Positions 1-53,025 of a DNA stretch of 53,025 nucleotides are shown here, one piece after another. Every line of letters starts with the position of its first letter. Positions within the stretch are counted from its first letter, which is position 1. Position numbers and translations under genes: made by a program. Below the pieces are notes generated by a model. The model was not told where the DNA came from. It saw only the letters and a program-made list of their open reading frames with translations, and made no database searches. Origin of the DNA: an uncultured Chlorobiaceae bacterium (lineage in GTDB: Bacteria; Bacteroidota; Chlorobiia; Chlorobiales; Chlorobiaceae); NCBI GenBank assembly GCA_903895195.1, contig CAITSZ010000022.1:1-53025 (forward strand). The letters run 5' to 3'.

Positions 1-139
1 AAGGAGGGGCCAACCGTAGAAAAAAACAACTACCGCTTCAAAACGTGGTAGGAAATCATTACAAAATGACGTAGTCTAAAGACGCTGCCTGGGTGATTGC
101 TAATTTCCGAAATTGGCTCATTTTTAATTTCCGACTACA
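1..139. mobile_element. Probable IS21-like insertion sequence end (partial)
   Basis: On the minus strand the reading frame of the neighbouring kinase is lost exactly where TGTAGTCGG begins (131-139). This matches the TG that begins IS21-family ends. The 9-bp word AATTTCCGA occurs twice, at 102-110 and 126-134, 24 bp apart, with GGCTCATTTTT between them. Repeated blocks of this kind near the tips are typical of IS21-family elements. On the plus strand bases 1-51 are open and end KNNYRFKTW-stop, which could be the tail of a transposition gene. The rest of the element lies outside the window, so neither the family nor a target duplication can be confirmed. Confidence 0.42.
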
Positions 140-3100
140 ACCCTGCCTCATAGGCTTTGTCTCGCTCCTCTTTTGAGGTAAAAGCGGACTGGGCGATAAC
201 CGACAGGTCTGGACGATGGAGTTTAATGAGTCTGGTCGCTTCATAACCGTTCATCACGGGCATTTTAATATCCATAAGCACCAGATTGATCTCTGGGTGA
301 TGCTCGACCAGCTCCACTGCTTCCCAGCCGTTTTCGGCACAAAGAATGGTGATGTTTTCGCCTTTAAGGTTTCTTTTAAGCAGCAGAGTGCTCACATCAT
401 CGTCTTCGGCAATAAGGATGGTCAGCGACGGAGGATCCTTTTCGCTCAGCGCCTGCCCTGATAATGATGTGCTTTCGTGTATATTAACAGGATTATATGG
501 CAGGGTGAAGCAAAAGGTAGATCCTGCACCCTCAACTGAATCAACCCTGATCATACCTCCCATCATCTCAACAAATGCTTTTGATATGCTCAATCCAAGA
601 CCTGCGCCTTCGTGGTTGCGGGTAAGAGAGTTATTGACCTGATGGAATCGCTCGAAAATCTTCTCTTTAATGGCAGAAGAAATACCGATACCTGAATCGA
701 TCACATAAAACTCAAGCATGTCGTCTTTTCTGGTGTAACCGAAATCAATTCCACCTTTCGATGTGAATTTAAGAGCATTCTGGATGAGGTTGGTAAGAAC
801 CTGATTTAGCTTGATGCTATCGGTTTCGATGACGCTTTCCTCGTCTGTAAGTCCTGTTGTGCTGGTTAAATGCAGCCCTTTTTTACTAACTTCAAGTTTG
901 AAAAAAGCCTCAATATCTCTCAAAAGCTTATTGACTGAGGTTTCAGTTTTCTGCAGCTTGGCTTCTTTGGCATCAATTTTTGATATATCCATCAGGCTAT
1001 TAATCAGATTCAGCATCCTCTCACCGCTCTGATGAATAAGGTCAATATACTCTGCCTGCTCATCTCCGGAGAGATGAGGCTCCTTCAAGAGTTCTGAAAA
1101 ACCGAGAATGCCGTTCATCGGTGTGCGTATTTCATGGCTCATATTGGCAATAAACGCTGTTTTCAAGCGATCGCTCTCTTCGGCCGCAAGTTTGCGTTCT
1201 GTAATATCAGAATGGGTGCCGAGCATGCGCAATGGCTTGCCGTCCTTCGTCCGGGTCAATAATTTACCGCGGTCCAAAATCCAGATCCACTGACCGTTTT
1301 TATGTTTCATACGGCATTCGCATTCATAATGCTCAGAGTTGCCGTTGAAATGTTTTTCAATATTCGCCATTGACTCCTTGAAGTCATCCGGATGAGCCAG
1401 ATCTATCCAGGTCTGAATGCTTACAGGGGCAAGTTCTTCACTGGTGTATCCAACCATCTCAAACCATCGGTTATTAAAGATTGCTTCACCGGTTTGTACA
1501 TTCCACTCCCAGGTGCCGATTTCTGCGGCATCAATAGTTGCCTCAAAGCGCTCTTTACTTTCCTTCAGGGCCGATTCTGCCTGCTTGCGCTCGGTAACGT
1601 CGTGAACGATTGAATAGAAGCGGTCTTTTCCTTCTATCTGGAGAGGATTGCTGAACACCTCCACATCTCTTATAGAGCCATCTGCCCTGAGGTGTCGAAA
1701 TGAAAACTGTTTTTTGCCGGTCAACTTGGCTTTTTCCATTTCACCGATAACCTCTTCAGGCGAGAGGGTATTGATGTCCTGAATGAACATTGTGCGGAGT
1801 TGTTCTCCAGACCATCCATAAAAGTCCGCACCGGCTTTATTTGCATCGATGATGCTGCCGGTATAAGGATCAATAAGTAATTTTACGGCGGAATGGTCTT
1901 CAAACATTGAGCGGAACTGTTTTTCACTTCTCTTGAGCGCTTCTTCCTGCTGCTTGCGCTCGGTCACGTCGTGAACGATATCGTAAATAACCTCTTTGCC
2001 CTGTATCTCGATTTTCTTGGCAAAGATTTCGACATCCCGCACTGAACCGTCAGCCCGGCGGTGAGGAAATGAAAAGTGCCTCTGGTTAACAGAGTGCCAT
2101 TTATCAAGCTCAAAAGTAATTTCTTGGGGAGTAAGGGTATTGATCTGGTTGATGTTCATCTGCTTCAACACCTCAATCGGCCAACCGTAAAACTCAGCAG
2201 CGGCCTGATTGGCGTCAATAATAATACCGGTTGCAGGATCAATGATTATCATGACGGCTGAGCTCCCTGCAAACAACATCCTGAAACGCTCTTCACTCTC
2301 TTTGAGCGCCTCTTCTGACTGCTTTCGCTCGGAGATATCAGTGATTATCGAGAAAAAAACATTTTTACCCTGCAACTCAATACCGTCGCTTACAATTTCA
2401 ACCTCATGAATTGAGCCATCAGCCACCTTGTGGTGAAATATATAGGTATTATGCTTTGATGTCCTGAATTTATCAAGATTACCCTTCCGGACTTCAGGTG
2501 AGTCCTGATTGAGTCGATCAATGTTCATTCGCTTGAGCTCTTCAATAGAAAAGCCGTAAAAATCAGCTGCAGCCTGATTGGCATCGATGATGTTCCATGT
2601 ATCGGCTTCCAAAAGCAGCATTATCGTAGAGTGGCCCAAAAAAAGCTTCCTGAACCGTTCTTCACTCTGCTTCAGCTCACCCTCTGCAACCTCTTTCGCA
2701 TAACGGTTTCGCAGCATAGTGATTCCGTAGGCCAGATTGTCCACCAGTCCTGCAAGCAGCTCTGACTCCTGCATATTGAATGCATTCGGTATTTCAGAGT
2801 ATATGGTGATGGCGCCAAAAACTTTGCCATCACTTTTAAGCGGGAAGCTCTGCACTGAAGCATAGCCTCGTTCCAATGCCTGAGTCAGCAATGGCTTGAA
2901 CTTGGGTTCTTGACGAATATCGCGAATGATGCATGGCTGGCCAGTGCGAATAGCTGTACCGGTGGGTCCGTTACCAAGAGGAACATCAGCCCATGTCACT
3001 CTGGCTGAATTGATATAACCGTCGTCTAAACCTGCCTCGGCAACTGGCCGGATGCTTTTTTCTTTATCATGTTCAGCATAGCCAACCCATGCCATCCTGT

Positions 3101-3299
3101 AGCCGCCGGTTTCAACCATGATATTGCATATCTTCTGCAACAATTCATTTTCATCAGTACTGTGAATCAGTGCATGATTGCATGTATTGGTTGCAATGAG
3201 AGCTCTGGTCAGTCTCTGGAGTTCGGTTTCAGCCATCTCTCCCTGTGATAAAGTAACAATCGGCTGATTGCCATACTTCTTTTCTGGCATTGAGGACAC
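135..3299 (-). CDS. Hybrid sensor histidine kinase (GAF-4xPAS-HisKA-HATPase-REC), 3' truncated
   Basis: A soluble signalling kinase of 1054 residues with no membrane segment. A GAF domain (about 40-200) is followed by PAS domains starting near residues 212, 335, 458 and 581. The first three share a 123-residue period and the motif IIDAN(Q/K)A, so they look like an internal triplication. The HisKA box SHEIRTP gives phospho-acceptor His about 722. The HATPase shows DSGIGI and GAGLGLSI. The receiver starts near 958 with the acidic EDDD cluster and acceptor Asp about 1010 (LVLMDIKMP). The protein stops at AYEAGL, before the conserved Lys-Pro of receiver domains, so the last strand and helix are missing. 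The truncation coincides with a probable insertion-sequence end. GAF and PAS ligands cannot be inferred. Kinase activity could survive, but receiver function is doubtful. Confidence 0.9.
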   Translation of the reverse strand: MSSMPEKKYGNQPIVTLSQGEMAETELQRLTRALIATNTCNHALIHSTDENELLQKICNIMVETGGYRMAWVGYAEHDKEKSIRPVAEAGLDDGYINSARVTWADVPLGNGPTGTAIRTGQPCIIRDIRQEPKFKPLLTQALERGYASVQSFPLKSDGKVFGAITIYSEIPNAFNMQESELLAGLVDNLAYGITMLRNRYAKEVAEGELKQSEERFRKLFLGHSTIMLLLEADTWNIIDANQAAADFYGFSIEELKRMNIDRLNQDSPEVRKGNLDKFRTSKHNTYIFHHKVADGSIHEVEIVSDGIELQGKNVFFSIITDISERKQSEEALKESEERFRMLFAGSSAVMIIIDPATGIIIDANQAAAEFYGWPIEVLKQMNINQINTLTPQEITFELDKWHSVNQRHFSFPHRRADGSVRDVEIFAKKIEIQGKEVIYDIVHDVTERKQQEEALKRSEKQFRSMFEDHSAVKLLIDPYTGSIIDANKAGADFYGWSGEQLRTMFIQDINTLSPEEVIGEMEKAKLTGKKQFSFRHLRADGSIRDVEVFSNPLQIEGKDRFYSIVHDVTERKQAESALKESKERFEATIDAAEIGTWEWNVQTGEAIFNNRWFEMVGYTSEELAPVSIQTWIDLAHPDDFKESMANIEKHFNGNSEHYECECRMKHKNGQWIWILDRGKLLTRTKDGKPLRMLGTHSDITERKLAAEESDRLKTAFIANMSHEIRTPMNGILGFSELLKEPHLSGDEQAEYIDLIHQSGERMLNLINSLMDISKIDAKEAKLQKTETSVNKLLRDIEAFFKLEVSKKGLHLTSTTGLTDEESVIETDSIKLNQVLTNLIQNALKFTSKGGIDFGYTRKDDMLEFYVIDSGIGISSAIKEKIFERFHQVNNSLTRNHEGAGLGLSISKAFVEMMGGMIRVDSVEGAGSTFCFTLPYNPVNIHESTSLSGQALSEKDPPSLTILIAEDDDVSTLLLKRNLKGENITILCAENGWEAVELVEHHPEINLVLMDIKMPVMNGYEATRLIKLHRPDLSVIAQSAFTSKEERDKAYEAGL

Positions 3300-3532
3300 T
3301 TGCTTATTCAGGTCAAAAAAAAAATAACTGCGATACTCTTAAAAAAGAAAGCAGGAAAGCTCTGTCATTGAGCAGAATTTTACGGTGCTAGAATATACAT
3401 ATTTAGTTGAATTTTGGAATATTGTCAATTACAAACGTAGTAATTCCGGGTATTTTTGGGGAGCTTTATCGCAATAATTTTCTTTTGTATCTGCTGAATG
3501 AAAAGAATAAATAACGTAAAAGCAATAATAAA

Positions 3533-3595
3533 ATGGTAATCTGTTGTACAGAAGGAAGTGGATTGCAAATACAGATAACTATGAGGAGTTTGGCC
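3533..3595 (+). pseudogene. Possible C-terminal remnant of a HigB/RelE-type toxin
   Basis: In frame with and directly before higA the DNA reads VICCTEGSGLQIQIT. This recalls the usual HigB C-terminus (RICF, then an aromatic or acidic turn, then a V-x-I-x-DYH ending). No longer toxin frame is visible upstream: 3300-3532 is AT-rich and full of stops. HigB normally lies just upstream of higA, so a decayed toxin tail fits the position. The match is short and judged by eye, so this is tentative. Confidence 0.28.
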
Positions 3596-3904
3596 ATGTC
3601 TGGCAGGATATTATCGCCCCTTCACCCCGGAACCGTTCTTTTTGAGGAGTATATCGTCCCCATGAACTTAACCGAAAAAAGAATTGCAGAGGATATCCAG
3701 ATTCCTGTATGGCGCATCAACGATATTATAGCTGGAAAACGAAGCATCACTGCTGAAACCGCTTTGCGTCTTGGACGATATTTCGGAACCCCTGCCAACT
3801 TCTGGTTCGGGCTTCAGATGGATTACGACCTGAAGGTCGCTCTCAAAGCGGAGGGATTGAATATAGAAAGGGACATTAAGGCTTACGATGAATCGAGGCC
3901 GTAA
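3596..3904 (+). CDS. higA: HigA-family antitoxin (XRE), apparently orphan
   Basis: A 102-residue helix-turn-helix protein of the HigA addiction-module antidote family. Family hallmarks are LHPGTVLFEEYI near the N-terminus, the helix-turn-helix IPVWRINDIIAGKRSITAET, and GTPANFWFGLQMDYDL near the C-terminus. I place the start at the ATG at 3596 because AGGAG (3583-3587) sits at good spacing; an in-frame upstream ATG at 3533 would add 21 non-family residues. HigA normally binds and neutralises the mRNA-cleaving toxin HigB and represses the pair. No intact higB is next to it, so it may act only as a DNA-binding protein. It converges with rmuC, with 5 bp between their stops. Confidence 0.85.
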   Translation: MSGRILSPLHPGTVLFEEYIVPMNLTEKRIAEDIQIPVWRINDIIAGKRSITAETALRLGRYFGTPANFWFGLQMDYDLKVALKAEGLNIERDIKAYDESRP

Positions 3905-3909
3905 GGTTT

Positions 3910-5211
3910 TCAATCGCTGTCATCATCATTGGCTTCTGCTTCGAGAGCAATGTCTGGCGGTATCTGGCGGCTTACCTTGGCTCCAAGCCTGCGGATCTCT
4001 TCTACCCTGCCTACAAGGTTGCCACGTCCCTCCTTGATGCGCTTTAAAGCAAGCTCAAAGGAATCCGATACTCCTGACAGTTTTTTTCGTGCGTCTATCA
4101 TTGTCTCCAGAATAAGAAAAACCTGATCGTAAATCTTTCCTGCCTTTTCTGCAATGAGCTCAGCATTGCGGTTCTCATTTTCCCTCCTCCATATCTGCGC
4201 AATCAGCTTAAGGGTGATCATCAGTGTTGTCGGACCGCACAAGACAACGTTTTTTCCGGCAAGATCATATATCAGTTCCTGGTCGGCCTCTATCACAGCC
4301 TGCCAGGCGGGTTCAATGGGAATACACATGATCACAAAATCAAGGCTGCTGTTGCCCCCGATACCGCTGTACTCTTTTATCTGCAGCTCGGCAATATGGC
4401 GCCGCACGGACTGCACATGCTCTTTCATCGCCTGCTGACGACTTGCTTCATCATCACTGCGGCAAAATCGCTCATAGGCTGTCAGTGAAACTTTTGAGTC
4501 GACAATTACTGCCTTGTTACCCGGCAGCAAGACCATAAAATCAGGGCGTTTCAGCAATCCATCGTCATGCCGGAAACTCTCCTGTGCAAGGTATTCACGA
4601 CCTTTTTCAAGCCCTGAAGCTTCAAAAATCCGCTCGATAATCATTTCACCCCACTCTCCCTGCTTTTTTGAGTCGCCTTTTATAGCCCTTGCAAGAAGAT
4701 TGGCCTCTTCACTCACCTTACCGCTCAGCTCCTGCAATTGACGAACCTGCTCCACAAGACGTCCTGAACGTTCAGTATCGATGGTGTGTAATTCATCAAC
4801 CCTTTTACGGAAGGTATCGATCTGCTCCCGAAGAGGCTGCAGAAGTCCATCCATGCGCTCTCGGTTCTCTATGCCGATTGCCCTCCCCCGCTCTTCAAAT
4901 ATTCTGTTGGACAGGTTTTCGAACTCAATTTTAAGCCGTGATTCCGAATCCAGCATCAGGGCTGTTTTTTCGGAGGCACTGCGCCTTTCATTCTCTAAAT
5001 CGGATTGAAGGCGGGCATTGCAGATCTTGAGATTTTCGAGTTCCTCTGTTTTCGACTCAAGCCTGTTTGCGGTTATGCGTGCATCCTCTTCAATGCTGCG
5101 AAGTCGCTGAATTTCAGCTTTACCTGGTGTATCACGCACTATGCGATAGGCAACAAAAGCAAGCAGGGCAAAAAGAATCAGAAGTATTGAAAAAGATATG
5201 AGGTCGTGCAT
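3910..5211 (-). CDS. rmuC: DNA recombination protein RmuC
   Basis: A 433-residue RmuC-family protein. An N-terminal membrane segment (about 5-25, FSILLILFALLAFVAY) is followed by a long charged coiled coil (about 30-190). The RmuC core then shows KKQGEWGE, LPGNKAVIVDSKVSLTAYE and FVIMCIPIEPAW. The family is related to PD-(D/E)XK nucleases and limits DNA inversions at short inverted repeats in Escherichia coli. The Asp-Ser-Lys motif fits the predicted active site. Length is usual for the family. The Asp-rich C-terminal tail (EANDDDSD) is unremarkable. It stands alone, convergent with higA and downstream of a DUF2127 gene on the same strand. Confidence 0.92.
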   Translation of the reverse strand: MHDLISFSILLILFALLAFVAYRIVRDTPGKAEIQRLRSIEEDARITANRLESKTEELENLKICNARLQSDLENERRSASEKTALMLDSESRLKIEFENLSNRIFEERGRAIGIENRERMDGLLQPLREQIDTFRKRVDELHTIDTERSGRLVEQVRQLQELSGKVSEEANLLARAIKGDSKKQGEWGEMIIERIFEASGLEKGREYLAQESFRHDDGLLKRPDFMVLLPGNKAVIVDSKVSLTAYERFCRSDDEASRQQAMKEHVQSVRRHIAELQIKEYSGIGGNSSLDFVIMCIPIEPAWQAVIEADQELIYDLAGKNVVLCGPTTLMITLKLIAQIWRRENENRNAELIAEKAGKIYDQVFLILETMIDARKKLSGVSDSFELALKRIKEGRGNLVGRVEEIRRLGAKVSRQIPPDIALEAEANDDDSD

Positions 5212-5252
5212 GAGGATAGGAATTTAGGGATACCGAAGATCCGTATGGACAA

Positions 5253-5753
5253 TCACAACGTTCCTGCTTGTTTTTTCAGCATTTTTGCCTTCTTGTTATG
5301 CATAAGGACAAACGCCATATAAAGTACGACAACGAGGTTGATGACCACAAGCGATATTTTAAGCCAGGTAAAACCTTTAGCCAGCTCGAAGAGTTCAATT
5401 GGAAGGTAAACACAGCCGCTGATTAAAGCGAACCACTCTGCCCATCGCCTTGCAAACCATAACCCGTAAGCCTCAACAAACCTCATGAGTGCATACAGCA
5501 GGGCAAAAATGAAAAGAAAGCGTATTCGATTGGCGGTAAGATTTCCTGAAGCCTCAATGATGATTTTAGAAAACCCTTGTTCAGGATCGAGATGCAGATT
5601 TTTGACCAGCTGCCATACAGTGAGCTGAATATTCTGACGGGCAATAAAAAGCATACCTGCTCCGGCAAACAGCCCGAGAAGCCCTTTGAATGTTTCAAAG
5701 AGTGCTACGATCTTGAGGACTCGAATCGTTTTCAGGTCAAACGCCATATGCAT
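5253..5753 (-). CDS. DUF2127 family membrane protein
   Basis: About 166 residues with four hydrophobic segments, including LLGLFAGAGMLFI, FLFIFALLYALMRFVEAYGL, WFALISGCVYLPIELFEL and ISLVVINLVVVLYMAFVL. The ARRWAEWFA and YLPIELFEL motifs are characteristic of the DUF2127 family of predicted inner-membrane proteins of unknown function. I use the ATG at 5753; an in-frame TTG lies one codon upstream and another ATG two codons downstream. It precedes rmuC on the same strand with a 41-bp gap, so the two may be co-transcribed. No specific role can be assigned. Confidence 0.8.
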   Translation of the reverse strand: MHMAFDLKTIRVLKIVALFETFKGLLGLFAGAGMLFIARQNIQLTVWQLVKNLHLDPEQGFSKIIIEASGNLTANRIRFLFIFALLYALMRFVEAYGLWFARRWAEWFALISGCVYLPIELFELAKGFTWLKISLVVINLVVVLYMAFVLMHNKKAKMLKKQAGTL

Positions 5754-5863
5754 CAACTATCTTGAGAGTATATCGAAAAATTCAGCTGTAATATATCACA
5801 CATTCCGAAAGTGTGAAGCGCTTTGAAACCTATTCCTGTGGAGATACAGTTAAGAATAAAATA

Positions 5864-5880
5864 GCGAGGTTAAACCTCGC
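5864..5880. repeat. Perfect 7-bp inverted repeat (hairpin)
   Basis: GCGAGGT-TAA-ACCTCGC forms a tight hairpin between the DUF2127 gene and tRNA-Cys. It is followed by a mixed A/T stretch rather than a clean T run, so it could be a weak terminator or an operator-like site upstream of the tRNA. Confidence 0.5.
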
Positions 5881-5930
5881 AAAGCTTTTGTTTGAGAATT
5901 TCTTTTTCTTACCTTAACATTCGTTTTAAC

Positions 5931-6001
5931 GGCGAAGTGGCCGAGTGGTTAGGCAGAGGTCTGCAAAACCTTGTACAGCGGTTCGAGTCCGCTCTTCGCC
6001 T
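5931..6001 (+). tRNA. tRNA-Cys (GCA)
   Basis: A cloverleaf can be folded by hand. The acceptor stem is GGCGAAG (5931-5937) with CTTCGCC (5994-6000), the D arm is GCCGAGTGGTTAGGC, the anticodon loop is CTGCAAA with anticodon GCA, and the T loop is GGTTCGAGTCC. The discriminator is U at 6001. The following CCG means a complete CCA end is not encoded. A strong terminator follows. Confidence 0.96.
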
Positions 6002-6010
6002 CCGTAAATG

Positions 6011-6040
6011 AAAAAAGCCTGCATACAAGCAGGCTTTTTT
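6011..6040. terminator. Bidirectional rho-independent terminator
   Basis: AAAAAAGCCTGC-ATACAA-GCAGGCTTTTTT gives a symmetric 12-bp stem with A and T tracts on both sides. It ends tRNA-Cys on the plus strand and the surface-sugar operon, whose last gene stops at 6073, on the minus strand. Confidence 0.93.
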
Positions 6041-6072
6041 CGTTTATAGTCCAAGTCAGGCGAAATATCCCT

Positions 6073-7230
6073 CTATCCTATTTTTGTCGCACCAGATATG
6101 ATCGCTATGACAAGTTTGTCAATTGTAGCATCGTCAATCAGCACAGGGATGTTGAGGCAGATACTGCTGCGAAGCATGGTACCTGTTTTCGGCCAGAGGG
6201 CTTCAAGATCGGCTGTATTGTATCGGTCGTATTCACCAAGAAGGTGACCCCAAACTCCGGCAAAATGCCAGTCAAGAGCTTCGGGCAGAATCTTGGTTCC
6301 AAAACCGTGCTCGGTGAGATGTGCTTCGAACTGAAGCGCAGCTTCACGGTTTTTTACCCTGAAAATCAGTGTGTCGCCTTGCGAACCGGCTTCGTCACTG
6401 AATGGCCTCAGGATAATATTGTCAAGATGACGGATAGCATCCTTGATTTTACGCTTGTTGTCCTTTGCTTTAGAGAGTATGGTCTCAATTTTTGCCAGCT
6501 GTGCAAGACCGATTGCCGCAGTAACTTCACTGAGGCGCAAATTCAGCCCTTTGGAGCGTCTTGGATCTTTACCTCTTGGTAAGCCGGGCATGTGCATGTG
6601 ACCATGATCGGAGAACTCGGCGGCACGATCGTAAATATCTTTGTCGTTAGTGACAATGATGCCTCCCTCTCCGGTATGGAGGGTCTTGCCTGCATCAAAT
6701 GAGAATGATGCCACACTGCCAAAGGTACCGAGCTTTCTGCCCTTGTATGAAGCTCCGAGTGCCTGAGCAGCATCCTCGATCAAAATGAGGCCGTGCTTTT
6801 TGCAAATTGCGGAGAGCTCATCCATTTTCGGAGAAGCCCACATTGGAATGGCAACGACTGCTTTGGTTGAAGGTGTAATTGCCTTTTCAACTTCCAATGG
6901 GTCGAGATGGTAGGTTTCATCAAGTTCTACAGGAACAGGCACTGCTCCAAGAGCGCTGATTGCCTCCACAGGGGCAATAAAGGTCCATGCTGTTGTAATG
7001 ACTTCGTCACCCGGCCCGATTCCAGCACCGGCTAGGGCGCAATGAATGGCTGCAGTGCCTGAAGAAACAGCATGAGCGTACTTAACGCCTATCCATGCCG
7101 CAAATTTTTCTTCAAACTCTCTTGCCTTGTAATTGCCGCCGCCGTAACGGTATAAATTGACCTTCTCCCTGCTGAAAAGCTCCTGTATTTCGGCCAGTTC
7201 TTCCCGACCGATGAGTTCTGCACCCGCCAT
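6073..7230 (-). CDS. DegT/DnrJ/EryC1-type PLP aminotransferase, KdnA-like
   Basis: A 385-residue fold-type I aminotransferase of the sugar (DegT) group. Visible features are the cofactor Thr/Ala pocket SSGTAAIHCAL (about 57-67), the cofactor-binding Asp in EDAAQALGA (about 153), and the Schiff-base Lys 182 in FDAGKTLHTGEGG. Such enzymes transfer an amino group to a keto or aldehyde sugar. The gene lies 16 bp after an Fe-type alcohol dehydrogenase and a CMP-sugar synthetase gene. The same three-enzyme set in Shewanella makes CMP-8-amino-3,8-dideoxy-Kdo (KdnB, KdnA, KdsB). Length agrees with KdnA. I infer that it aminates an aldehyde made by the neighbour; the exact sugar is unknown. AGGA lies upstream of the ATG at 7230. 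It is the last gene of the operon, before a strong terminator. Confidence 0.85.
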   Translation of the reverse strand: MAGAELIGREELAEIQELFSREKVNLYRYGGGNYKAREFEEKFAAWIGVKYAHAVSSGTAAIHCALAGAGIGPGDEVITTAWTFIAPVEAISALGAVPVPVELDETYHLDPLEVEKAITPSTKAVVAIPMWASPKMDELSAICKKHGLILIEDAAQALGASYKGRKLGTFGSVASFSFDAGKTLHTGEGGIIVTNDKDIYDRAAEFSDHGHMHMPGLPRGKDPRRSKGLNLRLSEVTAAIGLAQLAKIETILSKAKDNKRKIKDAIRHLDNIILRPFSDEAGSQGDTLIFRVKNREAALQFEAHLTEHGFGTKILPEALDWHFAGVWGHLLGEYDRYNTADLEALWPKTGTMLRSSICLNIPVLIDDATIDKLVIAIISGATKIG

Positions 7231-7246
7231 AATATGTCCTGTTCTT

Positions 7247-8377
7247 TTAAGTTAATTGAAAAACGACGGCTCTTGCCGACTCTTCTGTAAATTCCACCGG
7301 ATTGCCTGAAAAGGATCCTTTAAGTGCTTCCGATGCATTGCGGGCAAATTCAGCCGCATTCCCTTTGCCATACCCGTAAGGAACAAGCGTGGGTATCTTG
7401 AGCTGAAGATAGAGTTCATCCATCTCCTGAAGCAGCTCTGCAGTCGCCTCTTTTGGTGATGGGGATGAACGCATGGGGTTAAGAAGTGCATACTTTTCGT
7501 AACCATGCTCATGATTGTAGCGCATGACTTCCTTGAGAAAAATTGCTCCTGCCAGACCATGCGGAACACGATGCTTGACACCAAGGTAGTAGGCAAACCC
7601 GTTTGTGGGGCCGTCTCCGGAGTTCATCAGAGCCACAGTACCGCAAACACTGCCAATAGCAAGATCGAGCCTTGACTCGGCGCGGTCCAGTTGGTTCTGC
7701 TGCAATGCGTAGAAGGTGCGTTGAAAGCCCTCGACAGAAAAAATTCTGCTCAAGGCAGTGTGCTTTACAGATCCGAAGCTGTCCACGCAGTGTACAAGAC
7801 TGTCCATCGCTGAAGCTATAACACTTTCAATTGGTGCAGTCATTGAGAGCTGTGGATCGATAACAGCTTTTTTGGGAAAGTTCTTTTTACTGTTGATGCC
7901 AAGCTTGCGACCTTCTGCCTCGTCAATAAATACCGCATTAAAACTTACCTCTGCTCCACTGCCGAGCAGCGAAGGCACGGTTACAAGCGGCAGAGGATCG
8001 TTGACCCCTGTTGGAAAGCCTTTGAGTGAAAGGGCAGGGACGTTGTTTGTCATCAAGAGAGCTATGCCTTTGCCAAGGTCAAGGGTACTGCCGCCACCTA
8101 TGGCAACAATGACATCGGGAGGATTGCTGCGAAAGAACTCCGCAACATTTTCAAGGTGAGCATAGGTTGGCTCTCCCTTAAATTCGTTGCAATAAACGAC
8201 AGAGTTGGAATTTGCAGAGGTAAGAGCCCTCAAAACATCCTGAAAATAAAGGTTGCCAGCCAGATTGGCATCATAGATAATACCGGGCTTCTTGACTGCC
8301 AGTTGCGCTAAATGCACGTTCAGGTTCAGTGCTTCATTAACTCCGATAATCAGATCGGTAGATAAAAAGAAATTCAT
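7247..8377 (-). CDS. Iron-type alcohol dehydrogenase, KdnB-like
   Basis: A 376-residue group III (Fe-ADH/dehydroquinate synthase-like) dehydrogenase. The nucleotide-binding motif IGGGSTLDLGK lies at about 93-103. Likely metal ligands are Asp192 and His196 (MDSLVHCVD) and His273 (VPHGLAGA). By eye alignment with FucO the remaining canonical His falls on Asn259 (GPTNGFAYYLG), so the metal site may be altered. KdnB of Shewanella belongs to this family and oxidises the C8 hydroxyl of Kdo to an aldehyde. The KdnA-like aminotransferase next door makes a similar reaction plausible here. It sits 21 bp after the synthetase gene in the same operon. The substrate is inferred from context only. Confidence 0.82.
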   Translation of the reverse strand: MNFFLSTDLIIGVNEALNLNVHLAQLAVKKPGIIYDANLAGNLYFQDVLRALTSANSNSVVYCNEFKGEPTYAHLENVAEFFRSNPPDVIVAIGGGSTLDLGKGIALLMTNNVPALSLKGFPTGVNDPLPLVTVPSLLGSGAEVSFNAVFIDEAEGRKLGINSKKNFPKKAVIDPQLSMTAPIESVIASAMDSLVHCVDSFGSVKHTALSRIFSVEGFQRTFYALQQNQLDRAESRLDLAIGSVCGTVALMNSGDGPTNGFAYYLGVKHRVPHGLAGAIFLKEVMRYNHEHGYEKYALLNPMRSSPSPKEATAELLQEMDELYLQLKIPTLVPYGYGKGNAAEFARNASEALKGSFSGNPVEFTEESARAVVFQLT

Positions 8378-8398
8378 AAGAACTTTGATATAAGGGTT

Positions 8399-9103
8399 TT
8401 ATTGATTCACATCCTGAGCAGCCAGGTTTTTTTTATTAAAGTAATACTCAATTAAATCTATTTCCTCAATAGTATCAATCTCCCATGTCTGCCAAAACTC
8501 CATTTCAAAAGCTGAGAGTTTTTGGCCGATTCTGTTGCCGAAAACATGGAGGGTTTCAGGCTTGAATATATAAATTGATCCATTTTCAATGAACTGTGCC
8601 GGGCGGTCCTGGCGCATGCCGCGGTTGCGGTAATCAAAGTTCAGGCTTTTCCATTCGCCTTGCTTTGACTCCCAAATGGTAAGATCGTCAGCTTTGGTAA
8701 CCGATATCAAGGAATCAGCACCCTCACGTATAAAGATTTCTACCGCCCCGTCAATATCTCCGGGTTTACGTAAAGGCGATGTTGCCTGAAGAAATACAAT
8801 AAGATCAGTTTGTATGTGATAGTCGCGCTCGATAACTCCGAGGGCATGCAGAATTGCCGATTCCGAAGTCGCCTTGTCGCCCGAAAGTTCCTCCGGACGC
8901 ACAATCACCTCTGCACCATACTCTTTGGCTACGCTGGCTATGCCCTGGTCGTCAGTAGTGACAAAAACCCGCTCGATGCTTGTCGATGCCAAGGCTTGAA
9001 GTATAGTCCAGGCAAGCAGTGGCTTACCTGCTACCGGATAAATATTTTTGTCTTTGAGGCCTTTTGACCCTCCCCTTGCAGGGATGATTGCTACTGTATG
9101 CAT
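8399..9103 (-). CDS. CMP-sugar synthetase, acylneuraminate cytidylyltransferase (NeuA) type
   Basis: A 234-residue nucleotidyltransferase that activates a 2-keto-3-deoxy sugar acid with CTP. The N-terminal P-loop-like motif [15 protein letters not shown] (6-20) is the NeuA/PseF/LegF signature rather than the KdsB form. Further motifs are [39 protein letters not shown] and [17 protein letters not shown] near the C-terminus. No ulosonate or nonulosonate synthase (NeuB-like) is in the window, so the sugar acid must come from elsewhere, perhaps the cell's general Kdo pool. It lies between the transferase-like and dehydrogenase genes with about 21-bp gaps, consistent with one operon. Confidence 0.88.
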
Positions 9104-9124
9104 AGAAAAAAGTTACTTGTTAGT

Positions 9125-10081
9125 TCATCCGTCAATGACATGGCGGCAGACATCGGCAATATTTTTTGCAGCGCACTTGTTCTGCAATGGGGTAAGTGAT
9201 TTCAACACTTCAGTCGGCAGGCCGCAGTGTACAATTTTGTTCAGTGCAGATCCTACAAAAATGGTGGATGAAAACTGTGCAATGAGCATCCGGGAGTTCG
9301 CAATCATCTCCTCTGTCTTTCCTTCACTGAAAACGATGCTCTCTGGTGCATACTGCTTTATCTCTCTTATTGCCCGTTCCGCATTTTCATTTGGATGCAG
9401 TTTGAAGATAAGTTGACTGCCATCTGCCATTTCAAGGTACTTGCGGATATTTTTGACTCTGTTTTCATAAATAAACGTTTCGCGATTGTCGGATGTACAG
9501 ACCAGAACGAAATCGTGATATGGAAAGTCGTTGTGCAGGTACTGCTCGCAGTTGTCAAAGTTTGGAATGCTGGTAACGACAATCTTGGCAGGATTTATCC
9601 CCTTGCGGATAAAAAGGTCACGGTACCCTTCACTGGCCACACAGAACTTTTCGTATGAATCGGAAAGCCCTGTTGTCGATGTGCCGGCAACCCACCGCGG
9701 AACCCACTGAAAGTTTTTTGCAAGATGGTAGAGTACCGTTTCAGGCTCTGTCATTCCTTCCTGAACCAGTACAATCTTTTTGCTGCGGATATGTTTCGGA
9801 ACAATAAGATCGGTGCAGGTTAGAACAAGATCATAATCGTGCTGATAACCGCCAATATCAAGTTTCAGATCATGTGAACGAAGGTATTCGAGCGTCCTCT
9901 GTGAGCGCTTGCTGCCCATAATGGTAAACTCAAGCAGACCAATATCACTGGCTTTACCAAGAATACCATCGCTGAAAAATGGTGAAAAATACTGGTCATA
10001 ATCAGTCAAACACCCGGCAATCTGATGCATCTGGGTTGTCTGGTTCATCGAACCGCAAATAAATAAAATATTTTTCTTCAT
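9125..10081 (-). CDS. Putative GT-B-type glycosyl/glycerophosphotransferase-like protein
   Basis: 318 residues, soluble. The N-terminus (ILFICGSMNQTTQMHQIA) looks like the first strand and loop of a GT-B fold. The C-terminal half has LIFKLHPNENAERAI and later MLIAQFSSTIFVGSALNK. These resemble the capsule or CDP-glycerol glycerophosphotransferase group, where KxHP and SS(T) residues line the nucleotide site. I infer transfer of a CMP- or CDP-activated group, perhaps the product of the neighbouring synthetase. Its ATG overlaps the stop of the upstream membrane-protein gene by 4 bp (ATGA), which implies translational coupling. The exact family is not certain. Confidence 0.6.
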   Translation of the reverse strand: MKKNILFICGSMNQTTQMHQIAGCLTDYDQYFSPFFSDGILGKASDIGLLEFTIMGSKRSQRTLEYLRSHDLKLDIGGYQHDYDLVLTCTDLIVPKHIRSKKIVLVQEGMTEPETVLYHLAKNFQWVPRWVAGTSTTGLSDSYEKFCVASEGYRDLFIRKGINPAKIVVTSIPNFDNCEQYLHNDFPYHDFVLVCTSDNRETFIYENRVKNIRKYLEMADGSQLIFKLHPNENAERAIREIKQYAPESIVFSEGKTEEMIANSRMLIAQFSSTIFVGSALNKIVHCGLPTEVLKSLTPLQNKCAAKNIADVCRHVIDG

Positions 10082-11142
10082 ATCTCCGGGTCAGCTGCTC
10101 CTTCGGCATCACGGAGGTGTACTCCTGAAAAAAACATAACTCCATACCCGACTGTGTACCAGAGTAACTCTTTGAAGCGCCTTAACAGCACAAATGCACC
10201 GCCGAGGGCAAGAAAATCATGCATACCGAGTGCCTGAAAAAATGCAAGGTAACCAAGATCCTGTACTCCAAGTCCTGAAGGAATGAAAAAGAACAATGCC
10301 CTGAGTATGGTAATGGCTGTATCAATGGCCATTACCTGAAAAAATGAGATCTGAACGCCAAGAAGTGTCAGAATAATATAACTCTCAATGGCAAGCGTAA
10401 ACCAGGCAAGGATATAATAAAGCATGACCATAAAGAGCCTGGCAGTAAATGGGCCCCTATAACTCTTGAGTTCCTGATCGGTATCAAGAAAGCCTGATTC
10501 TTTTGCTATGAGCCACTCTTTGATTTTTTTGAAGGGAATACGCATTAAAAAGCCGTGAAGATTATGCGCAGCTTTTCCATTGAGCAGAAGCATAAGAAGA
10601 AAAAGAAAAACCGAGAATATCACACTTCCGGTAGCGAGCATAATATAACCGAGCCCCTCAAAACCAAGCATTGAAAGTGAAGCCTTTTGCAGAAGCGCAA
10701 AACCTGCCAGAGCACCAATAAGAGTATAAACTCCCTGAGCTACACCAAGCATGAGTTTGCGGATCGCAACACTTGCCACACCGGCAGGAAGCGGAATTTT
10801 CAGAAACCGATAGCAGAGAAACGGACGAAGAGGCTCCCCTACTGCGACGCCCGCAGGCAAGGTCATGGAAACTGTTTCTGATATGACCTGTATTTTAAGA
10901 AGCTTGAAAAACGGTATGGCAGAGGCGCTCTCTGGAAACAATTTGATCCAGGTGAATGTTTCAATAAGATGAAGCGCCAGATAAGGAAGCAGAATAAGCA
11001 GTGATGAATAGCCGATCTTCGAAATCCGTCCAATCGCTCCATGGAGGTCAATCTGGCTGAATAGATAGACAATAAGGAGAATACCGAGACATAGCCCAGC
11101 ATAGCCAGTCCATGAAGAACCGGATTTTTTATTCATCTGCAT
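10078..11142 (-). CDS. Flippase-like integral membrane protein (LPG synthase TM / UPF0104)
   Basis: About 354 residues with eight or so hydrophobic segments, for example GLCLGILLIVYLFSQI, LLILLPYLALHLIETFTW, GVYTLIGALAGFALL and GSVIFSVFLFLLMLLL. The PAGVAVGEPLRPFLCYRFL motif and the late GLGVQDLGYLAFFQALG motif are typical of the lysylphosphatidylglycerol-synthase transmembrane/flippase-like family (AglD/YbhN type). I use the ATG at 11142; ATG 11136 is also possible. The frame extends to a TTG at 11208, but that part lies in a hairpin leader. As first gene of the surface-sugar operon it may move a lipid-linked sugar across the inner membrane. No catalytic domain is present. Confidence 0.8.
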   Translation of the reverse strand: MQMNKKSGSSWTGYAGLCLGILLIVYLFSQIDLHGAIGRISKIGYSSLLILLPYLALHLIETFTWIKLFPESASAIPFFKLLKIQVISETVSMTLPAGVAVGEPLRPFLCYRFLKIPLPAGVASVAIRKLMLGVAQGVYTLIGALAGFALLQKASLSMLGFEGLGYIMLATGSVIFSVFLFLLMLLLNGKAAHNLHGFLMRIPFKKIKEWLIAKESGFLDTDQELKSYRGPFTARLFMVMLYYILAWFTLAIESYIILTLLGVQISFFQVMAIDTAITILRALFFFIPSGLGVQDLGYLAFFQALGMHDFLALGGAFVLLRRFKELLWYTVGYGVMFFSGVHLRDAEGAADPEI

Positions 11143-11162
11143 GAAAAGAGAGAAAACAAGCC

Positions 11163-11200
11163 TAAAAAAAGTAAAAGCTCCATTGATTACAAATGGAGCC
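11163..11200 (-). terminator. Terminator-like hairpin in the leader of the surface-sugar operon
   Basis: On the minus strand GCTCCATT-TGTAATC-AATGGAGC forms a perfect 8-bp stem followed by TTTTACTTTTTTT. It lies only about 20 bp before the operon's first ATG, with no minus-strand gene between it and the promoter region. It therefore looks like a leader attenuator rather than a gene-end terminator. Confidence 0.6.
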
Positions 11201-11320
11201 TTCGACAAAATAATAAATCTTCATCTGAAATCAGGGATTTAGCCAGAAAGTGGCTAAAGGAGCATCCCCCGATTATCATAAGGTCCTTAAGGTCAATATA
11301 AAAAATCCCTGTATTTTATA
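11201..11320 (-). promoter_or_regulatory. Structured 5' leader, riboswitch-like, class unknown
   Basis: A closing stem is formed by CAGGGATTT (11232-11240) with AAATCCCTG (11303-11311), 9 bp and perfect. It encloses a TAGCCA/TGGCTA hairpin (11240-11256) and the palindrome CCTTAAGG. A minus-strand -10-like TATAAA (11315-11320) abuts the closing stem, so the transcript may begin at its edge; I see no good -35. GCTCC inside the structure (minus strand of 11259-11263) could pair with the 3' arm of the downstream terminator, giving a possible switch. The sequence matches no riboswitch class I recognise. Confidence 0.4.
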
Positions 11321-11431
11321 CGCTTTTGCATGAAAGATGGCGTTTATGAAGAACTTCAAATCTTTCTGTTTTATTTCTGCAAATATTTGATTAATTTTTT
11401 TGGGTAACTAACTTAAAAAAGGACGGATAAC

Positions 11432-11887
11432 ATGAAATCAATCAAGCCGATAGTAAGATCTCTTTTTATTCCAGGTATGCTCTTTCTTGGCGCCTGCTGC
11501 CATCAACAGCCAGTCGTCGTAGCTCCTCCGCCATCTCCCCCTCCCGCAGTTATTTTGCCAAGCCTCGGTGATGTGTTTTATGATTTTGATAAATCAGAGC
11601 TTCGTACAGATGCTGTCGAACAGTTGAAAACAAATGCAAACTGGATAAAAGCTACTGCCGGCAAAAAGGTTGTCATCGAAGGTCATTGTGATGACAGAGG
11701 CACCACTGAGTACAATCTTGCTCTGGGTGAACGCCGTGCAAACAGTGCGAAGGATTACATCGTTAATCTCGGTGTTGATCCAGCTCGTCTGAAAACTGTC
11801 AGCTTTGGCGAAGAGAAGCCATTTGCACCAGGCCAGAACGAAGAAGCATGGGCGCAGAACCGAAGGGCTCACTTTATTGCTGAGTAG
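11432..11887 (+). CDS. pal: Peptidoglycan-associated lipoprotein (Pal/OmpA family)
   Basis: A 151-residue outer-membrane lipoprotein. A signal peptide with lipobox LGAC (Cys22; a second Cys follows) leads into a short proline-rich linker (about 28-42) and an OmpA-like peptidoglycan-binding domain. That domain has FYDFDKSELRTDA, the Pal signature GHCDDRGTTEYN, LGERRANSAKDYI and QNRRAHF. Pal anchors the outer membrane to peptidoglycan and works with the Tol system; no tol genes are nearby. AGGACG lies upstream of the ATG. It is monocistronic, ending at a strong terminator, and divergent from the surface-sugar operon across a leader-rich gap. Confidence 0.92.
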   Translation: MKSIKPIVRSLFIPGMLFLGACCHQQPVVVAPPPSPPPAVILPSLGDVFYDFDKSELRTDAVEQLKTNANWIKATAGKKVVIEGHCDDRGTTEYNLALGERRANSAKDYIVNLGVDPARLKTVSFGEEKPFAPGQNEEAWAQNRRAHFIAE

Positions 11888-11973
11888 CAAGGTGCGTGTT
11901 TCGAATGCAAAAGAGGAATGTGGAGTTCCGACATATTAATACTCACGACTGTCGTGTATCTCTTTTTTTCAAG

Positions 11974-12007
11974 GCAGCCTCCCTAAAAGAGGCTGCTTTT
12001 TTTTTCT
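11974..12007 (+). terminator. Rho-independent terminator of pal
   Basis: GCAGCCTC (11974-11981) and GAGGCTGC (11989-11996) form an 8-bp GC-rich stem followed by a long T run. The remaining gap to 12360 is AT-rich; I see no further gene in it. Confidence 0.93.
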
Positions 12008-12360
12008 TTCATGCGTCATAAATATCCTTCTCTTTCTCACGATTTCTGAATGGAATTCTGCTTCTACCGTGATGAGGTCATATAAAACCGGTAATTTTTG
12101 TAGTTTTTTAGCCATACCTTGAAATCAGCATAACCATCTATAGAAAAATAAATTAGAGCTCTTTTCAGGCTCACTTTGCTGCTAAATTCTGCAAAGCGGT
12201 CTATGAGGTATTGTTAAATATTTGTTAATTACCACTTGAATCATTGATCGGCTCCAAGAAGGCTGATGCAGTTATTTAACCCCATCTTGTAAACCCTGTC
12301 GCACGTTCTGGTTCTTTTATCTTCAAAAGCTTTTTTTCCACAAGAAAAACTTTCTTGCTG

Positions 12361-14193
12361 ATGGGACTGATCAATTCTGATTTTCAGACACTGCCTGAAC
12401 TTTTCTCCTCTGTTTTTACCCATTACAGAGGGCAGGAATCAAAATTTCCTATTGCACGAAAGGTTAACGGGTTCTATGAACCTATTCTATATCACGCGCT
12501 GGAAGAGGATGTCCACCATTTTTCTGCGTTTTTAAAGCAAAACGGCATCGTTTCAAAGGACCGCGTGGCCATACTGTCGGAAAACAGACCGGGGTGGTAT
12601 CTGGCCGATATGGCTATCCTGAATCTGGGAGCTATCAATGTTCCTCTCTACCCTTCCCTGCCGCCAAATCAAATTGAATACATTCTCAACAACTGCAGTG
12701 CCAAGGCAATAGTTGTTTCCAACATGCTGCAGCTTGGCAAAATCATCTCGATCTGGCAGAACTTGCCGGAATTGTGCCTTGTCATAGTCATGAACCGTCT
12801 TGAGGAGAGTGTGGAGGATGTCCTTGATTTGAACCAGGCAAAGGATGAGGGTAAAAAAATTCTGGACGAAAAACCCTGGTTTCTTGATGCGGCACCTGTT
12901 GAGCCTGACGATGTTGCCACCATCATTTACACTTCCGGCACGACCGGACTTCCGAAAGGCGTAATGCTGACGCATCGGAATATTTGTGAAAATGTGAAAT
13001 CCAGCTCCTCTATCATTCATCTCGACGAATCCGACTGCGGCCTCTCTTTTCTGCCACTCTCCCATGCTTATGAACGAACGGGCGGGTATTATCTTCTTTT
13101 TGCCTGCGGAGCGAGCATCTACCTTGCAGAAAGTGTTGAAACAATTTCACTTAATATGACCGAAGCACGGCCTACTATCATGTTTACCGTGCCACGGCTT
13201 TTTGACCGCATAAAGATCAGCATACTCAAGCAGATTGCAGCAGAGAGCAGCTTAAAGAAGAAAGTATTTAACTGGGCACTCAAAACAGGTGAAAAGTATC
13301 ACCGGGAAATAAACAGTAAAGGCAAATCATCACCATTTATAACGTTACAGCACTCTCTTGCTGAAAAGCTGGTCTATCACAAAATCAAAACAAAACTTGG
13401 CGGAAGGCTTCGTTATTTCGTATCAGGAGGGGCTGCACTACCTCAAAAAATCGGTGAATTTTTTCAGTCCCTCGATATCAGTATCCTTGAAGGGTTTGGT
13501 CTGACTGAAACGTCGCCTATCACCAACGTAAACAGACCTGAAAAAATAAAATATGGAACCGTTGGGCCTACTGTGGATAACGTCCAGGTGAAAATTGCTG
13601 AAGACGGCGAAATACTCTTCAAAGGGCCGAATATTATGAAGGGCTACTGGAAAGATGAAGAGGCTACGCGACTGGTTATCAAGGATGGATGGTTTTACAC
13701 GGGAGATATCGGGGAGATCGACAAGGATGGCTATTTAAAGATAACTGATCGCAAAAAACATATTATTGTAACATCCGGGGGTAAAAATATTGCTCCGATG
13801 CCTATAGAGAACCTGATTACGGACAGTCCTTATGTGGATCAGGTTATTGTAATAGGTGAAAAACGACCCTTTCTGATAGCCCTTATTGTTCCGGAATTCA
13901 GCAAGCTCAAAGAGTTTGCCGATGCTGAAGGCATTCAGGTAACCTCAAACAAGGAGCTGATCGAGCACAAGAGTGTTCAGCTGATTTTCGAAAAACTCAT
14001 GCGCACCGTTTCCCGCCAGCTTGCAACCCATGAAAAGGTTCGCAAATTCCTGCTTGTCGATGATGCATTTACCATTGAAAACGGTCATATGACCCCGACT
14101 CTCAAAATTAAGCGCAAAGAGATTCTAACCAGATATGCCGCAGAAATCGATAAAGTGTATAATACCATGAATATGGTCTACAATACCGAGTAG
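12361..14193 (+). CDS. Long-chain acyl-CoA synthetase (AMP-binding enzyme)
   Basis: About 610 residues of the adenylate-forming family. The nucleotide motif [16 protein letters not shown], the acyl-site motif [10 protein letters not shown], the hinge region [20 protein letters not shown] and the C-terminal lysine region [10 protein letters not shown]-like (here [14 protein letters not shown]) are all present. It activates long-chain fatty acids to acyl-CoA through an acyl-AMP. Green sulfur bacteria do not live on fatty acids, so recycling of membrane or exogenous acyl chains is more likely than catabolism. ATG at 12361 is chosen; an in-frame TTG lies two codons upstream and no clear ribosome site is visible. 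It is convergent with the MutY-like gene. Confidence 0.9.
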
Positions 14194-14236
14194 TGTTGGC
14201 CTCGTTGAATGATTTGACATCCTGGAGGGAAAGTGC

Positions 14237-15058
14237 TTAACTTTCTTTGATTTTCAGGATAGAGAGAGCACCGGAACTGGTGCTCTTCTGGCGTTCAACC
14301 AACCCTTCGGAGATAAGGTCATTGATTATTTTCTCAATATCCCATGGGCATGCTGCATATTTCTCACTGATCTCTTCTAAAAACATTCCATCCGTATTGA
14401 CGAGTTCCTTGATCAGTTTTCCGCGATACCAGCGCTTTGATCCCTGAAATTTTGACTGTCTGGTGAGAGGGCGGATACCGGTCTTTTTACTGGTCAGCAC
14501 AAGAGAGCCATAATCCATCAATGCATTGTGCCACTCACGGCTTCTTCCCGGAGGAACCAGCGCTTCGGCCTCCTGCTGAAGTATGCCGGGTGAAATATCT
14601 TCAGGAAGCCCTAATTCATGAATCATGATTCTCCTGATATTGGTATCGACAGCAGCAGTATCAAAATTGTCGGCGAACACAGGAATGGATCGGCAGGTAT
14701 ACTCCCCGATACCGGGAAGCGTTTTCAGAACAGCAGGCTCGCCCGGAACAATGCCAGCGAAAGAGTCATTAATGATGGCCGCACAACGCTGCAGCCTTAC
14801 TGCCCTTGAGTTATAGCCAAGCCCGCTCCAGAGCGAGAGCACAGAACGAAGAGGAGCAGATGCAAGAGATGGAATATCAGGGAATTCCTGAAGCCAGGCT
14901 TCAAACTTCGGAACCACCCTTTCAGCCTGGGTCTGCTGGAGCATGATCTCACTGATCATGACCGCATAACGGTCAGTAGTTTTCCTCCATGGAAATGACC
15001 TTCCGTTCTTGCGGTAAAACTCAAAAACCTTACCACGAAAAAGCTCAATCGCCTGCAT
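14237..15058 (-). CDS. MutY-like HhH-GPD DNA glycosylase lacking the Fe-S motif
   Basis: A 273-residue homologue of adenine glycosylase MutY, which removes A opposite 8-oxoG. From the ATG at 15058 (MQAIELF) the catalytic residues fall at Glu37 (SEIMLQQTQ) and Asp138 (VDTNIRRI), the same numbers as in Escherichia coli MutY. The helix-hairpin-helix is LPGIGEYT (114-121). The region that should carry the four cluster cysteines (about 183-210) has none. The C-terminal NUDIX-like 8-oxoG domain is also missing; in its place is a short winged-helix-like tail rich in Ile and Glu. It could act on other mismatches, such as T:G. A 14-bp-longer frame start overlaps the MBL gene, but the family N-terminus supports 15058. 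Confidence 0.8.
   Translation of the reverse strand: MQAIELFRGKVFEFYRKNGRSFPWRKTTDRYAVMISEIMLQQTQAERVVPKFEAWLQEFPDIPSLASAPLRSVLSLWSGLGYNSRAVRLQRCAAIINDSFAGIVPGEPAVLKTLPGIGEYTCRSIPVFADNFDTAAVDTNIRRIMIHELGLPEDISPGILQQEAEALVPPGRSREWHNALMDYGSLVLTSKKTGIRPLTRQSKFQGSKRWYRGKLIKELVNTDGMFLEEISEKYAACPWDIEKIINDLISEGLVERQKSTSSGALSILKIKES
14265..14286. repeat. Hairpin inside the 3' end of the MutY-like gene
   Basis: AGAGCACC-GGAACT-GGTGCTCT is a perfect 8-bp stem within coding sequence, 72 bp beyond the stop of the convergent acyl-CoA synthetase gene. There is no T run, so a terminator role is only possible. Confidence 0.35.
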
Positions 15059-15077
15059 GTTCAATAGGCTCTTTCCT

Positions 15078-16004
15078 TTATGAAGGTGAATCGGCATGTC
15101 TAAAAGCTATGTAGCGATCAGCCACAATCCCCTTTTCATCACGACGCACAGTTGCAGCTTCGTGGTTAGGATCGTGACCAAAAAAGAGGATCCAGGACTC
15201 TTTAACTGCCAGCTCCAGCAGATCGGTTTTTTCATCGAAGACAGTTAAAGGCTCGATATCGTAGCTCATAACCCATGCAAGAGGAATATGCGCTGCAAAT
15301 GGAATGAGATCCGCACAATGCACAAGAGTAAGGTGATCATCAAAAACCGTCACCAATTGCTGACCCTTTGTATGGCCATTGCTGATTGATAATCTGATGC
15401 CTTTAAAAAGCTCTGTGTCGCCATTGAGAAGGTTCAGGTTTTTCTGACGCCCGAATGCTTCCACAAAGCCCCCCAGATACCCGGCCTTTTCTTTTGGATG
15501 AGGATGACTCGCATACCGGTAATTCTCTTCCTGCACATGGTGCATTGCATCAGGAAAAAGAGGTTGCAGATGACCATCCTGCAGCTCAAAAGCACCGGCA
15601 AGATGATCGTAATGAAGATGGGTGTAGATTACATCAGTTATATCATGCATTTGAAGGCCAAAACGCTGAAGCTCAATGGAGAGCGTAAACGGAGAAAGAG
15701 CATAAATGGCAGAAAGCTTTTCAGACCAGGCGCTGCCCATTCCTGTATCAACAAGAATATGACGGCCATTGCCCGAAATCAGAAGAAGCCGGGCCAGAAG
15801 CTTAATCCTGTTCATGGAATCTGCCGGAACCACCTTTTCCCAAAGAGTTTTCGGCACAACACCAAACATGGCACCGCCATCAAGATAAAACTCCTGAACA
15901 ACAAGGGAGGAAAGGGTATAATCGCCAATAACCAAAGGACGAGAATCCAACCGGGACTCAACTCCTTTAGATAAGGGGCTTGAGAGCGCTTTTTCTTTCT
16001 TCAT
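15078..16004 (-). CDS. MBL-fold metallo-hydrolase
   Basis: 308 residues with the metallo-beta-lactamase metal motif THLHYDHLAGA and further ligands in HVQEENY, NGHTKGQQ and VHCADLIPF. It resembles quorum-quenching lactonase or glyoxalase-II-like hydrolases in layout, with a leading YTLSSLVVQEFYLDGGAMFG segment. Substrate cannot be told from sequence. No signal peptide is seen. It lies just upstream of the MutY-like gene (19 bp between stop and the preferred MutY start), suggesting co-transcription. The gap 16005-16379 upstream holds no gene. Confidence 0.82.
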   Translation of the reverse strand: MKKEKALSSPLSKGVESRLDSRPLVIGDYTLSSLVVQEFYLDGGAMFGVVPKTLWEKVVPADSMNRIKLLARLLLISGNGRHILVDTGMGSAWSEKLSAIYALSPFTLSIELQRFGLQMHDITDVIYTHLHYDHLAGAFELQDGHLQPLFPDAMHHVQEENYRYASHPHPKEKAGYLGGFVEAFGRQKNLNLLNGDTELFKGIRLSISNGHTKGQQLVTVFDDHLTLVHCADLIPFAAHIPLAWVMSYDIEPLTVFDEKTDLLELAVKESWILFFGHDPNHEAATVRRDEKGIVADRYIAFRHADSPS

Positions 16005-16333
16005 ATTTCATTACCTGCCTTTTCCTTGCCAAGATACAATTAAAGCCACACGCAGTCAACCCACCACAATCTTTCTTCACTGCCAACTCTTTCCAGTTAC
16101 CCCGAACTCCTTTAATGGGTCTGTCTTCGCCCCCTTGCTTAACCAGATCAAGCACTTGTATTTTGGAAAACAGAAAAGAAGAATAGGGCCTATAGGTCAC
16201 ATGGGACTTATAAAACTTATAAAAGATGGGAAAAGGAAAGACTATAGATCCCTGACTACGTTTCGGGATGAAAAAAGAGCGGAGAAGGAGATGTGTACTG
16301 AACGGTATTGTAGAGTAGCGTTAGTAAAGTAAC
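16005..16333. other. Gene-free spacer with degenerate short repeats
   Basis: This spacer of about 330 bp has no supported gene. Around 16186-16220 lie related short words (CCTATAGGTC, ACTTATAAA twice in tandem) that resemble decayed decamer repeats. Small frames here lack ribosome sites and recognisable products. Confidence 0.4.
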
Positions 16334-16356
16334 CCGGCAGCGCCTAAGCGTGCCGG
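16334..16356 (-). terminator. GC-rich hairpin after rplS
   Basis: CCGGCA-G-CGC-CTAA-GCG-TGCCGG folds into a strong stem 24 bp beyond the rplS stop. The minus-strand continuation (GGTTACTTTAC) has few T residues, so it may stabilise the mRNA end or terminate weakly. Confidence 0.5.
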
Positions 16357-16379
16357 ATTGACTTCTGACTTTATAACGC

Positions 16380-16742
16380 TCAGGCTTTTTCTACGATCTT
16401 GCGTTCTTTGACTTTCAGTGCAGCCTTGCCGGTACGTTTGCGCAGGTAGAACAGTTTTGCTCTTCTTGCCTTACCATGCTTGACTACGGTAACGCTCTCA
16501 ATGTTTGGCGAGTTGACAGGAATGATCCTTTCAACACCGACACCGTGAGAGATTTTTCTGACTGTGATTGTTTTATTGCCGCCTGCTCCCCTGTCGCTGA
16601 TAACAATACCTTCGAAGGCCTGAAGTCTTTCCTTTTCGCCTTCAATAACCTTCAACTGAATCTTGACGGTATCACCCGGATTGATTTCCGGAAAATCGGT
16701 AACGGCCTGAGTGGCTTCTACTAACTTGATTAACTGATCCAT
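16380..16742 (-). CDS. rplS: 50S ribosomal protein L19
   Basis: 120 residues, the usual length. Family motifs are [45 protein letters not shown] and [19 protein letters not shown]19 sits at the 30S-50S interface. It is the last gene of the ffh-rpsP-rimM-trmD-rplS operon, 17 bp after trmD. Confidence 0.98.
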
Positions 16743-16759
16743 GACAACAACTATTTACG

Positions 16760-17473
16760 TTATTTTTTCTTTAATTCTTCAAAAACTTTATGATCAAGAA
16801 GATCTGGTCTAAGCTGGCGTGTTCTCTGAAGAGCATTTTCACTCCGCCACTGTTCAATTTTACTGTGATGACCGTTCAACAGCACTTCCGGAACCTTCAT
16901 TCCGCGGAATTCCGAGGGTCGTGTATAATAAACACTATCAAGCAACCCTGTCTGAAAAGAGTCGGTCAACGCTGACTCACTGTCACCAAGCACACCCGGT
17001 ATAACCCTGACAACAGCATCCATAAGAAGCAGTGCCGGGATCTCACCACCTGAAACGACAACATCACCAATGGAAAGTTCCATGGTAATCAAATTCTGAC
17101 GGATTCTCTCATCTATGGCTTTGTAATGACCACAGAGAATAATAAGGTTCTGCATCCTCGAAATCCTGTTTGCCATAGACTGCTCAAACAGTTTTCCATC
17201 TGGTGTCAGAAAAATCACCTCATCATACTCTCTTTCAGCCTTCAAAGCTTCAATACATGCAAACACCGGTTCGGGACGGATAACCATCCCGGCGCCACCG
17301 CCAAATGGTGAATCATCAACCTGTTTGTACTTCCCCAGTCCATAATCATGCAAGTTATGAACATGAATGTCCGCATGGTTTTTCTTTCGGGCTATGCTCA
17401 ACAATCCGTTGTCAAGCGGCGAATCAAAAAAACCTGGAATGACGGAAATAACATCAATCCTTATTGCGTTCAT
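16760..17473 (-). CDS. trmD: tRNA (guanine-N1)-methyltransferase TrmD
   Basis: A 237-residue SPOUT-family enzyme that makes m1G37 in tRNAs to prevent frameshifting. Motifs: [38 protein letters not shown] and the trefoil-knot cofactor loop [20 protein letters not shown] (20 residues), then [20 protein letters not shown]. Length is typical. It lies between rimM and rplS, a nearly universal order. Confidence 0.98.
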
Positions 17474-17517
17474 TGGCTGAGTAAGGGTTTCTGAACAAAC
17501 TGTTCCGGGTCAACCAT

Positions 17518-18021
17518 TCAGAGAAACTCGCCGAATCTCGGTATCACTATATACTTTTCCCCAAGATTGAACTCCTCTACAAACTCATCTATAGCTGGCA
17601 CCAAAATCTTTTTTTCACCGACCTTAACCTCATATACCTCATTGGCTGGCATCCTGATAACATTAGTAACCACGCCGACTTCAGTACGATTTCGGTCTAT
17701 AACCTTCATGCCTATAATCTCGTGAACATAAGCACGGTTTTCCGGCTGAGGCAAAAGCTGATCTTCTGTGACAAACAATTTCCAGCCTGTCAGAGTCTCT
17801 GCTTTTTCCATCGTGTCAATTCCTTCAAAGAACAACCATGCAAATCCAGCTCCGAGAGCGGCTTTTTTAACTTTCAACCGCTCAACAGAATCCTCGGACT
17901 TTCCTGCGTAATACTCACGGCGTGAAAGAAAAGTTTCAGGAAAGTCGGTAACCAGTTCCACCTTAACTTCACCCTGCAATCCTTTCGGCTTGAGAATGAC
18001 TCCTGTTATATAGAGTTCCAT
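17518..18021 (-). CDS. rimM: 16S rRNA processing protein RimM
   Basis: 167 residues with the N-terminal RimM beta-barrel (ITGVILKPKGLQGEVKVELV) and C-terminal PRC barrel (VHEIIGMKVIDRN, VLVPAIDEFVEEFNL). RimM helps mature the 30S head and binds S19. It sits 24 bp after rpsP and 44 bp before trmD in the ribosomal operon. Confidence 0.97.
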   Translation of the reverse strand: MELYITGVILKPKGLQGEVKVELVTDFPETFLSRREYYAGKSEDSVERLKVKKAALGAGFAWLFFEGIDTMEKAETLTGWKLFVTEDQLLPQPENRAYVHEIIGMKVIDRNRTEVGVVTNVIRMPANEVYEVKVGEKKILVPAIDEFVEEFNLGEKYIVIPRFGEFL

Positions 18022-18045
18022 TCCGACCTCACCGTAAAAGAGTTA

Positions 18046-18453
18046 TCAGGCTTCTGCGCCTGCTGCCTTCGCTTCTGCCGCTTTTTTGGCAGTACGACGA
18101 TGAGACTTCAATGCAAGGCGCTTCTGACGTCTGACGTTCTGATGCTCCTGCCATTTTTCCATCTCTGCAGTAACTTCAGCCTCACTGCGACCCATGCTCT
18201 TGAGCCTGAGTTCGTAGAGCAAACCTGTAGTACGGATAAGGCTGTTAACCGTTGCAGTTGGCTGTGCACCAGTCTGCATCCAATATATGATACGGTCTTT
18301 CTTAATGGTCACAGCGTGTGGCTTTGCTGTAGGTTCGTAATGGCCTACAACTTCAAGAAACTTGCCGTCCCGTGGTGAGCGCGCATCGGCAACAACAATC
18401 TGGTATACCGGCAATTTTTTTCTTCCTGCTCTTTTCAGTCTGATCTTTACCAA
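18046..18453 (-). CDS. rpsP: 30S ribosomal protein S16
   Basis: 135 residues. The N-terminal core is canonical ([40 protein letters not shown]). A 45-residue extension ends in an Ala/Lys-rich tail ([13 protein letters not shown]), longer than the roughly 82-residue Escherichia coli protein but common in the Bacteroidota/Chlorobiota lineage. It follows ffh by 46 bp. Confidence 0.98.
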
Positions 18454-18499
18454 GGCTAATGTATTTTAGTTAATGTTTACTACTGACAGTAAGTGTAAT

Positions 18500-19849
18500 T
18501 TATCGTTTTAAAAACTTATCCAAAGCAAGATTCTGCGAGGTAATTTTTCTTCCTGACTGCGACAGCTTTGATACCGAACGCATCATTTTTTTCATCTCTG
18601 AGAACTGCTTGAGCAGAAGGTTAACCTCCTGCACTTTGGTTCCGCTGCCTTTTGCAATACGTTGACGGCGGCTTCCATTGATGATATCAGGATTAACTTT
18701 CTCCTGTCTGGTCATCGAGTTGATCATGGCCTCAATAGGCTTGAAATCCAGATTCTCAAGATCCTGCTTAGGCACCATCTTGTTAAGACCCGGCACCATC
18801 TCGATCAAACCCTGAATAGAACCCATTTTTTTAAGCTGCTGGAGCTGATCGAAAAAGTCGTTGAGATCGAACTCGTTCTTCATCAACCGCTTCTGCATCT
18901 CGAGAGATTTCTCAAGATCGAGATTCTCCTGGGCTTTTTCAACAAAACTGACAATATCGCCCATTCCCAGAATCCTCTGGGCCATACGGTCAGGATAGAA
19001 TATATCCAGATCGTCAACCTTCTCGCCGATACTGATAAACTTGATCGGCTTTTCAACAACCTGACGTATGGAAAGCGCAGCGCCGCCTCTTGAATCACCA
19101 TCAAGCTTGGTGAGCACTACACCGTCAAAATCAAGGCGATCGTTGAAGGCCTTTGCTGTATTGACAGCTTCCTGTCCCATCATGGAGTCAACAACAAAGA
19201 GAAGCTCGTCAGGCTTGAGTGCATGCTTCAAAGCCTCTGCTTCAGCCATCATCTGCTGATCAATCTGCAGACGTCCGGCAGTATCGATAATGAGAACATC
19301 TTTTCCGGTAGAGCGTGCCTCTTCAAGACCCTGAAGGGCTGCCTTCATGGCATCCTGCTGTTCAATAGAAAACACGGGAACATCAACCTGCAGACCAAGG
19401 GCTTTAAGCTGGTCAATTGCTGCCGGACGATAGACGTCAGCTGCAACAAGGAGAGGATTTTTTCCGTTCTTTTTGAGCCGCAGAGCAAGTTTTGCGCAAA
19501 ATGTTGTTTTTCCCGACCCCTGAAGACCGGCAACCATAATTACTGCGGGAAGTTTCTTGGGTGAAAGGTTGAGCGGCTTCTGTTCACCACCCATCAGTTC
19601 GGTCAGTTCATCGTAGACGATTTTGACGATCATCTGCGCAGGCGATACGCTTTTGATGACCTGCTCGCCGAGAGACTTTTCCCTTATATCTTCAATTAAT
19701 TTCTTTGCTACCTTATAGTTAACGTCAGCACCAAGAAGAGCTCTCTTGATATCCCGCATGGCGAGACCAATATTGATCTCATTTATGGTGGCCTGACCTG
19801 CGAGCTTTTTAAAGGTGGCCTCTAATTTATCACTTAAACTGTCGAACAT
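18500..19849 (-). CDS. ffh: Signal recognition particle protein Ffh
   Basis: 449 residues: N domain, SRP GTPase G domain ([48 protein letters not shown]) and a methionine-rich M domain (about 300-435) that binds 4.5S RNA and signal peptides. It targets nascent membrane proteins with FtsY. First gene of the minus-strand ribosomal operon; the promoter must lie in the 146-bp gap before the divergent heptose kinase gene. No 4.5S RNA gene is recognised in the window. Confidence 0.98.
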
Positions 19850-19995
19850 TGGTTCCCGCTTTTTTCAGATAAAGCTTAAAAATGCTTAGCTTTAATTATA
19901 ACAAAAAATAGCAAAAAATAAAATGATACAATCATATCTTCATTGCTTAAACGTTATTTCCTGCTATTTTTTATCTCCTGAGCACTGAAAACATC

Positions 19996-20994
19996 ATGAA
20001 ACAAGAGGTTATGACTGCAAACTCCATTGACGCCATTCTGGACTCTTTTCGACACAAGCGGATTGCCGTTATCGGCGACATTATGCTTGACAAGTATATT
20101 TTTGGTCATGTCTCCCGTATTTCGCCCGAATACCCCGTTCCTGTAGTGGATGTTACCCATGAGGATTACCGGCTTGGAGGAGCTGCAAATGTAGCGCTCA
20201 ATACGCAGTCGATCGGGGCAAAAACAATATTGATCGGCATTACCGGGGCAGACAACAACCGCGAAATACTTCTGGATCTGTTCCGGAAGCAAGGTCTCGC
20301 AATGGAGGGACTTATCAGCGATCCTTCAAGACCGACAACCTGCAAAACCAGAATCCTGTCGCAAAACCATCACATTACAAGGGTGGACTTCGAAAGCAGA
20401 AAGGATGTTGACGAAACTATTGAAAATGCTGTTATAGATGCATTTAACTCGGTTATCGAGTCAATAGACGCAGTCGTACTGGAAGATTACAACAAGGGGC
20501 TGCTGAGCGCAAAAATCATTGAGCATATCATAACAGTCTCAAAACGGCAGAATACACCGGTACTTGTCGATCCGAAACTCAAGAATTTCTTCGCTTTCAC
20601 TGGATGCACAGTTTTTAAGCCGAACCTTTCAGAAATGGCATCATCACTCGGGATAGTCCTGCACAACAACGACCCCGAAATTGAAGAGGCCTGCCGGGCG
20701 CTCCAGGAAAAACTGCAAGCTGAAACAATTATCGTTACAAGAAGCGATAAAGGCATGACAATCTATAATGGGTCGTTTACCCATATCCCGGCAACTTCAC
20801 TCGAGGTATCCGACGTTTCAGGCGCCGGAGACACCGTTATCGGGATGCTTGCACTGGGTGCTGCTGCGGGTGTAGATATGGTAACGAATGCTACAATAGC
20901 CAATCTTGCTGCCGGAACAGTCTGTCAGGAAGTTGGTGCCGTGCCGGTAAGAGCAGATAAACTGATCAAAGCTTTTCAGCAGTATCATCAATGA
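19996..20994 (+). CDS. rfaE1: D-glycero-beta-D-manno-heptose-7-phosphate kinase
   Basis: A 332-residue PfkB-family sugar kinase matching the N-terminal (kinase) half of HldE. Motifs: [21 protein letters not shown] with the [10 protein letters not shown] substrate loop, and the ATP/catalytic motif [18 protein letters not shown] with the catalytic Asp in GAGD. It phosphorylates heptose-7-phosphate at C1 on the route to ADP-heptose for lipopolysaccharide. The adenylyltransferase half is absent and not nearby, so it must be encoded elsewhere. Its 3' end overlaps the convergent START-domain gene by 29 bp. Confidence 0.92.
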
Positions 20995-21604
20995 TCGTGA
21001 GGTGCTGCTTTATATCCTCAGGATATGGAGGGTTATAGGACGCATCCTTCAGAAGGGTTTTCAGATTGTTCATTGAATAGAACGGAACTTCGAACATTCC
21101 GGCATTACTCATTGAAGAGGGAACATCCTTGCCTGGATCTATGTGCATGACAAAGGTGATATTCACTCTCCCCTCGGTTGTCGGCTTGAAAGCCCACATA
21201 CCTGTGGCGTGACGAACCCTGTGATACTCTGGATTGTCTGGCAGATAGTCAGGCTCGGCCTTCATCGTAAGCGCCACGGAATTATCCCCTGCCAAAGTGA
21301 GTCCTGTACGCATAATTACCTCCCTGTGCTGAAGCGGCCAGGGGGTTTTAATAATTTGACGGACAACGTACTCCGTAGGAGTAGTTTTGTCAAGAATATG
21401 CATGTCCACGAGTTGATGAACCCAGCGATTATAACTGGGCATGTCGTAAAAAAGGCTGATAAGCTTATTTAAGGATACCTCCACCTCAGCCTCTCCCTTA
21501 AAGCCCTGGATGTCGGATCCGTCAACCTTGGAGGAATATATTTTTATCCCTTTATGTTCAATGCGAAATTTCCAGTCCCCATGAAGAATTAACCCGATAT
21601 CCAT
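20966..21604 (-). CDS. START-domain lipid-binding protein (copy A)
   Basis: 212 residues forming essentially one START domain. Features: W11-type start ([19 protein letters not shown]), [31 protein letters not shown] and a C-terminal helix region [26 protein letters not shown] domains bind sterols, phospholipids or other hydrophobic ligands; they are common in eukaryotes and scattered in bacteria. There is no signal peptide, so it is probably cytosolic. It is paired with a paralogue 50 bp upstream and follows ctpA. The ligand is unknown; a hopanoid, quinone or pigment is conceivable but unsupported. Confidence 0.8.
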
Positions 21605-21654
21605 ACTGTTCTTTTAAGGGTATGATATAAAGACTGCAAAAAAACGCTGATAGA

Positions 21655-22311
21655 TCACTCAGTTATAAATTTCTCGTAATTCTGGAAGACATCTTTAGCT
21701 GATTTCTTAAAAGGTGCTTCAACTGGAACAAGATATTTTTCCTGTTTGACCATCTCCCTCAGGTTGGTCAACGTATGATACGGGGTATCAATAACAGCAA
21801 TATTGGCAAGCCAGGATGGAATTTCACCGCCGGGTTCTATATGAAGACGAAAAACAACCCTGCACTGATCAGCAGACAAGGGAATAATGTTCCATGCACC
21901 CTCAAGCTGGGGAACACGCACATACTTATCGTTTAAAGGGAGATAATCCGCCATACACTCCAGTTTAATATAAACTTCGGAAGTATCAGGATCAAGATAT
22001 CCCATTGAACGAGTTATGATTTCTCGATCTGTAACAGGCCATGGAGCGCTGACCAGCTGGTAGACAACTCGGCCTTCATCTCCCGAGAGCTCCTGAAGCA
22101 CCTTCATTTCCTTCGTCTTCCATACCCACTCAGTAGCTGCGTCAACATCATACAAAAGGCTCAGCACCGCATGTTGAGGAGCATCGATGGTTGCTATTCC
22201 GACAAATGACAGAAAATCAGAGGACGGCACAGGGCAGGTAAATATTTTCAGCCAGTCCTTCTGCAGGCGCAACGTACAGGTGGCACTGTTGATTTTTTCA
22301 ATAATTGACAT
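21655..22311 (-). CDS. START-domain lipid-binding protein (copy B)
   Basis: About 218 residues, paralogous to copy A: the same [51 protein letters not shown] and [14 protein letters not shown] blocks, but clearly diverged overall. I choose the ATG at 22311 because GAGG sits just upstream; the frame extends 20 codons further to 22371. Cytosolic by sequence. It lies between ctpA (60 bp upstream) and copy A, suggesting one transcript and perhaps a two-protein lipid-handling function. Confidence 0.8.
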
Positions 22312-22371
22312 AAAAGCCTCGGTTAAAACGTTAACAAGGAGAATAAAGATCAGGGAGTCATGACCCCGCAC

Positions 22372-24030
22372 TCAAGGGCGCAGACCAGGCACTGTTTCGG
22401 CTATTTTTACAAGTGGATCTGCATTGCGTACAAGAAATTTTATCTGCCCTTCAGCTCCAAAAAGCTGATGCGCAATCTTCGACTTCACGGCACGGGCAAT
22501 GCTTTTTCTGTCTCGAACAAAAGCAGCTTTATCAAAAGCGATTTTTTTAGCCTTGCAGGCCTTTAAGACCAGGGCCTCAAAACCGCTCTCTTCAGAGTAA
22601 TTGGCAATAAAGCTATCCAATGAGGTGCGATAAGCCTGAACTGAGCTGTTTCGATCATCAAGAAGCTTCAGTGCAATATCGTCAATAGAACCCGTCTGAA
22701 AAAGCTTCTGATAAAAATCGGAGTATGCGCTTCCGGTTACCCAGAAATCAGGAATAATACCACCTGCATCCCTGAGTGCAGCAAGTTTGCTGTGACCTTT
22801 TGCATCCTTTCCTTTGAGTGATAATACCAATGAAGGGAGTGATGATGTTTTGTAGACGGATACTTCATTGGTTTTCATATAGAGTAAACTGTCGGGATCG
22901 GTAAAGAGTTTCTGCGGATGAATATTAACCATAGCATCCTTGTAATACCTTTCACGGCCAGCACCACCCTTACGATAGACTCTCTGTATCAGTCGACCCG
23001 AGGGGGTATAGTATCGAGATACTGTAAGGCGGATAGCTGAACCGTCGGCGAACTGGAGCTGACGCTGAACCAGCCCCTTCCCAAAGCTCAATTCACCAAC
23101 AACAACGGCTCTCTTGTTATCTTGCAGAGCTCCGGCAAGAATTTCAGAGGCAGAAGCACTTCCTTTATCAACCAGCACAACAACCTCCCCGTTTCTGAAA
23201 CCCTCATCTGCTGATTTGGCTACATATCGTTCATCCTCCGAACCACCGGCGCGGCTTTTGGTATAAACAATCAGCTGGCCTTTAGCAAGAAATTCGTCGG
23301 CAACGGCAACAGCCTGTTCAAGAAAGCCACCGGGATTGCCTCTGAGATCAAGGATAACTCTTTTCATACCCTGCTTTTTCAAACCGTCAAGCGCACGGCG
23401 GAACTCTTCAGCTGTAGTTGCAATAAAACGACTCAACCTTATATAACCGACCTTATTATTAAGCATAAAGGCAGCGTCGATACTCGACGTTGATATCTTA
23501 CCGCGGGTAACGGTAAAATCAAGAAGTTTGCCATTGAGAGGCCTGAATACTTTCAACCGGACTTTCGTTCCTCGTTTCCCTCTCAGCTTTCTAAGAACAT
23601 CCTGCTGGGTTATTCCAACAGCCGAGGCAGAATCAATGGCAATAATGCGGTCTCCCGTCGCAATTCCAACAGTAGCACTGGGCCCGCCGGAGAGGGGGGT
23701 GACAACAAGAAGAGTATCGCTGACCACATCAAATTCTATCCCTATGCCATCAAAATTCCCATCAAACTCAGCCTGGGAAAAAGAGACCTTTTCAGGCTCA
23801 AGATAGACTGTGTGGGGGTCAAGGTATTCCGCCATTCCCTGTATTCCGGCACCTGCTAAACTGTCGCTGTCAACCTTGTCGACATAGAACTCCTTCATCA
23901 GGCCGAAGGCCTCAAGCATTTTTTTCTGCTGGGCCACCTGAATATCCCTGCCGCCATTGAGCCTGGTGCCTAAAAAAACGCCAAATACAAGCACGACAAG
24001 CATCATTACAATGGTAAGTATTCGGGACAT
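22372..24030 (-). CDS. ctpA: Carboxyl-terminal processing protease CtpA (S41)
   Basis: About 552 residues. An N-terminal membrane anchor (ILTIVMMLVVLVFGVFLG) places it in the periplasm. A PDZ domain (LVVTPLSGGPSATVGIATGD) is followed by the S41 protease domain with catalytic Ser in DKGSASASEI and Lys in SFGKGLVQRQL, and the strand VILDLRGNPGGFLE. A long C-terminal extension (about 400-552) is typical of the Bacteroidota/Chlorobiota group. It trims C-termini of exported proteins. ATG 24030 starts at the anchor; an in-frame upstream ATG reaches 24069. It heads the minus-strand unit ctpA-START B-START A. Confidence 0.94.
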   Translation of the reverse strand: MSRILTIVMMLVVLVFGVFLGTRLNGGRDIQVAQQKKMLEAFGLMKEFYVDKVDSDSLAGAGIQGMAEYLDPHTVYLEPEKVSFSQAEFDGNFDGIGIEFDVVSDTLLVVTPLSGGPSATVGIATGDRIIAIDSASAVGITQQDVLRKLRGKRGTKVRLKVFRPLNGKLLDFTVTRGKISTSSIDAAFMLNNKVGYIRLSRFIATTAEEFRRALDGLKKQGMKRVILDLRGNPGGFLEQAVAVADEFLAKGQLIVYTKSRAGGSEDERYVAKSADEGFRNGEVVVLVDKGSASASEILAGALQDNKRAVVVGELSFGKGLVQRQLQFADGSAIRLTVSRYYTPSGRLIQRVYRKGGAGRERYYKDAMVNIHPQKLFTDPDSLLYMKTNEVSVYKTSSLPSLVLSLKGKDAKGHSKLAALRDAGGIIPDFWVTGSAYSDFYQKLFQTGSIDDIALKLLDDRNSSVQAYRTSLDSFIANYSEESGFEALVLKACKAKKIAFDKAAFVRDRKSIARAVKSKIAHQLFGAEGQIKFLVRNADPLVKIAETVPGLRP

Positions 24031-24069
24031 GACGAGTGGTTTGATTACAAAATATGAGAGTACAACCAA

Positions 24070-24777
24070 TTAGGCCTGAAACACAGTTTACCGATCAGTT
24101 ATCAAAATCACAAAAATTATCATTTCTCCTCCCGCTGAAAGCCCTCGTACTCATAAACTTTATGAGCAAGAAAAACCGAAAAGCAGTGTATGGATAATTG
24201 AATTATTTACCAATACAAGAAGAGGCGAATAAGAGCCACCTAACAACACCTAATCAACGGCATAACATAAAGAAATATCGAAACCACCATAAAAAGAAAC
24301 ATCAAGAAAAAAATCTAAAGACAACAATGTTATAACAAGAAAAAAAAGCTATAAAAAAATAGATTTTTCAGAAAGCAATCGTTTAACAATAAAGATTAAA
24401 AATATAATAAATAAACAAACAAGAACTTTTTAAACTAAGACTTTCAAAAGAAACTTGCAACATTAAAGAAAACACAAACAAACTAATAATATATTTATCT
24501 AAATTACTTTTAGTTATTTTAATACAATATCTTATGTATTTTTATATAAACTAAAGTTTAATAAGTTTACTACTTTTTTAATATTAAAACAACAACAATA
24601 GACCGCGATATAAACAATAAAATTCAACAGCATATATTTAATAATTAAACTATTTTTAACGCAGCATAAATACAGCGCTAATGAAAACATAACTTGTTAT
24701 TATACCGCAAGTTATATTGTTTAATGGAAACGTTTCGGTTTAATCTTATACTTTATTTCGCAAGATATATTGAATAA
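24070..24777. other. Long AT-rich non-coding gap
   Basis: About 700 bp of strongly AT-rich sequence with no credible gene on either strand; runs such as AAAATCTAAAGAC and AATATAATAAATAAAC dominate. It contains a 17-bp palindrome at 24150-24166, the palindrome GAAACGTTTC at 24727-24736, and the repeat AACTTG/CAAGTT near 24690-24712. It is unlike any other spacer in the window. Confidence 0.6.
24150..24166. promoter_or_regulatory. 17-bp palindrome upstream of ctpA
   Basis: CTCATAAA-C-TTTATGAG is a perfect palindrome about 120 bp before the ctpA start, at the edge of the AT-rich gap. A dimeric regulator could bind here; none is identified. Confidence 0.35.
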
Positions 24778-24820
24778 TCAATATGATGTAAGGAGGGGAT
24801 TATTCTGAAATATAAACGCG

Positions 24821-25297
24821 TCAGGATTGCGGTTTATATTGAACAATAAGTTCGAGCTCAAGGCTCGCTCCAAGGGGTAATTCGGTAACGCCAACAGCGC
24901 TTCTTGTGTGGGCTCCCCTGTCACCGAAAATCTCATGCAGCAACGAAGATGCCCCGTTAGCAACAAGATGCTGGCTGGAAAAGAAGGTTTCGCTGGAAAC
25001 ATAGAGAGTGAGCTTGACTATTTTTTCAATGTTATCAAGCGACCCTGTCACTGATTTTATCGCTGCAAGTGCGTTGAGAAGAGCGACTCTTGAAGCATGA
25101 AAAGCTTCATCTTTTCGCACCTCATTGACCTTGCCTTTTCCGCCTGGTTCAATGAGTTTCCCATCCTTGAGAGGGAGTTGCCCTGAGGTAAAAACAAGGT
25201 TACCGGAGCTTATTGCCGGTGAATAAAGGCCGGCAACAGCAGGAATCTGGGGAAGAATAAAGCCTGCCTTGATGATATTCTGCTCAATAACACTCAT
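24821..25297 (-). CDS. RidA/YjgF family protein
   Basis: 158 residues, longer than the 128-residue RidA core, as in the YjgF-endoribonuclease-like subgroup. Motifs: YSPAISSGNLVFTSGQLPL, NALAAIKSVTGSLDNIEKI and the Arg-containing GAHTRSAVGVTELPLGASLE that lines the active pocket (the Arg in HTRSAVG corresponds to Arg105 of RidA). RidA deaminates reactive enamines made by PLP enzymes. Whether this subgroup keeps that activity is uncertain. It is divergent from thiE across a structured 375-bp gap. Confidence 0.88.
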   Translation of the reverse strand: MSVIEQNIIKAGFILPQIPAVAGLYSPAISSGNLVFTSGQLPLKDGKLIEPGGKGKVNEVRKDEAFHASRVALLNALAAIKSVTGSLDNIEKIVKLTLYVSSETFFSSQHLVANGASSLLHEIFGDRGAHTRSAVGVTELPLGASLELELIVQYKPQS

Positions 25298-25672
25298 GAA
25301 AACCTCTTGAAAACGTTAAGTAACGGCCTATCCAAGCTATAAAAACACCTCACATGGCATTTGATGCCATCACTATTAATATTATTTATAGTGAGTAGAA
25401 AATCAAATCATTTTGTTTGAATGCCACATAATAATCGAACGGGAAGGACTCCCCTTCCGCGTATTTTCATGATCAGCAGCGCTAAGGAAGGGGCTGATGG
25501 CAGGGGTGCACTCATCGATCACCTTAGTCTTCTCCCCTCTCATATCCCTTGCATGGTGCAAATCCGGGAGCTGTATGGATGAGGCCGCTTACGGAATAGC
25601 AGGATTGTCTATCTTCCGAGATAGTTCCAGATTTATTGATACCCTTGAACAATTTTCTATCATTTTATCCTA
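25298..25672. promoter_or_regulatory. Divergent ridA/thiE spacer with several hairpins
   Basis: 375 bp without a gene. Possible stems are GGAAGG/CCTTCC (25442-25458), AGGGG/CCCCT (25502-25538), TTGCA-TGG-TGCAA (25549-25561) and CTATCT-TCCG-AGATAG (25609-25624). The word GGTGCAAATCC (25555-25565) followed by GCTGT resembles the core of a cobalamin riboswitch, but the rest of that motif, including the B12 box, is not seen. No TPP (thi-box) motif is recognised, although thiE follows. A structured thiE leader is possible; the class is unknown. Confidence 0.3.
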
Positions 25673-26296
25673 ATGATTCCTGCTGCACCGTTTCTCTGCG
25701 TCATTACCGATGAGGCATACTGCCCGGTTACTCTTGCACGTGAGGCCCTCAATGGAGGGGCCGCCATGATACAGTTGCGGCATAAATCAGCTTCCGGCAG
25801 CCAGCTTTTTACCTGGGCTCTTGCCATCCGCAACCTTTGCCGAGAGTACCACGCCCTCTTTATTATCAACGACCGGGTAGATATAGCCCTTGCTAGCGAA
25901 GCTGACGGCGTTCACCTCGGGCAGGATGACCTTCCTGCTGCTGCAGCCCGGAAACTGCTTGGAAACACCCGTATTATCGGGGTTTCAGTCTCTTCTCCGG
26001 AAGAAGCAGTGCGGGCAGAAAAAGACGGCGCTGACTATATCGGATTCGGCCATGTCTATCCGACTGTTTCAAAACTGAAAGAGCATCCACCCCTTGGCCC
26101 GGAAAATCTGCAAAAGACAGTGCAGAGTATCTCGCTGCCAGTGGTTGCCATTGGAGGAATCAGCATTGAAAACGCCCCGATTCTTATCTCCAGGGGAGCA
26201 TCAGGCGTAGCTGTAATATCGGCAGTCAGCAGGGCTGAAAATCCTTCGAAGGCAGCTTTCGAGCTCATGAGGGCTCTACAAAAGAGCCTGCCATGA
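25673..26296 (+). CDS. thiE: Thiamine-phosphate synthase
   Basis: A 207-residue TIM-barrel enzyme joining HMP-pyrophosphate and thiazole phosphate. Motifs: GGAAMIQLRHK, LFIINDRVDIALASEADGVH with HLGQDDLP, GADYIGFGHVYPTVSK and VVAIGGISIENAPILIS. Length is standard. Its stop overlaps the thiD start (ATGA), so the two are translationally coupled. The TPP precursors come from genes outside the window. Confidence 0.95.
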   Translation: MIPAAPFLCVITDEAYCPVTLAREALNGGAAMIQLRHKSASGSQLFTWALAIRNLCREYHALFIINDRVDIALASEADGVHLGQDDLPAAAARKLLGNTRIIGVSVSSPEEAVRAEKDGADYIGFGHVYPTVSKLKEHPPLGPENLQKTVQSISLPVVAIGGISIENAPILISRGASGVAVISAVSRAENPSKAAFELMRALQKSLP

Positions 26297-27105
26297 AAAA
26301 ATATACAACAGTCCTCACCATTGCAGGATCAGACGGCAGCGGCGGCGCCGGGATTCAGGCTGATATTAAAACATTCTCCGCCCTTGAGTGCTTTGCTTTA
26401 TCGGTCATAACCGCCATTACAGCCCAAAACACGACTGGAGTCAGATCGATCTACCCTCTTGATGCAAAGTGCATTACAGAGCAGTTTAGAAGCATTTCTG
26501 AAGATATTGCAATTGATGCCGTTAAAATTGGCATGCTGGGAAGCATTGTAGCCATCAAAACTGTTGCGTCACTGCTTCGGGAGCTTAAAGGCAATCCTTT
26601 TGTTATTCTCGACACGGTTCTCGCCTCTACCGGAGGCACTCCCCTTCTTCCTGCGGAGGCTATCCCGCTATTGAAAGAAGAGCTATTCCCTCTTACCTCG
26701 CTCGTTACTCCAAACCTGCCTGAAAGCGCTCTGTTGACAGGAATGGAACATGCGCCCTCCACTTCTGAAGAGATTGAGGACAGGGCGGCTAAACTCCTTG
26801 AAACAGGAACAGCTTCCGTACTCATTAAAGGCGGTCATGGCAACGGCGAAGAGTGTCGCGACTGCCTGCTCTTTGACAATCAGTTTTTCTGGTTCAGCTC
26901 AAAAAAAATCATGACAGGAAATACACATGGTACCGGATGCACGCTCTCTTCGGCTATTGCTGCATTTATGGCGAAGGGGGAAACTACGGATAGTGCTGTA
27001 GCAAAAGCAAAAGCATATCTCAATGAAGCTCTCGAGGCTGGTGCAGCTTACCGTTCAGGAGGCGGAAACGGTCCGCTGCATCACTTTTACCGATTCTGGC
27101 AGTGA
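26293..27105 (+). CDS. thiD: Bifunctional HMP kinase / HMP-phosphate kinase
   Basis: A 270-residue ribokinase-like enzyme. N-terminal TIAGSDGSGGAGIQADIK is the ThiD signature; TPNLPESALLTG and NTHGTGCTLSSAIAAFMAKG carry the ATP and catalytic Cys/Asp region. It phosphorylates hydroxymethylpyrimidine twice to give HMP-PP for thiE. It converges on ugd with only 2 bp between the stops, and no terminator is visible between them. Confidence 0.95.
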   Translation: MKKYTTVLTIAGSDGSGGAGIQADIKTFSALECFALSVITAITAQNTTGVRSIYPLDAKCITEQFRSISEDIAIDAVKIGMLGSIVAIKTVASLLRELKGNPFVILDTVLASTGGTPLLPAEAIPLLKEELFPLTSLVTPNLPESALLTGMEHAPSTSEEIEDRAAKLLETGTASVLIKGGHGNGEECRDCLLFDNQFFWFSSKKIMTGNTHGTGCTLSSAIAAFMAKGETTDSAVAKAKAYLNEALEAGAAYRSGGGNGPLHHFYRFWQ

Positions 27106-27107
27106 CG

Positions 27108-28445
27108 TTATACCACTCCTCGTGAAGGGCGGCCTATGGAGTAATAGGTGAATCCGAACTGCTCCATAAAGTCAGGGCTGTAAATATTTCTGCCGTCAAA
27201 GATCACAGGATGGGTGAGATCCCTTTTAATCATGTCAAAATCGGGGCTGCGGAAAACAAGCCACTCGGTCAGCACAACAAGGGCATTTGAGCCTTTAATG
27301 GCATCTTCCTGGTTCGATGCATAAAGAATTTCGTCACATTCACCATATATCCGTCTGACCTCATTCATGGCAACCGGATCGTAGACTCTTACCCTTGCTC
27401 CACCCTCCAGCAGCTCTTCAATAACCCTTCGACTGGGAGCTTCACGCATATCATCGGTATTGGGCTTGAAGGAAAGCCCCCAAATCGCAAAAACCTTCCC
27501 AGCTATATCGTCATTGAAATGCTCCTTAATCTTCCTCACTATCGAGCTTTTCTGGTCATGATTGACCGCCTCGACCGCCTGGAGAATTCGTGAATGATAC
27601 CCATGCTGATGGGCCGTTCTTTCAAGCGCCCTGACATCTTTTGGAAAGCATGAACCGCCATACCCTACACCGGGATAGATAAATGAGAACCCTATCCTTG
27701 AGTCTGAGCCGATACCTTTTCTCACAGCCTCAACATCAGCCCCAACCCGTTCGGCAATGTTGGCAATTTCATTCATGAAGCTGATTTTCGTCGCAAGCAT
27801 TGCGTTAGCCGCATATTTTGTCAGTTCAGCTGAACGGACATCCATCGCTATAAAACGATCAGAACTGCGATTGAACGGGGAATAAAGAAACCGCAGAAGC
27901 TCCTTGGTCCTGGGGTTATCCACCCCGATCACAATGCGCTCGGGCTTCATGAAGTCATTGACTGCATCACCTTCCTTGAGAAACTCGGGATTCGAAACCA
28001 CATCAAAATCAATATCAGCCTTTCTTTCAGCAAGAACAGAACGGATTTTTTCTTTGACCCGGTCGGCAGTCCCTACGGGTACTGTGGATTTATTGATAAC
28101 AATCCGGTACTCACTCATATAGGTGCCGATACTCTCGGCAACAGTGAGCACATGTCGCAAATCAGCAGAACCATCCTCATCGGGAGGAGTGCCCACAGCA
28201 ATAATCTGGTATAGCCCGAAATCGACTCCTTCCCTGATATCAGTGGTAAACCTCAACCTGCCAGCCTTGATGTTTTCAGCAACAATTTCATCCAGCCCGG
28301 GCTCATGAATAGGGATCTGCCCCGTATTGAGACTATCAATCTTCTGCTGGTCAATATCCACACAAAGCACATCATTACCCACTTCAGCAAAGCATGAGCC
28401 GGTAACAAGTCCAACATAACCCGATCCGAAAATGGTGATTTTCAT
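27108..28445 (-). CDS. ugd: UDP-glucose 6-dehydrogenase
   Basis: A 445-residue NAD-dependent dehydrogenase converting UDP-glucose to UDP-glucuronate in two steps. Rossmann motif [18 protein letters not shown] at the start, [13 protein letters not shown], and catalytic Cys in [17 protein letters not shown]. The C-terminal domain has [14 protein letters not shown] and FDGRNIYSP. The product feeds surface polysaccharide synthesis, though no polymerisation genes adjoin it. Confidence 0.95.
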
Positions 28446-28509
28446 AAAGAAGATGAGTGTTAAAGCGTCCTGATCTAACCCGTTAAGCGTCGAAAAGCAT
28501 CTCTGAATA

Positions 28510-29358
28510 TTATTCTATAACAACCACAAGACAGCGGGATTTCTGCCAGAAAGCATTCTCATCACGTATAAGGAGAACCGATGATGTTTTTCCACCCACA
28601 AGTTCGTAAGAGCCTACAGAATGAGGTGTTATGATTCTAAGGCTTGAGAGCGGCTTGTCAAAAAACAGATCCCTTGTTTCAGTAATGTCTACCTTTTTGA
28701 AAAGATTGACATTAAAGTCGGATGCAAGACGATACTCGCTGCCGAACAGCTTCTCAAGCGGGTTTATACGCACAAGAACACCCTTCGTCACAAGCTCATT
28801 ATAGGTACCTGAAATGTAATAGGCTGTATAGAGCTGAACTTCCTGATCCTGTATAAACTTGTCCAGCACATCAACCGTTGCCATAAGCGATGAAATCTGC
28901 TTGTTAAGATTCTGAAGCTGGCCTTTGAGCGCTTTGACCTCTGAGTCTTTGGTGTTAATAGCTACTTTCATCTCAGAAACAAGCTTGTCGAGAGATTCAA
29001 CTCGATAAGAGGATGTCCTGTTCTCTTCTTCCAGCTTCTTGATCAGAGTCTTGCTTGCAGCCAGTGTGGAATCGATAAAACGGATACTGTTGGTAATATC
29101 GTGACCAATCTGCTTGACATTTGTTGAATCCCGTCCCTCAACTCCCGAGGAGAGACGTTCAACTACAGCCTCTTTCTGCTGAATTCTGCCAAGATTTTTT
29201 TGTACCTGTGCAAGAATAGCCATCATTGATTCAAGATGCTCCTGCCTCGGGTCATGCTTCTGCTTCTCCTGACTGCATGCTGAGAGAACAAGAAGAAATG
29301 CAAAAAATACAACCCCGGCAACCCTTGCTCGACTATTCCTTATAGCCACTGAATCCAT
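28510..29358 (-). CDS. Coiled-coil lipoprotein of unknown function
   Basis: 282 residues. A signal peptide with lipobox LSAC (Cys28) is followed by a long heptad-like region (about 40-175, for example [19 protein letters not shown] and [20 protein letters not shown]) and a globular C-terminal domain. Probably anchored in a membrane facing the periplasm. The layout recalls Bacteroidota/Chlorobiota coiled-coil lipoproteins with no known role. Its 5' end overlaps the 3' end of the lipase-like gene by 19 bp, so the two are likely co-transcribed. Confidence 0.75.
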
Positions 29359-30044
29359 TGTTCAACCCCTTCTTTTGTACCATACCACCTGGTATGTGGT
29401 GTTGGAAGATGTTCCGCATCTGCAATAGTAACATTTTCAGCACCATCAAGAAAACAGCTTTTTGCAGGCACTATTCCATCGCCGCCTGTATTGCCATCCT
29501 CCTGGACGCTTTGGTAAAACTTGTAACACATTTTTTCGACAAAACTTCCATGAGAATTGCCGTGAAACTTATCACTTACAACAGATATAACAAGATAACG
29601 CCTAAAAAAATCCGATTGAAGATACTTGAAAATAAAATCCGTCTTTATTTTCGCATAATATTCATGCGTATGAAAAGGTGTTCCAAGAGTTAGCAGCTTT
29701 CCTATACGCTTGCCTGGATGATAAACATCACCCTGAAATGGTTTTTCGAGAAGATAGACCATAGCTACAGTCCCGCCCCCGCTGTGTGCTACAAGGGTAA
29801 TGGGCTCTCCTGGAAATTTTCTTTCCATCGTTCTCACCGCTGCATCAACTGCTTTCATGACCCGGTTGGTTGACTTTTCGGGCGACGGCGGAAACCCTAT
29901 CCAGTCAACGAGTGACACCGGCGCAATGGCAATTTTCTCTTTTGGAATATAGTGTGAAAGAGCATCTTTCATGACGTCATAGAGGGAATCCCAGAACAGA
30001 ACGCCCGGGATTATCACTACAGGATTTTGCGCTACGGCCTTCAT
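29340..30044 (-). CDS. Lipase-like alpha/beta hydrolase
   Basis: About 234 residues with the nucleophile elbow VAHSGGGT (Ser in AHSGG), Asp in GDGIVP and His in [12 protein letters not shown], a complete catalytic triad by eye. The opening [15 protein letters not shown] is typical of lipase/palmitoyl-thioesterase-like hydrolases. No clear signal peptide is seen. An in-frame GTG precedes the chosen ATG by one codon. It is upstream of and overlaps a lipoprotein gene; the substrate is unknown. Confidence 0.78.
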
Positions 30045-30106
30045 CACGATTGATTCAGATTAATATTTCATCTACTGACACGCTTCCGGGGCACAATGGA
30101 ATTACC

Positions 30107-31618
30107 TTATGCCCATTTTTTCAGCAGTTCAACAAGCAGGCTTACGCCGAAGCCAGTACCTCCACTAACCTTGCCTCCAGCTTTTGGCAGAAATGATGGT
30201 CCGGCAATATCGATATGAGCCCAGTTTTTATGGCCATCAATAAATTTCTCAAGAAATTTTGCCGCTGTAACAGAGCCTGCCCCGCGCCCTCCGGTATTGT
30301 TCACATCTGCAACGTCAGACTTGATCTGCTCATCATAGAGATCCCATAGCGGCATCCGCCATACTTTTTCACCGGTCTGCTGCCCTGCCTGAAAAATATC
30401 ATCAGCAAGCTTGTCGTTATTGCTGAAAAGACCGGCAACGCCGTACCCGAGTGCAACAATGCAGGCGCCGGTAAGGGTCGCCACATCAATAATCACATCT
30501 GGCTTGTATTTCTCCTTGGCATAAGTCAACGCATCAGCTAAAATCAGACGCCCCTCAGCATCAGTATTGCCGACCTCAACAGTAATGCCGGAGTAGGTGG
30601 TAATAACGTCACCAGGCTTCTGGGCTGTGCCGCTCGGCATATTGTCTGTGGCTGGAATAAGACCGATAACATGCAGCGGAAGCCCGAGACGGCTCACAGC
30701 CTCAACTGCGCCAAGTACACTTGCTGCACCTGACATATCCGACTTCATCTCGCCCATATTTTCTGACGGCTTTATCGAAATACCGCCGGAATCAAAGGTA
30801 ACGCCTTTTCCGACAAGAGCGACAACAAGTTTGGCTTTTCCTTTTGGTTTGTAGTCAAGCACCGTAAAGGTCGGGGGATGAAAGCTGCCTTGATTGACCG
30901 CAAGCAGACCGCCCATGCAGAGTGATTCTATCTGTTTCTTATGAAGAACGGTAACGTCATACCCATTTTTTTTGCCAGACTCCACTGCAGCTTTTGCAAT
31001 ATCGTCAGCCTGCAGATAATTTCCCGGAAGATTGACCAGGTCTCTTGCCATCTTCTGGCATGAAGCAACAATTTTTCCTTCAGCTGCACCTTTCTCGACC
31101 TCTTCAAAAACCACGGCATCAGCCCTCAGCGATAGCTCTGCAATCTCTTTGGATTTTCCTGCAGACTTCTTTTTATCCAGCTTGCCGCTTTTCAGGCGAT
31201 CAAAGCGATACGAGCCCACAGAACAACCCTCAACAAGCGTTGCTGCCAATGTTGCAACACTTTGTCCGGCAGATGCCGCAATGGCCTGAATACCGGAACA
31301 GTCAACTGCAACTTTTTCAAGTTTCATCTCCACAACTTTTGAAGCAAGCGATACAAAAGCCTTTCTCCAATCGTCCATAGCTTTTGCCTCTCCAAGACCA
31401 AGCAGCGCAATACGTGTGGCAGCAAACTTTTTACCGCCTCCGTACAAAAGCACAACTTCACCGGCATCTGCTTTGAAGTCTTTCAACACCTTACCATCAA
31501 ACCCGAAGGCTCCAAGCGCAACTTCAGCCTCCTTTTTCAATGCACTAACGCTGAAAGGCAGAACAAGAAGATCAGCGCCTACAGCTTCAAGATTACTTTT
31601 TACTACTGATATTTTCAT
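30107..31618 (-). CDS. pepA: Leucyl aminopeptidase (M17)
   Basis: About 503 residues. The N-terminal macro-like domain is followed by the M17 catalytic domain with [27 protein letters not shown] and the signature [14 protein letters not shown], which together give two metal ions and the catalytic Lys and Arg. It removes N-terminal residues from peptides in the cytosol. I prefer ATG 31618, which has GCAGG upstream, over the ATG five codons earlier (31633). It lies 29 bp after the DHH phosphoesterase gene, same strand. Confidence 0.94.
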
Positions 31619-31647
31619 AGAGGTACCTGCCATCGTTAAGAAAGTCT

Positions 31648-32712
31648 TTACTTAGATTCATTGTTATCCCTGAGAAACGCCCTCAGGTCTTCAAGAAGTA
31701 CGTTCTGTGCCTTATCGGATGAAAACTTGAAAAGGCACCCAGCGGCATTCATATGACCGCCGCCGCCATATTTTTGAGCCAGTTTATTAACATAGATATT
31801 ACCACGCGACCTGAAACTTGCCTTGGTTCTTCCATCCTGCATCTCAACAATAAGAACGGCGATACGGACTGAAGGAACACTTAAAAGATAGCGGATAATA
31901 AGATCGGTATCAAACAATTTGCTCCCGGTCGCTTTGAGCATCTCCTGCGAAATGAAAAGCCATGAAATATCGCCGTCATCAAGAATGGAAATAGCACTCA
32001 GTGCCGCTCCAAGCAGTTTAAGGGCCGGTGGAGAGAGTGAATTGTAAATCCTGTCGTAGAGCTCTGCCGGGTCAGCCCCCTTGCCGACAAGGTCTCCGGC
32101 AAGCGTATAGACGTAAGGCGAAGTTTTCGGAAATCTGAACGATCCGGTATCCGTCATAACGGCGACGTAGAGAGCTGAAGCAATTTCAGGAGTAAAGATA
32201 TCATGACCCACACGCTCTTGAAGGGCACACAGAAACCCGTACACAAGCTCGCCGGTCGATGATGCATAGCTTTCGCACACCATAACGTCAGTAAAATCCT
32301 CAGGTTCAAGATGATGGTCAATACAGACGATTTTGAGACTGCCGAGCTCCCTTGCAAAACTTACATGAGGCCACAATGAGCCCATCCTGTCGTGTAAATT
32401 GGCATCAAGCAGAATAACAACATCACACAGCGAGAGCTCAGCAATAGCCTCCTCGCTTTTGTTATTGAAAAGGTTTATCGGGTAGAGTTGTTTGAGAAAC
32501 TGGTAATTAGGGGGAACGTCCGTTGGATTGACAATAGTTACCTCCTTACCAAGCGCCTTAAGTACTTTTGCAAGAGCTACCTCGCTGCCGAGGCCATCTC
32601 CATCTGAATTTTCATGCGTCGTAATAACAAAGTGCTGCCCTTCGAGAAGCTCATCGATGACCGGAGACCATTCAGCAGTTTGAAGTGTCCGGCCATACTC
32701 AGGTAATATCAT
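31648..32712 (-). CDS. DHH/DHHA1 phosphoesterase, NrnA-like
   Basis: 354 residues. DHH-domain metal motifs [24 protein letters not shown] and CIDHHLEP are followed by the DHHA1 RNA-binding motif [13 protein letters not shown]. NrnA-type enzymes degrade oligoribonucleotides and dephosphorylate pAp; some relatives cleave c-di-AMP. The family subtype is not resolved by eye. It precedes pepA and may share its transcript. Confidence 0.88.
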
Positions 32713-32969
32713 TAGATTGAGGTAACTTTAAACAAAAAATAAAACTTAATCTATGCTTTTTTAACCGCTACAGAAAGCAGAAACTACCCTCATTTTATGG
32801 GCCATTTCAACGCAAAAGCACTATAAGTTTTCCGGGATATAGTACTTTTTTTATAATGGACCAGCAAAAGAACGAATCATGGCATATATTTTTGCAGACA
32901 CTGCTCAATCGGGGGCCTTATCATTTTAAACTGCAACCATTTTTTTTACAAATAACTATCCTCTATTCA

Positions 32970-34040
32970 ATGACCGTAAAGTTACCGAATATAATAGATC
33001 TCACCTTTAAGCAGCTTCAAGAGAGCATGGAGTCAATGGGGGAACCCTCATTCAGGGCTACCCAGATACACCAGTGGCTCTTCAGCCACCATGCGTCCAG
33101 CTTTGACGACATGACCATCCTCAGCCGGGGGCTGCGCAAAAAGCTTTCCGAAACATTTTCAATCGGGCAGTTACAGCTCCAGGGGCGCCAGGAGTGTTTC
33201 GAAGATGCGTGCCTGAATCCAACAGAAAAAATACTGCTGCAACTCCCTGATAATGAGAAAGTGGAAAGTGTCCTCATCGCCTCAGCGGAGAGAATGACTG
33301 CCTGCGTATCATCTCAGGTTGGGTGCCCGCTTCAATGTCCTTTCTGTGCTACCGGCAGTATGGGATTCCGTCGCAATCTCAGCGCCGGAGAAATTACCGG
33401 TCAGGTCTACGCCCTTAACTCGATTGCCGCCGAAAAAACATCCAACAACAAAATCACCAATATTGTCTTTATGGGAATGGGTGAACCGCTCCTGAACACC
33501 GATAATGTTATTGAAGCCATTGAGACCCTCAGCACTAAAAACTACAGCTTCTGCCTTTCACAGAAAAGAATAACCATTTCGACTGTCGGGGTTATCCCTG
33601 AAATTCAACGCCTCGCAAGGTCAGGAATGAAAACAAAACTTGCAGTCTCTCTTCATGCCGCTAATCAGGATAAGCGGGAATCGCTCATGCCTATTGCTGC
33701 CCGGCAGTACCCGCTCAACGAGTTGGGCAAATCGCTTGCAGAGTATACTGAAATCACCGGTATGCCCGTTACCATTGTCTATATGCTCCTCAAAGGAATC
33801 AACGATTCCCTGGATGATGCAAAAATGCTTGCCCGGTTTGCAAAGACCTTTTTATGCAAAATAAATTTGATTGATTACAATTCAATCATTAATATTAAAT
33901 TCAAGCCTGTTTATAGCTCAACCAGAGACATGTTTGTACAGCAACTCCTTACATCAGGACTGCATGTCACGGTCAGAAAAAGCTACGGAACAACCATTAA
34001 TGCGGCTTGCGGACAACTTGCAACAAACAGCACACAGTAA
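32970..34040 (+). CDS. rlmN: 23S rRNA (adenine2503-C2)-methyltransferase RlmN
   Basis: About 356 residues from the ATG at 32970 (MTVKLPNIIDL); an in-frame ATG at 32856 would add 38 unusual residues. The radical-SAM cluster motif CPLQCPFC, GMGEPLLN, RITISTVGV and the catalytic Cys near the C-terminus (NAACGQL) are all present. It methylates A2503 of 23S rRNA and A37 of some tRNAs. Next to an unknown gene and adk on the same strand. Confidence 0.95.
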   Translation: MTVKLPNIIDLTFKQLQESMESMGEPSFRATQIHQWLFSHHASSFDDMTILSRGLRKKLSETFSIGQLQLQGRQECFEDACLNPTEKILLQLPDNEKVESVLIASAERMTACVSSQVGCPLQCPFCATGSMGFRRNLSAGEITGQVYALNSIAAEKTSNNKITNIVFMGMGEPLLNTDNVIEAIETLSTKNYSFCLSQKRITISTVGVIPEIQRLARSGMKTKLAVSLHAANQDKRESLMPIAARQYPLNELGKSLAEYTEITGMPVTIVYMLLKGINDSLDDAKMLARFAKTFLCKINLIDYNSIINIKFKPVYSSTRDMFVQQLLTSGLHVTVRKSYGTTINAACGQLATNSTQ

Positions 34041-34070
34041 CCGCAATAATCTTTAACCGTCCGAATAATC

Positions 34071-34850
34071 ATGGATCTTTCTGAATTGATTCCTTTTAAG
34101 AACGAGTTCAACAAAACGTATTACGGCTTAAAAAGTAATGCGACGCATACGTCAGAACACCCTCTTTTCCATGAACTGAAGGTACGGCGTTACGATCAGC
34201 CCATTGGAGAAATCACAGAGTTTATTCTTACCAAAATTAATCACTGGATAGGCTGGAATCTGATCTATGAAAAAACAGCTGTCGGCGGAATGACCGCAAT
34301 TCGTGCTGAAGTCAGCTCTTTTCTTCTTTTTGGCTTGAAAATCAATATCACTTTTGGACTGCTTGAAGAGAAGGATGTCAATGGCCGCCTGATCACGTCA
34401 GTCAATGCCAAAGCTGAAACTCAGATAGAGTCCAGTGGCGACCTTGGTGAAAGCCGCAGAGTTATCAGAATGATGCTCGGTGCTTTGGATTTTGAATTCA
34501 GAAACCAGATCCTCACCGAAGAAGCGTATCAATTACGCTCACTTGATGCAAAAGGTGCTGCAGCAGAATCTCAGCAGTTGTTCAATGAAGCAAAACTTCA
34601 GACTACTACCGTTTCCGAAGGCGCCCCTAAAGCCAAAGCAATTGAATTCAAGAAAAGACCTCCCGTTCAGACTATACAGCTCAATACCTCATCAAAAAGT
34701 CATGAAACTGTTCCCGCGTCTGCACCTCTTTCATCCAATACGGAGCAGAATGGATCGTCAGTAAGCGCTCCTGAAGTTGACCCAACCGGCGACCAGGCAA
34801 GAGCTTCAAAGCCAAAAATCATGATTGTCACAACAAAAAAAACCATATAA
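34071..34850 (+). CDS. Protein of unknown function between rlmN and adk
   Basis: 259 residues, soluble, no motif I recognise. The first 160 residues look folded: [39 protein letters not shown] and [20 protein letters not shown]. The last 90 (about 170-259) are low-complexity, rich in Ser, Thr, Pro and Lys, probably disordered. Both neighbours are close on the same strand (30 bp from rlmN, 10 bp to adk), so it is probably translated in one unit with these translation and nucleotide genes. It may be lineage-specific. Confidence 0.75.
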
Positions 34851-34860
34851 AATCAGTTTG

Positions 34861-35517
34861 ATGAGAATTATTTTACTGGGAGCACCAGGTGCAGGCAAAG
34901 GAACACAGTCCAACTATATTTCAAAATCCCTCGGTATCCCGCAGATATCTACGGGTGACATGTTGCGTTCTGCTGTAGCTGCCGGCACACCTCTGGGTAT
35001 TGCAGCAAAAAAAATCATGGACGCAGGTCAGCTTGTCTCGGATGAAATTATCATCGGTCTCGTCAAGGAGAGGCTTGAAGAGCCCGACTGCGCCAATGGA
35101 TGCCTTTTTGACGGTTTCCCGCGGACTCTTCCCCAGGCCGAGGCACTCGGAAAAGACGGAATCCGCATTGACCATGTTGTTGAAATTAATGTTGAGGACA
35201 AGGAGATTATCGTACGGATGAGTGGGCGACGTGTACATCCGGCTTCAGGGAGAACCTATCATGTTCTCTTTAATCCTCCCAAAACACCCGATATTGATGA
35301 CGAAACAGGTGAGGCTCTTGTACAGCGTCAGGACGATCATGAGGATACGGTTCGTAAACGGCTTGAAGTCTATCACGCTCAAACACAGCCGCTGATCAAC
35401 TACTATTTATCCTTGTCGAAGAACGGCACAGTAAAAGCTCCGAACTATTACCGGATCGAAGGGGAAGGAAAAGTAGAGGAAATTCGCGACAGGATTCTTC
35501 AGGCACTCACATCCTGA
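34861..35517 (+). CDS. adk: Adenylate kinase
   Basis: 218 residues starting at the ATG at 34861 ([16 protein letters not shown]). P-loop [12 protein letters not shown]-binding [21 protein letters not shown], and LID-domain [11 protein letters not shown] without zinc cysteines. It interconverts ATP, AMP and ADP. An earlier in-frame ATG (34825) would overlap the upstream gene and lacks family support. A strong terminator follows. Confidence 0.98.
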
Positions 35518-35543
35518 CATTTGCCCGACAGTCATTCAGTTAT

Positions 35544-35574
35544 AAAAAGTCAGTGCCTTATCACTGACTTTTTT
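35544..35574. terminator. Rho-independent terminator after adk
   Basis: AAAAAGTCAGTG-CCTTAT-CACTGACTTTTTT: a 12-bp A/T-flanked stem usable from both strands. It ends 11 bp before the priA ATG, so it would be part of any read-through priA leader. Confidence 0.92.
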
Positions 35575-35585
35575 CATTCATCGCC

Positions 35586-38024
35586 ATGCATGCAATCATA
35601 GCCGCAGAAAAATATTTCAGAGGCGAACCATGTTCAGCATTGGTCCCCGACACTCTGGAACACGAACTCCAGCCGGGATGCATGGTACTCCTTTCTTCCA
35701 AAAAAGGTAATGGCTCGGTCTCTATCGGCTACATTATCAGCCTTACAACTGAGCAAACAGAAGAACCTCCAGCTCTTGAGATACTCGACGTACTCTATGA
35801 CGGCCGCCCGGTTCTTAACCACTCCCTTCTGCAGCTCACCGAGTGGATGGCCGATTACTACCTCACCAGAAGAATTGATACACTTTCATCCGCTCTGCCT
35901 GCAGCCGTCAGAACAACAGTTAATGACGTCGCTGAAATAACAGGGTTTGCTCTGAACGCTGAAGGCCCGAAAATCGTCAATACAAAACTCCGGCGGTCAA
36001 TCATTGAGATGATGAGCCGGGAAAAACGCCTCACCGTTCTTCAGCTCCAGCGGCGACTCGGGAAAAAGCAGCTCTATCGAACCCTGGCTGAACTTGAGCG
36101 CGGAGGACATCTGAGGCTGACCAAAAAGTTTTCATCCACGAAACCGAAACACAAAACAGCCTATCAGCTGAGCAGTTCACTGCCTGAAAATGCTGCAGAA
36201 AGTCTTAAAGGCTCTCCCCGGCAGCTTGAGGCATTCAAAATACTGGCATCCCTTAGCAATACCCCGGCATTTCCGGAAACGATCGGAAGCTCAAGGGATA
36301 CCCTTAACGCGCTGGTAAGCAAAGGGCTTGCCGAAAAGGTTCTGACCGAAATCACGAGCAATTTCACCACCGGTTTTTCCGAAACGCCGCAATCGACAAA
36401 AACACTGACAGCTTCTCAAAAAGAGGCTCTCGACCAGCTTTCAGCCGCCGTTGAAACAGAGCAATACAAAACCTTTCTTCTGCATGGCGTCACAGGAAGC
36501 GGAAAGACCCTTATCTATATTGAGCTGCTCAAAAAAGTTATCGCAGCCGGCAAAACCGCGATTGTGCTCGTCCCTGAAATTGCCCTGACTCCTCAGACTG
36601 CCGGCAGGTTCCGTGAGCACTTTCATGATGAGATCACCATCATGCACAGTGCCATGAGCAATCAGGAAAAATATGATGCCTGGCACAGTCTTCGGCTTGG
36701 TAAAACCAAAATAGCCCTGGGCGCCCGTTCAACCATATTCGCTCCTCTCGACAATGTCGGTGCTATCATTGTTGACGAAGAGCATGACGGCGCCTACAAA
36801 CAAGACCGTAATCCACGCTACAATGCCCGCGACACGGCAGTCATGAGAGCCCTCTACAGCAAGGCAATCTGTGTGCTTGGATCGGCCACGCCATCGTTTG
36901 AATCATACAGTAACGCTCTCTCCGGCAAATATACCCTTCTCAACCTTCCAGAACGCGTCGACGGGGCAACGATGCCCCTCATCAGGTTGATCTGGATGAA
37001 AGAGAGTCCCAAAGCCTCTGCTTCGATTTCTGAGCTGCTTTACCGCCAGATTGAACTTCGTCTCAGCAGAAACGAACAGGTCATTCTTCTTCAAAACAGA
37101 AGAGGCTTTGCCGGAAGTATATTCTGTCTTACATGCGGCCATATCCCTGTCTGCAAGTTCTGCTCTATCCCCCTTGTCTACCATGCGACACAGAACCATC
37201 TGCGCTGCCACTACTGCGGCCATATTGAGAGCTTTGCCGGATCATGCGAACAATGTGCATCAACCGACCTCTTCTATAAAAGCAGCGGCACAGAGCGTAT
37301 AGAAGAAGAGCTGCAGACCCTTTTTCCGGATGAAAAAATCCTGCGCATGGATGTTGACACCACTACCACCAAAGGAGCGCACGGACGAATTCTTAAAGAA
37401 TTCCAGACAGGCAAAGCGCGCATTCTTCTCGGCACACAAATGGTTGCCAAAGGGCTCGATTTTCCATCAGTAACGCTTGTAGGGGTTCTTATGGCCGATA
37501 TCGGGCTCAACATCCCCGACTTCAGAGCTTCGGAGCGAACATTCTCCCTTCTGACCCAGGTTGCCGGACGAGCTGGACGATCGACAATGCCCGGCGAGGT
37601 CTACTTTCAGGTCTACAACAAGGAGAGTGATGTTTTCGCAGCCATCTTACAGGAAAAGGAGAGCTATCAAAAGTTTTTTCATCAGGAAACTGCATTCAGA
37701 AAGGAACTCCGCTATCCGCCGGCATCACGGCTTATAAAATTTGAATGCACCTCAACGGACGAAAAACAGGCTGAACAGGCCGCCCTCTACTGCAGGGAAA
37801 CACTCGAAAAGCAGCTGCCTGAAAAGAATGGAATTATTCTCGGTCCGGCCCCTGCAGGCATTGCAAAAATCAGAGGCCGTTACCGTTACCTTGTACTGGT
37901 CAAACTTTTTGACGGCAAACTCTCAGCGCTTTTTGTCAAACAGATGAGTGACGACATTACCGGGCGGTTCCGCTCTGCAGGCCTTTCGTTGACCATCGAT
38001 GTCGACCCTTTGAACCTGATGTGA
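35586..38024 (+). CDS. priA: Primosomal replication protein N' (PriA helicase)
   Basis: An 812-residue replication-restart helicase. The N-terminal 3'-DNA-binding domain is followed by SF2 helicase motifs GVTGSGKTLIYIELL, VPEIALTPQ, VDEEHDGAYKQ and GSATPSFES. The zinc-binding cysteines are CLTCGHIPVCKFC and CHYCGH...CEQCAS, and motif VI is GRAGR. It reloads the replisome at stalled forks. No ribosome site is visible and the terminator of adk sits 11 bp upstream, so its promoter or leader arrangement is unclear. Confidence 0.97.
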   Translation: MHAIIAAEKYFRGEPCSALVPDTLEHELQPGCMVLLSSKKGNGSVSIGYIISLTTEQTEEPPALEILDVLYDGRPVLNHSLLQLTEWMADYYLTRRIDTLSSALPAAVRTTVNDVAEITGFALNAEGPKIVNTKLRRSIIEMMSREKRLTVLQLQRRLGKKQLYRTLAELERGGHLRLTKKFSSTKPKHKTAYQLSSSLPENAAESLKGSPRQLEAFKILASLSNTPAFPETIGSSRDTLNALVSKGLAEKVLTEITSNFTTGFSETPQSTKTLTASQKEALDQLSAAVETEQYKTFLLHGVTGSGKTLIYIELLKKVIAAGKTAIVLVPEIALTPQTAGRFREHFHDEITIMHSAMSNQEKYDAWHSLRLGKTKIALGARSTIFAPLDNVGAIIVDEEHDGAYKQDRNPRYNARDTAVMRALYSKAICVLGSATPSFESYSNALSGKYTLLNLPERVDGATMPLIRLIWMKESPKASASISELLYRQIELRLSRNEQVILLQNRRGFAGSIFCLTCGHIPVCKFCSIPLVYHATQNHLRCHYCGHIESFAGSCEQCASTDLFYKSSGTERIEEELQTLFPDEKILRMDVDTTTTKGAHGRILKEFQTGKARILLGTQMVAKGLDFPSVTLVGVLMADIGLNIPDFRASERTFSLLTQVAGRAGRSTMPGEVYFQVYNKESDVFAAILQEKESYQKFFHQETAFRKELRYPPASRLIKFECTSTDEKQAEQAALYCRETLEKQLPEKNGIILGPAPAGIAKIRGRYRYLVLVKLFDGKLSALFVKQMSDDITGRFRSAGLSLTIDVDPLNLM

Positions 38025-38197
38025 CTGCTCCGCAGCGCTTTATAAATTCTTTTCGAATAAAAACCGTGAGGAGCCTACCGTGGATAAAACCGGGGTAGAT
38101 GCGCTTATGGTGATTGGGTGCATTTCATAACCAGAGCGCTTCAGGTTCATGCATAGAGGGTTAAGCGGCAGTAAGGGAGAGTTGAAATGTTTGCAAT

Positions 38198-38235
38198 AAA
38201 AAGCACCTGACCACTTTTTTGGAAAGGTGCTTTTT
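38198..38235. terminator. Bidirectional terminator between priA and csmB
   Basis: AAAAAGCACCT and AGGTGCTTTTT form an 11-bp stem around a loop of about 16 bases. It serves the convergent priA and csmB transcripts. Confidence 0.9.
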
Positions 38236-38246
38236 ATGCATAAAAG

Positions 38247-38474
38247 TTACTTTTTCGGAGCAATAGCAGAAGTTACATTCTGCACTGCCTGACCAAGAGC
38301 AGCTGTTGTGCTGCCTACAAGATCACCAGCTGCCTTGCCAAGAGGCTCAATAGCACCTACAGCAGTTTTGATCCCGGAGATTGCAAGCTCTACTACCTGC
38401 TGAACAAGTGTGGTGGCGGTATTCAAAAGATTGTTTAAAGCAGCTGACAGGTCGATGTTCGTTTCGTTTGCCAT
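38247..38474 (-). CDS. csmB: Chlorosome envelope protein, CsmB/CsmF family
   Basis: A 75-residue protein of the small hydrophobic chlorosome envelope class: NLLNTATTLVQQVVELAIS, GAIEPLGKAAGDLVGSTTA and the C-terminus VQNVTSAIAPKK. These proteins sit in the lipid monolayer around the bacteriochlorophyll c/d/e antenna body of green sulfur bacteria. Length and the EPLGK and SAIAPKK blocks point to CsmB, with CsmF as an alternative. It is monocistronic, with a terminator after it, an 8-bp inverted repeat about 100 bp upstream, and no strong Shine-Dalgarno site. Confidence 0.88.
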   Translation of the reverse strand: MANETNIDLSAALNNLLNTATTLVQQVVELAISGIKTAVGAIEPLGKAAGDLVGSTTAALGQAVQNVTSAIAPKK

Positions 38475-39056
38475 GATTGTATTATTTTAGGGTTTATGTT
38501 ACAAAATAAGCGATAAGAGCTCACGCTGATATCTATACGTCTTATACGTAAATTTAGACTATTTTTATTGATTGTACTAATATACGATACGTACAATCTA
38601 CTCGAGCGAACTACCCCAGCCCAGTTCAACTGCCTAAAGCAGAGAGGAAGAACTTAAGCGTTCACTTACGCGCGACCTATTATAAGCGCCCCGCAGTGAT
38701 GCTAAGTGGCACTCCATTATTGGATAATCAGTTGTTGATGCTCTATTTGAAAGCTGTCTCCTCATAAGGAAGCATTTTTGGTATTCGCCGGGAGAGGTGA
38801 GAAAGGGGCAAGAATAGTCCTAATCTGGAGGATCGATGAAACTCTATTGCGAGAAAAACATATATTTGCAGGACATATTTATTTTTGGTTTTATTGTTCT
38901 TTAAAGTTTTTTTCGGCGAGTACAAAAAGGCCGCTTAAAGAACATGGGTATAATATTTTAAGAAATTATTCCCCATTACTCTATCTGGCTCTTGGAACCC
39001 GATTGTAACAATACCCGATACTGATGTTGAATGCCATAAACCAGAGGTTCAAGTAG
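38475..39056. other. Spacer upstream of csmB, no supported gene
   Basis: About 580 bp between the divergent csmB and doxX genes. Two small frames (near 38743-38925 and 38778-39008) have no ribosome site or recognised product. The part near csmB carries the inverted repeat at 38570-38598 and short ATACGT repeats, consistent with a regulated promoter region. Confidence 0.45.
38570..38598. promoter_or_regulatory. 8-bp inverted repeat upstream of csmB
   Basis: GATTGTAC (38570-38577) and GTACAATC (38591-38598) are perfect inverted copies separated by 13 bp. On the minus strand the second copy provides TTGTAC followed by TATATT-like A/T sequence, so the repeat overlaps a possible promoter about 100 bp before csmB. 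A dimeric regulator site is plausible. Confidence 0.4.
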
Positions 39057-39527
39057 ATGAAACAAAATCTGTTCAAGAGAGCCGGGATTATTCTTTTTAT
39101 TGCTGGACGTTATCTCTTCGCTGCGTTTTTTCTTTATGGTTTCTGGCACAAGTTTATAAAAGGCTGGCTATCGAGCGACCTCATGCAGGCATTTTTCACC
39201 AAACGATTTGCCGAGCTCCCTGCCGGCTCTTTTCAGGCAAACTATCTTGAACATTTCGGCATACCGTTGGCATTTCCAATTGCCTGGATTGTCACTATAG
39301 GTGAACTTATTATCGGCCTTTCGCTTTTTTTCGGTGTTGCAGTACGCGCAAACGCTGCCTTTGCTTTGTTTATGGTGCTTAACTTTGCCGCCGGTGGGTA
39401 TTACAACCTTACCCTTCCTCCATTTATGGTTTTTTCCGTGTTGATGATGCTCTTACCGTCCGGACAATGGTTTGGATTTGACAAACAACTTCACCACAAA
39501 TACCCTGATTCTATTTGGTTCAAATAA
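39057..39527 (+). CDS. DoxX family membrane protein
   Basis: 156 residues with four hydrophobic segments (ILFIAGRYLFAAFFLYGFW, FPIAWIVTIGELIIGLSLF, ANAAFALFMVLNFAAGGYY, FMVFSVLMMLLPSG). The pattern and GYY/LLPSG ending fit the DoxX family, small quinone-pathway or redox-associated membrane proteins of poorly defined function. The TPR gene starts 5 bp after its stop, so they form an operon. Confidence 0.8.
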   Translation: MKQNLFKRAGIILFIAGRYLFAAFFLYGFWHKFIKGWLSSDLMQAFFTKRFAELPAGSFQANYLEHFGIPLAFPIAWIVTIGELIIGLSLFFGVAVRANAAFALFMVLNFAAGGYYNLTLPPFMVFSVLMMLLPSGQWFGFDKQLHHKYPDSIWFK

Positions 39528-39532
39528 CTAAA

Positions 39533-40351
39533 ATGCCTACCAAAAAAAATTGCCCCCCCTGCAGCTTTCAATGGATGTTTACTTTTCTTCTTGTTTTGTT
39601 CATGGCTCTTTCATCAGCAAGTCCAGCAGAAGCAGCAAAAGCCAAACGAACACCATCTCCGATAGATGTCGCCGACGAGGCGTTATGGCACATGAACTAT
39701 ACAAAGGCTGATTCTCTCTACTCCGTTGAACTTCGCAATAATCCCGCAAATGCAGATATCAACTGGAAAATAGCCCGACTGCAGGTAAGCCTCGGTGAAT
39801 CAGTTCCGCCTGATAACACTGATGCCAGAATGCAGCACTACCGTAAAGCTGCTGAATATGCTCGCGCCTCGATCGCTCTTGACAGCCTCAATGCTAAAGG
39901 GCATACATGGCTTGCCGCATCACTCGGCATGATGGCCGACAAAATCGGCACTAAGGAAAAACTGAAACGTGCCAAAGAGATAAAGCACGAACTTGACATT
40001 GCGCTTCGATTAAACCCGCACGATGAAACAGCTCTTTCAATGCTCGGCTCGTATTACAGGGAAGCTGCAAATATTGGATGGTTCAAAAGAATGATGGGCA
40101 ATGCCTTCCTCGGTGAGGTACCGAAAGGTGATTATACACTGGCAGAAAAAGCATTTCGAAAAGCAATCAGCATTGACTCCAGAATCATCAGAAATTACCA
40201 TGAACTGGCGTTAATCTGTATTGATTCCGGAAACAAGGAGGAAGCGATCACTCTCATAAAGAGTGCTCTTGAAAAGCCGATTTTGATAGAAAGCGATAAA
40301 AAGCGCATTGAAGAGATGCACTCGCTGTTGAAAAAGCTTACAAAAGAGTAG
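39533..40351 (+). CDS. Exported TPR protein, RMD-like
   Basis: About 272 residues from the ATG at 39533. A hydrophobic N-terminus (FTFLLVLFMALSSASPAEA) suggests export, with a possible cleavage at AEA. The body is helical repeats: YARASIALDSLNAKGHTWLA, ELDIALRLNPHDETALSMLG and AEKAFRKAISIDSRIIRNYH. The spacing and wording resemble the regulator-of-microtubule-dynamics (RMD) TPR family, whose bacterial members have no known role. Operon with doxX; convergent with aroQ, 2 bp apart. Confidence 0.75.
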   Translation: MPTKKNCPPCSFQWMFTFLLVLFMALSSASPAEAAKAKRTPSPIDVADEALWHMNYTKADSLYSVELRNNPANADINWKIARLQVSLGESVPPDNTDARMQHYRKAAEYARASIALDSLNAKGHTWLAASLGMMADKIGTKEKLKRAKEIKHELDIALRLNPHDETALSMLGSYYREAANIGWFKRMMGNAFLGEVPKGDYTLAEKAFRKAISIDSRIIRNYHELALICIDSGNKEEAITLIKSALEKPILIESDKKRIEEMHSLLKKLTKE

Positions 40352-40353
40352 CT

Positions 40354-40791
40354 TTACGGTTTACTGCAAATCCCCAGAAGAGCCCTTACACCAAGATGAT
40401 AGCTGTTCGCCCCGAACCCGCTGATGACCCCGACACACACTTCAGAAATAACCGATGTGCGGCGAAACTCCTCACGCGCAAAAATATTGGAGAGATGGAT
40501 CTCAACAACCGGAATGGTGACACCACTGATAGCATCACGAAGTGCTATCGAGTAGTGGGTAAATGCTCCGGCATTGAGCAGGACACCCCTGTAGCCGCCC
40601 TCATCCTCGATATGAAAAAGTTTTTCCAGCAAAGCACCTTCATCTTCTGACTGAAAAAAATCAAAGGTCACATCTGGAAAACTCTCAACAAGGCCTCGAT
40701 TGATATCGTCAAGAGTCTGATAGCCGTAAACTGCCGGTTCGCGTTTTCCAAGCCGTGAAAGGTTCGGCCCGTTGAGCACAAGTATTGACAT
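40354..40791 (-). CDS. aroQ: Type II 3-dehydroquinate dehydratase
   Basis: 145 residues from the ATG at 40791 (MSILVLNGPNLSRLG), the typical type II length; an upstream start at 40827 adds 12 residues. Catalytic Tyr in KREPAVYG, LLNAGAFTHYSIALRDA and VVEIHLSNIFAREEFR with the catalytic His are present. It makes 3-dehydroshikimate in aromatic amino-acid synthesis. It lies 71 bp after hslU, same strand, but may have its own promoter. Confidence 0.95.
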   Translation of the reverse strand: MSILVLNGPNLSRLGKREPAVYGYQTLDDINRGLVESFPDVTFDFFQSEDEGALLEKLFHIEDEGGYRGVLLNAGAFTHYSIALRDAISGVTIPVVEIHLSNIFAREEFRRTSVISEVCVGVISGFGANSYHLGVRALLGICSKP

Positions 40792-40862
40792 CGCGCTTAT
40801 CATGATGGTTGTGGCTGATCCCTGCAAAAAAACAGCTGATCAGCCATCGATAAAGATAACTT

Positions 40863-42347
40863 TTAAAGGATATACTGGCTGAGATCCCGGTCTGCCACCA
40901 CATGGTTCAGTTTTTCCTTGACCATGTCTTCATCAATCACAACATGTTTATCTGAAAAATTCTCAGGAATATTAAACATTAACTCCTCAAGGAGATTCGT
41001 CATAATGGTATGCAGCCTTCTTGCTCCTATATTTTCAACACTTTCATTGACCCTTGCCGCAATTTTAGCAATCTCCCGGATAGCTCCATCGCTGAATGTC
41101 AGGTCAACCCCTTCTGTGGCAAGCAGGGCTGAATACTGTTTGATAAGGGCATTGTCAGGTTGAGTGAGAATCAGATAAAAATCCTCCTCAGTCAGGCTTT
41201 TCAGTTCAACCCGGATAGGAAACCTGCCCTGCAGCTCGGGAATCAAGTCAGACGGCTTTGCCACATGGAATGCTCCGGACGCAATGAACAAAACATGATC
41301 GGTCTTTACCATACCATGTTTGGTTGCAACATTGGAACCCTCTACAATAGGCAGAAGATCACGCTGAACACCTTCACGGCTGACATCCGGCCCTTTACCG
41401 CCGGCACCGGACGACGGTGCTGCAATTTTATCGATCTCATCAATAAAGACAATACCGGACTGCTCAACCTTGTTGATAGCCTCCTTAATGACGCTGTCCA
41501 TATCAATAAGCTTCTGTACCTCTTCCTGTTCGAGAATCTTGCGGGCTTCGGCAATTGAAACCCTTCTTTTTTTGCGTTTGCGAGGGAGCCCGCTCATAAG
41601 GTCCTGCATGATTCCCCCGATCTCCTCCATCTGACCGAGAGGGCCAAAAACCTGCATCATCCCGCCGGGATTATCGCCGGTTGTATCCATTTCAATCTGA
41701 CGGTCTTCGAGCTTTCCATTGCGAAGACGTTCAAGCATTTTTTTGCGGCTTCGACGATTAACCTCAAGCGACTTATCGTGGTCGTCAGCTGATGTTTGCG
41801 CGGGAGCATCCTCTTCGTTCAGCAGTTCATTATCCTGAGAGTTGCTGGAAGAAAGAGGTGGAAGGAGAATATCGAGCAGGCGCTCTTCTACAAGAAGTGC
41901 TGCTTTTTCGCGAACCTCTTCTGACTTCTCGCTTCTAACCATTGCAACTGACTGATCGACAAGATCACGAATCATCGACTCAACATCGCGGCCGACATAG
42001 CCAACCTCAGTAAATTTTGAAGCTTCAACCTTTACAAACGGTGCTCTTGCAAGCTTGGCAAGCCTGCGGGCAATTTCGGTTTTTCCCACGCCGGTTGGGC
42101 CGATCATGATGATGTTGTTGGGCATGATTTCATCACGCAATTCATCACTCACGTGCTGGCGGCGAAGCCTGTTGCGCAAAGCTATCGCAACAGATTTTTT
42201 CGCATCTTTCTGTCCGATTATATATTTATCAAGCAGAGAAACAATCTGGTTGGGAGTCAGATTAGTGGCTGCAATTGAACTGCTTAGTCCGCTATTGGCT
42301 TCAGGCAATGCAAATACATTTCCCTCACCCTTTGTAATAATTTCCAT
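40863..42347 (-). CDS. hslU: ATP-dependent protease ATPase subunit HslU
   Basis: 494 residues. AAA+ motifs: [19 protein letters not shown], Walker [15 protein letters not shown], the GYVGRDVES pore loop, Walker [11 protein letters not shown] and sensor motifs in GARRLHTIM. An acidic linker-rich insertion domain spans roughly 150-270. The extreme C-terminus (LSQYIL) matches the tail that docks into HslV. It unfolds substrates for HslV. It follows hslV by 67 bp containing two small hairpins. Confidence 0.96.
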
Positions 42348-42383
42348 GCTGTAAGTTGTGAATTACAAAAATAACATCCTCAT

Positions 42384-42418
42384 CCGGCAACACTGCCGGA
42401 GTTAGCATGCACTGCTAA
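42384..42418 (-). repeat. Two small hairpins between hslV and hslU
   Basis: CCGGCA-ACAC-TGCCGG (42384-42399) and TTAGCA-TGCAC-TGCTAA (42402-42418, covering the hslV stop). They could tune processing or stability of the shared mRNA; neither has a T run. Confidence 0.4.
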
Positions 42419-42963
42419 ACCTCTTCAATAACAATATGATCGTTGGTATAAATACAGATATCAGCTGCTATCTTCAAACTCTCATGGACAATATCCTTCG
42501 CCGAAAGAGCAGAATGTTTCATGAGCGAGCGAGCTGCCGCAAGAGCATACATACTGCCACTTCCTATGGCGACAATACCATCCTCCGGCTCGATCACATC
42601 ACCGGTTCCTGAAATAATAAGAGCCTTATCCTTGCTGACAATAGCGAGCATTGCCTCAAGCCGTCTGAGATACTTGTCAGTCCGCCAGTCCCGCGCAAGT
42701 TCAACAGCAGCTCGATCAAGCTTTCCGTTAAACGCCTCAAGTTTCTCTTCAAAGCGGTCGAGAAGGGTCACCGCATCAGCCGTTGCGCCCGCAAACCCGG
42801 CAACAAGACGCCCCTGATACAATCTTCTTATTTTACGGGTCGATTGCTTGAGAATAGTATTGCCAAGGGTCATCTGCCCATCACTTCCAAGCGCAGCCTT
42901 ACCATCCCTTATAACACCGATCACCGTGGTGGAACGGATCAGTGGCTTCTGGTTATTCTTCAT
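42415..42963 (-). CDS. hslV: ATP-dependent protease peptidase subunit HslV
   Basis: 182 residues of the Ntn-hydrolase (proteasome-beta-like) family. The mature N-terminal Thr lies in [20 protein letters not shown] after a short propeptide; [17 protein letters not shown] and [20 protein letters not shown] are conserved. It forms the proteolytic double ring capped by HslU. Start taken at ATG 42963, 3 bp after the rpoN stop, implying coupling to rpoN. Confidence 0.96.
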
Positions 42964-42966
42964 CAA

Positions 42967-44418
42967 TTAAAATATTTTTTTTCTTAATCTTGCAACTGGA
43001 ATTTGCATTTGTTCACGGTATTTTGCAACCGTTCTTCGAGCAATATGCACTCCCCTTTCTATCAACATCTCAGTCATACGGTCATCACTCAGCGGATGAG
43101 CTGAATCTTCGGCTTTAACCATCTCAGTAATATACTGGCGGATAATCTTGCTCGACAAATCGTCCCCCTCCTCTGTCGCCAGGCCACCGCTGAAAAAATA
43201 CTTTAATTCAAAAACACCGAAACGGGTCTGAACATATTTACCATTAACAGCCCTGCTGATCGTCGATATATCAAGATCGGTTTCAGCTGCTATAGTTTTC
43301 ATACCAAGAGGTACCAGTCGCTCAGGCCCATAGACAAAAAATTCATACTGCATCTTCATCAGGGCTTCAATTACCTTTATAAGGGTCTGGCGCCGTGTTT
43401 CAATTGCGCTGGCAAACTCTTTGGCGCGCTGAAGGTTCTTGCGGATAAACTGCTTTTCGTCTTTTGGCCCTTTCCTGTTTTTCAGTCGATCCAGATAAAC
43501 ATCACTGACCTTTACAGAAAGAGCGCTTCTGTCATTCAGGACTGCTGTAAGCTCACCGTTTTCATAGCTCACTACAAAATCGGGGCTGATATAATGCCCG
43601 CCTTCATCTTGAAAAATTCCAGGATGGGGATCAAGAGCTGTAATAATGGAAATAGCCGATTCGACCCTGTCATTGGGCTCCAGCAGCCTTTTAAGCAGCA
43701 GCTCATATCGTCTGTGCAGAAAATCATCAAAATGATCGCGAAGAATCCTGCTTGCAACCTCATAGGTTGCCGGGTCGTAACGGCCCGCAGAAAACTCAAG
43801 CTGTACAAGAAGCCGTTCACGCAACCCTTTTACAGCAACGCCTGGTGGATCCAGAAACCAGATTTTACGTAAAACACTCTCAAGCTCTTTTTTTGAGACA
43901 TCAAGACCTTCCAACCGAAGATCATCAAAAACAACGCTGTACTCTTCGGTAAAATAACCATCCCCATCAAGGTTGCCGAGAACCTCAATGGCTATCATCA
44001 CCTCACGTCGACCAACCCCCTCCTGCAAGGCAAGCTGTTTAAGCAGTATTTCATGAAAACTGTCATACTGAACCGCCTGAAAGAAGCGCTCCTTTGAGCC
44101 GCTTTCAGTTGTAAAGCTCAGCCGCCCCTCAGAAGCATTTCCGGAAGAGGGTGAATCGTAGCGCTCCTTCAGAGAACTTTTACTGAAGCGCTCAACCGCA
44201 TCATACATATCGTCACTCTCTTCCCTGTCACCATCATCAGCAATATCGCCTGCGGTGTCTTTGCGCTCTTCAATAACTTCCAGGAGGGGATTTTCCTGTA
44301 ACTCTTCATAAATCCGCTGTTCCAGATTTAACATTGGAAGTTGAAGGAGCTGACTGCTTAAAATCTGTTGAGTAGAAAGAAGCAGCTTTTGTTTTTGTTG
44401 AAGCCTGATATCGGACAT
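42967..44418 (-). CDS. rpoN: RNA polymerase sigma-54 factor
   Basis: 483 residues. Gln/Leu-rich region I at the N-terminus (LQQKQKLLLSTQQILSSQLL), an acidic region II, the core-binding domain, the HTH and the RpoN box near the end (ARRTVAKYREQMQIPVARL). Sigma-54 drives genes needing enhancer-binding ATPases, in this group probably nitrogen fixation and related functions. Its start overlaps the upstream DUF3109 stop by one base (TAATG), and hslV follows directly, a distinctive operon. Confidence 0.95.
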   Translation of the reverse strand: MSDIRLQQKQKLLLSTQQILSSQLLQLPMLNLEQRIYEELQENPLLEVIEERKDTAGDIADDGDREESDDMYDAVERFSKSSLKERYDSPSSGNASEGRLSFTTESGSKERFFQAVQYDSFHEILLKQLALQEGVGRREVMIAIEVLGNLDGDGYFTEEYSVVFDDLRLEGLDVSKKELESVLRKIWFLDPPGVAVKGLRERLLVQLEFSAGRYDPATYEVASRILRDHFDDFLHRRYELLLKRLLEPNDRVESAISIITALDPHPGIFQDEGGHYISPDFVVSYENGELTAVLNDRSALSVKVSDVYLDRLKNRKGPKDEKQFIRKNLQRAKEFASAIETRRQTLIKVIEALMKMQYEFFVYGPERLVPLGMKTIAAETDLDISTISRAVNGKYVQTRFGVFELKYFFSGGLATEEGDDLSSKIIRQYITEMVKAEDSAHPLSDDRMTEMLIERGVHIARRTVAKYREQMQIPVARLRKKIF

Positions 44419-44990
44419 TACTTCGTAGAAGAGGAATGAGTAAATGCTTTCAAACTCTTCATCCAGTCAGGGCCATACAATTGACTGAGAGCTTTTTGAA
44501 CATAATCAATAAGTTTTATCTGTCGGTCCACTCCCGCTTTCCGGGCAGAGCGACACATAGAGTGTTGTTCATACACAAGATAATCCAAACCAAACTTTTT
44601 TCTTACTCTTATCGGAAACAATTGGCACGATAATGGCTTATCAAAATTCAAAAGGCCATCTCGAAAGGCAATTTCAATGGCACAAACGGTTATCCCGTCG
44701 CGAACACAGGTAAAAACACACTCCCTGTTATCAATTGTTCGGGTATACTGCCGTCCCTGATAGACCTCAACACTGCCGTGTCGGTGAAGATATTTAACAC
44801 TCTTTTCCGGAATCATCCTCAAAAGCTCAACCGGCAGATGCCGAAGCCGGGCGGCTTCACTATCCGACAACGGAGCACCAAGCTCACCCTCAACACAGCA
44901 TGTCCCTTTGCACTCATGAAGATCGCACGAAAAACAAGCTTGAAAAACATCCTTCTCAACAAGAACATCACCTATAGAAACCATTGACAT
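44418..44990 (-). CDS. DUF3109 family Cys-rich protein
   Basis: About 190 residues; the family N-terminus MVSIGDVLVEKDVFQACFSC fits ATG 44990 or 44984 better than the longer frame to 45023. Cysteines cluster as CDLHECKGTCC near the start and in ECVFTC and CSAR-like downstream positions (LSCQLFP, MCRSARKAG), likely binding zinc or an Fe-S cluster. Function is unknown. First gene of the unit with rpoN, hslV and hslU. Confidence 0.85.
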   Translation of the reverse strand: MSMVSIGDVLVEKDVFQACFSCDLHECKGTCCVEGELGAPLSDSEAARLRHLPVELLRMIPEKSVKYLHRHGSVEVYQGRQYTRTIDNRECVFTCVRDGITVCAIEIAFRDGLLNFDKPLSCQLFPIRVRKKFGLDYLVYEQHSMCRSARKAGVDRQIKLIDYVQKALSQLYGPDWMKSLKAFTHSSSTK

Positions 44991-45159
44991 AAAGGACCAT
45001 CTTTGTTTGAATAAAAGCGCCATGAAATTTTTTCATAAGCTATGGCATTTGAAAGAACGTATTTTTTTCAGATTTACTGCTTCAATAAATTTTTCATAGC
45101 TATGTGCTCCTTATATTGAACCAGCAAAAAAACAATTGATAAACCCAGGGAACATCTTC

Positions 45160-46047
45160 ATGCTCATTATCGACGGGAAAAAGGTCTCTCTGGACCTTAA
45201 AAACGAACTGAAAGCAAGCGTTGAAAGCTGCAAAGCCATCACCGGCAAAGTTCCGGGACTGACAATCATCATTGTCGGTCAGGATCCAGCCTCGCAGGCC
45301 TATGTACGCAATAAAGCTAAAACATGCAAAGAGATCGGGATGATTTCCTCCTTGATTGAAATGCCTGCCGAAACGACCCAGGAACTTCTGCTTCAAACCA
45401 TTCACGAGCTGAACAATGACCCCGCCGTTCACGGCATCTTGGTGCAGCAGCCCCTTCCAGAGCACATTGATGAATTTACCGTCACTCTCGCCATCAATCC
45501 ATCCAAAGATGTTGACGGACTTCATCCTGAAAACCTCGGGCGCCTTGTCATGGGAGATCTCGACAAATGTTTCATAAGCTGCACGCCTTATGGCATCATG
45601 GAATTGTTGCAACGCTATACTATTGAAACCAAAGGCAAACACTGTGTTATCGTTGGCCGGAGCAATATTGTAGGCAAACCAATGGCAAACCTGATGCTTC
45701 AGAAACTTGGCAGTGCAAACTGCACGGTCACCATCTGCCATTCTGCCACCAATAATCTTCCATTCCATACCAGACAGGCCGATATTCTCATTGTAGCTGT
45801 CGGCAAGGCTCAATTGATAACCGCCGATATGGTCAAACCTGGTGCCGTAGTGATTGATGTCGGCAACAACCGCATTGAGGATCCGGCAGCAAAAAGCGGC
45901 TACCGTATGGTCGGCGATGTTGATTTCGATGCTGTTTCTTCCGTGGCGTCCGCCATGACCCCCGTGCCCGGTGGAGTCGGACCGATGACCATTGCCATGC
46001 TTCTGAAAAACACGCTGCTCTCCTTCCAGCGATTTAACGGTCTGTAA
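45160..46047 (+). CDS. folD: Bifunctional methylene-THF dehydrogenase/cyclohydrolase
   Basis: 295 residues from ATG 45160 (MLIIDGKKVSLDLKNEL), which has AGGGA upstream. Motifs: YVRNKAKTCKEIGM with the catalytic Lys, GILVQQPLPEHI, PSKDVDGLHPENLGRL and the NADP site VVGRSNIVGKPMANLML. Interconverts one-carbon folates. radA starts 6 bp later, so the two are co-transcribed. Confidence 0.96.
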   Translation: MLIIDGKKVSLDLKNELKASVESCKAITGKVPGLTIIIVGQDPASQAYVRNKAKTCKEIGMISSLIEMPAETTQELLLQTIHELNNDPAVHGILVQQPLPEHIDEFTVTLAINPSKDVDGLHPENLGRLVMGDLDKCFISCTPYGIMELLQRYTIETKGKHCVIVGRSNIVGKPMANLMLQKLGSANCTVTICHSATNNLPFHTRQADILIVAVGKAQLITADMVKPGAVVIDVGNNRIEDPAAKSGYRMVGDVDFDAVSSVASAMTPVPGGVGPMTIAMLLKNTLLSFQRFNGL

Positions 46048-46053
46048 TCCATA

Positions 46054-47421
46054 ATGGCAAAAACAACGACCAGGTATATCTGTTCAAACTGCGGTGCTGT
46101 TTCCCTGAAATATCAGGGGAAATGTTTTGAGTGCCAGAGTTGGGGAACACTACAGGAAACCCGTATTGAACCCGAACAGAAAAACCGCCAGAAGGGTGCC
46201 CCCGAAGGAGCTGCCATTATTCAGAACCTGCATGACTGTGTTCCTTCAGAGTTCCAGCGCATCATGACAGGTATCGGTGAGCTCGACCGGGTGCTTGGAG
46301 GGGGCCTTATGCAGGCCTCGGCAGTGCTGGTTGGCGGAGAGCCAGGCATCGGCAAGTCAACCCTTATGCTGCAGCTTGCTCCTCGCCTTGCTCCCGCAAA
46401 AGTGCTTTATATTTCCGGTGAAGAGTCGCCCAATCAGATCCGCGAGCGGGCACGCAGGCTCTCCATAAAGGCCGACAACCTCTGGCTGATCCCTGAAGTC
46501 AACCTTGAACGTATTCTTGCCGTCATTGAACGTGAAAAGCCTGCTCTCGTTATTATCGACTCCATTCAAACCATCCATTCAGACGAATACCAGAGTTCCG
46601 CAGGCACCATTACCCAGATCAGGGAGTGTGCCGCCACCTTGATCCGTGCAGCCAAGCAGCAGAACGTCATCCTGATGATTATCGGCCATATCACCAAAGA
46701 GGGCGCTCTGGCCGGACCAAAAGCACTTGAACACATGGTTGATACCGTCCTGCAGTTCGAAGGTGAGGGTTACCAGCGCTACCGTATAGTCCGGTCGGTT
46801 AAAAACCGCTTCGGCTCCACCAATGAAATCGGCGTCTTCCGCATGGACGAAACCGGCCTTGAAGAGGTCAGCAACCCTTCGGAATTTTTCATTTCCGGTC
46901 GCCGGACTGATGTCCCCGGCAACTCCATACTCGCGGCTATTGAAGGCACCAGGGCTCTTTTGGTGGAAGTTCAGGCGCTTGTATCGAAAACCAACTACTC
47001 AATGCCGCAACGCATCAGCACAGGTTTTGACTTGAAACGCATGTCGATTATCCTCGCCGTGCTTGAAAATCGGCTTAAGATCGAAACCTGGGGACAGGAT
47101 GTATTTGTAAAAATAGCAGGAGGCCTGAAACTTGCTGAACCTGCTGCCGACCTCGCCATTGCAGCCGCAATTGCCTCTGGACTCATGAACCGGCCCGTTG
47201 ACCCTGGCACAGTCTGCTGCGGTGAAATCGGTCTTGCTGGCGAACTCAGAGCCATCAGCGACAGCGAACGGCGCATCAGGGAAGCTGCCCATCTCGGCTT
47301 CAAACGAATTGTCCTCCCCGAAGCCAACACCCGCGAACTGAAACCGGCACTCCTCAAGCTCCCGATAACCATCGCAGGATGCAAAACCCTGCAGGAGGCT
47401 CTTGAAGAGTTGAATATCTGA
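46054..47421 (+). CDS. radA: DNA repair protein RadA/Sms
   Basis: 455 residues. An N-terminal C4 zinc finger (CSNCGA...CFECQSWGT), RecA-like ATPase with Walker A GEPGIGKST and Walker B VIIDSIQT, the RadA-specific KNRFGSTNEIGVF motif and a Lon-like C-terminal domain. It aids branch migration in recombination repair. Operon with folD; convergent with the PSD-like gene (39 bp between stops). Confidence 0.96.
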   Translation: MAKTTTRYICSNCGAVSLKYQGKCFECQSWGTLQETRIEPEQKNRQKGAPEGAAIIQNLHDCVPSEFQRIMTGIGELDRVLGGGLMQASAVLVGGEPGIGKSTLMLQLAPRLAPAKVLYISGEESPNQIRERARRLSIKADNLWLIPEVNLERILAVIEREKPALVIIDSIQTIHSDEYQSSAGTITQIRECAATLIRAAKQQNVILMIIGHITKEGALAGPKALEHMVDTVLQFEGEGYQRYRIVRSVKNRFGSTNEIGVFRMDETGLEEVSNPSEFFISGRRTDVPGNSILAAIEGTRALLVEVQALVSKTNYSMPQRISTGFDLKRMSIILAVLENRLKIETWGQDVFVKIAGGLKLAEPAADLAIAAAIASGLMNRPVDPGTVCCGEIGLAGELRAISDSERRIREAAHLGFKRIVLPEANTRELKPALLKLPITIAGCKTLQEALEELNI

Positions 47422-47460
47422 CAACTATTCGACGTTCTTTAGTCTGGCGGACTATTCCAT

Positions 47461-48747
47461 TTATTTTTTGATCGCAATTTCACCATATTTTTCACCCATC
47501 AAAATATGGGTATACCCACCATTGCTCTCTTTAGGAGCCGTTAATCTAAACCCAACCTTGCGCTGAAAGAGCATTACGAAATCTGAACCTCCAAACAGGA
47601 AATACCCAAGCATATCTCCCTTCTTGACCTCAGCACCCACCTTGACCGTTTGTTCAAAATTGACCGAGCAGATCTGCGACATCCCGATTGGCAACAGTGC
47701 TACCAAACCATACTTTTTGGTATCGATAATGACGCAACCGCGTGTCTCAATATTCTGCCAGCCCGGATTGTTTGAGTCAAGAAGATATTTTTTGGTCTTA
47801 GCGTCCCATGATATAACTCCGCCAACCGCATCATCGCTCTCAATAATGCGAACCTCTTTTGTTGTCCCGCCAATCGGAAAATGATACCGGTGGTAATCGT
47901 TTACATCGAGAAAGGCATGCGTCAATGTCCCACTGGCAAATGAATCTCTGTATGCGCTACCTTCGCCAATGAGCACCGGTATCGACTTAAACACATTGGA
48001 TTTTATTGCAACCCCTTCCTTATGCTGAATATTGGACTTCCTGTCTATTTTCCATATGCCCTGAGGCTTTGAGTCAGCAGGAGAGGTTATGATTGAAGGG
48101 TCATCTGGAGACGCAATCGGCCGTTGGTCGGGTGACTTCAGATATCTGGCAAAAAAGTCATTGAATGTTTTCCATCGTTGTGGATCTTCATACCAACCTT
48201 TATCCAGTCCGAAACTTTTATCCTCCAAAGCTTTTTTGTAATACTCATCCTTCCACGACCCCTCTTTGCTTAAATAGATACCCCAATCTTTTGTAAAATT
48301 AATTAACCACGTACGATACGGCTCGTGATATTGCAAGGAATTATTGTAATACCCTTTCCCTTTTAATTCTTGAAGCGGTTGATCATTAACGAAGTAGAAG
48401 TAATCGAGACTCTGATCAATTTTGTCGTACAGCGTTGAAGACGCGGGATTGGGTAAAATTGACCAGGGCATTGCTTTTGCAGCCCAGTCCACAAAAGAAT
48501 AATACTCTTCTAAGGTCTTCGCTGGATTGGTGACTCTATCCGGATTGATCTTATTTGCTTTTTCAATTGAATGAATAAGCATGCTCTTTATTTCCGCATT
48601 ATGCTCAACCATAGTAACCAATTGCTGCGTAATCGGCTCATGCTTTGGCTCTGCTGAAGGGTTGTTCTCTGCAACAGCGCTCAAGCTCAAAAAAGAACAT
48701 AATATGACAACTGACCATATCCGGAGCGACGCTTTAATCTTTTTCAT
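47461..48747 (-). CDS. Exported phosphatidylserine decarboxylase-like protein
   Basis: About 428 residues. A Sec signal peptide (IWSVVILCSFLSLSAVAENN) is unusual for this family. The C-terminal half matches PS decarboxylase: FNDFFARYLKSPDQRPIASP, DSFASGTLTHAFLDVNDYHR and KKGDMLGYFLFGGSDFVMLF. The GGS (Ser in FGGSD) is the expected self-cleavage point that makes the pyruvoyl cofactor. The N-terminal 200 residues are unlike bacterial Psd. AAGGAG suits ATG 48747. It may decarboxylate a lipid or amino acid in the periplasm, or be a non-canonical homologue. Confidence 0.75.
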   Translation of the reverse strand: MKKIKASLRIWSVVILCSFLSLSAVAENNPSAEPKHEPITQQLVTMVEHNAEIKSMLIHSIEKANKINPDRVTNPAKTLEEYYSFVDWAAKAMPWSILPNPASSTLYDKIDQSLDYFYFVNDQPLQELKGKGYYNNSLQYHEPYRTWLINFTKDWGIYLSKEGSWKDEYYKKALEDKSFGLDKGWYEDPQRWKTFNDFFARYLKSPDQRPIASPDDPSIITSPADSKPQGIWKIDRKSNIQHKEGVAIKSNVFKSIPVLIGEGSAYRDSFASGTLTHAFLDVNDYHRYHFPIGGTTKEVRIIESDDAVGGVISWDAKTKKYLLDSNNPGWQNIETRGCVIIDTKKYGLVALLPIGMSQICSVNFEQTVKVGAEVKKGDMLGYFLFGGSDFVMLFQRKVGFRLTAPKESNGGYTHILMGEKYGEIAIKK

Positions 48748-48881
48748 AATCATATCTCCTTCTATAAAAAAAGTGTCTTTCTCTGACTGAATTGTTCCTG
48801 AAAGTTACATTCAATCTCCTGGCCCTGCTTGAAGATCTTGCATTCATAGCACGCGACCCCGTAGCTCTGCTGCGGGATAGT

Positions 48882-49214
48882 TTATCCCCTGTCGTGCAGC
48901 ATTCGTTGATCGACATAAGAGCGCAATACAGCGTTGATTTTGGTCTGATAGCCCTTCCCCTGATTGCGGAAAAATTCCATAACATCATAATCAACGCGCA
49001 TGTTGAGGACCGCTTTGGGCTGCGGCAATTCAATAGAGGCTTTCGACCAATCAACAACCATGCCCGCTTCATCGGGATCGGAAGCAATAGCCGCTTCAAT
49101 TTCCGCATCCGTCATAGCGGCAGCTTGCGCCCAGTTGCTTTTGCTCTCGCCGCGCTCCTGCATTGCGCGTAATTCCTTATCTGTGTAGTTGACGATATGC
49201 TGCTTCCTCGCCAT
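48882..49214 (-). CDS. brnA: BrnA-type antitoxin
   Basis: 110 residues. The N-terminus is charged and flexible; the C-terminal part (AVLNMRVDYDVMEFFRNQGK, GYQTKINAVLRSYVDQR) matches the ribbon-helix-helix BrnA family (DUF4415). It neutralises BrnT and represses the pair. Its start overlaps the brnT stop by 38 bp, the usual toxin-first order of this module. Confidence 0.88.
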   Translation of the reverse strand: MARKQHIVNYTDKELRAMQERGESKSNWAQAAAMTDAEIEAAIASDPDEAGMVVDWSKASIELPQPKAVLNMRVDYDVMEFFRNQGKGYQTKINAVLRSYVDQRMLHDRG

Positions 49215-49443
49215 GTCGTGCTCTCCTGAATGATATTATTCTTCGAGTCTCTTCTCGCCATGTCCAGACGACGGTATGAAACTTCCCGTCGAAAATGGCT
49301 ATCGTGAAAAATCGCGCTTCAACGGGGTAATCCGATTGAGCGGTGATGGTCTTCCGTCCATCAAAAATCAGCTGTGCATCTATAAAATCCAGCCCATGCT
49401 TTTCAAGGTTCAGCAACCGCTTCTCTTCATCCCATTCAAACAT
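49177..49443 (-). CDS. brnT: BrnT-type toxin (ribonuclease)
   Basis: 88 residues of the BrnT family: MFEWDEEKRLLNLEKHGLDF opening, FDGKFHTVVWTWREETRRII and SFRRARHGEEAAY ending. The conserved Arg/Lys/His residues fit the RelE-like RNase fold. It cleaves mRNA and is blocked by BrnA. Both genes look intact, so the module may be active in this accessory region. Confidence 0.9.
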   Translation of the reverse strand: MFEWDEEKRLLNLEKHGLDFIDAQLIFDGRKTITAQSDYPVEARFFTIAIFDGKFHTVVWTWREETRRIISFRRARHGEEAAYRQLHR

Positions 49444-49617
49444 CTTTATAATCTACACAATTTGTATATACATCACAAGGAGAAACAATTGATAAGCAGC
49501 GTTTTGTAAATGGGTGAAATTTAACATACGGTGGTTTGGAATGCTTCGCATGCAAGCAAGTTACAGAATCATCCGATGTATAATGACTGGAATTGCTTTC
49601 AAAGTGGCTGAAAGTGG

Positions 49618-50967
49618 TCATTGCAATACCTCCCAATGACCACCTTTAGTTGGCCCAACATAGCGCAGGCGGCCCTCTTTCACTAATTTGGCGCTCACAT
49701 GTGCCACTGTGCTCAAAGATTTATCGATTGATTGAGCCACTTCTGCAAGTGTCAGATAAGGTTTTTCTGCAAGCACGTCAAGAATCTGCTCCGGCGTTTT
49801 CAATGCAGTTTTCAATGCAGTTTTCAATGCAGTTTTAGCGGTTGTTTCCCCAATACTATGTTCAGGGGGGAAATGAAACACCGTCCATAACCCAGTCCTT
49901 TCATAGAGTAGCTCTGGCTCAGGAACACCTGCCGCTGCACACTCCTGCATAATTCGCTCAATACCGCGACCCCAGGCTTCGATCATCCCTGCACGAAAGA
50001 AAGCATTGGCAACATCAGGGTTAAACGGCTGTGATGAGTGCTTGCCGAGCAGGCGTTCCAATGTCCAATCAGGAGGCAGTTGTCCCGAATTCCATATCAT
50101 CAGTTTGTCAGGATAGACGCTAATCTGGATAGGGACACCACTTGCATAGTCTTTATGCACAACCGCATTCAAAATAGCTTCGCGCAAGGCAGTTTCCGGC
50201 ATCGGATAGCTCTCGATGCGCTGCAAGCCTTCGTAGGAAATCCACGCTTTCAGATATTTTGCCTTCAGCACCACTATGGTCTGGTTGACCTGCGTAAAAA
50301 GATCACCATGCACTTCGTCCTGATAGCGCAAATCGACATTATTTTCAAAAAATCCGATTTTGATATACGCCCCTGTGAAGAAACGTTCCGGATCGGGATG
50401 AAAAAGCAAGGCCACAGCCCGCTTGAGATATTTACCTTCCACCAGATGCAATTTATCAAGCAGCAGGTCATCCGGTTCATCAAGAATTTCCGGTGTAAGA
50501 CGCTGGCTCTTCAGTGCCTGTTTGCGAAAATAGGCGAATGCATCGGCATCAAGATCGCCAACAGCAATGTGGGGTAAGGGTGCTCCATCCCAATGAAGAC
50601 CTTTCTTGCGCAGAAGAAACCGGTCAAGTGCAGCCCCCTTGAGCTCCTGCTTCGTGCTACCGCTGCGATAGAAATATTCGCCTTTATAACTCACGGGATA
50701 GGGATAAGCCTCAACAATAATCTCCACAATATCTTTACCTGCCTCCTCAGTCTGATTCACATCGACCATAATGCCAAGGATATCGCGCACCTTGTTCGGA
50801 ACATCCTCCATCAGCTTCCGGGCATCTTTAACGCCAACAACAGCTCCCTTATCGTTTCGCCCAATAACCAGCACTCCGCCTTCGGCATTGGCAAAACCGC
50901 AAATCCATTTCAGGTACTCGTCCCTCCAGGACTCCTTCCACTCGATGTGCTGGTTTTCTTTCGTCAT
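49618..50967 (-). CDS. AlbA/Schlafen-type ATP-binding regulator
   Basis: 449 residues. An N-terminal AlbA_2 (Schlafen-AlbA) domain (HIEWKESWRDEYLKWICGFA, GGVLVIGRNDKGAVVGV), a helical middle, a GHKL-like ATPase segment (ALREAILNAVVHKDYASG, MIEAWGRGIERIMQEC) and a C-terminal winged helix (LTLAEVAQSIDKSLSTVAHV). The hinge before it has a 12-bp tandem repeat coding TALK. Such proteins are annotated as transcriptional regulators or RecG-like and often sit in mobile or defence regions. The function here is unknown. Confidence 0.82.
   Translation of the reverse strand: MTKENQHIEWKESWRDEYLKWICGFANAEGGVLVIGRNDKGAVVGVKDARKLMEDVPNKVRDILGIMVDVNQTEEAGKDIVEIIVEAYPYPVSYKGEYFYRSGSTKQELKGAALDRFLLRKKGLHWDGAPLPHIAVGDLDADAFAYFRKQALKSQRLTPEILDEPDDLLLDKLHLVEGKYLKRAVALLFHPDPERFFTGAYIKIGFFENNVDLRYQDEVHGDLFTQVNQTIVVLKAKYLKAWISYEGLQRIESYPMPETALREAILNAVVHKDYASGVPIQISVYPDKLMIWNSGQLPPDWTLERLLGKHSSQPFNPDVANAFFRAGMIEAWGRGIERIMQECAAAGVPEPELLYERTGLWTVFHFPPEHSIGETTAKTALKTALKTALKTPEQILDVLAEKPYLTLAEVAQSIDKSLSTVAHVSAKLVKEGRLRYVGPTKGGHWEVLQ
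49797..49832. repeat. Three tandem copies of a 12-bp unit
   Basis: TTTTCAATGCAG repeats three times without change (49797-49808, 49809-49820, 49821-49832), encoding TALK in frame on the minus strand between the ATPase and winged-helix domains. Copy changes would keep the frame and only lengthen a linker. Confidence 0.9.
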
Positions 50968-51061
50968 TGATTATCGCTCCATTTGTTTTTCTGAATAAAA
51001 CGACCTCTCTTTGAGCTTATCAAAAACGGAATAGCAAGTAATTGTAAATCATTATAGGTCA

Positions 51062-51519
51062 CTACAGTGAAGTAGTGATGAGCCCTGCTTTATATAAAAG
51101 CATGGTCAGGGCAATCTCTCCTTGTTCAGAATCAGCAGGCTTTTCTGAAAGTTTTTGCTGATATAGACATTGCACTTCTTGCCACAAAGCCTTTAGGCTA
51201 CCATAGTTTTTCTGCTCGAGTAGGTCTAAAGATAACACTGCATATGCCGTATTTTTACCAAGATTTTTTCTGATTTTATCTATTGACCAATTCAGCTGAG
51301 GTCTCTCACTCCCGATAATCCGTCCAAGATACCATATAGCCCATAAACGGCAGCCATAGGACATGGCTTTGAGCCCGTATTACTATTTGTCCCGCCAATT
51401 TCACAATAGGCTTCTAACCAATAATCATTCCAAAGGTGCTTCTTATCTGAGCTATTAACCTGCATTTTCTCAATAGTTCTCTGTACCCATCGAACCTTGT
51501 CTACCTTTTGTGATGACAT
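51062..51519 (-). pseudogene. Small protein gene broken by a frameshift
   Basis: Two overlapping minus-strand frames together make one protein. The first half (MSSQKVDKVRWVQRTIEKM to GSKPCPMAAVYGLY) ends at a TGA near 51293. The second (from YLGRIIGSERPQLN to LLYKAGLITTSL) continues in another frame. A single missing base near 51325-51340 rejoins them as AAVYGLY-x-YLGRI. The CPMAAVYGL and NTAYAVLSLDLL blocks recall DUF6979-like proteins, but the function is unknown. It follows the nuclease gene on the same strand. A sequencing error is an alternative explanation. Confidence 0.65.
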
Positions 51520-51603
51520 CTTTTTATTCCAGTAAATAATGATACAATCATACCCCAATTGATAAAGGAAAAATGACTTGGTAACAGAGAATTACTTTAA
51601 TCA

Positions 51604-52644
51604 TCATGAGACTTTATAAAGCTCTTTATACCAATTGATCCAATCATCTAACTGAGAATCAGAATACTTCTCAGCTGCTCTGAGAAGAGCTGCCGATGTG
51701 AAAACGCCAAAATTTTTATTTTTGTTGATCAAATCCGAATATGCCTTCAACGTTATATCCAATGATGTGTTATCTGGATGTTTTACGACGAAAAAAAACA
51801 CATGTTTGTACCGCTCTTGCTTTTCTATTGCGAGGGCAAGCAGTTGATTCCGCCACAACTGGTTCATGCCTCCCCTGAATGGACATGCAGTATGACTATT
51901 GTGGTTTATAAAAAAGCTCTGGTGCTGATCGGTTAAATCCCAGTAGAGAAACTTATTTTTGCCATGATAGTAGCATAAGCTTTTATTTTTCAGAATATCA
52001 GAAAAGCTTTTGCTGCAATCGTACTTCGATATTTGTTTTCTGTTCTCACTCTTAAATCCGCCACAGACAGTAAATTCTTTCTCGGTCAGCTTGTGCTCAA
52101 TCAGCCATAGGCACAATTCACCATCATGATTATGATAGGCAATGGCAATATCAGAATCCGTCCCGGATATTTTTGACTTGTCACCCAGAAGCCCAGTATC
52201 ACCATCAACTCCAAGAAAGTTATCGCCCCAGAATTCTATACAATACCCGTTATCAAGTTCTTCCTTCGCAAGAGAGGCGAAATCAGGCTTTATTTCTCGT
52301 AAAATGGAATTGACTGCTGGATGATGCAGAATCGGCAAAAAAAGATTGATATTCGCCGCTTGTGAACTGGCCATATGGTAAAAATGCTGATGAATTCGAA
52401 AAGGGTTCTTTTTCCGATGCTCATCAAGTATTTCTAAAATTCCTTCATATAATAATGGCGATGGACCATTGTTGACAATCGATTCGGAGAGGATTGCATC
52501 AAATTCCTGACCATGAGAAATGCCGGGCTCCTTTGAAATATGAGCCCATTTCCAGTCAATAAGATGGATATACAACTCTTGTTGAAACAAATTCAACTCC
52601 TCGGGAAGTCGATATTGTTTACCATTGACATCAACAGATTTCAT
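51604..52644 (-). CDS. PD-(D/E)XK nuclease-like protein (PGN_0703 type)
   Basis: 346 residues. The core shows a D then E-x-K pair: GTDSDIAIAYHNHDGELCLW then LIEHKLTEKEFTVCGGF, followed by ENRKQISKYDCSKSF, and a late LLALAIEKQERYKHVFFFVV strand. This matches the putative restriction endonuclease group PGN_0703 (PDDEXK_13). Its ATG overlaps the TGA of the hsdS fragment (ATGA), so it was probably translated with a type I specificity subunit. Intact by length; nuclease activity is an inference. Confidence 0.72.
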   Translation of the reverse strand: MKSVDVNGKQYRLPEELNLFQQELYIHLIDWKWAHISKEPGISHGQEFDAILSESIVNNGPSPLLYEGILEILDEHRKKNPFRIHQHFYHMASSQAANINLFLPILHHPAVNSILREIKPDFASLAKEELDNGYCIEFWGDNFLGVDGDTGLLGDKSKISGTDSDIAIAYHNHDGELCLWLIEHKLTEKEFTVCGGFKSENRKQISKYDCSKSFSDILKNKSLCYYHGKNKFLYWDLTDQHQSFFINHNSHTACPFRGGMNQLWRNQLLALAIEKQERYKHVFFFVVKHPDNTSLDITLKAYSDLINKNKNFGVFTSAALLRAAEKYSDSQLDDWINWYKELYKVS

Positions 52645-52892
52645 ACCAATCGGATTTTTCCAGTTAACAGATTCTGCATCATGCCTTGTTTGATCTGACG
52701 GGATTTGAGCAATTTCACCTCTAATACATCGATTTCTTTATCCATATCTGAAAGGATAGTAGCAATAGCAGATTGTTCTTCGTGAGCCGCAGGAACCGAC
52801 ATTTCAAAATCCTGAAAAGTAGGCAACCGAAGAGAATCAACCGTGGCCTTTACAGAATTCTGCATTGCATGCCAACCAAAATTTTGGCTCAT
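52641..52892 (-). pseudogene. hsdS: 3' fragment of type I restriction specificity subunit
   Basis: About 83 residues: AAHEEQSAIATILSDMDKEI and LLKSRQIKQGMMQNLLTGKI are the classic end of an HsdS target-recognition domain and conserved coiled coil. The frame stays open upstream only to about 52970 and loses HsdS character there; the rest of the roughly 400-residue subunit is missing. Candidate cause: an inserted element beginning near 52920-52970. It cannot confer specificity by itself. Confidence 0.75.
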
Positions 52893-52982
52893 TAAACAAT
52901 TTAGTGGAATTGAGGGATAAAGCAGTAGACTGCAGTATTTAAGGACTATGCAAAAGTTAACAACACATTACCAGCAATTGTT

Positions 52983-52996
52983 AGGCCTTCCGGCCT
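52983..52996. repeat. GGCC hairpin near the right edge
   Basis: AGGCC-TTCC-GGCCT, a short GC-rich hairpin 16 bp before the ATG of the partial gene. It may be part of a mobile-element end or a translational control site. Confidence 0.45.
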
Positions 52997-53011
52997 CTTG
53001 GGAGGTTGAAG

Positions 53012-53025
53012 ATGTCAATTTATCC
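53012..53025 (+). CDS. Start of a gene running off the window (partial)
   Basis: ATG at 53012 (reading MSIY) is preceded by a strong GGGAGG Shine-Dalgarno (53000-53005) with suitable spacing. Only four full codons are visible. Position directly after a broken hsdS suggests a transposase of an inserted element, but the product cannot be identified. Confidence 0.4.

Follow-up and report, generated by a model that had tools for sequence, protein, structure and literature searches.

A conserved five-gene operon of Chlorobiaceae that probably synthesises an amino-modified nonulosonic acid and attaches it to the cell surface

The window analysed here, a stretch of 53,025 nucleotides from an uncultured Chlorobiaceae bacterium, lists among its open reading frames five minus-strand genes at 6073-11142. 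Which sugar do these genes make, and at what stage would it be aminated? The first-pass annotation had proposed a KdnA/KdnB-like amino-ulosonate operon, by implication one acting on Kdo. The amino-ulosonate part is largely right, but the linkage to NeuB makes a nine-carbon nonulosonate a likelier substrate than Kdo. The features of the locus are as follows:

6073..7230, minus strand: DegT/KdnA-group PLP aminotransferase (AT), 385 aa (Pfam, PDB search, tree)
7247..8377, minus strand: iron-type alcohol dehydrogenase (Fe-ADH), 376 aa (PF00465/PF25137)
8399..9103, minus strand: NeuA-type CMP-nonulosonate synthetase, 234 aa (PDB matches, tree)
9125..10081, minus strand: GT-B glycosyltransferase (GT), 318 aa, proposed CMP-nonulosonate transferase (motifs, predicted fold)
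10078..11142, minus strand: multi-pass membrane protein (TM), LPG_synthase_TM/HpnL-like (PF03706)
5864..5880, minus strand: terminator-like hairpin 3' of AT, likely the operon end (consensus match only)

The Pfam scores were 266 bits for DegT, 127 for Fe-ADH, 93 for CTP_transf_3 and 75 for LPG_synthase_TM. The five genes are adjacent and the GT and TM genes overlap by 4 bp (10078-10081), as previously described. The downstream hairpin has a 7-pair stem with five G-C pairs, followed by a T-rich tail. The TM reading frame has a TTG start at 11208. Since a terminator-like stem lies at 11203-11173 and an ATG at 11142, we prefer 11142, the boundary already chosen in the first-pass annotation. All nine Chlorobiaceae regions inspected have the complete order TM-GT-NeuA-ADH-AT. 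Among 27 named Chlorobiaceae contigs, 23 have it too, and contig ends interrupt the remaining four. The five-gene order, whose conservation the earlier proposal had made a point to check, is thus fixed across the Chlorobiaceae, and a chance arrangement is excluded.

The AT had been called KdnA-like, and KdnA is its nearest characterised relative: the best PDB match was KdnA 5k8b, with 271.6 bits vs 163 for the next. The two share the motifs RY, SDHGHxH, RG and WH..W.H, which two other DegT enzymes in the alignment lack. It does not, however, belong to KdnA proper. With homologues from two SAR86-order genomes, L105 (gammaproteobacterium SCGC AAA168-P09) and L106 (SAR86), it forms its own clade (support 100/100), which lies beside the KdnA clade (98/99 and 96/99) at 36-46% identity. 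As LegC the AT scored 175.9 bits against a cut-off of 420, and a LegC-type sequence fell far outside its group in the tree; as PseC it scored 172.9 bits against 423.5. A perosamine-type aminotransferase, the alternative raised beforehand, was ruled out on score.

The dehydrogenase had been taken for a KdnB relative, and this did not hold. It is 22-24% identical to KdnB of Kdn operons, the two fall into separate clades, and KdnB ranked only 30th among its PDB matches. The position of His263 in FucO/ADH2, usually a His ligand, is Asn in all seven Chlorobiaceae Fe-ADHs aligned as well as in L105 and L106. Because this residue stands in place of one usual metal-ligand His, the Fe-ADH activity is putative.

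The synthetase was said to have a NeuA rather than a KdsB signature, and both approaches bear this out: its best PDB matches are CMP-Neu5Ac synthetases, and in the tree it groups with the L105/L106 NeuA proteins (99/98), apart from KdsB. The PseF model gave 117.6 bits, below the curated cut-off. Of the 31 Chlorobiaceae searched, 30 have KdsA; nearly all also carry a second, stronger cytidylyltransferase match, which in the window's genome is KdsB at another locus. Therefore, Kdo is already served by its own activator.

NeuB is absent from the operon itself, so the remark that no NeuB-like synthase lies nearby is true locally, but the genome encodes one at a separate locus (PF03102, 252 bits). 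The family profile found NeuB in 31/31 Chlorobiaceae scanned, and the protein was present in 64 of 65 Chlorobiaceae genomes, the single exception being 85% complete. In the window's genome NeuB is neighboured by a HAD phosphatase resembling Kdn-9-P phosphatase. This is its best NCBIfam model (146.3 bits against a cut-off of 180); the KdsC model gave 133 bits, also below the curated equivalog cut-off. The nucleophile is kept in 28/28 NeuB-linked HADs aligned, and so are the Glu and Lys that were altered in PDB variants of Kdn-9-P phosphatase (28/28). Since NeuB and the phosphatase lie outside the operon, the tie between operon and NeuB in Chlorobiaceae is indirect.

The tie is direct in other bacteria. 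L105 and L106 have the order NeuA-ADH-AT, with 51/50% (NeuA), 47/46% (ADH) and 62/59% (AT) identity to the operon proteins. Their AT gene is directly followed by one for a 748-aa protein that combines CBS, NeuB, SAF and TIM-barrel domains. L105 has, in addition, a polysialyltransferase-family gene. A third SAR86-order genome (L181) carries a related set in one row, namely NeuB, NeuC, a CBS protein, Fe-ADH, a KdnA-like AT and NeuA, and its NeuC scores above the curated cut-off. Across 296 genomes, the GT and a NeuB orthologue were each found in 110, of which 109 are common to both (counts uncorrected for shared ancestry).

In carriers outside the Chlorobiaceae, the GT is usually the first gene of a cluster that also encodes SpsF, two transketolase halves, a class III aminotransferase, an SDR, a HAD, NeuB and FA_hydroxylase, although not every locus has the full set. 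Of the 231 genomes searched from the rest of the phylum, 45 carry marker genes of this cluster. The cluster SpsF and the SDR were each present in 45/45 non-Chlorobiaceae GT carriers and the class III aminotransferase in 43/45; all 45 thus have two of the three and 43 have all three. None of the three, in the cluster-type form, was found in 65 Chlorobiaceae genomes. Since these enzymes are missing in Chlorobiaceae and present in the other carriers, NeuA, Fe-ADH and AT seem to be new recruits that replaced the unrelated SpsF, SDR and class III aminotransferase within the phylum.

The GT had been described as GT-B-like, and its AlphaFold model (pLDDT 89.4) agrees, matching GT-B enzymes by Foldseek and VIA-align with Z up to 18.2. 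Among the top Foldseek rows are a CMP-bound capsule synthase, TagF and a polysialyltransferase. UDP-GlcNAc 2-epimerases score as high as CMP-dependent transferases, so the fold leaves the donor undecided. Orthologues share the invariant motifs QEG and KLHPNE plus a nearby Ser-rich (SS/ST-like) motif. The GT had no Pfam match at E 0.001, 18 orthologues showed no match to CMP-sialyltransferase profiles (GT38, GT52 and similar) even at E 0.1, and a PDB sequence search gave no credible match. Membership of the surface-polysaccharide family TIGR04396 was rejected at 21.5 bits, far below the cut-off.

Taken as a whole, these data are best explained by an operon for making an amino-modified nonulosonic acid and transferring it to an acceptor, a reading to which we give a probability of roughly 0.65. 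Computation established the gene content, the conserved order, the phylogeny, the NeuB linkage and, within the phylum, the one-for-one exchange of three enzyme classes; the substrate, the position of the amine, the sequence of reactions, the CMP donor and the acceptor are what we infer. The NeuB-like synthase at the other locus would condense phosphoenolpyruvate and a hexose phosphate; the HAD phosphatase encoded beside it would remove the 9-phosphate to give a Kdn-like nonulosonate. Next, the Fe-ADH would oxidise one alcohol group, with the terminal C9-OH as the likeliest, to a carbonyl that the AT would convert into an amine. The NeuA-type enzyme would activate the amino product as a CMP-sugar, and the GT, helped by the TM protein, would add it to a surface lipid or lipooligosaccharide. 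Within this explanation we lean towards C9 as the position of the amine.

It is rather unlikely that the same nonulosonate pathway instead oxidises a secondary alcohol and places the amine on an internal carbon, e.g. C5, C7 or C8. C5 amination of Kdn would yield neuraminic acid itself. For the SDR that would be replaced, the best-fitting models are of the gluconate 5-dehydrogenase and KduD type. Enzymes of these families work on secondary alcohols, which points to internal rather than terminal amination; most DegT aminotransferases also use internal keto groups. Moreover, C9-amino-Kdn and neuraminic acid are isomers, so mass alone cannot tell them apart. Against an internal amine speak the closeness of the AT to KdnA, a terminal-aldehyde enzyme, with the motifs they have in common, and the substrates of well-known Fe-type dehydrogenases, which are mostly primary alcohols.

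Less probable still is a diverged Kdo8N operon, in which Kdo would be oxidised and aminated at C8 and a NeuA-type activator would stand in place of KdsB. KdnA, the closest characterised aminotransferase, acts on the Kdo aldehyde, which counts against a nonulosonate reading; KdsA is widespread in Chlorobiaceae, and Kdo was measured in the cell envelope of Chlorobaculum tepidum (PMC12285230). However, three features speak against a Kdo8N (Kdn) operon: the AT falls outside the KdnA clade, the dehydrogenase is not of KdnB type and the activator is not of KdsB type. In KdnA operons the partners are KdnB and either KdsB or KdsA, whereas the operon trio adjoins NeuB outside Chlorobiaceae and the GT tracks NeuB across genomes. 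Fe-ADH, aminotransferase and cytidylyltransferase also co-occur in phosphonate and natural-product pathways, and phosphonate and daptide Fe-ADH models match the Fe-ADH weakly. Another alcohol-to-amine conversion tied to CMP chemistry, e.g. for an aminoalkylphosphonate or other non-ulosonate sugar, is nevertheless very improbable: the synthetase is NeuA-type, the operon's neighbours include no PEP mutase or decarboxylase gene, and the repeated linkage to NeuB and NeuC would be left unexplained.

The amino-nonulosonate pathway resembles Shewanella Kdo8N synthesis (KdnB, KdnA, KdsB) in its adjacent genes and in the sequence of Fe-type oxidation, KdnA-group amination and CMP activation. It differs in that the dehydrogenase is not a KdnB orthologue, the activator is NeuA-type, the AT belongs to a sister clade and the trio is linked to NeuB, not to Kdo genes. 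With the Kdn pathway of Bacteroides thetaiotaomicron (Kdn-9-P synthase, Kdn-9-P phosphatase, CMP-Kdn synthetase) it shares a CMP synthetase, a NeuB-type synthase and a HAD phosphatase of type C0 whose Glu and Lys sit at the same positions, but we know of no dehydrogenase/aminotransferase pair there, and in Chlorobiaceae synthase and activator are unlinked. The Neu5Ac, legionaminic and pseudaminic pathways (NeuBCA, LegBCHGIF, PseBCHGIF) likewise use a NeuB-family synthase, a NeuA/PseF-family activator and a CMP-sugar transferase. In these pathways the amines are put on a nucleotide-hexose before NeuB, whereas in Chlorobiaceae oxidation and amination would follow it. To our knowledge, the nonulosonic acids described so far receive their amino groups at the stage of the hexose precursor, ahead of the NeuB reaction. 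Oxidising and aminating a nonulosonate only once it is complete, by analogy with Kdo8N formation, would therefore be a new route and possibly give a new sugar.

Compared with the GT-SpsF-NeuB cluster of the phylum, the GT (45-60%), NeuB (64-75%) and mostly the HAD (52-66%) are orthologous, and each system has one cytidylyltransferase, one dehydrogenase and one aminotransferase. In that cluster these are the unrelated SpsF, SDR and class III aminotransferase, with transketolase halves and FA_hydroxylase in addition. An exchange of three enzymes for unrelated counterparts, in which synthase and transferase stay the same, would be an unusually clear non-orthologous displacement. The operon also gives a handle on this cluster, of which the literature searched, covered in part, contained no description. 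The same partial search gave nothing usable on 9-amino nonulosonates, transketolase with nonulosonic acid, NeuB with transketolase and cytidylyltransferase genes, neuraminic acid with Chlorobium and sphingolipids or chlorosomes, or KDN/KDO8P phosphatases. We tentatively propose, at somewhat less than even odds, that all Chlorobiaceae have a C9 amino-nonulosonic acid as a core sugar of their surface, and that NeuA, Fe-ADH and the KdnA-group AT, with their nearest relatives in SAR86-order gammaproteobacteria, displaced the SpsF, SDR and class III aminotransferase by which the rest of the phylum makes the same product. If so, the whole phototrophic family would bear a constant amino-bearing surface sugar. 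A lipooligosaccharide without O antigen has been reported for Chlorobiaceae (PMC12285230), and an aminoglycosphingolipid for Chlorobium limicola (Jensen et al. 1991, cited in PMC11762602).

Finally, the TM protein matched PF03706 with 74.7 bits and the HpnL model with 97.5 bits, the latter below its cut-off. A role in lipid or glycolipid translocation or in an acceptor step is possible. Beyond the Chlorobiaceae, its gene lies beside the GT at each of the six same-order loci and at one more distant locus.

We could confirm the five-gene operon of the first-pass annotation. It consists of the following genes, with a hairpin behind the last one:

6073-7230, minus strand, aminotransferase
7247-8377, minus strand, Fe-type alcohol dehydrogenase
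8399-9103, minus strand, cytidylyltransferase (NeuA-type synthetase)
9125-10081, minus strand, glycosyltransferase (GT)
10078-11142, minus strand, membrane protein
5880-5864, terminator-like hairpin, 3' of the aminotransferase gene

The genes are tightly packed (spacing 16-21 bp, plus one 4-bp overlap). The membrane protein start at 11142 was taken over a longer TTG start at 11208, because the longer form spans a terminator-like stem. The five-gene order was complete in 9/9 Chlorobiaceae regions inspected and on 23 of the 27 named Chlorobiaceae contigs, the remaining four being cut by contig ends. Searches with the aminotransferase found it in all Chlorobiaceae genomes except one (G110), where the contig stops directly past the dehydrogenase gene.

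All functions given here are inferred from sequence. The operon synthetase is nearest to CMP-Neu5Ac synthetases and groups in the tree with NeuA, apart from KdsB, as had been proposed. In most Chlorobiaceae it is the single NeuA-like protein; further copies, where inspected, accompany further NeuB clusters. In some Chlorobiaceae (L161, L162, L163, L164) a separate cluster holds an additional NeuB-family gene, with its own NeuA in 3/4 and SpsF instead in L164; these clusters resemble ordinary variable nonulosonate loci.

The proposed likeness of the dehydrogenase to KdnB did not hold: KdnB ranked 30th among the solved structures matched, and the tree puts the two enzymes in separate clades. Asparagine replaces the usual metal-ligand histidine, which we take to be His263 in FucO/ADH2 numbering, in all seven Chlorobiaceae sequences aligned and in two gammaproteobacterial loci, L105 (SCGC AAA168-P09) and L106 (SAR86). 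In L181, a third SAR86-order genome, this position is alanine.

The aminotransferase resembles KdnA, as predicted, without belonging to its clade. Its best PDB match is KdnA 5k8b (271.6 bits; second chain 163), with which it shares the motifs RY, SDHGHxH, RG and WH..W.H; in the alignment these are absent from two LegC/DegT-type sequences of other Chlorobiaceae loci. In trees it groups with two SAR86-order proteins in a separate clade that has full support. We scanned about 85,000 species genomes of bacteria and archaea, and among the best 80 loci this type occurred outside Chlorobiaceae only in L105 (62%) and L106 (59%); the matches listed after these reach 46% or less and are of the KdnA kind.

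The GT has no assigned Pfam family, and its QEG and KLHPNE motifs are invariant in the alignment. The predicted model is a confident GT-B fold (pLDDT 89.4). Its top Foldseek matches included a CMP-bound capsule polymerase, TagF and a polysialyltransferase. UDP-GlcNAc 2-epimerases also appeared, so a CMP-sugar is a putative donor.

Three independent lines link the operon to NeuB: the SAR86-order loci, the co-occurrence of GT and NeuB, and the GT cluster outside Chlorobiaceae. L105, L106 and L181 all belong to one order. In L105 and L106 the synthetase, dehydrogenase and aminotransferase genes keep the operon order and are directly followed by a 748-aa protein (9186-11432 and 9155-11401, respectively) in which CBS, NeuB, SAF and xylose-isomerase-like TIM-barrel domains are fused. 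This suggests a hexose isomerase or epimerase acting together with the synthase. A polysialyltransferase-family gene lies close by in L105. In L181, NeuB, NeuC (391 bits, cut-off 236), a CBS protein, the dehydrogenase, a KdnA-like aminotransferase and NeuA are consecutive. In contrast, KdnA loci with recognised partners have KdnB, mostly with KdsB or KdsA. A lineage resembling that of the SAR86-order genomes may have been the source of the Chlorobiaceae trio.

Among 296 genomes of the phylum, 110 have the GT, 110 a NeuB orthologue and 109 both, the exceptions being G295, an 85% complete genome without NeuB, and G220, without the GT. Outside Chlorobiaceae the association gave Fisher's p of about 1e-47, with genomes counted as if unrelated by ancestry. 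There the GT usually heads a cluster of SpsF, transketolase halves, class III aminotransferase, SDR, HAD, NeuB and FA_hydroxylase, although some loci lack individual members, e.g. the transketolase halves or HAD. Compared with the unlinked Chlorobium pair, its NeuB shows 64-75% identity and its HAD mostly 52-64%. The cluster is widespread; with two transketolase halves and an FA_hydroxylase-family membrane protein it was seen at L067, L068, L072, L073, L075, L076, L079 and L080. We found no published description of this transketolase/class III aminotransferase/SDR/SpsF NeuB cluster in the literature searched.

SpsF and SDR occur in 45/45 and the class III aminotransferase in 43/45 of the non-Chlorobiaceae genomes with the GT; E-value-thresholded searches gave 0/65 Chlorobiaceae genomes for each of these three enzymes. 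The Chlorobiaceae trio would cover the three reaction types of this set (CMP activation, oxidation of an alcohol, and transamination) by means of proteins that are unrelated or just distantly related; SpsF and NeuA have the CTP_transf_3 family in common and fall in different clades. Since synthase and transferase are kept, the simplest reading is that both sets make the same or a very similar product. This three-for-three replacement within a phylum-wide NeuB system is the wider picture and more interesting than the operon alone.

The earlier chemistry was guessed well, except that a NeuB-derived nonulosonate is a more likely substrate than Kdo. The window's genome has KdsA and, at a separate locus, KdsB, so that an activator for Kdo is already provided. 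A single NeuB-family synthase is encoded as well, from a family found by scan in 31/31 Chlorobiaceae, and a KdsC/Kdn-9-phosphatase-like HAD precedes its gene. The NeuB-linked HAD keeps the catalytic Asp in 28/28 loci, as well as the Glu and Lys at positions altered in 4hgq and 4hgr, PDB variants of the Bacteroides Kdn-9-P phosphatase. Kdn-9-P phosphatase was its top curated model, with a score below the cut-off.

A phosphatase acting on the 9-phosphate would free the C9 alcohol only once NeuB has acted, so that oxidation and amination would come after synthesis, as they do in Kdo8N formation. If a NeuB-derived nonulosonate is the substrate, we put an amine at C9 at about 60%. The terminal position is favoured because the aminotransferase is related to KdnA and Fe-type dehydrogenases usually prefer primary alcohols. 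An internal amine would fit the SDR of the alternative set, for which the best models are enzymes of secondary alcohols.

Chlorobaculum tepidum is reported to have a lipooligosaccharide with Kdo and without O antigen (PMC12285230), and Chlorobium limicola an aminoglycosphingolipid (cited in PMC11762602); either could carry the sugar.

In the KdsC-like HAD beside KdsA (L060:6259-6834 in the window's genome; L174-L180 in relatives), the nucleophilic Asp in motif I is replaced by Pro or Ser in 8/8 Chlorobiaceae loci checked. Kdo-8-phosphate may therefore need another hydrolysing enzyme, possibly the NeuB-linked HAD.
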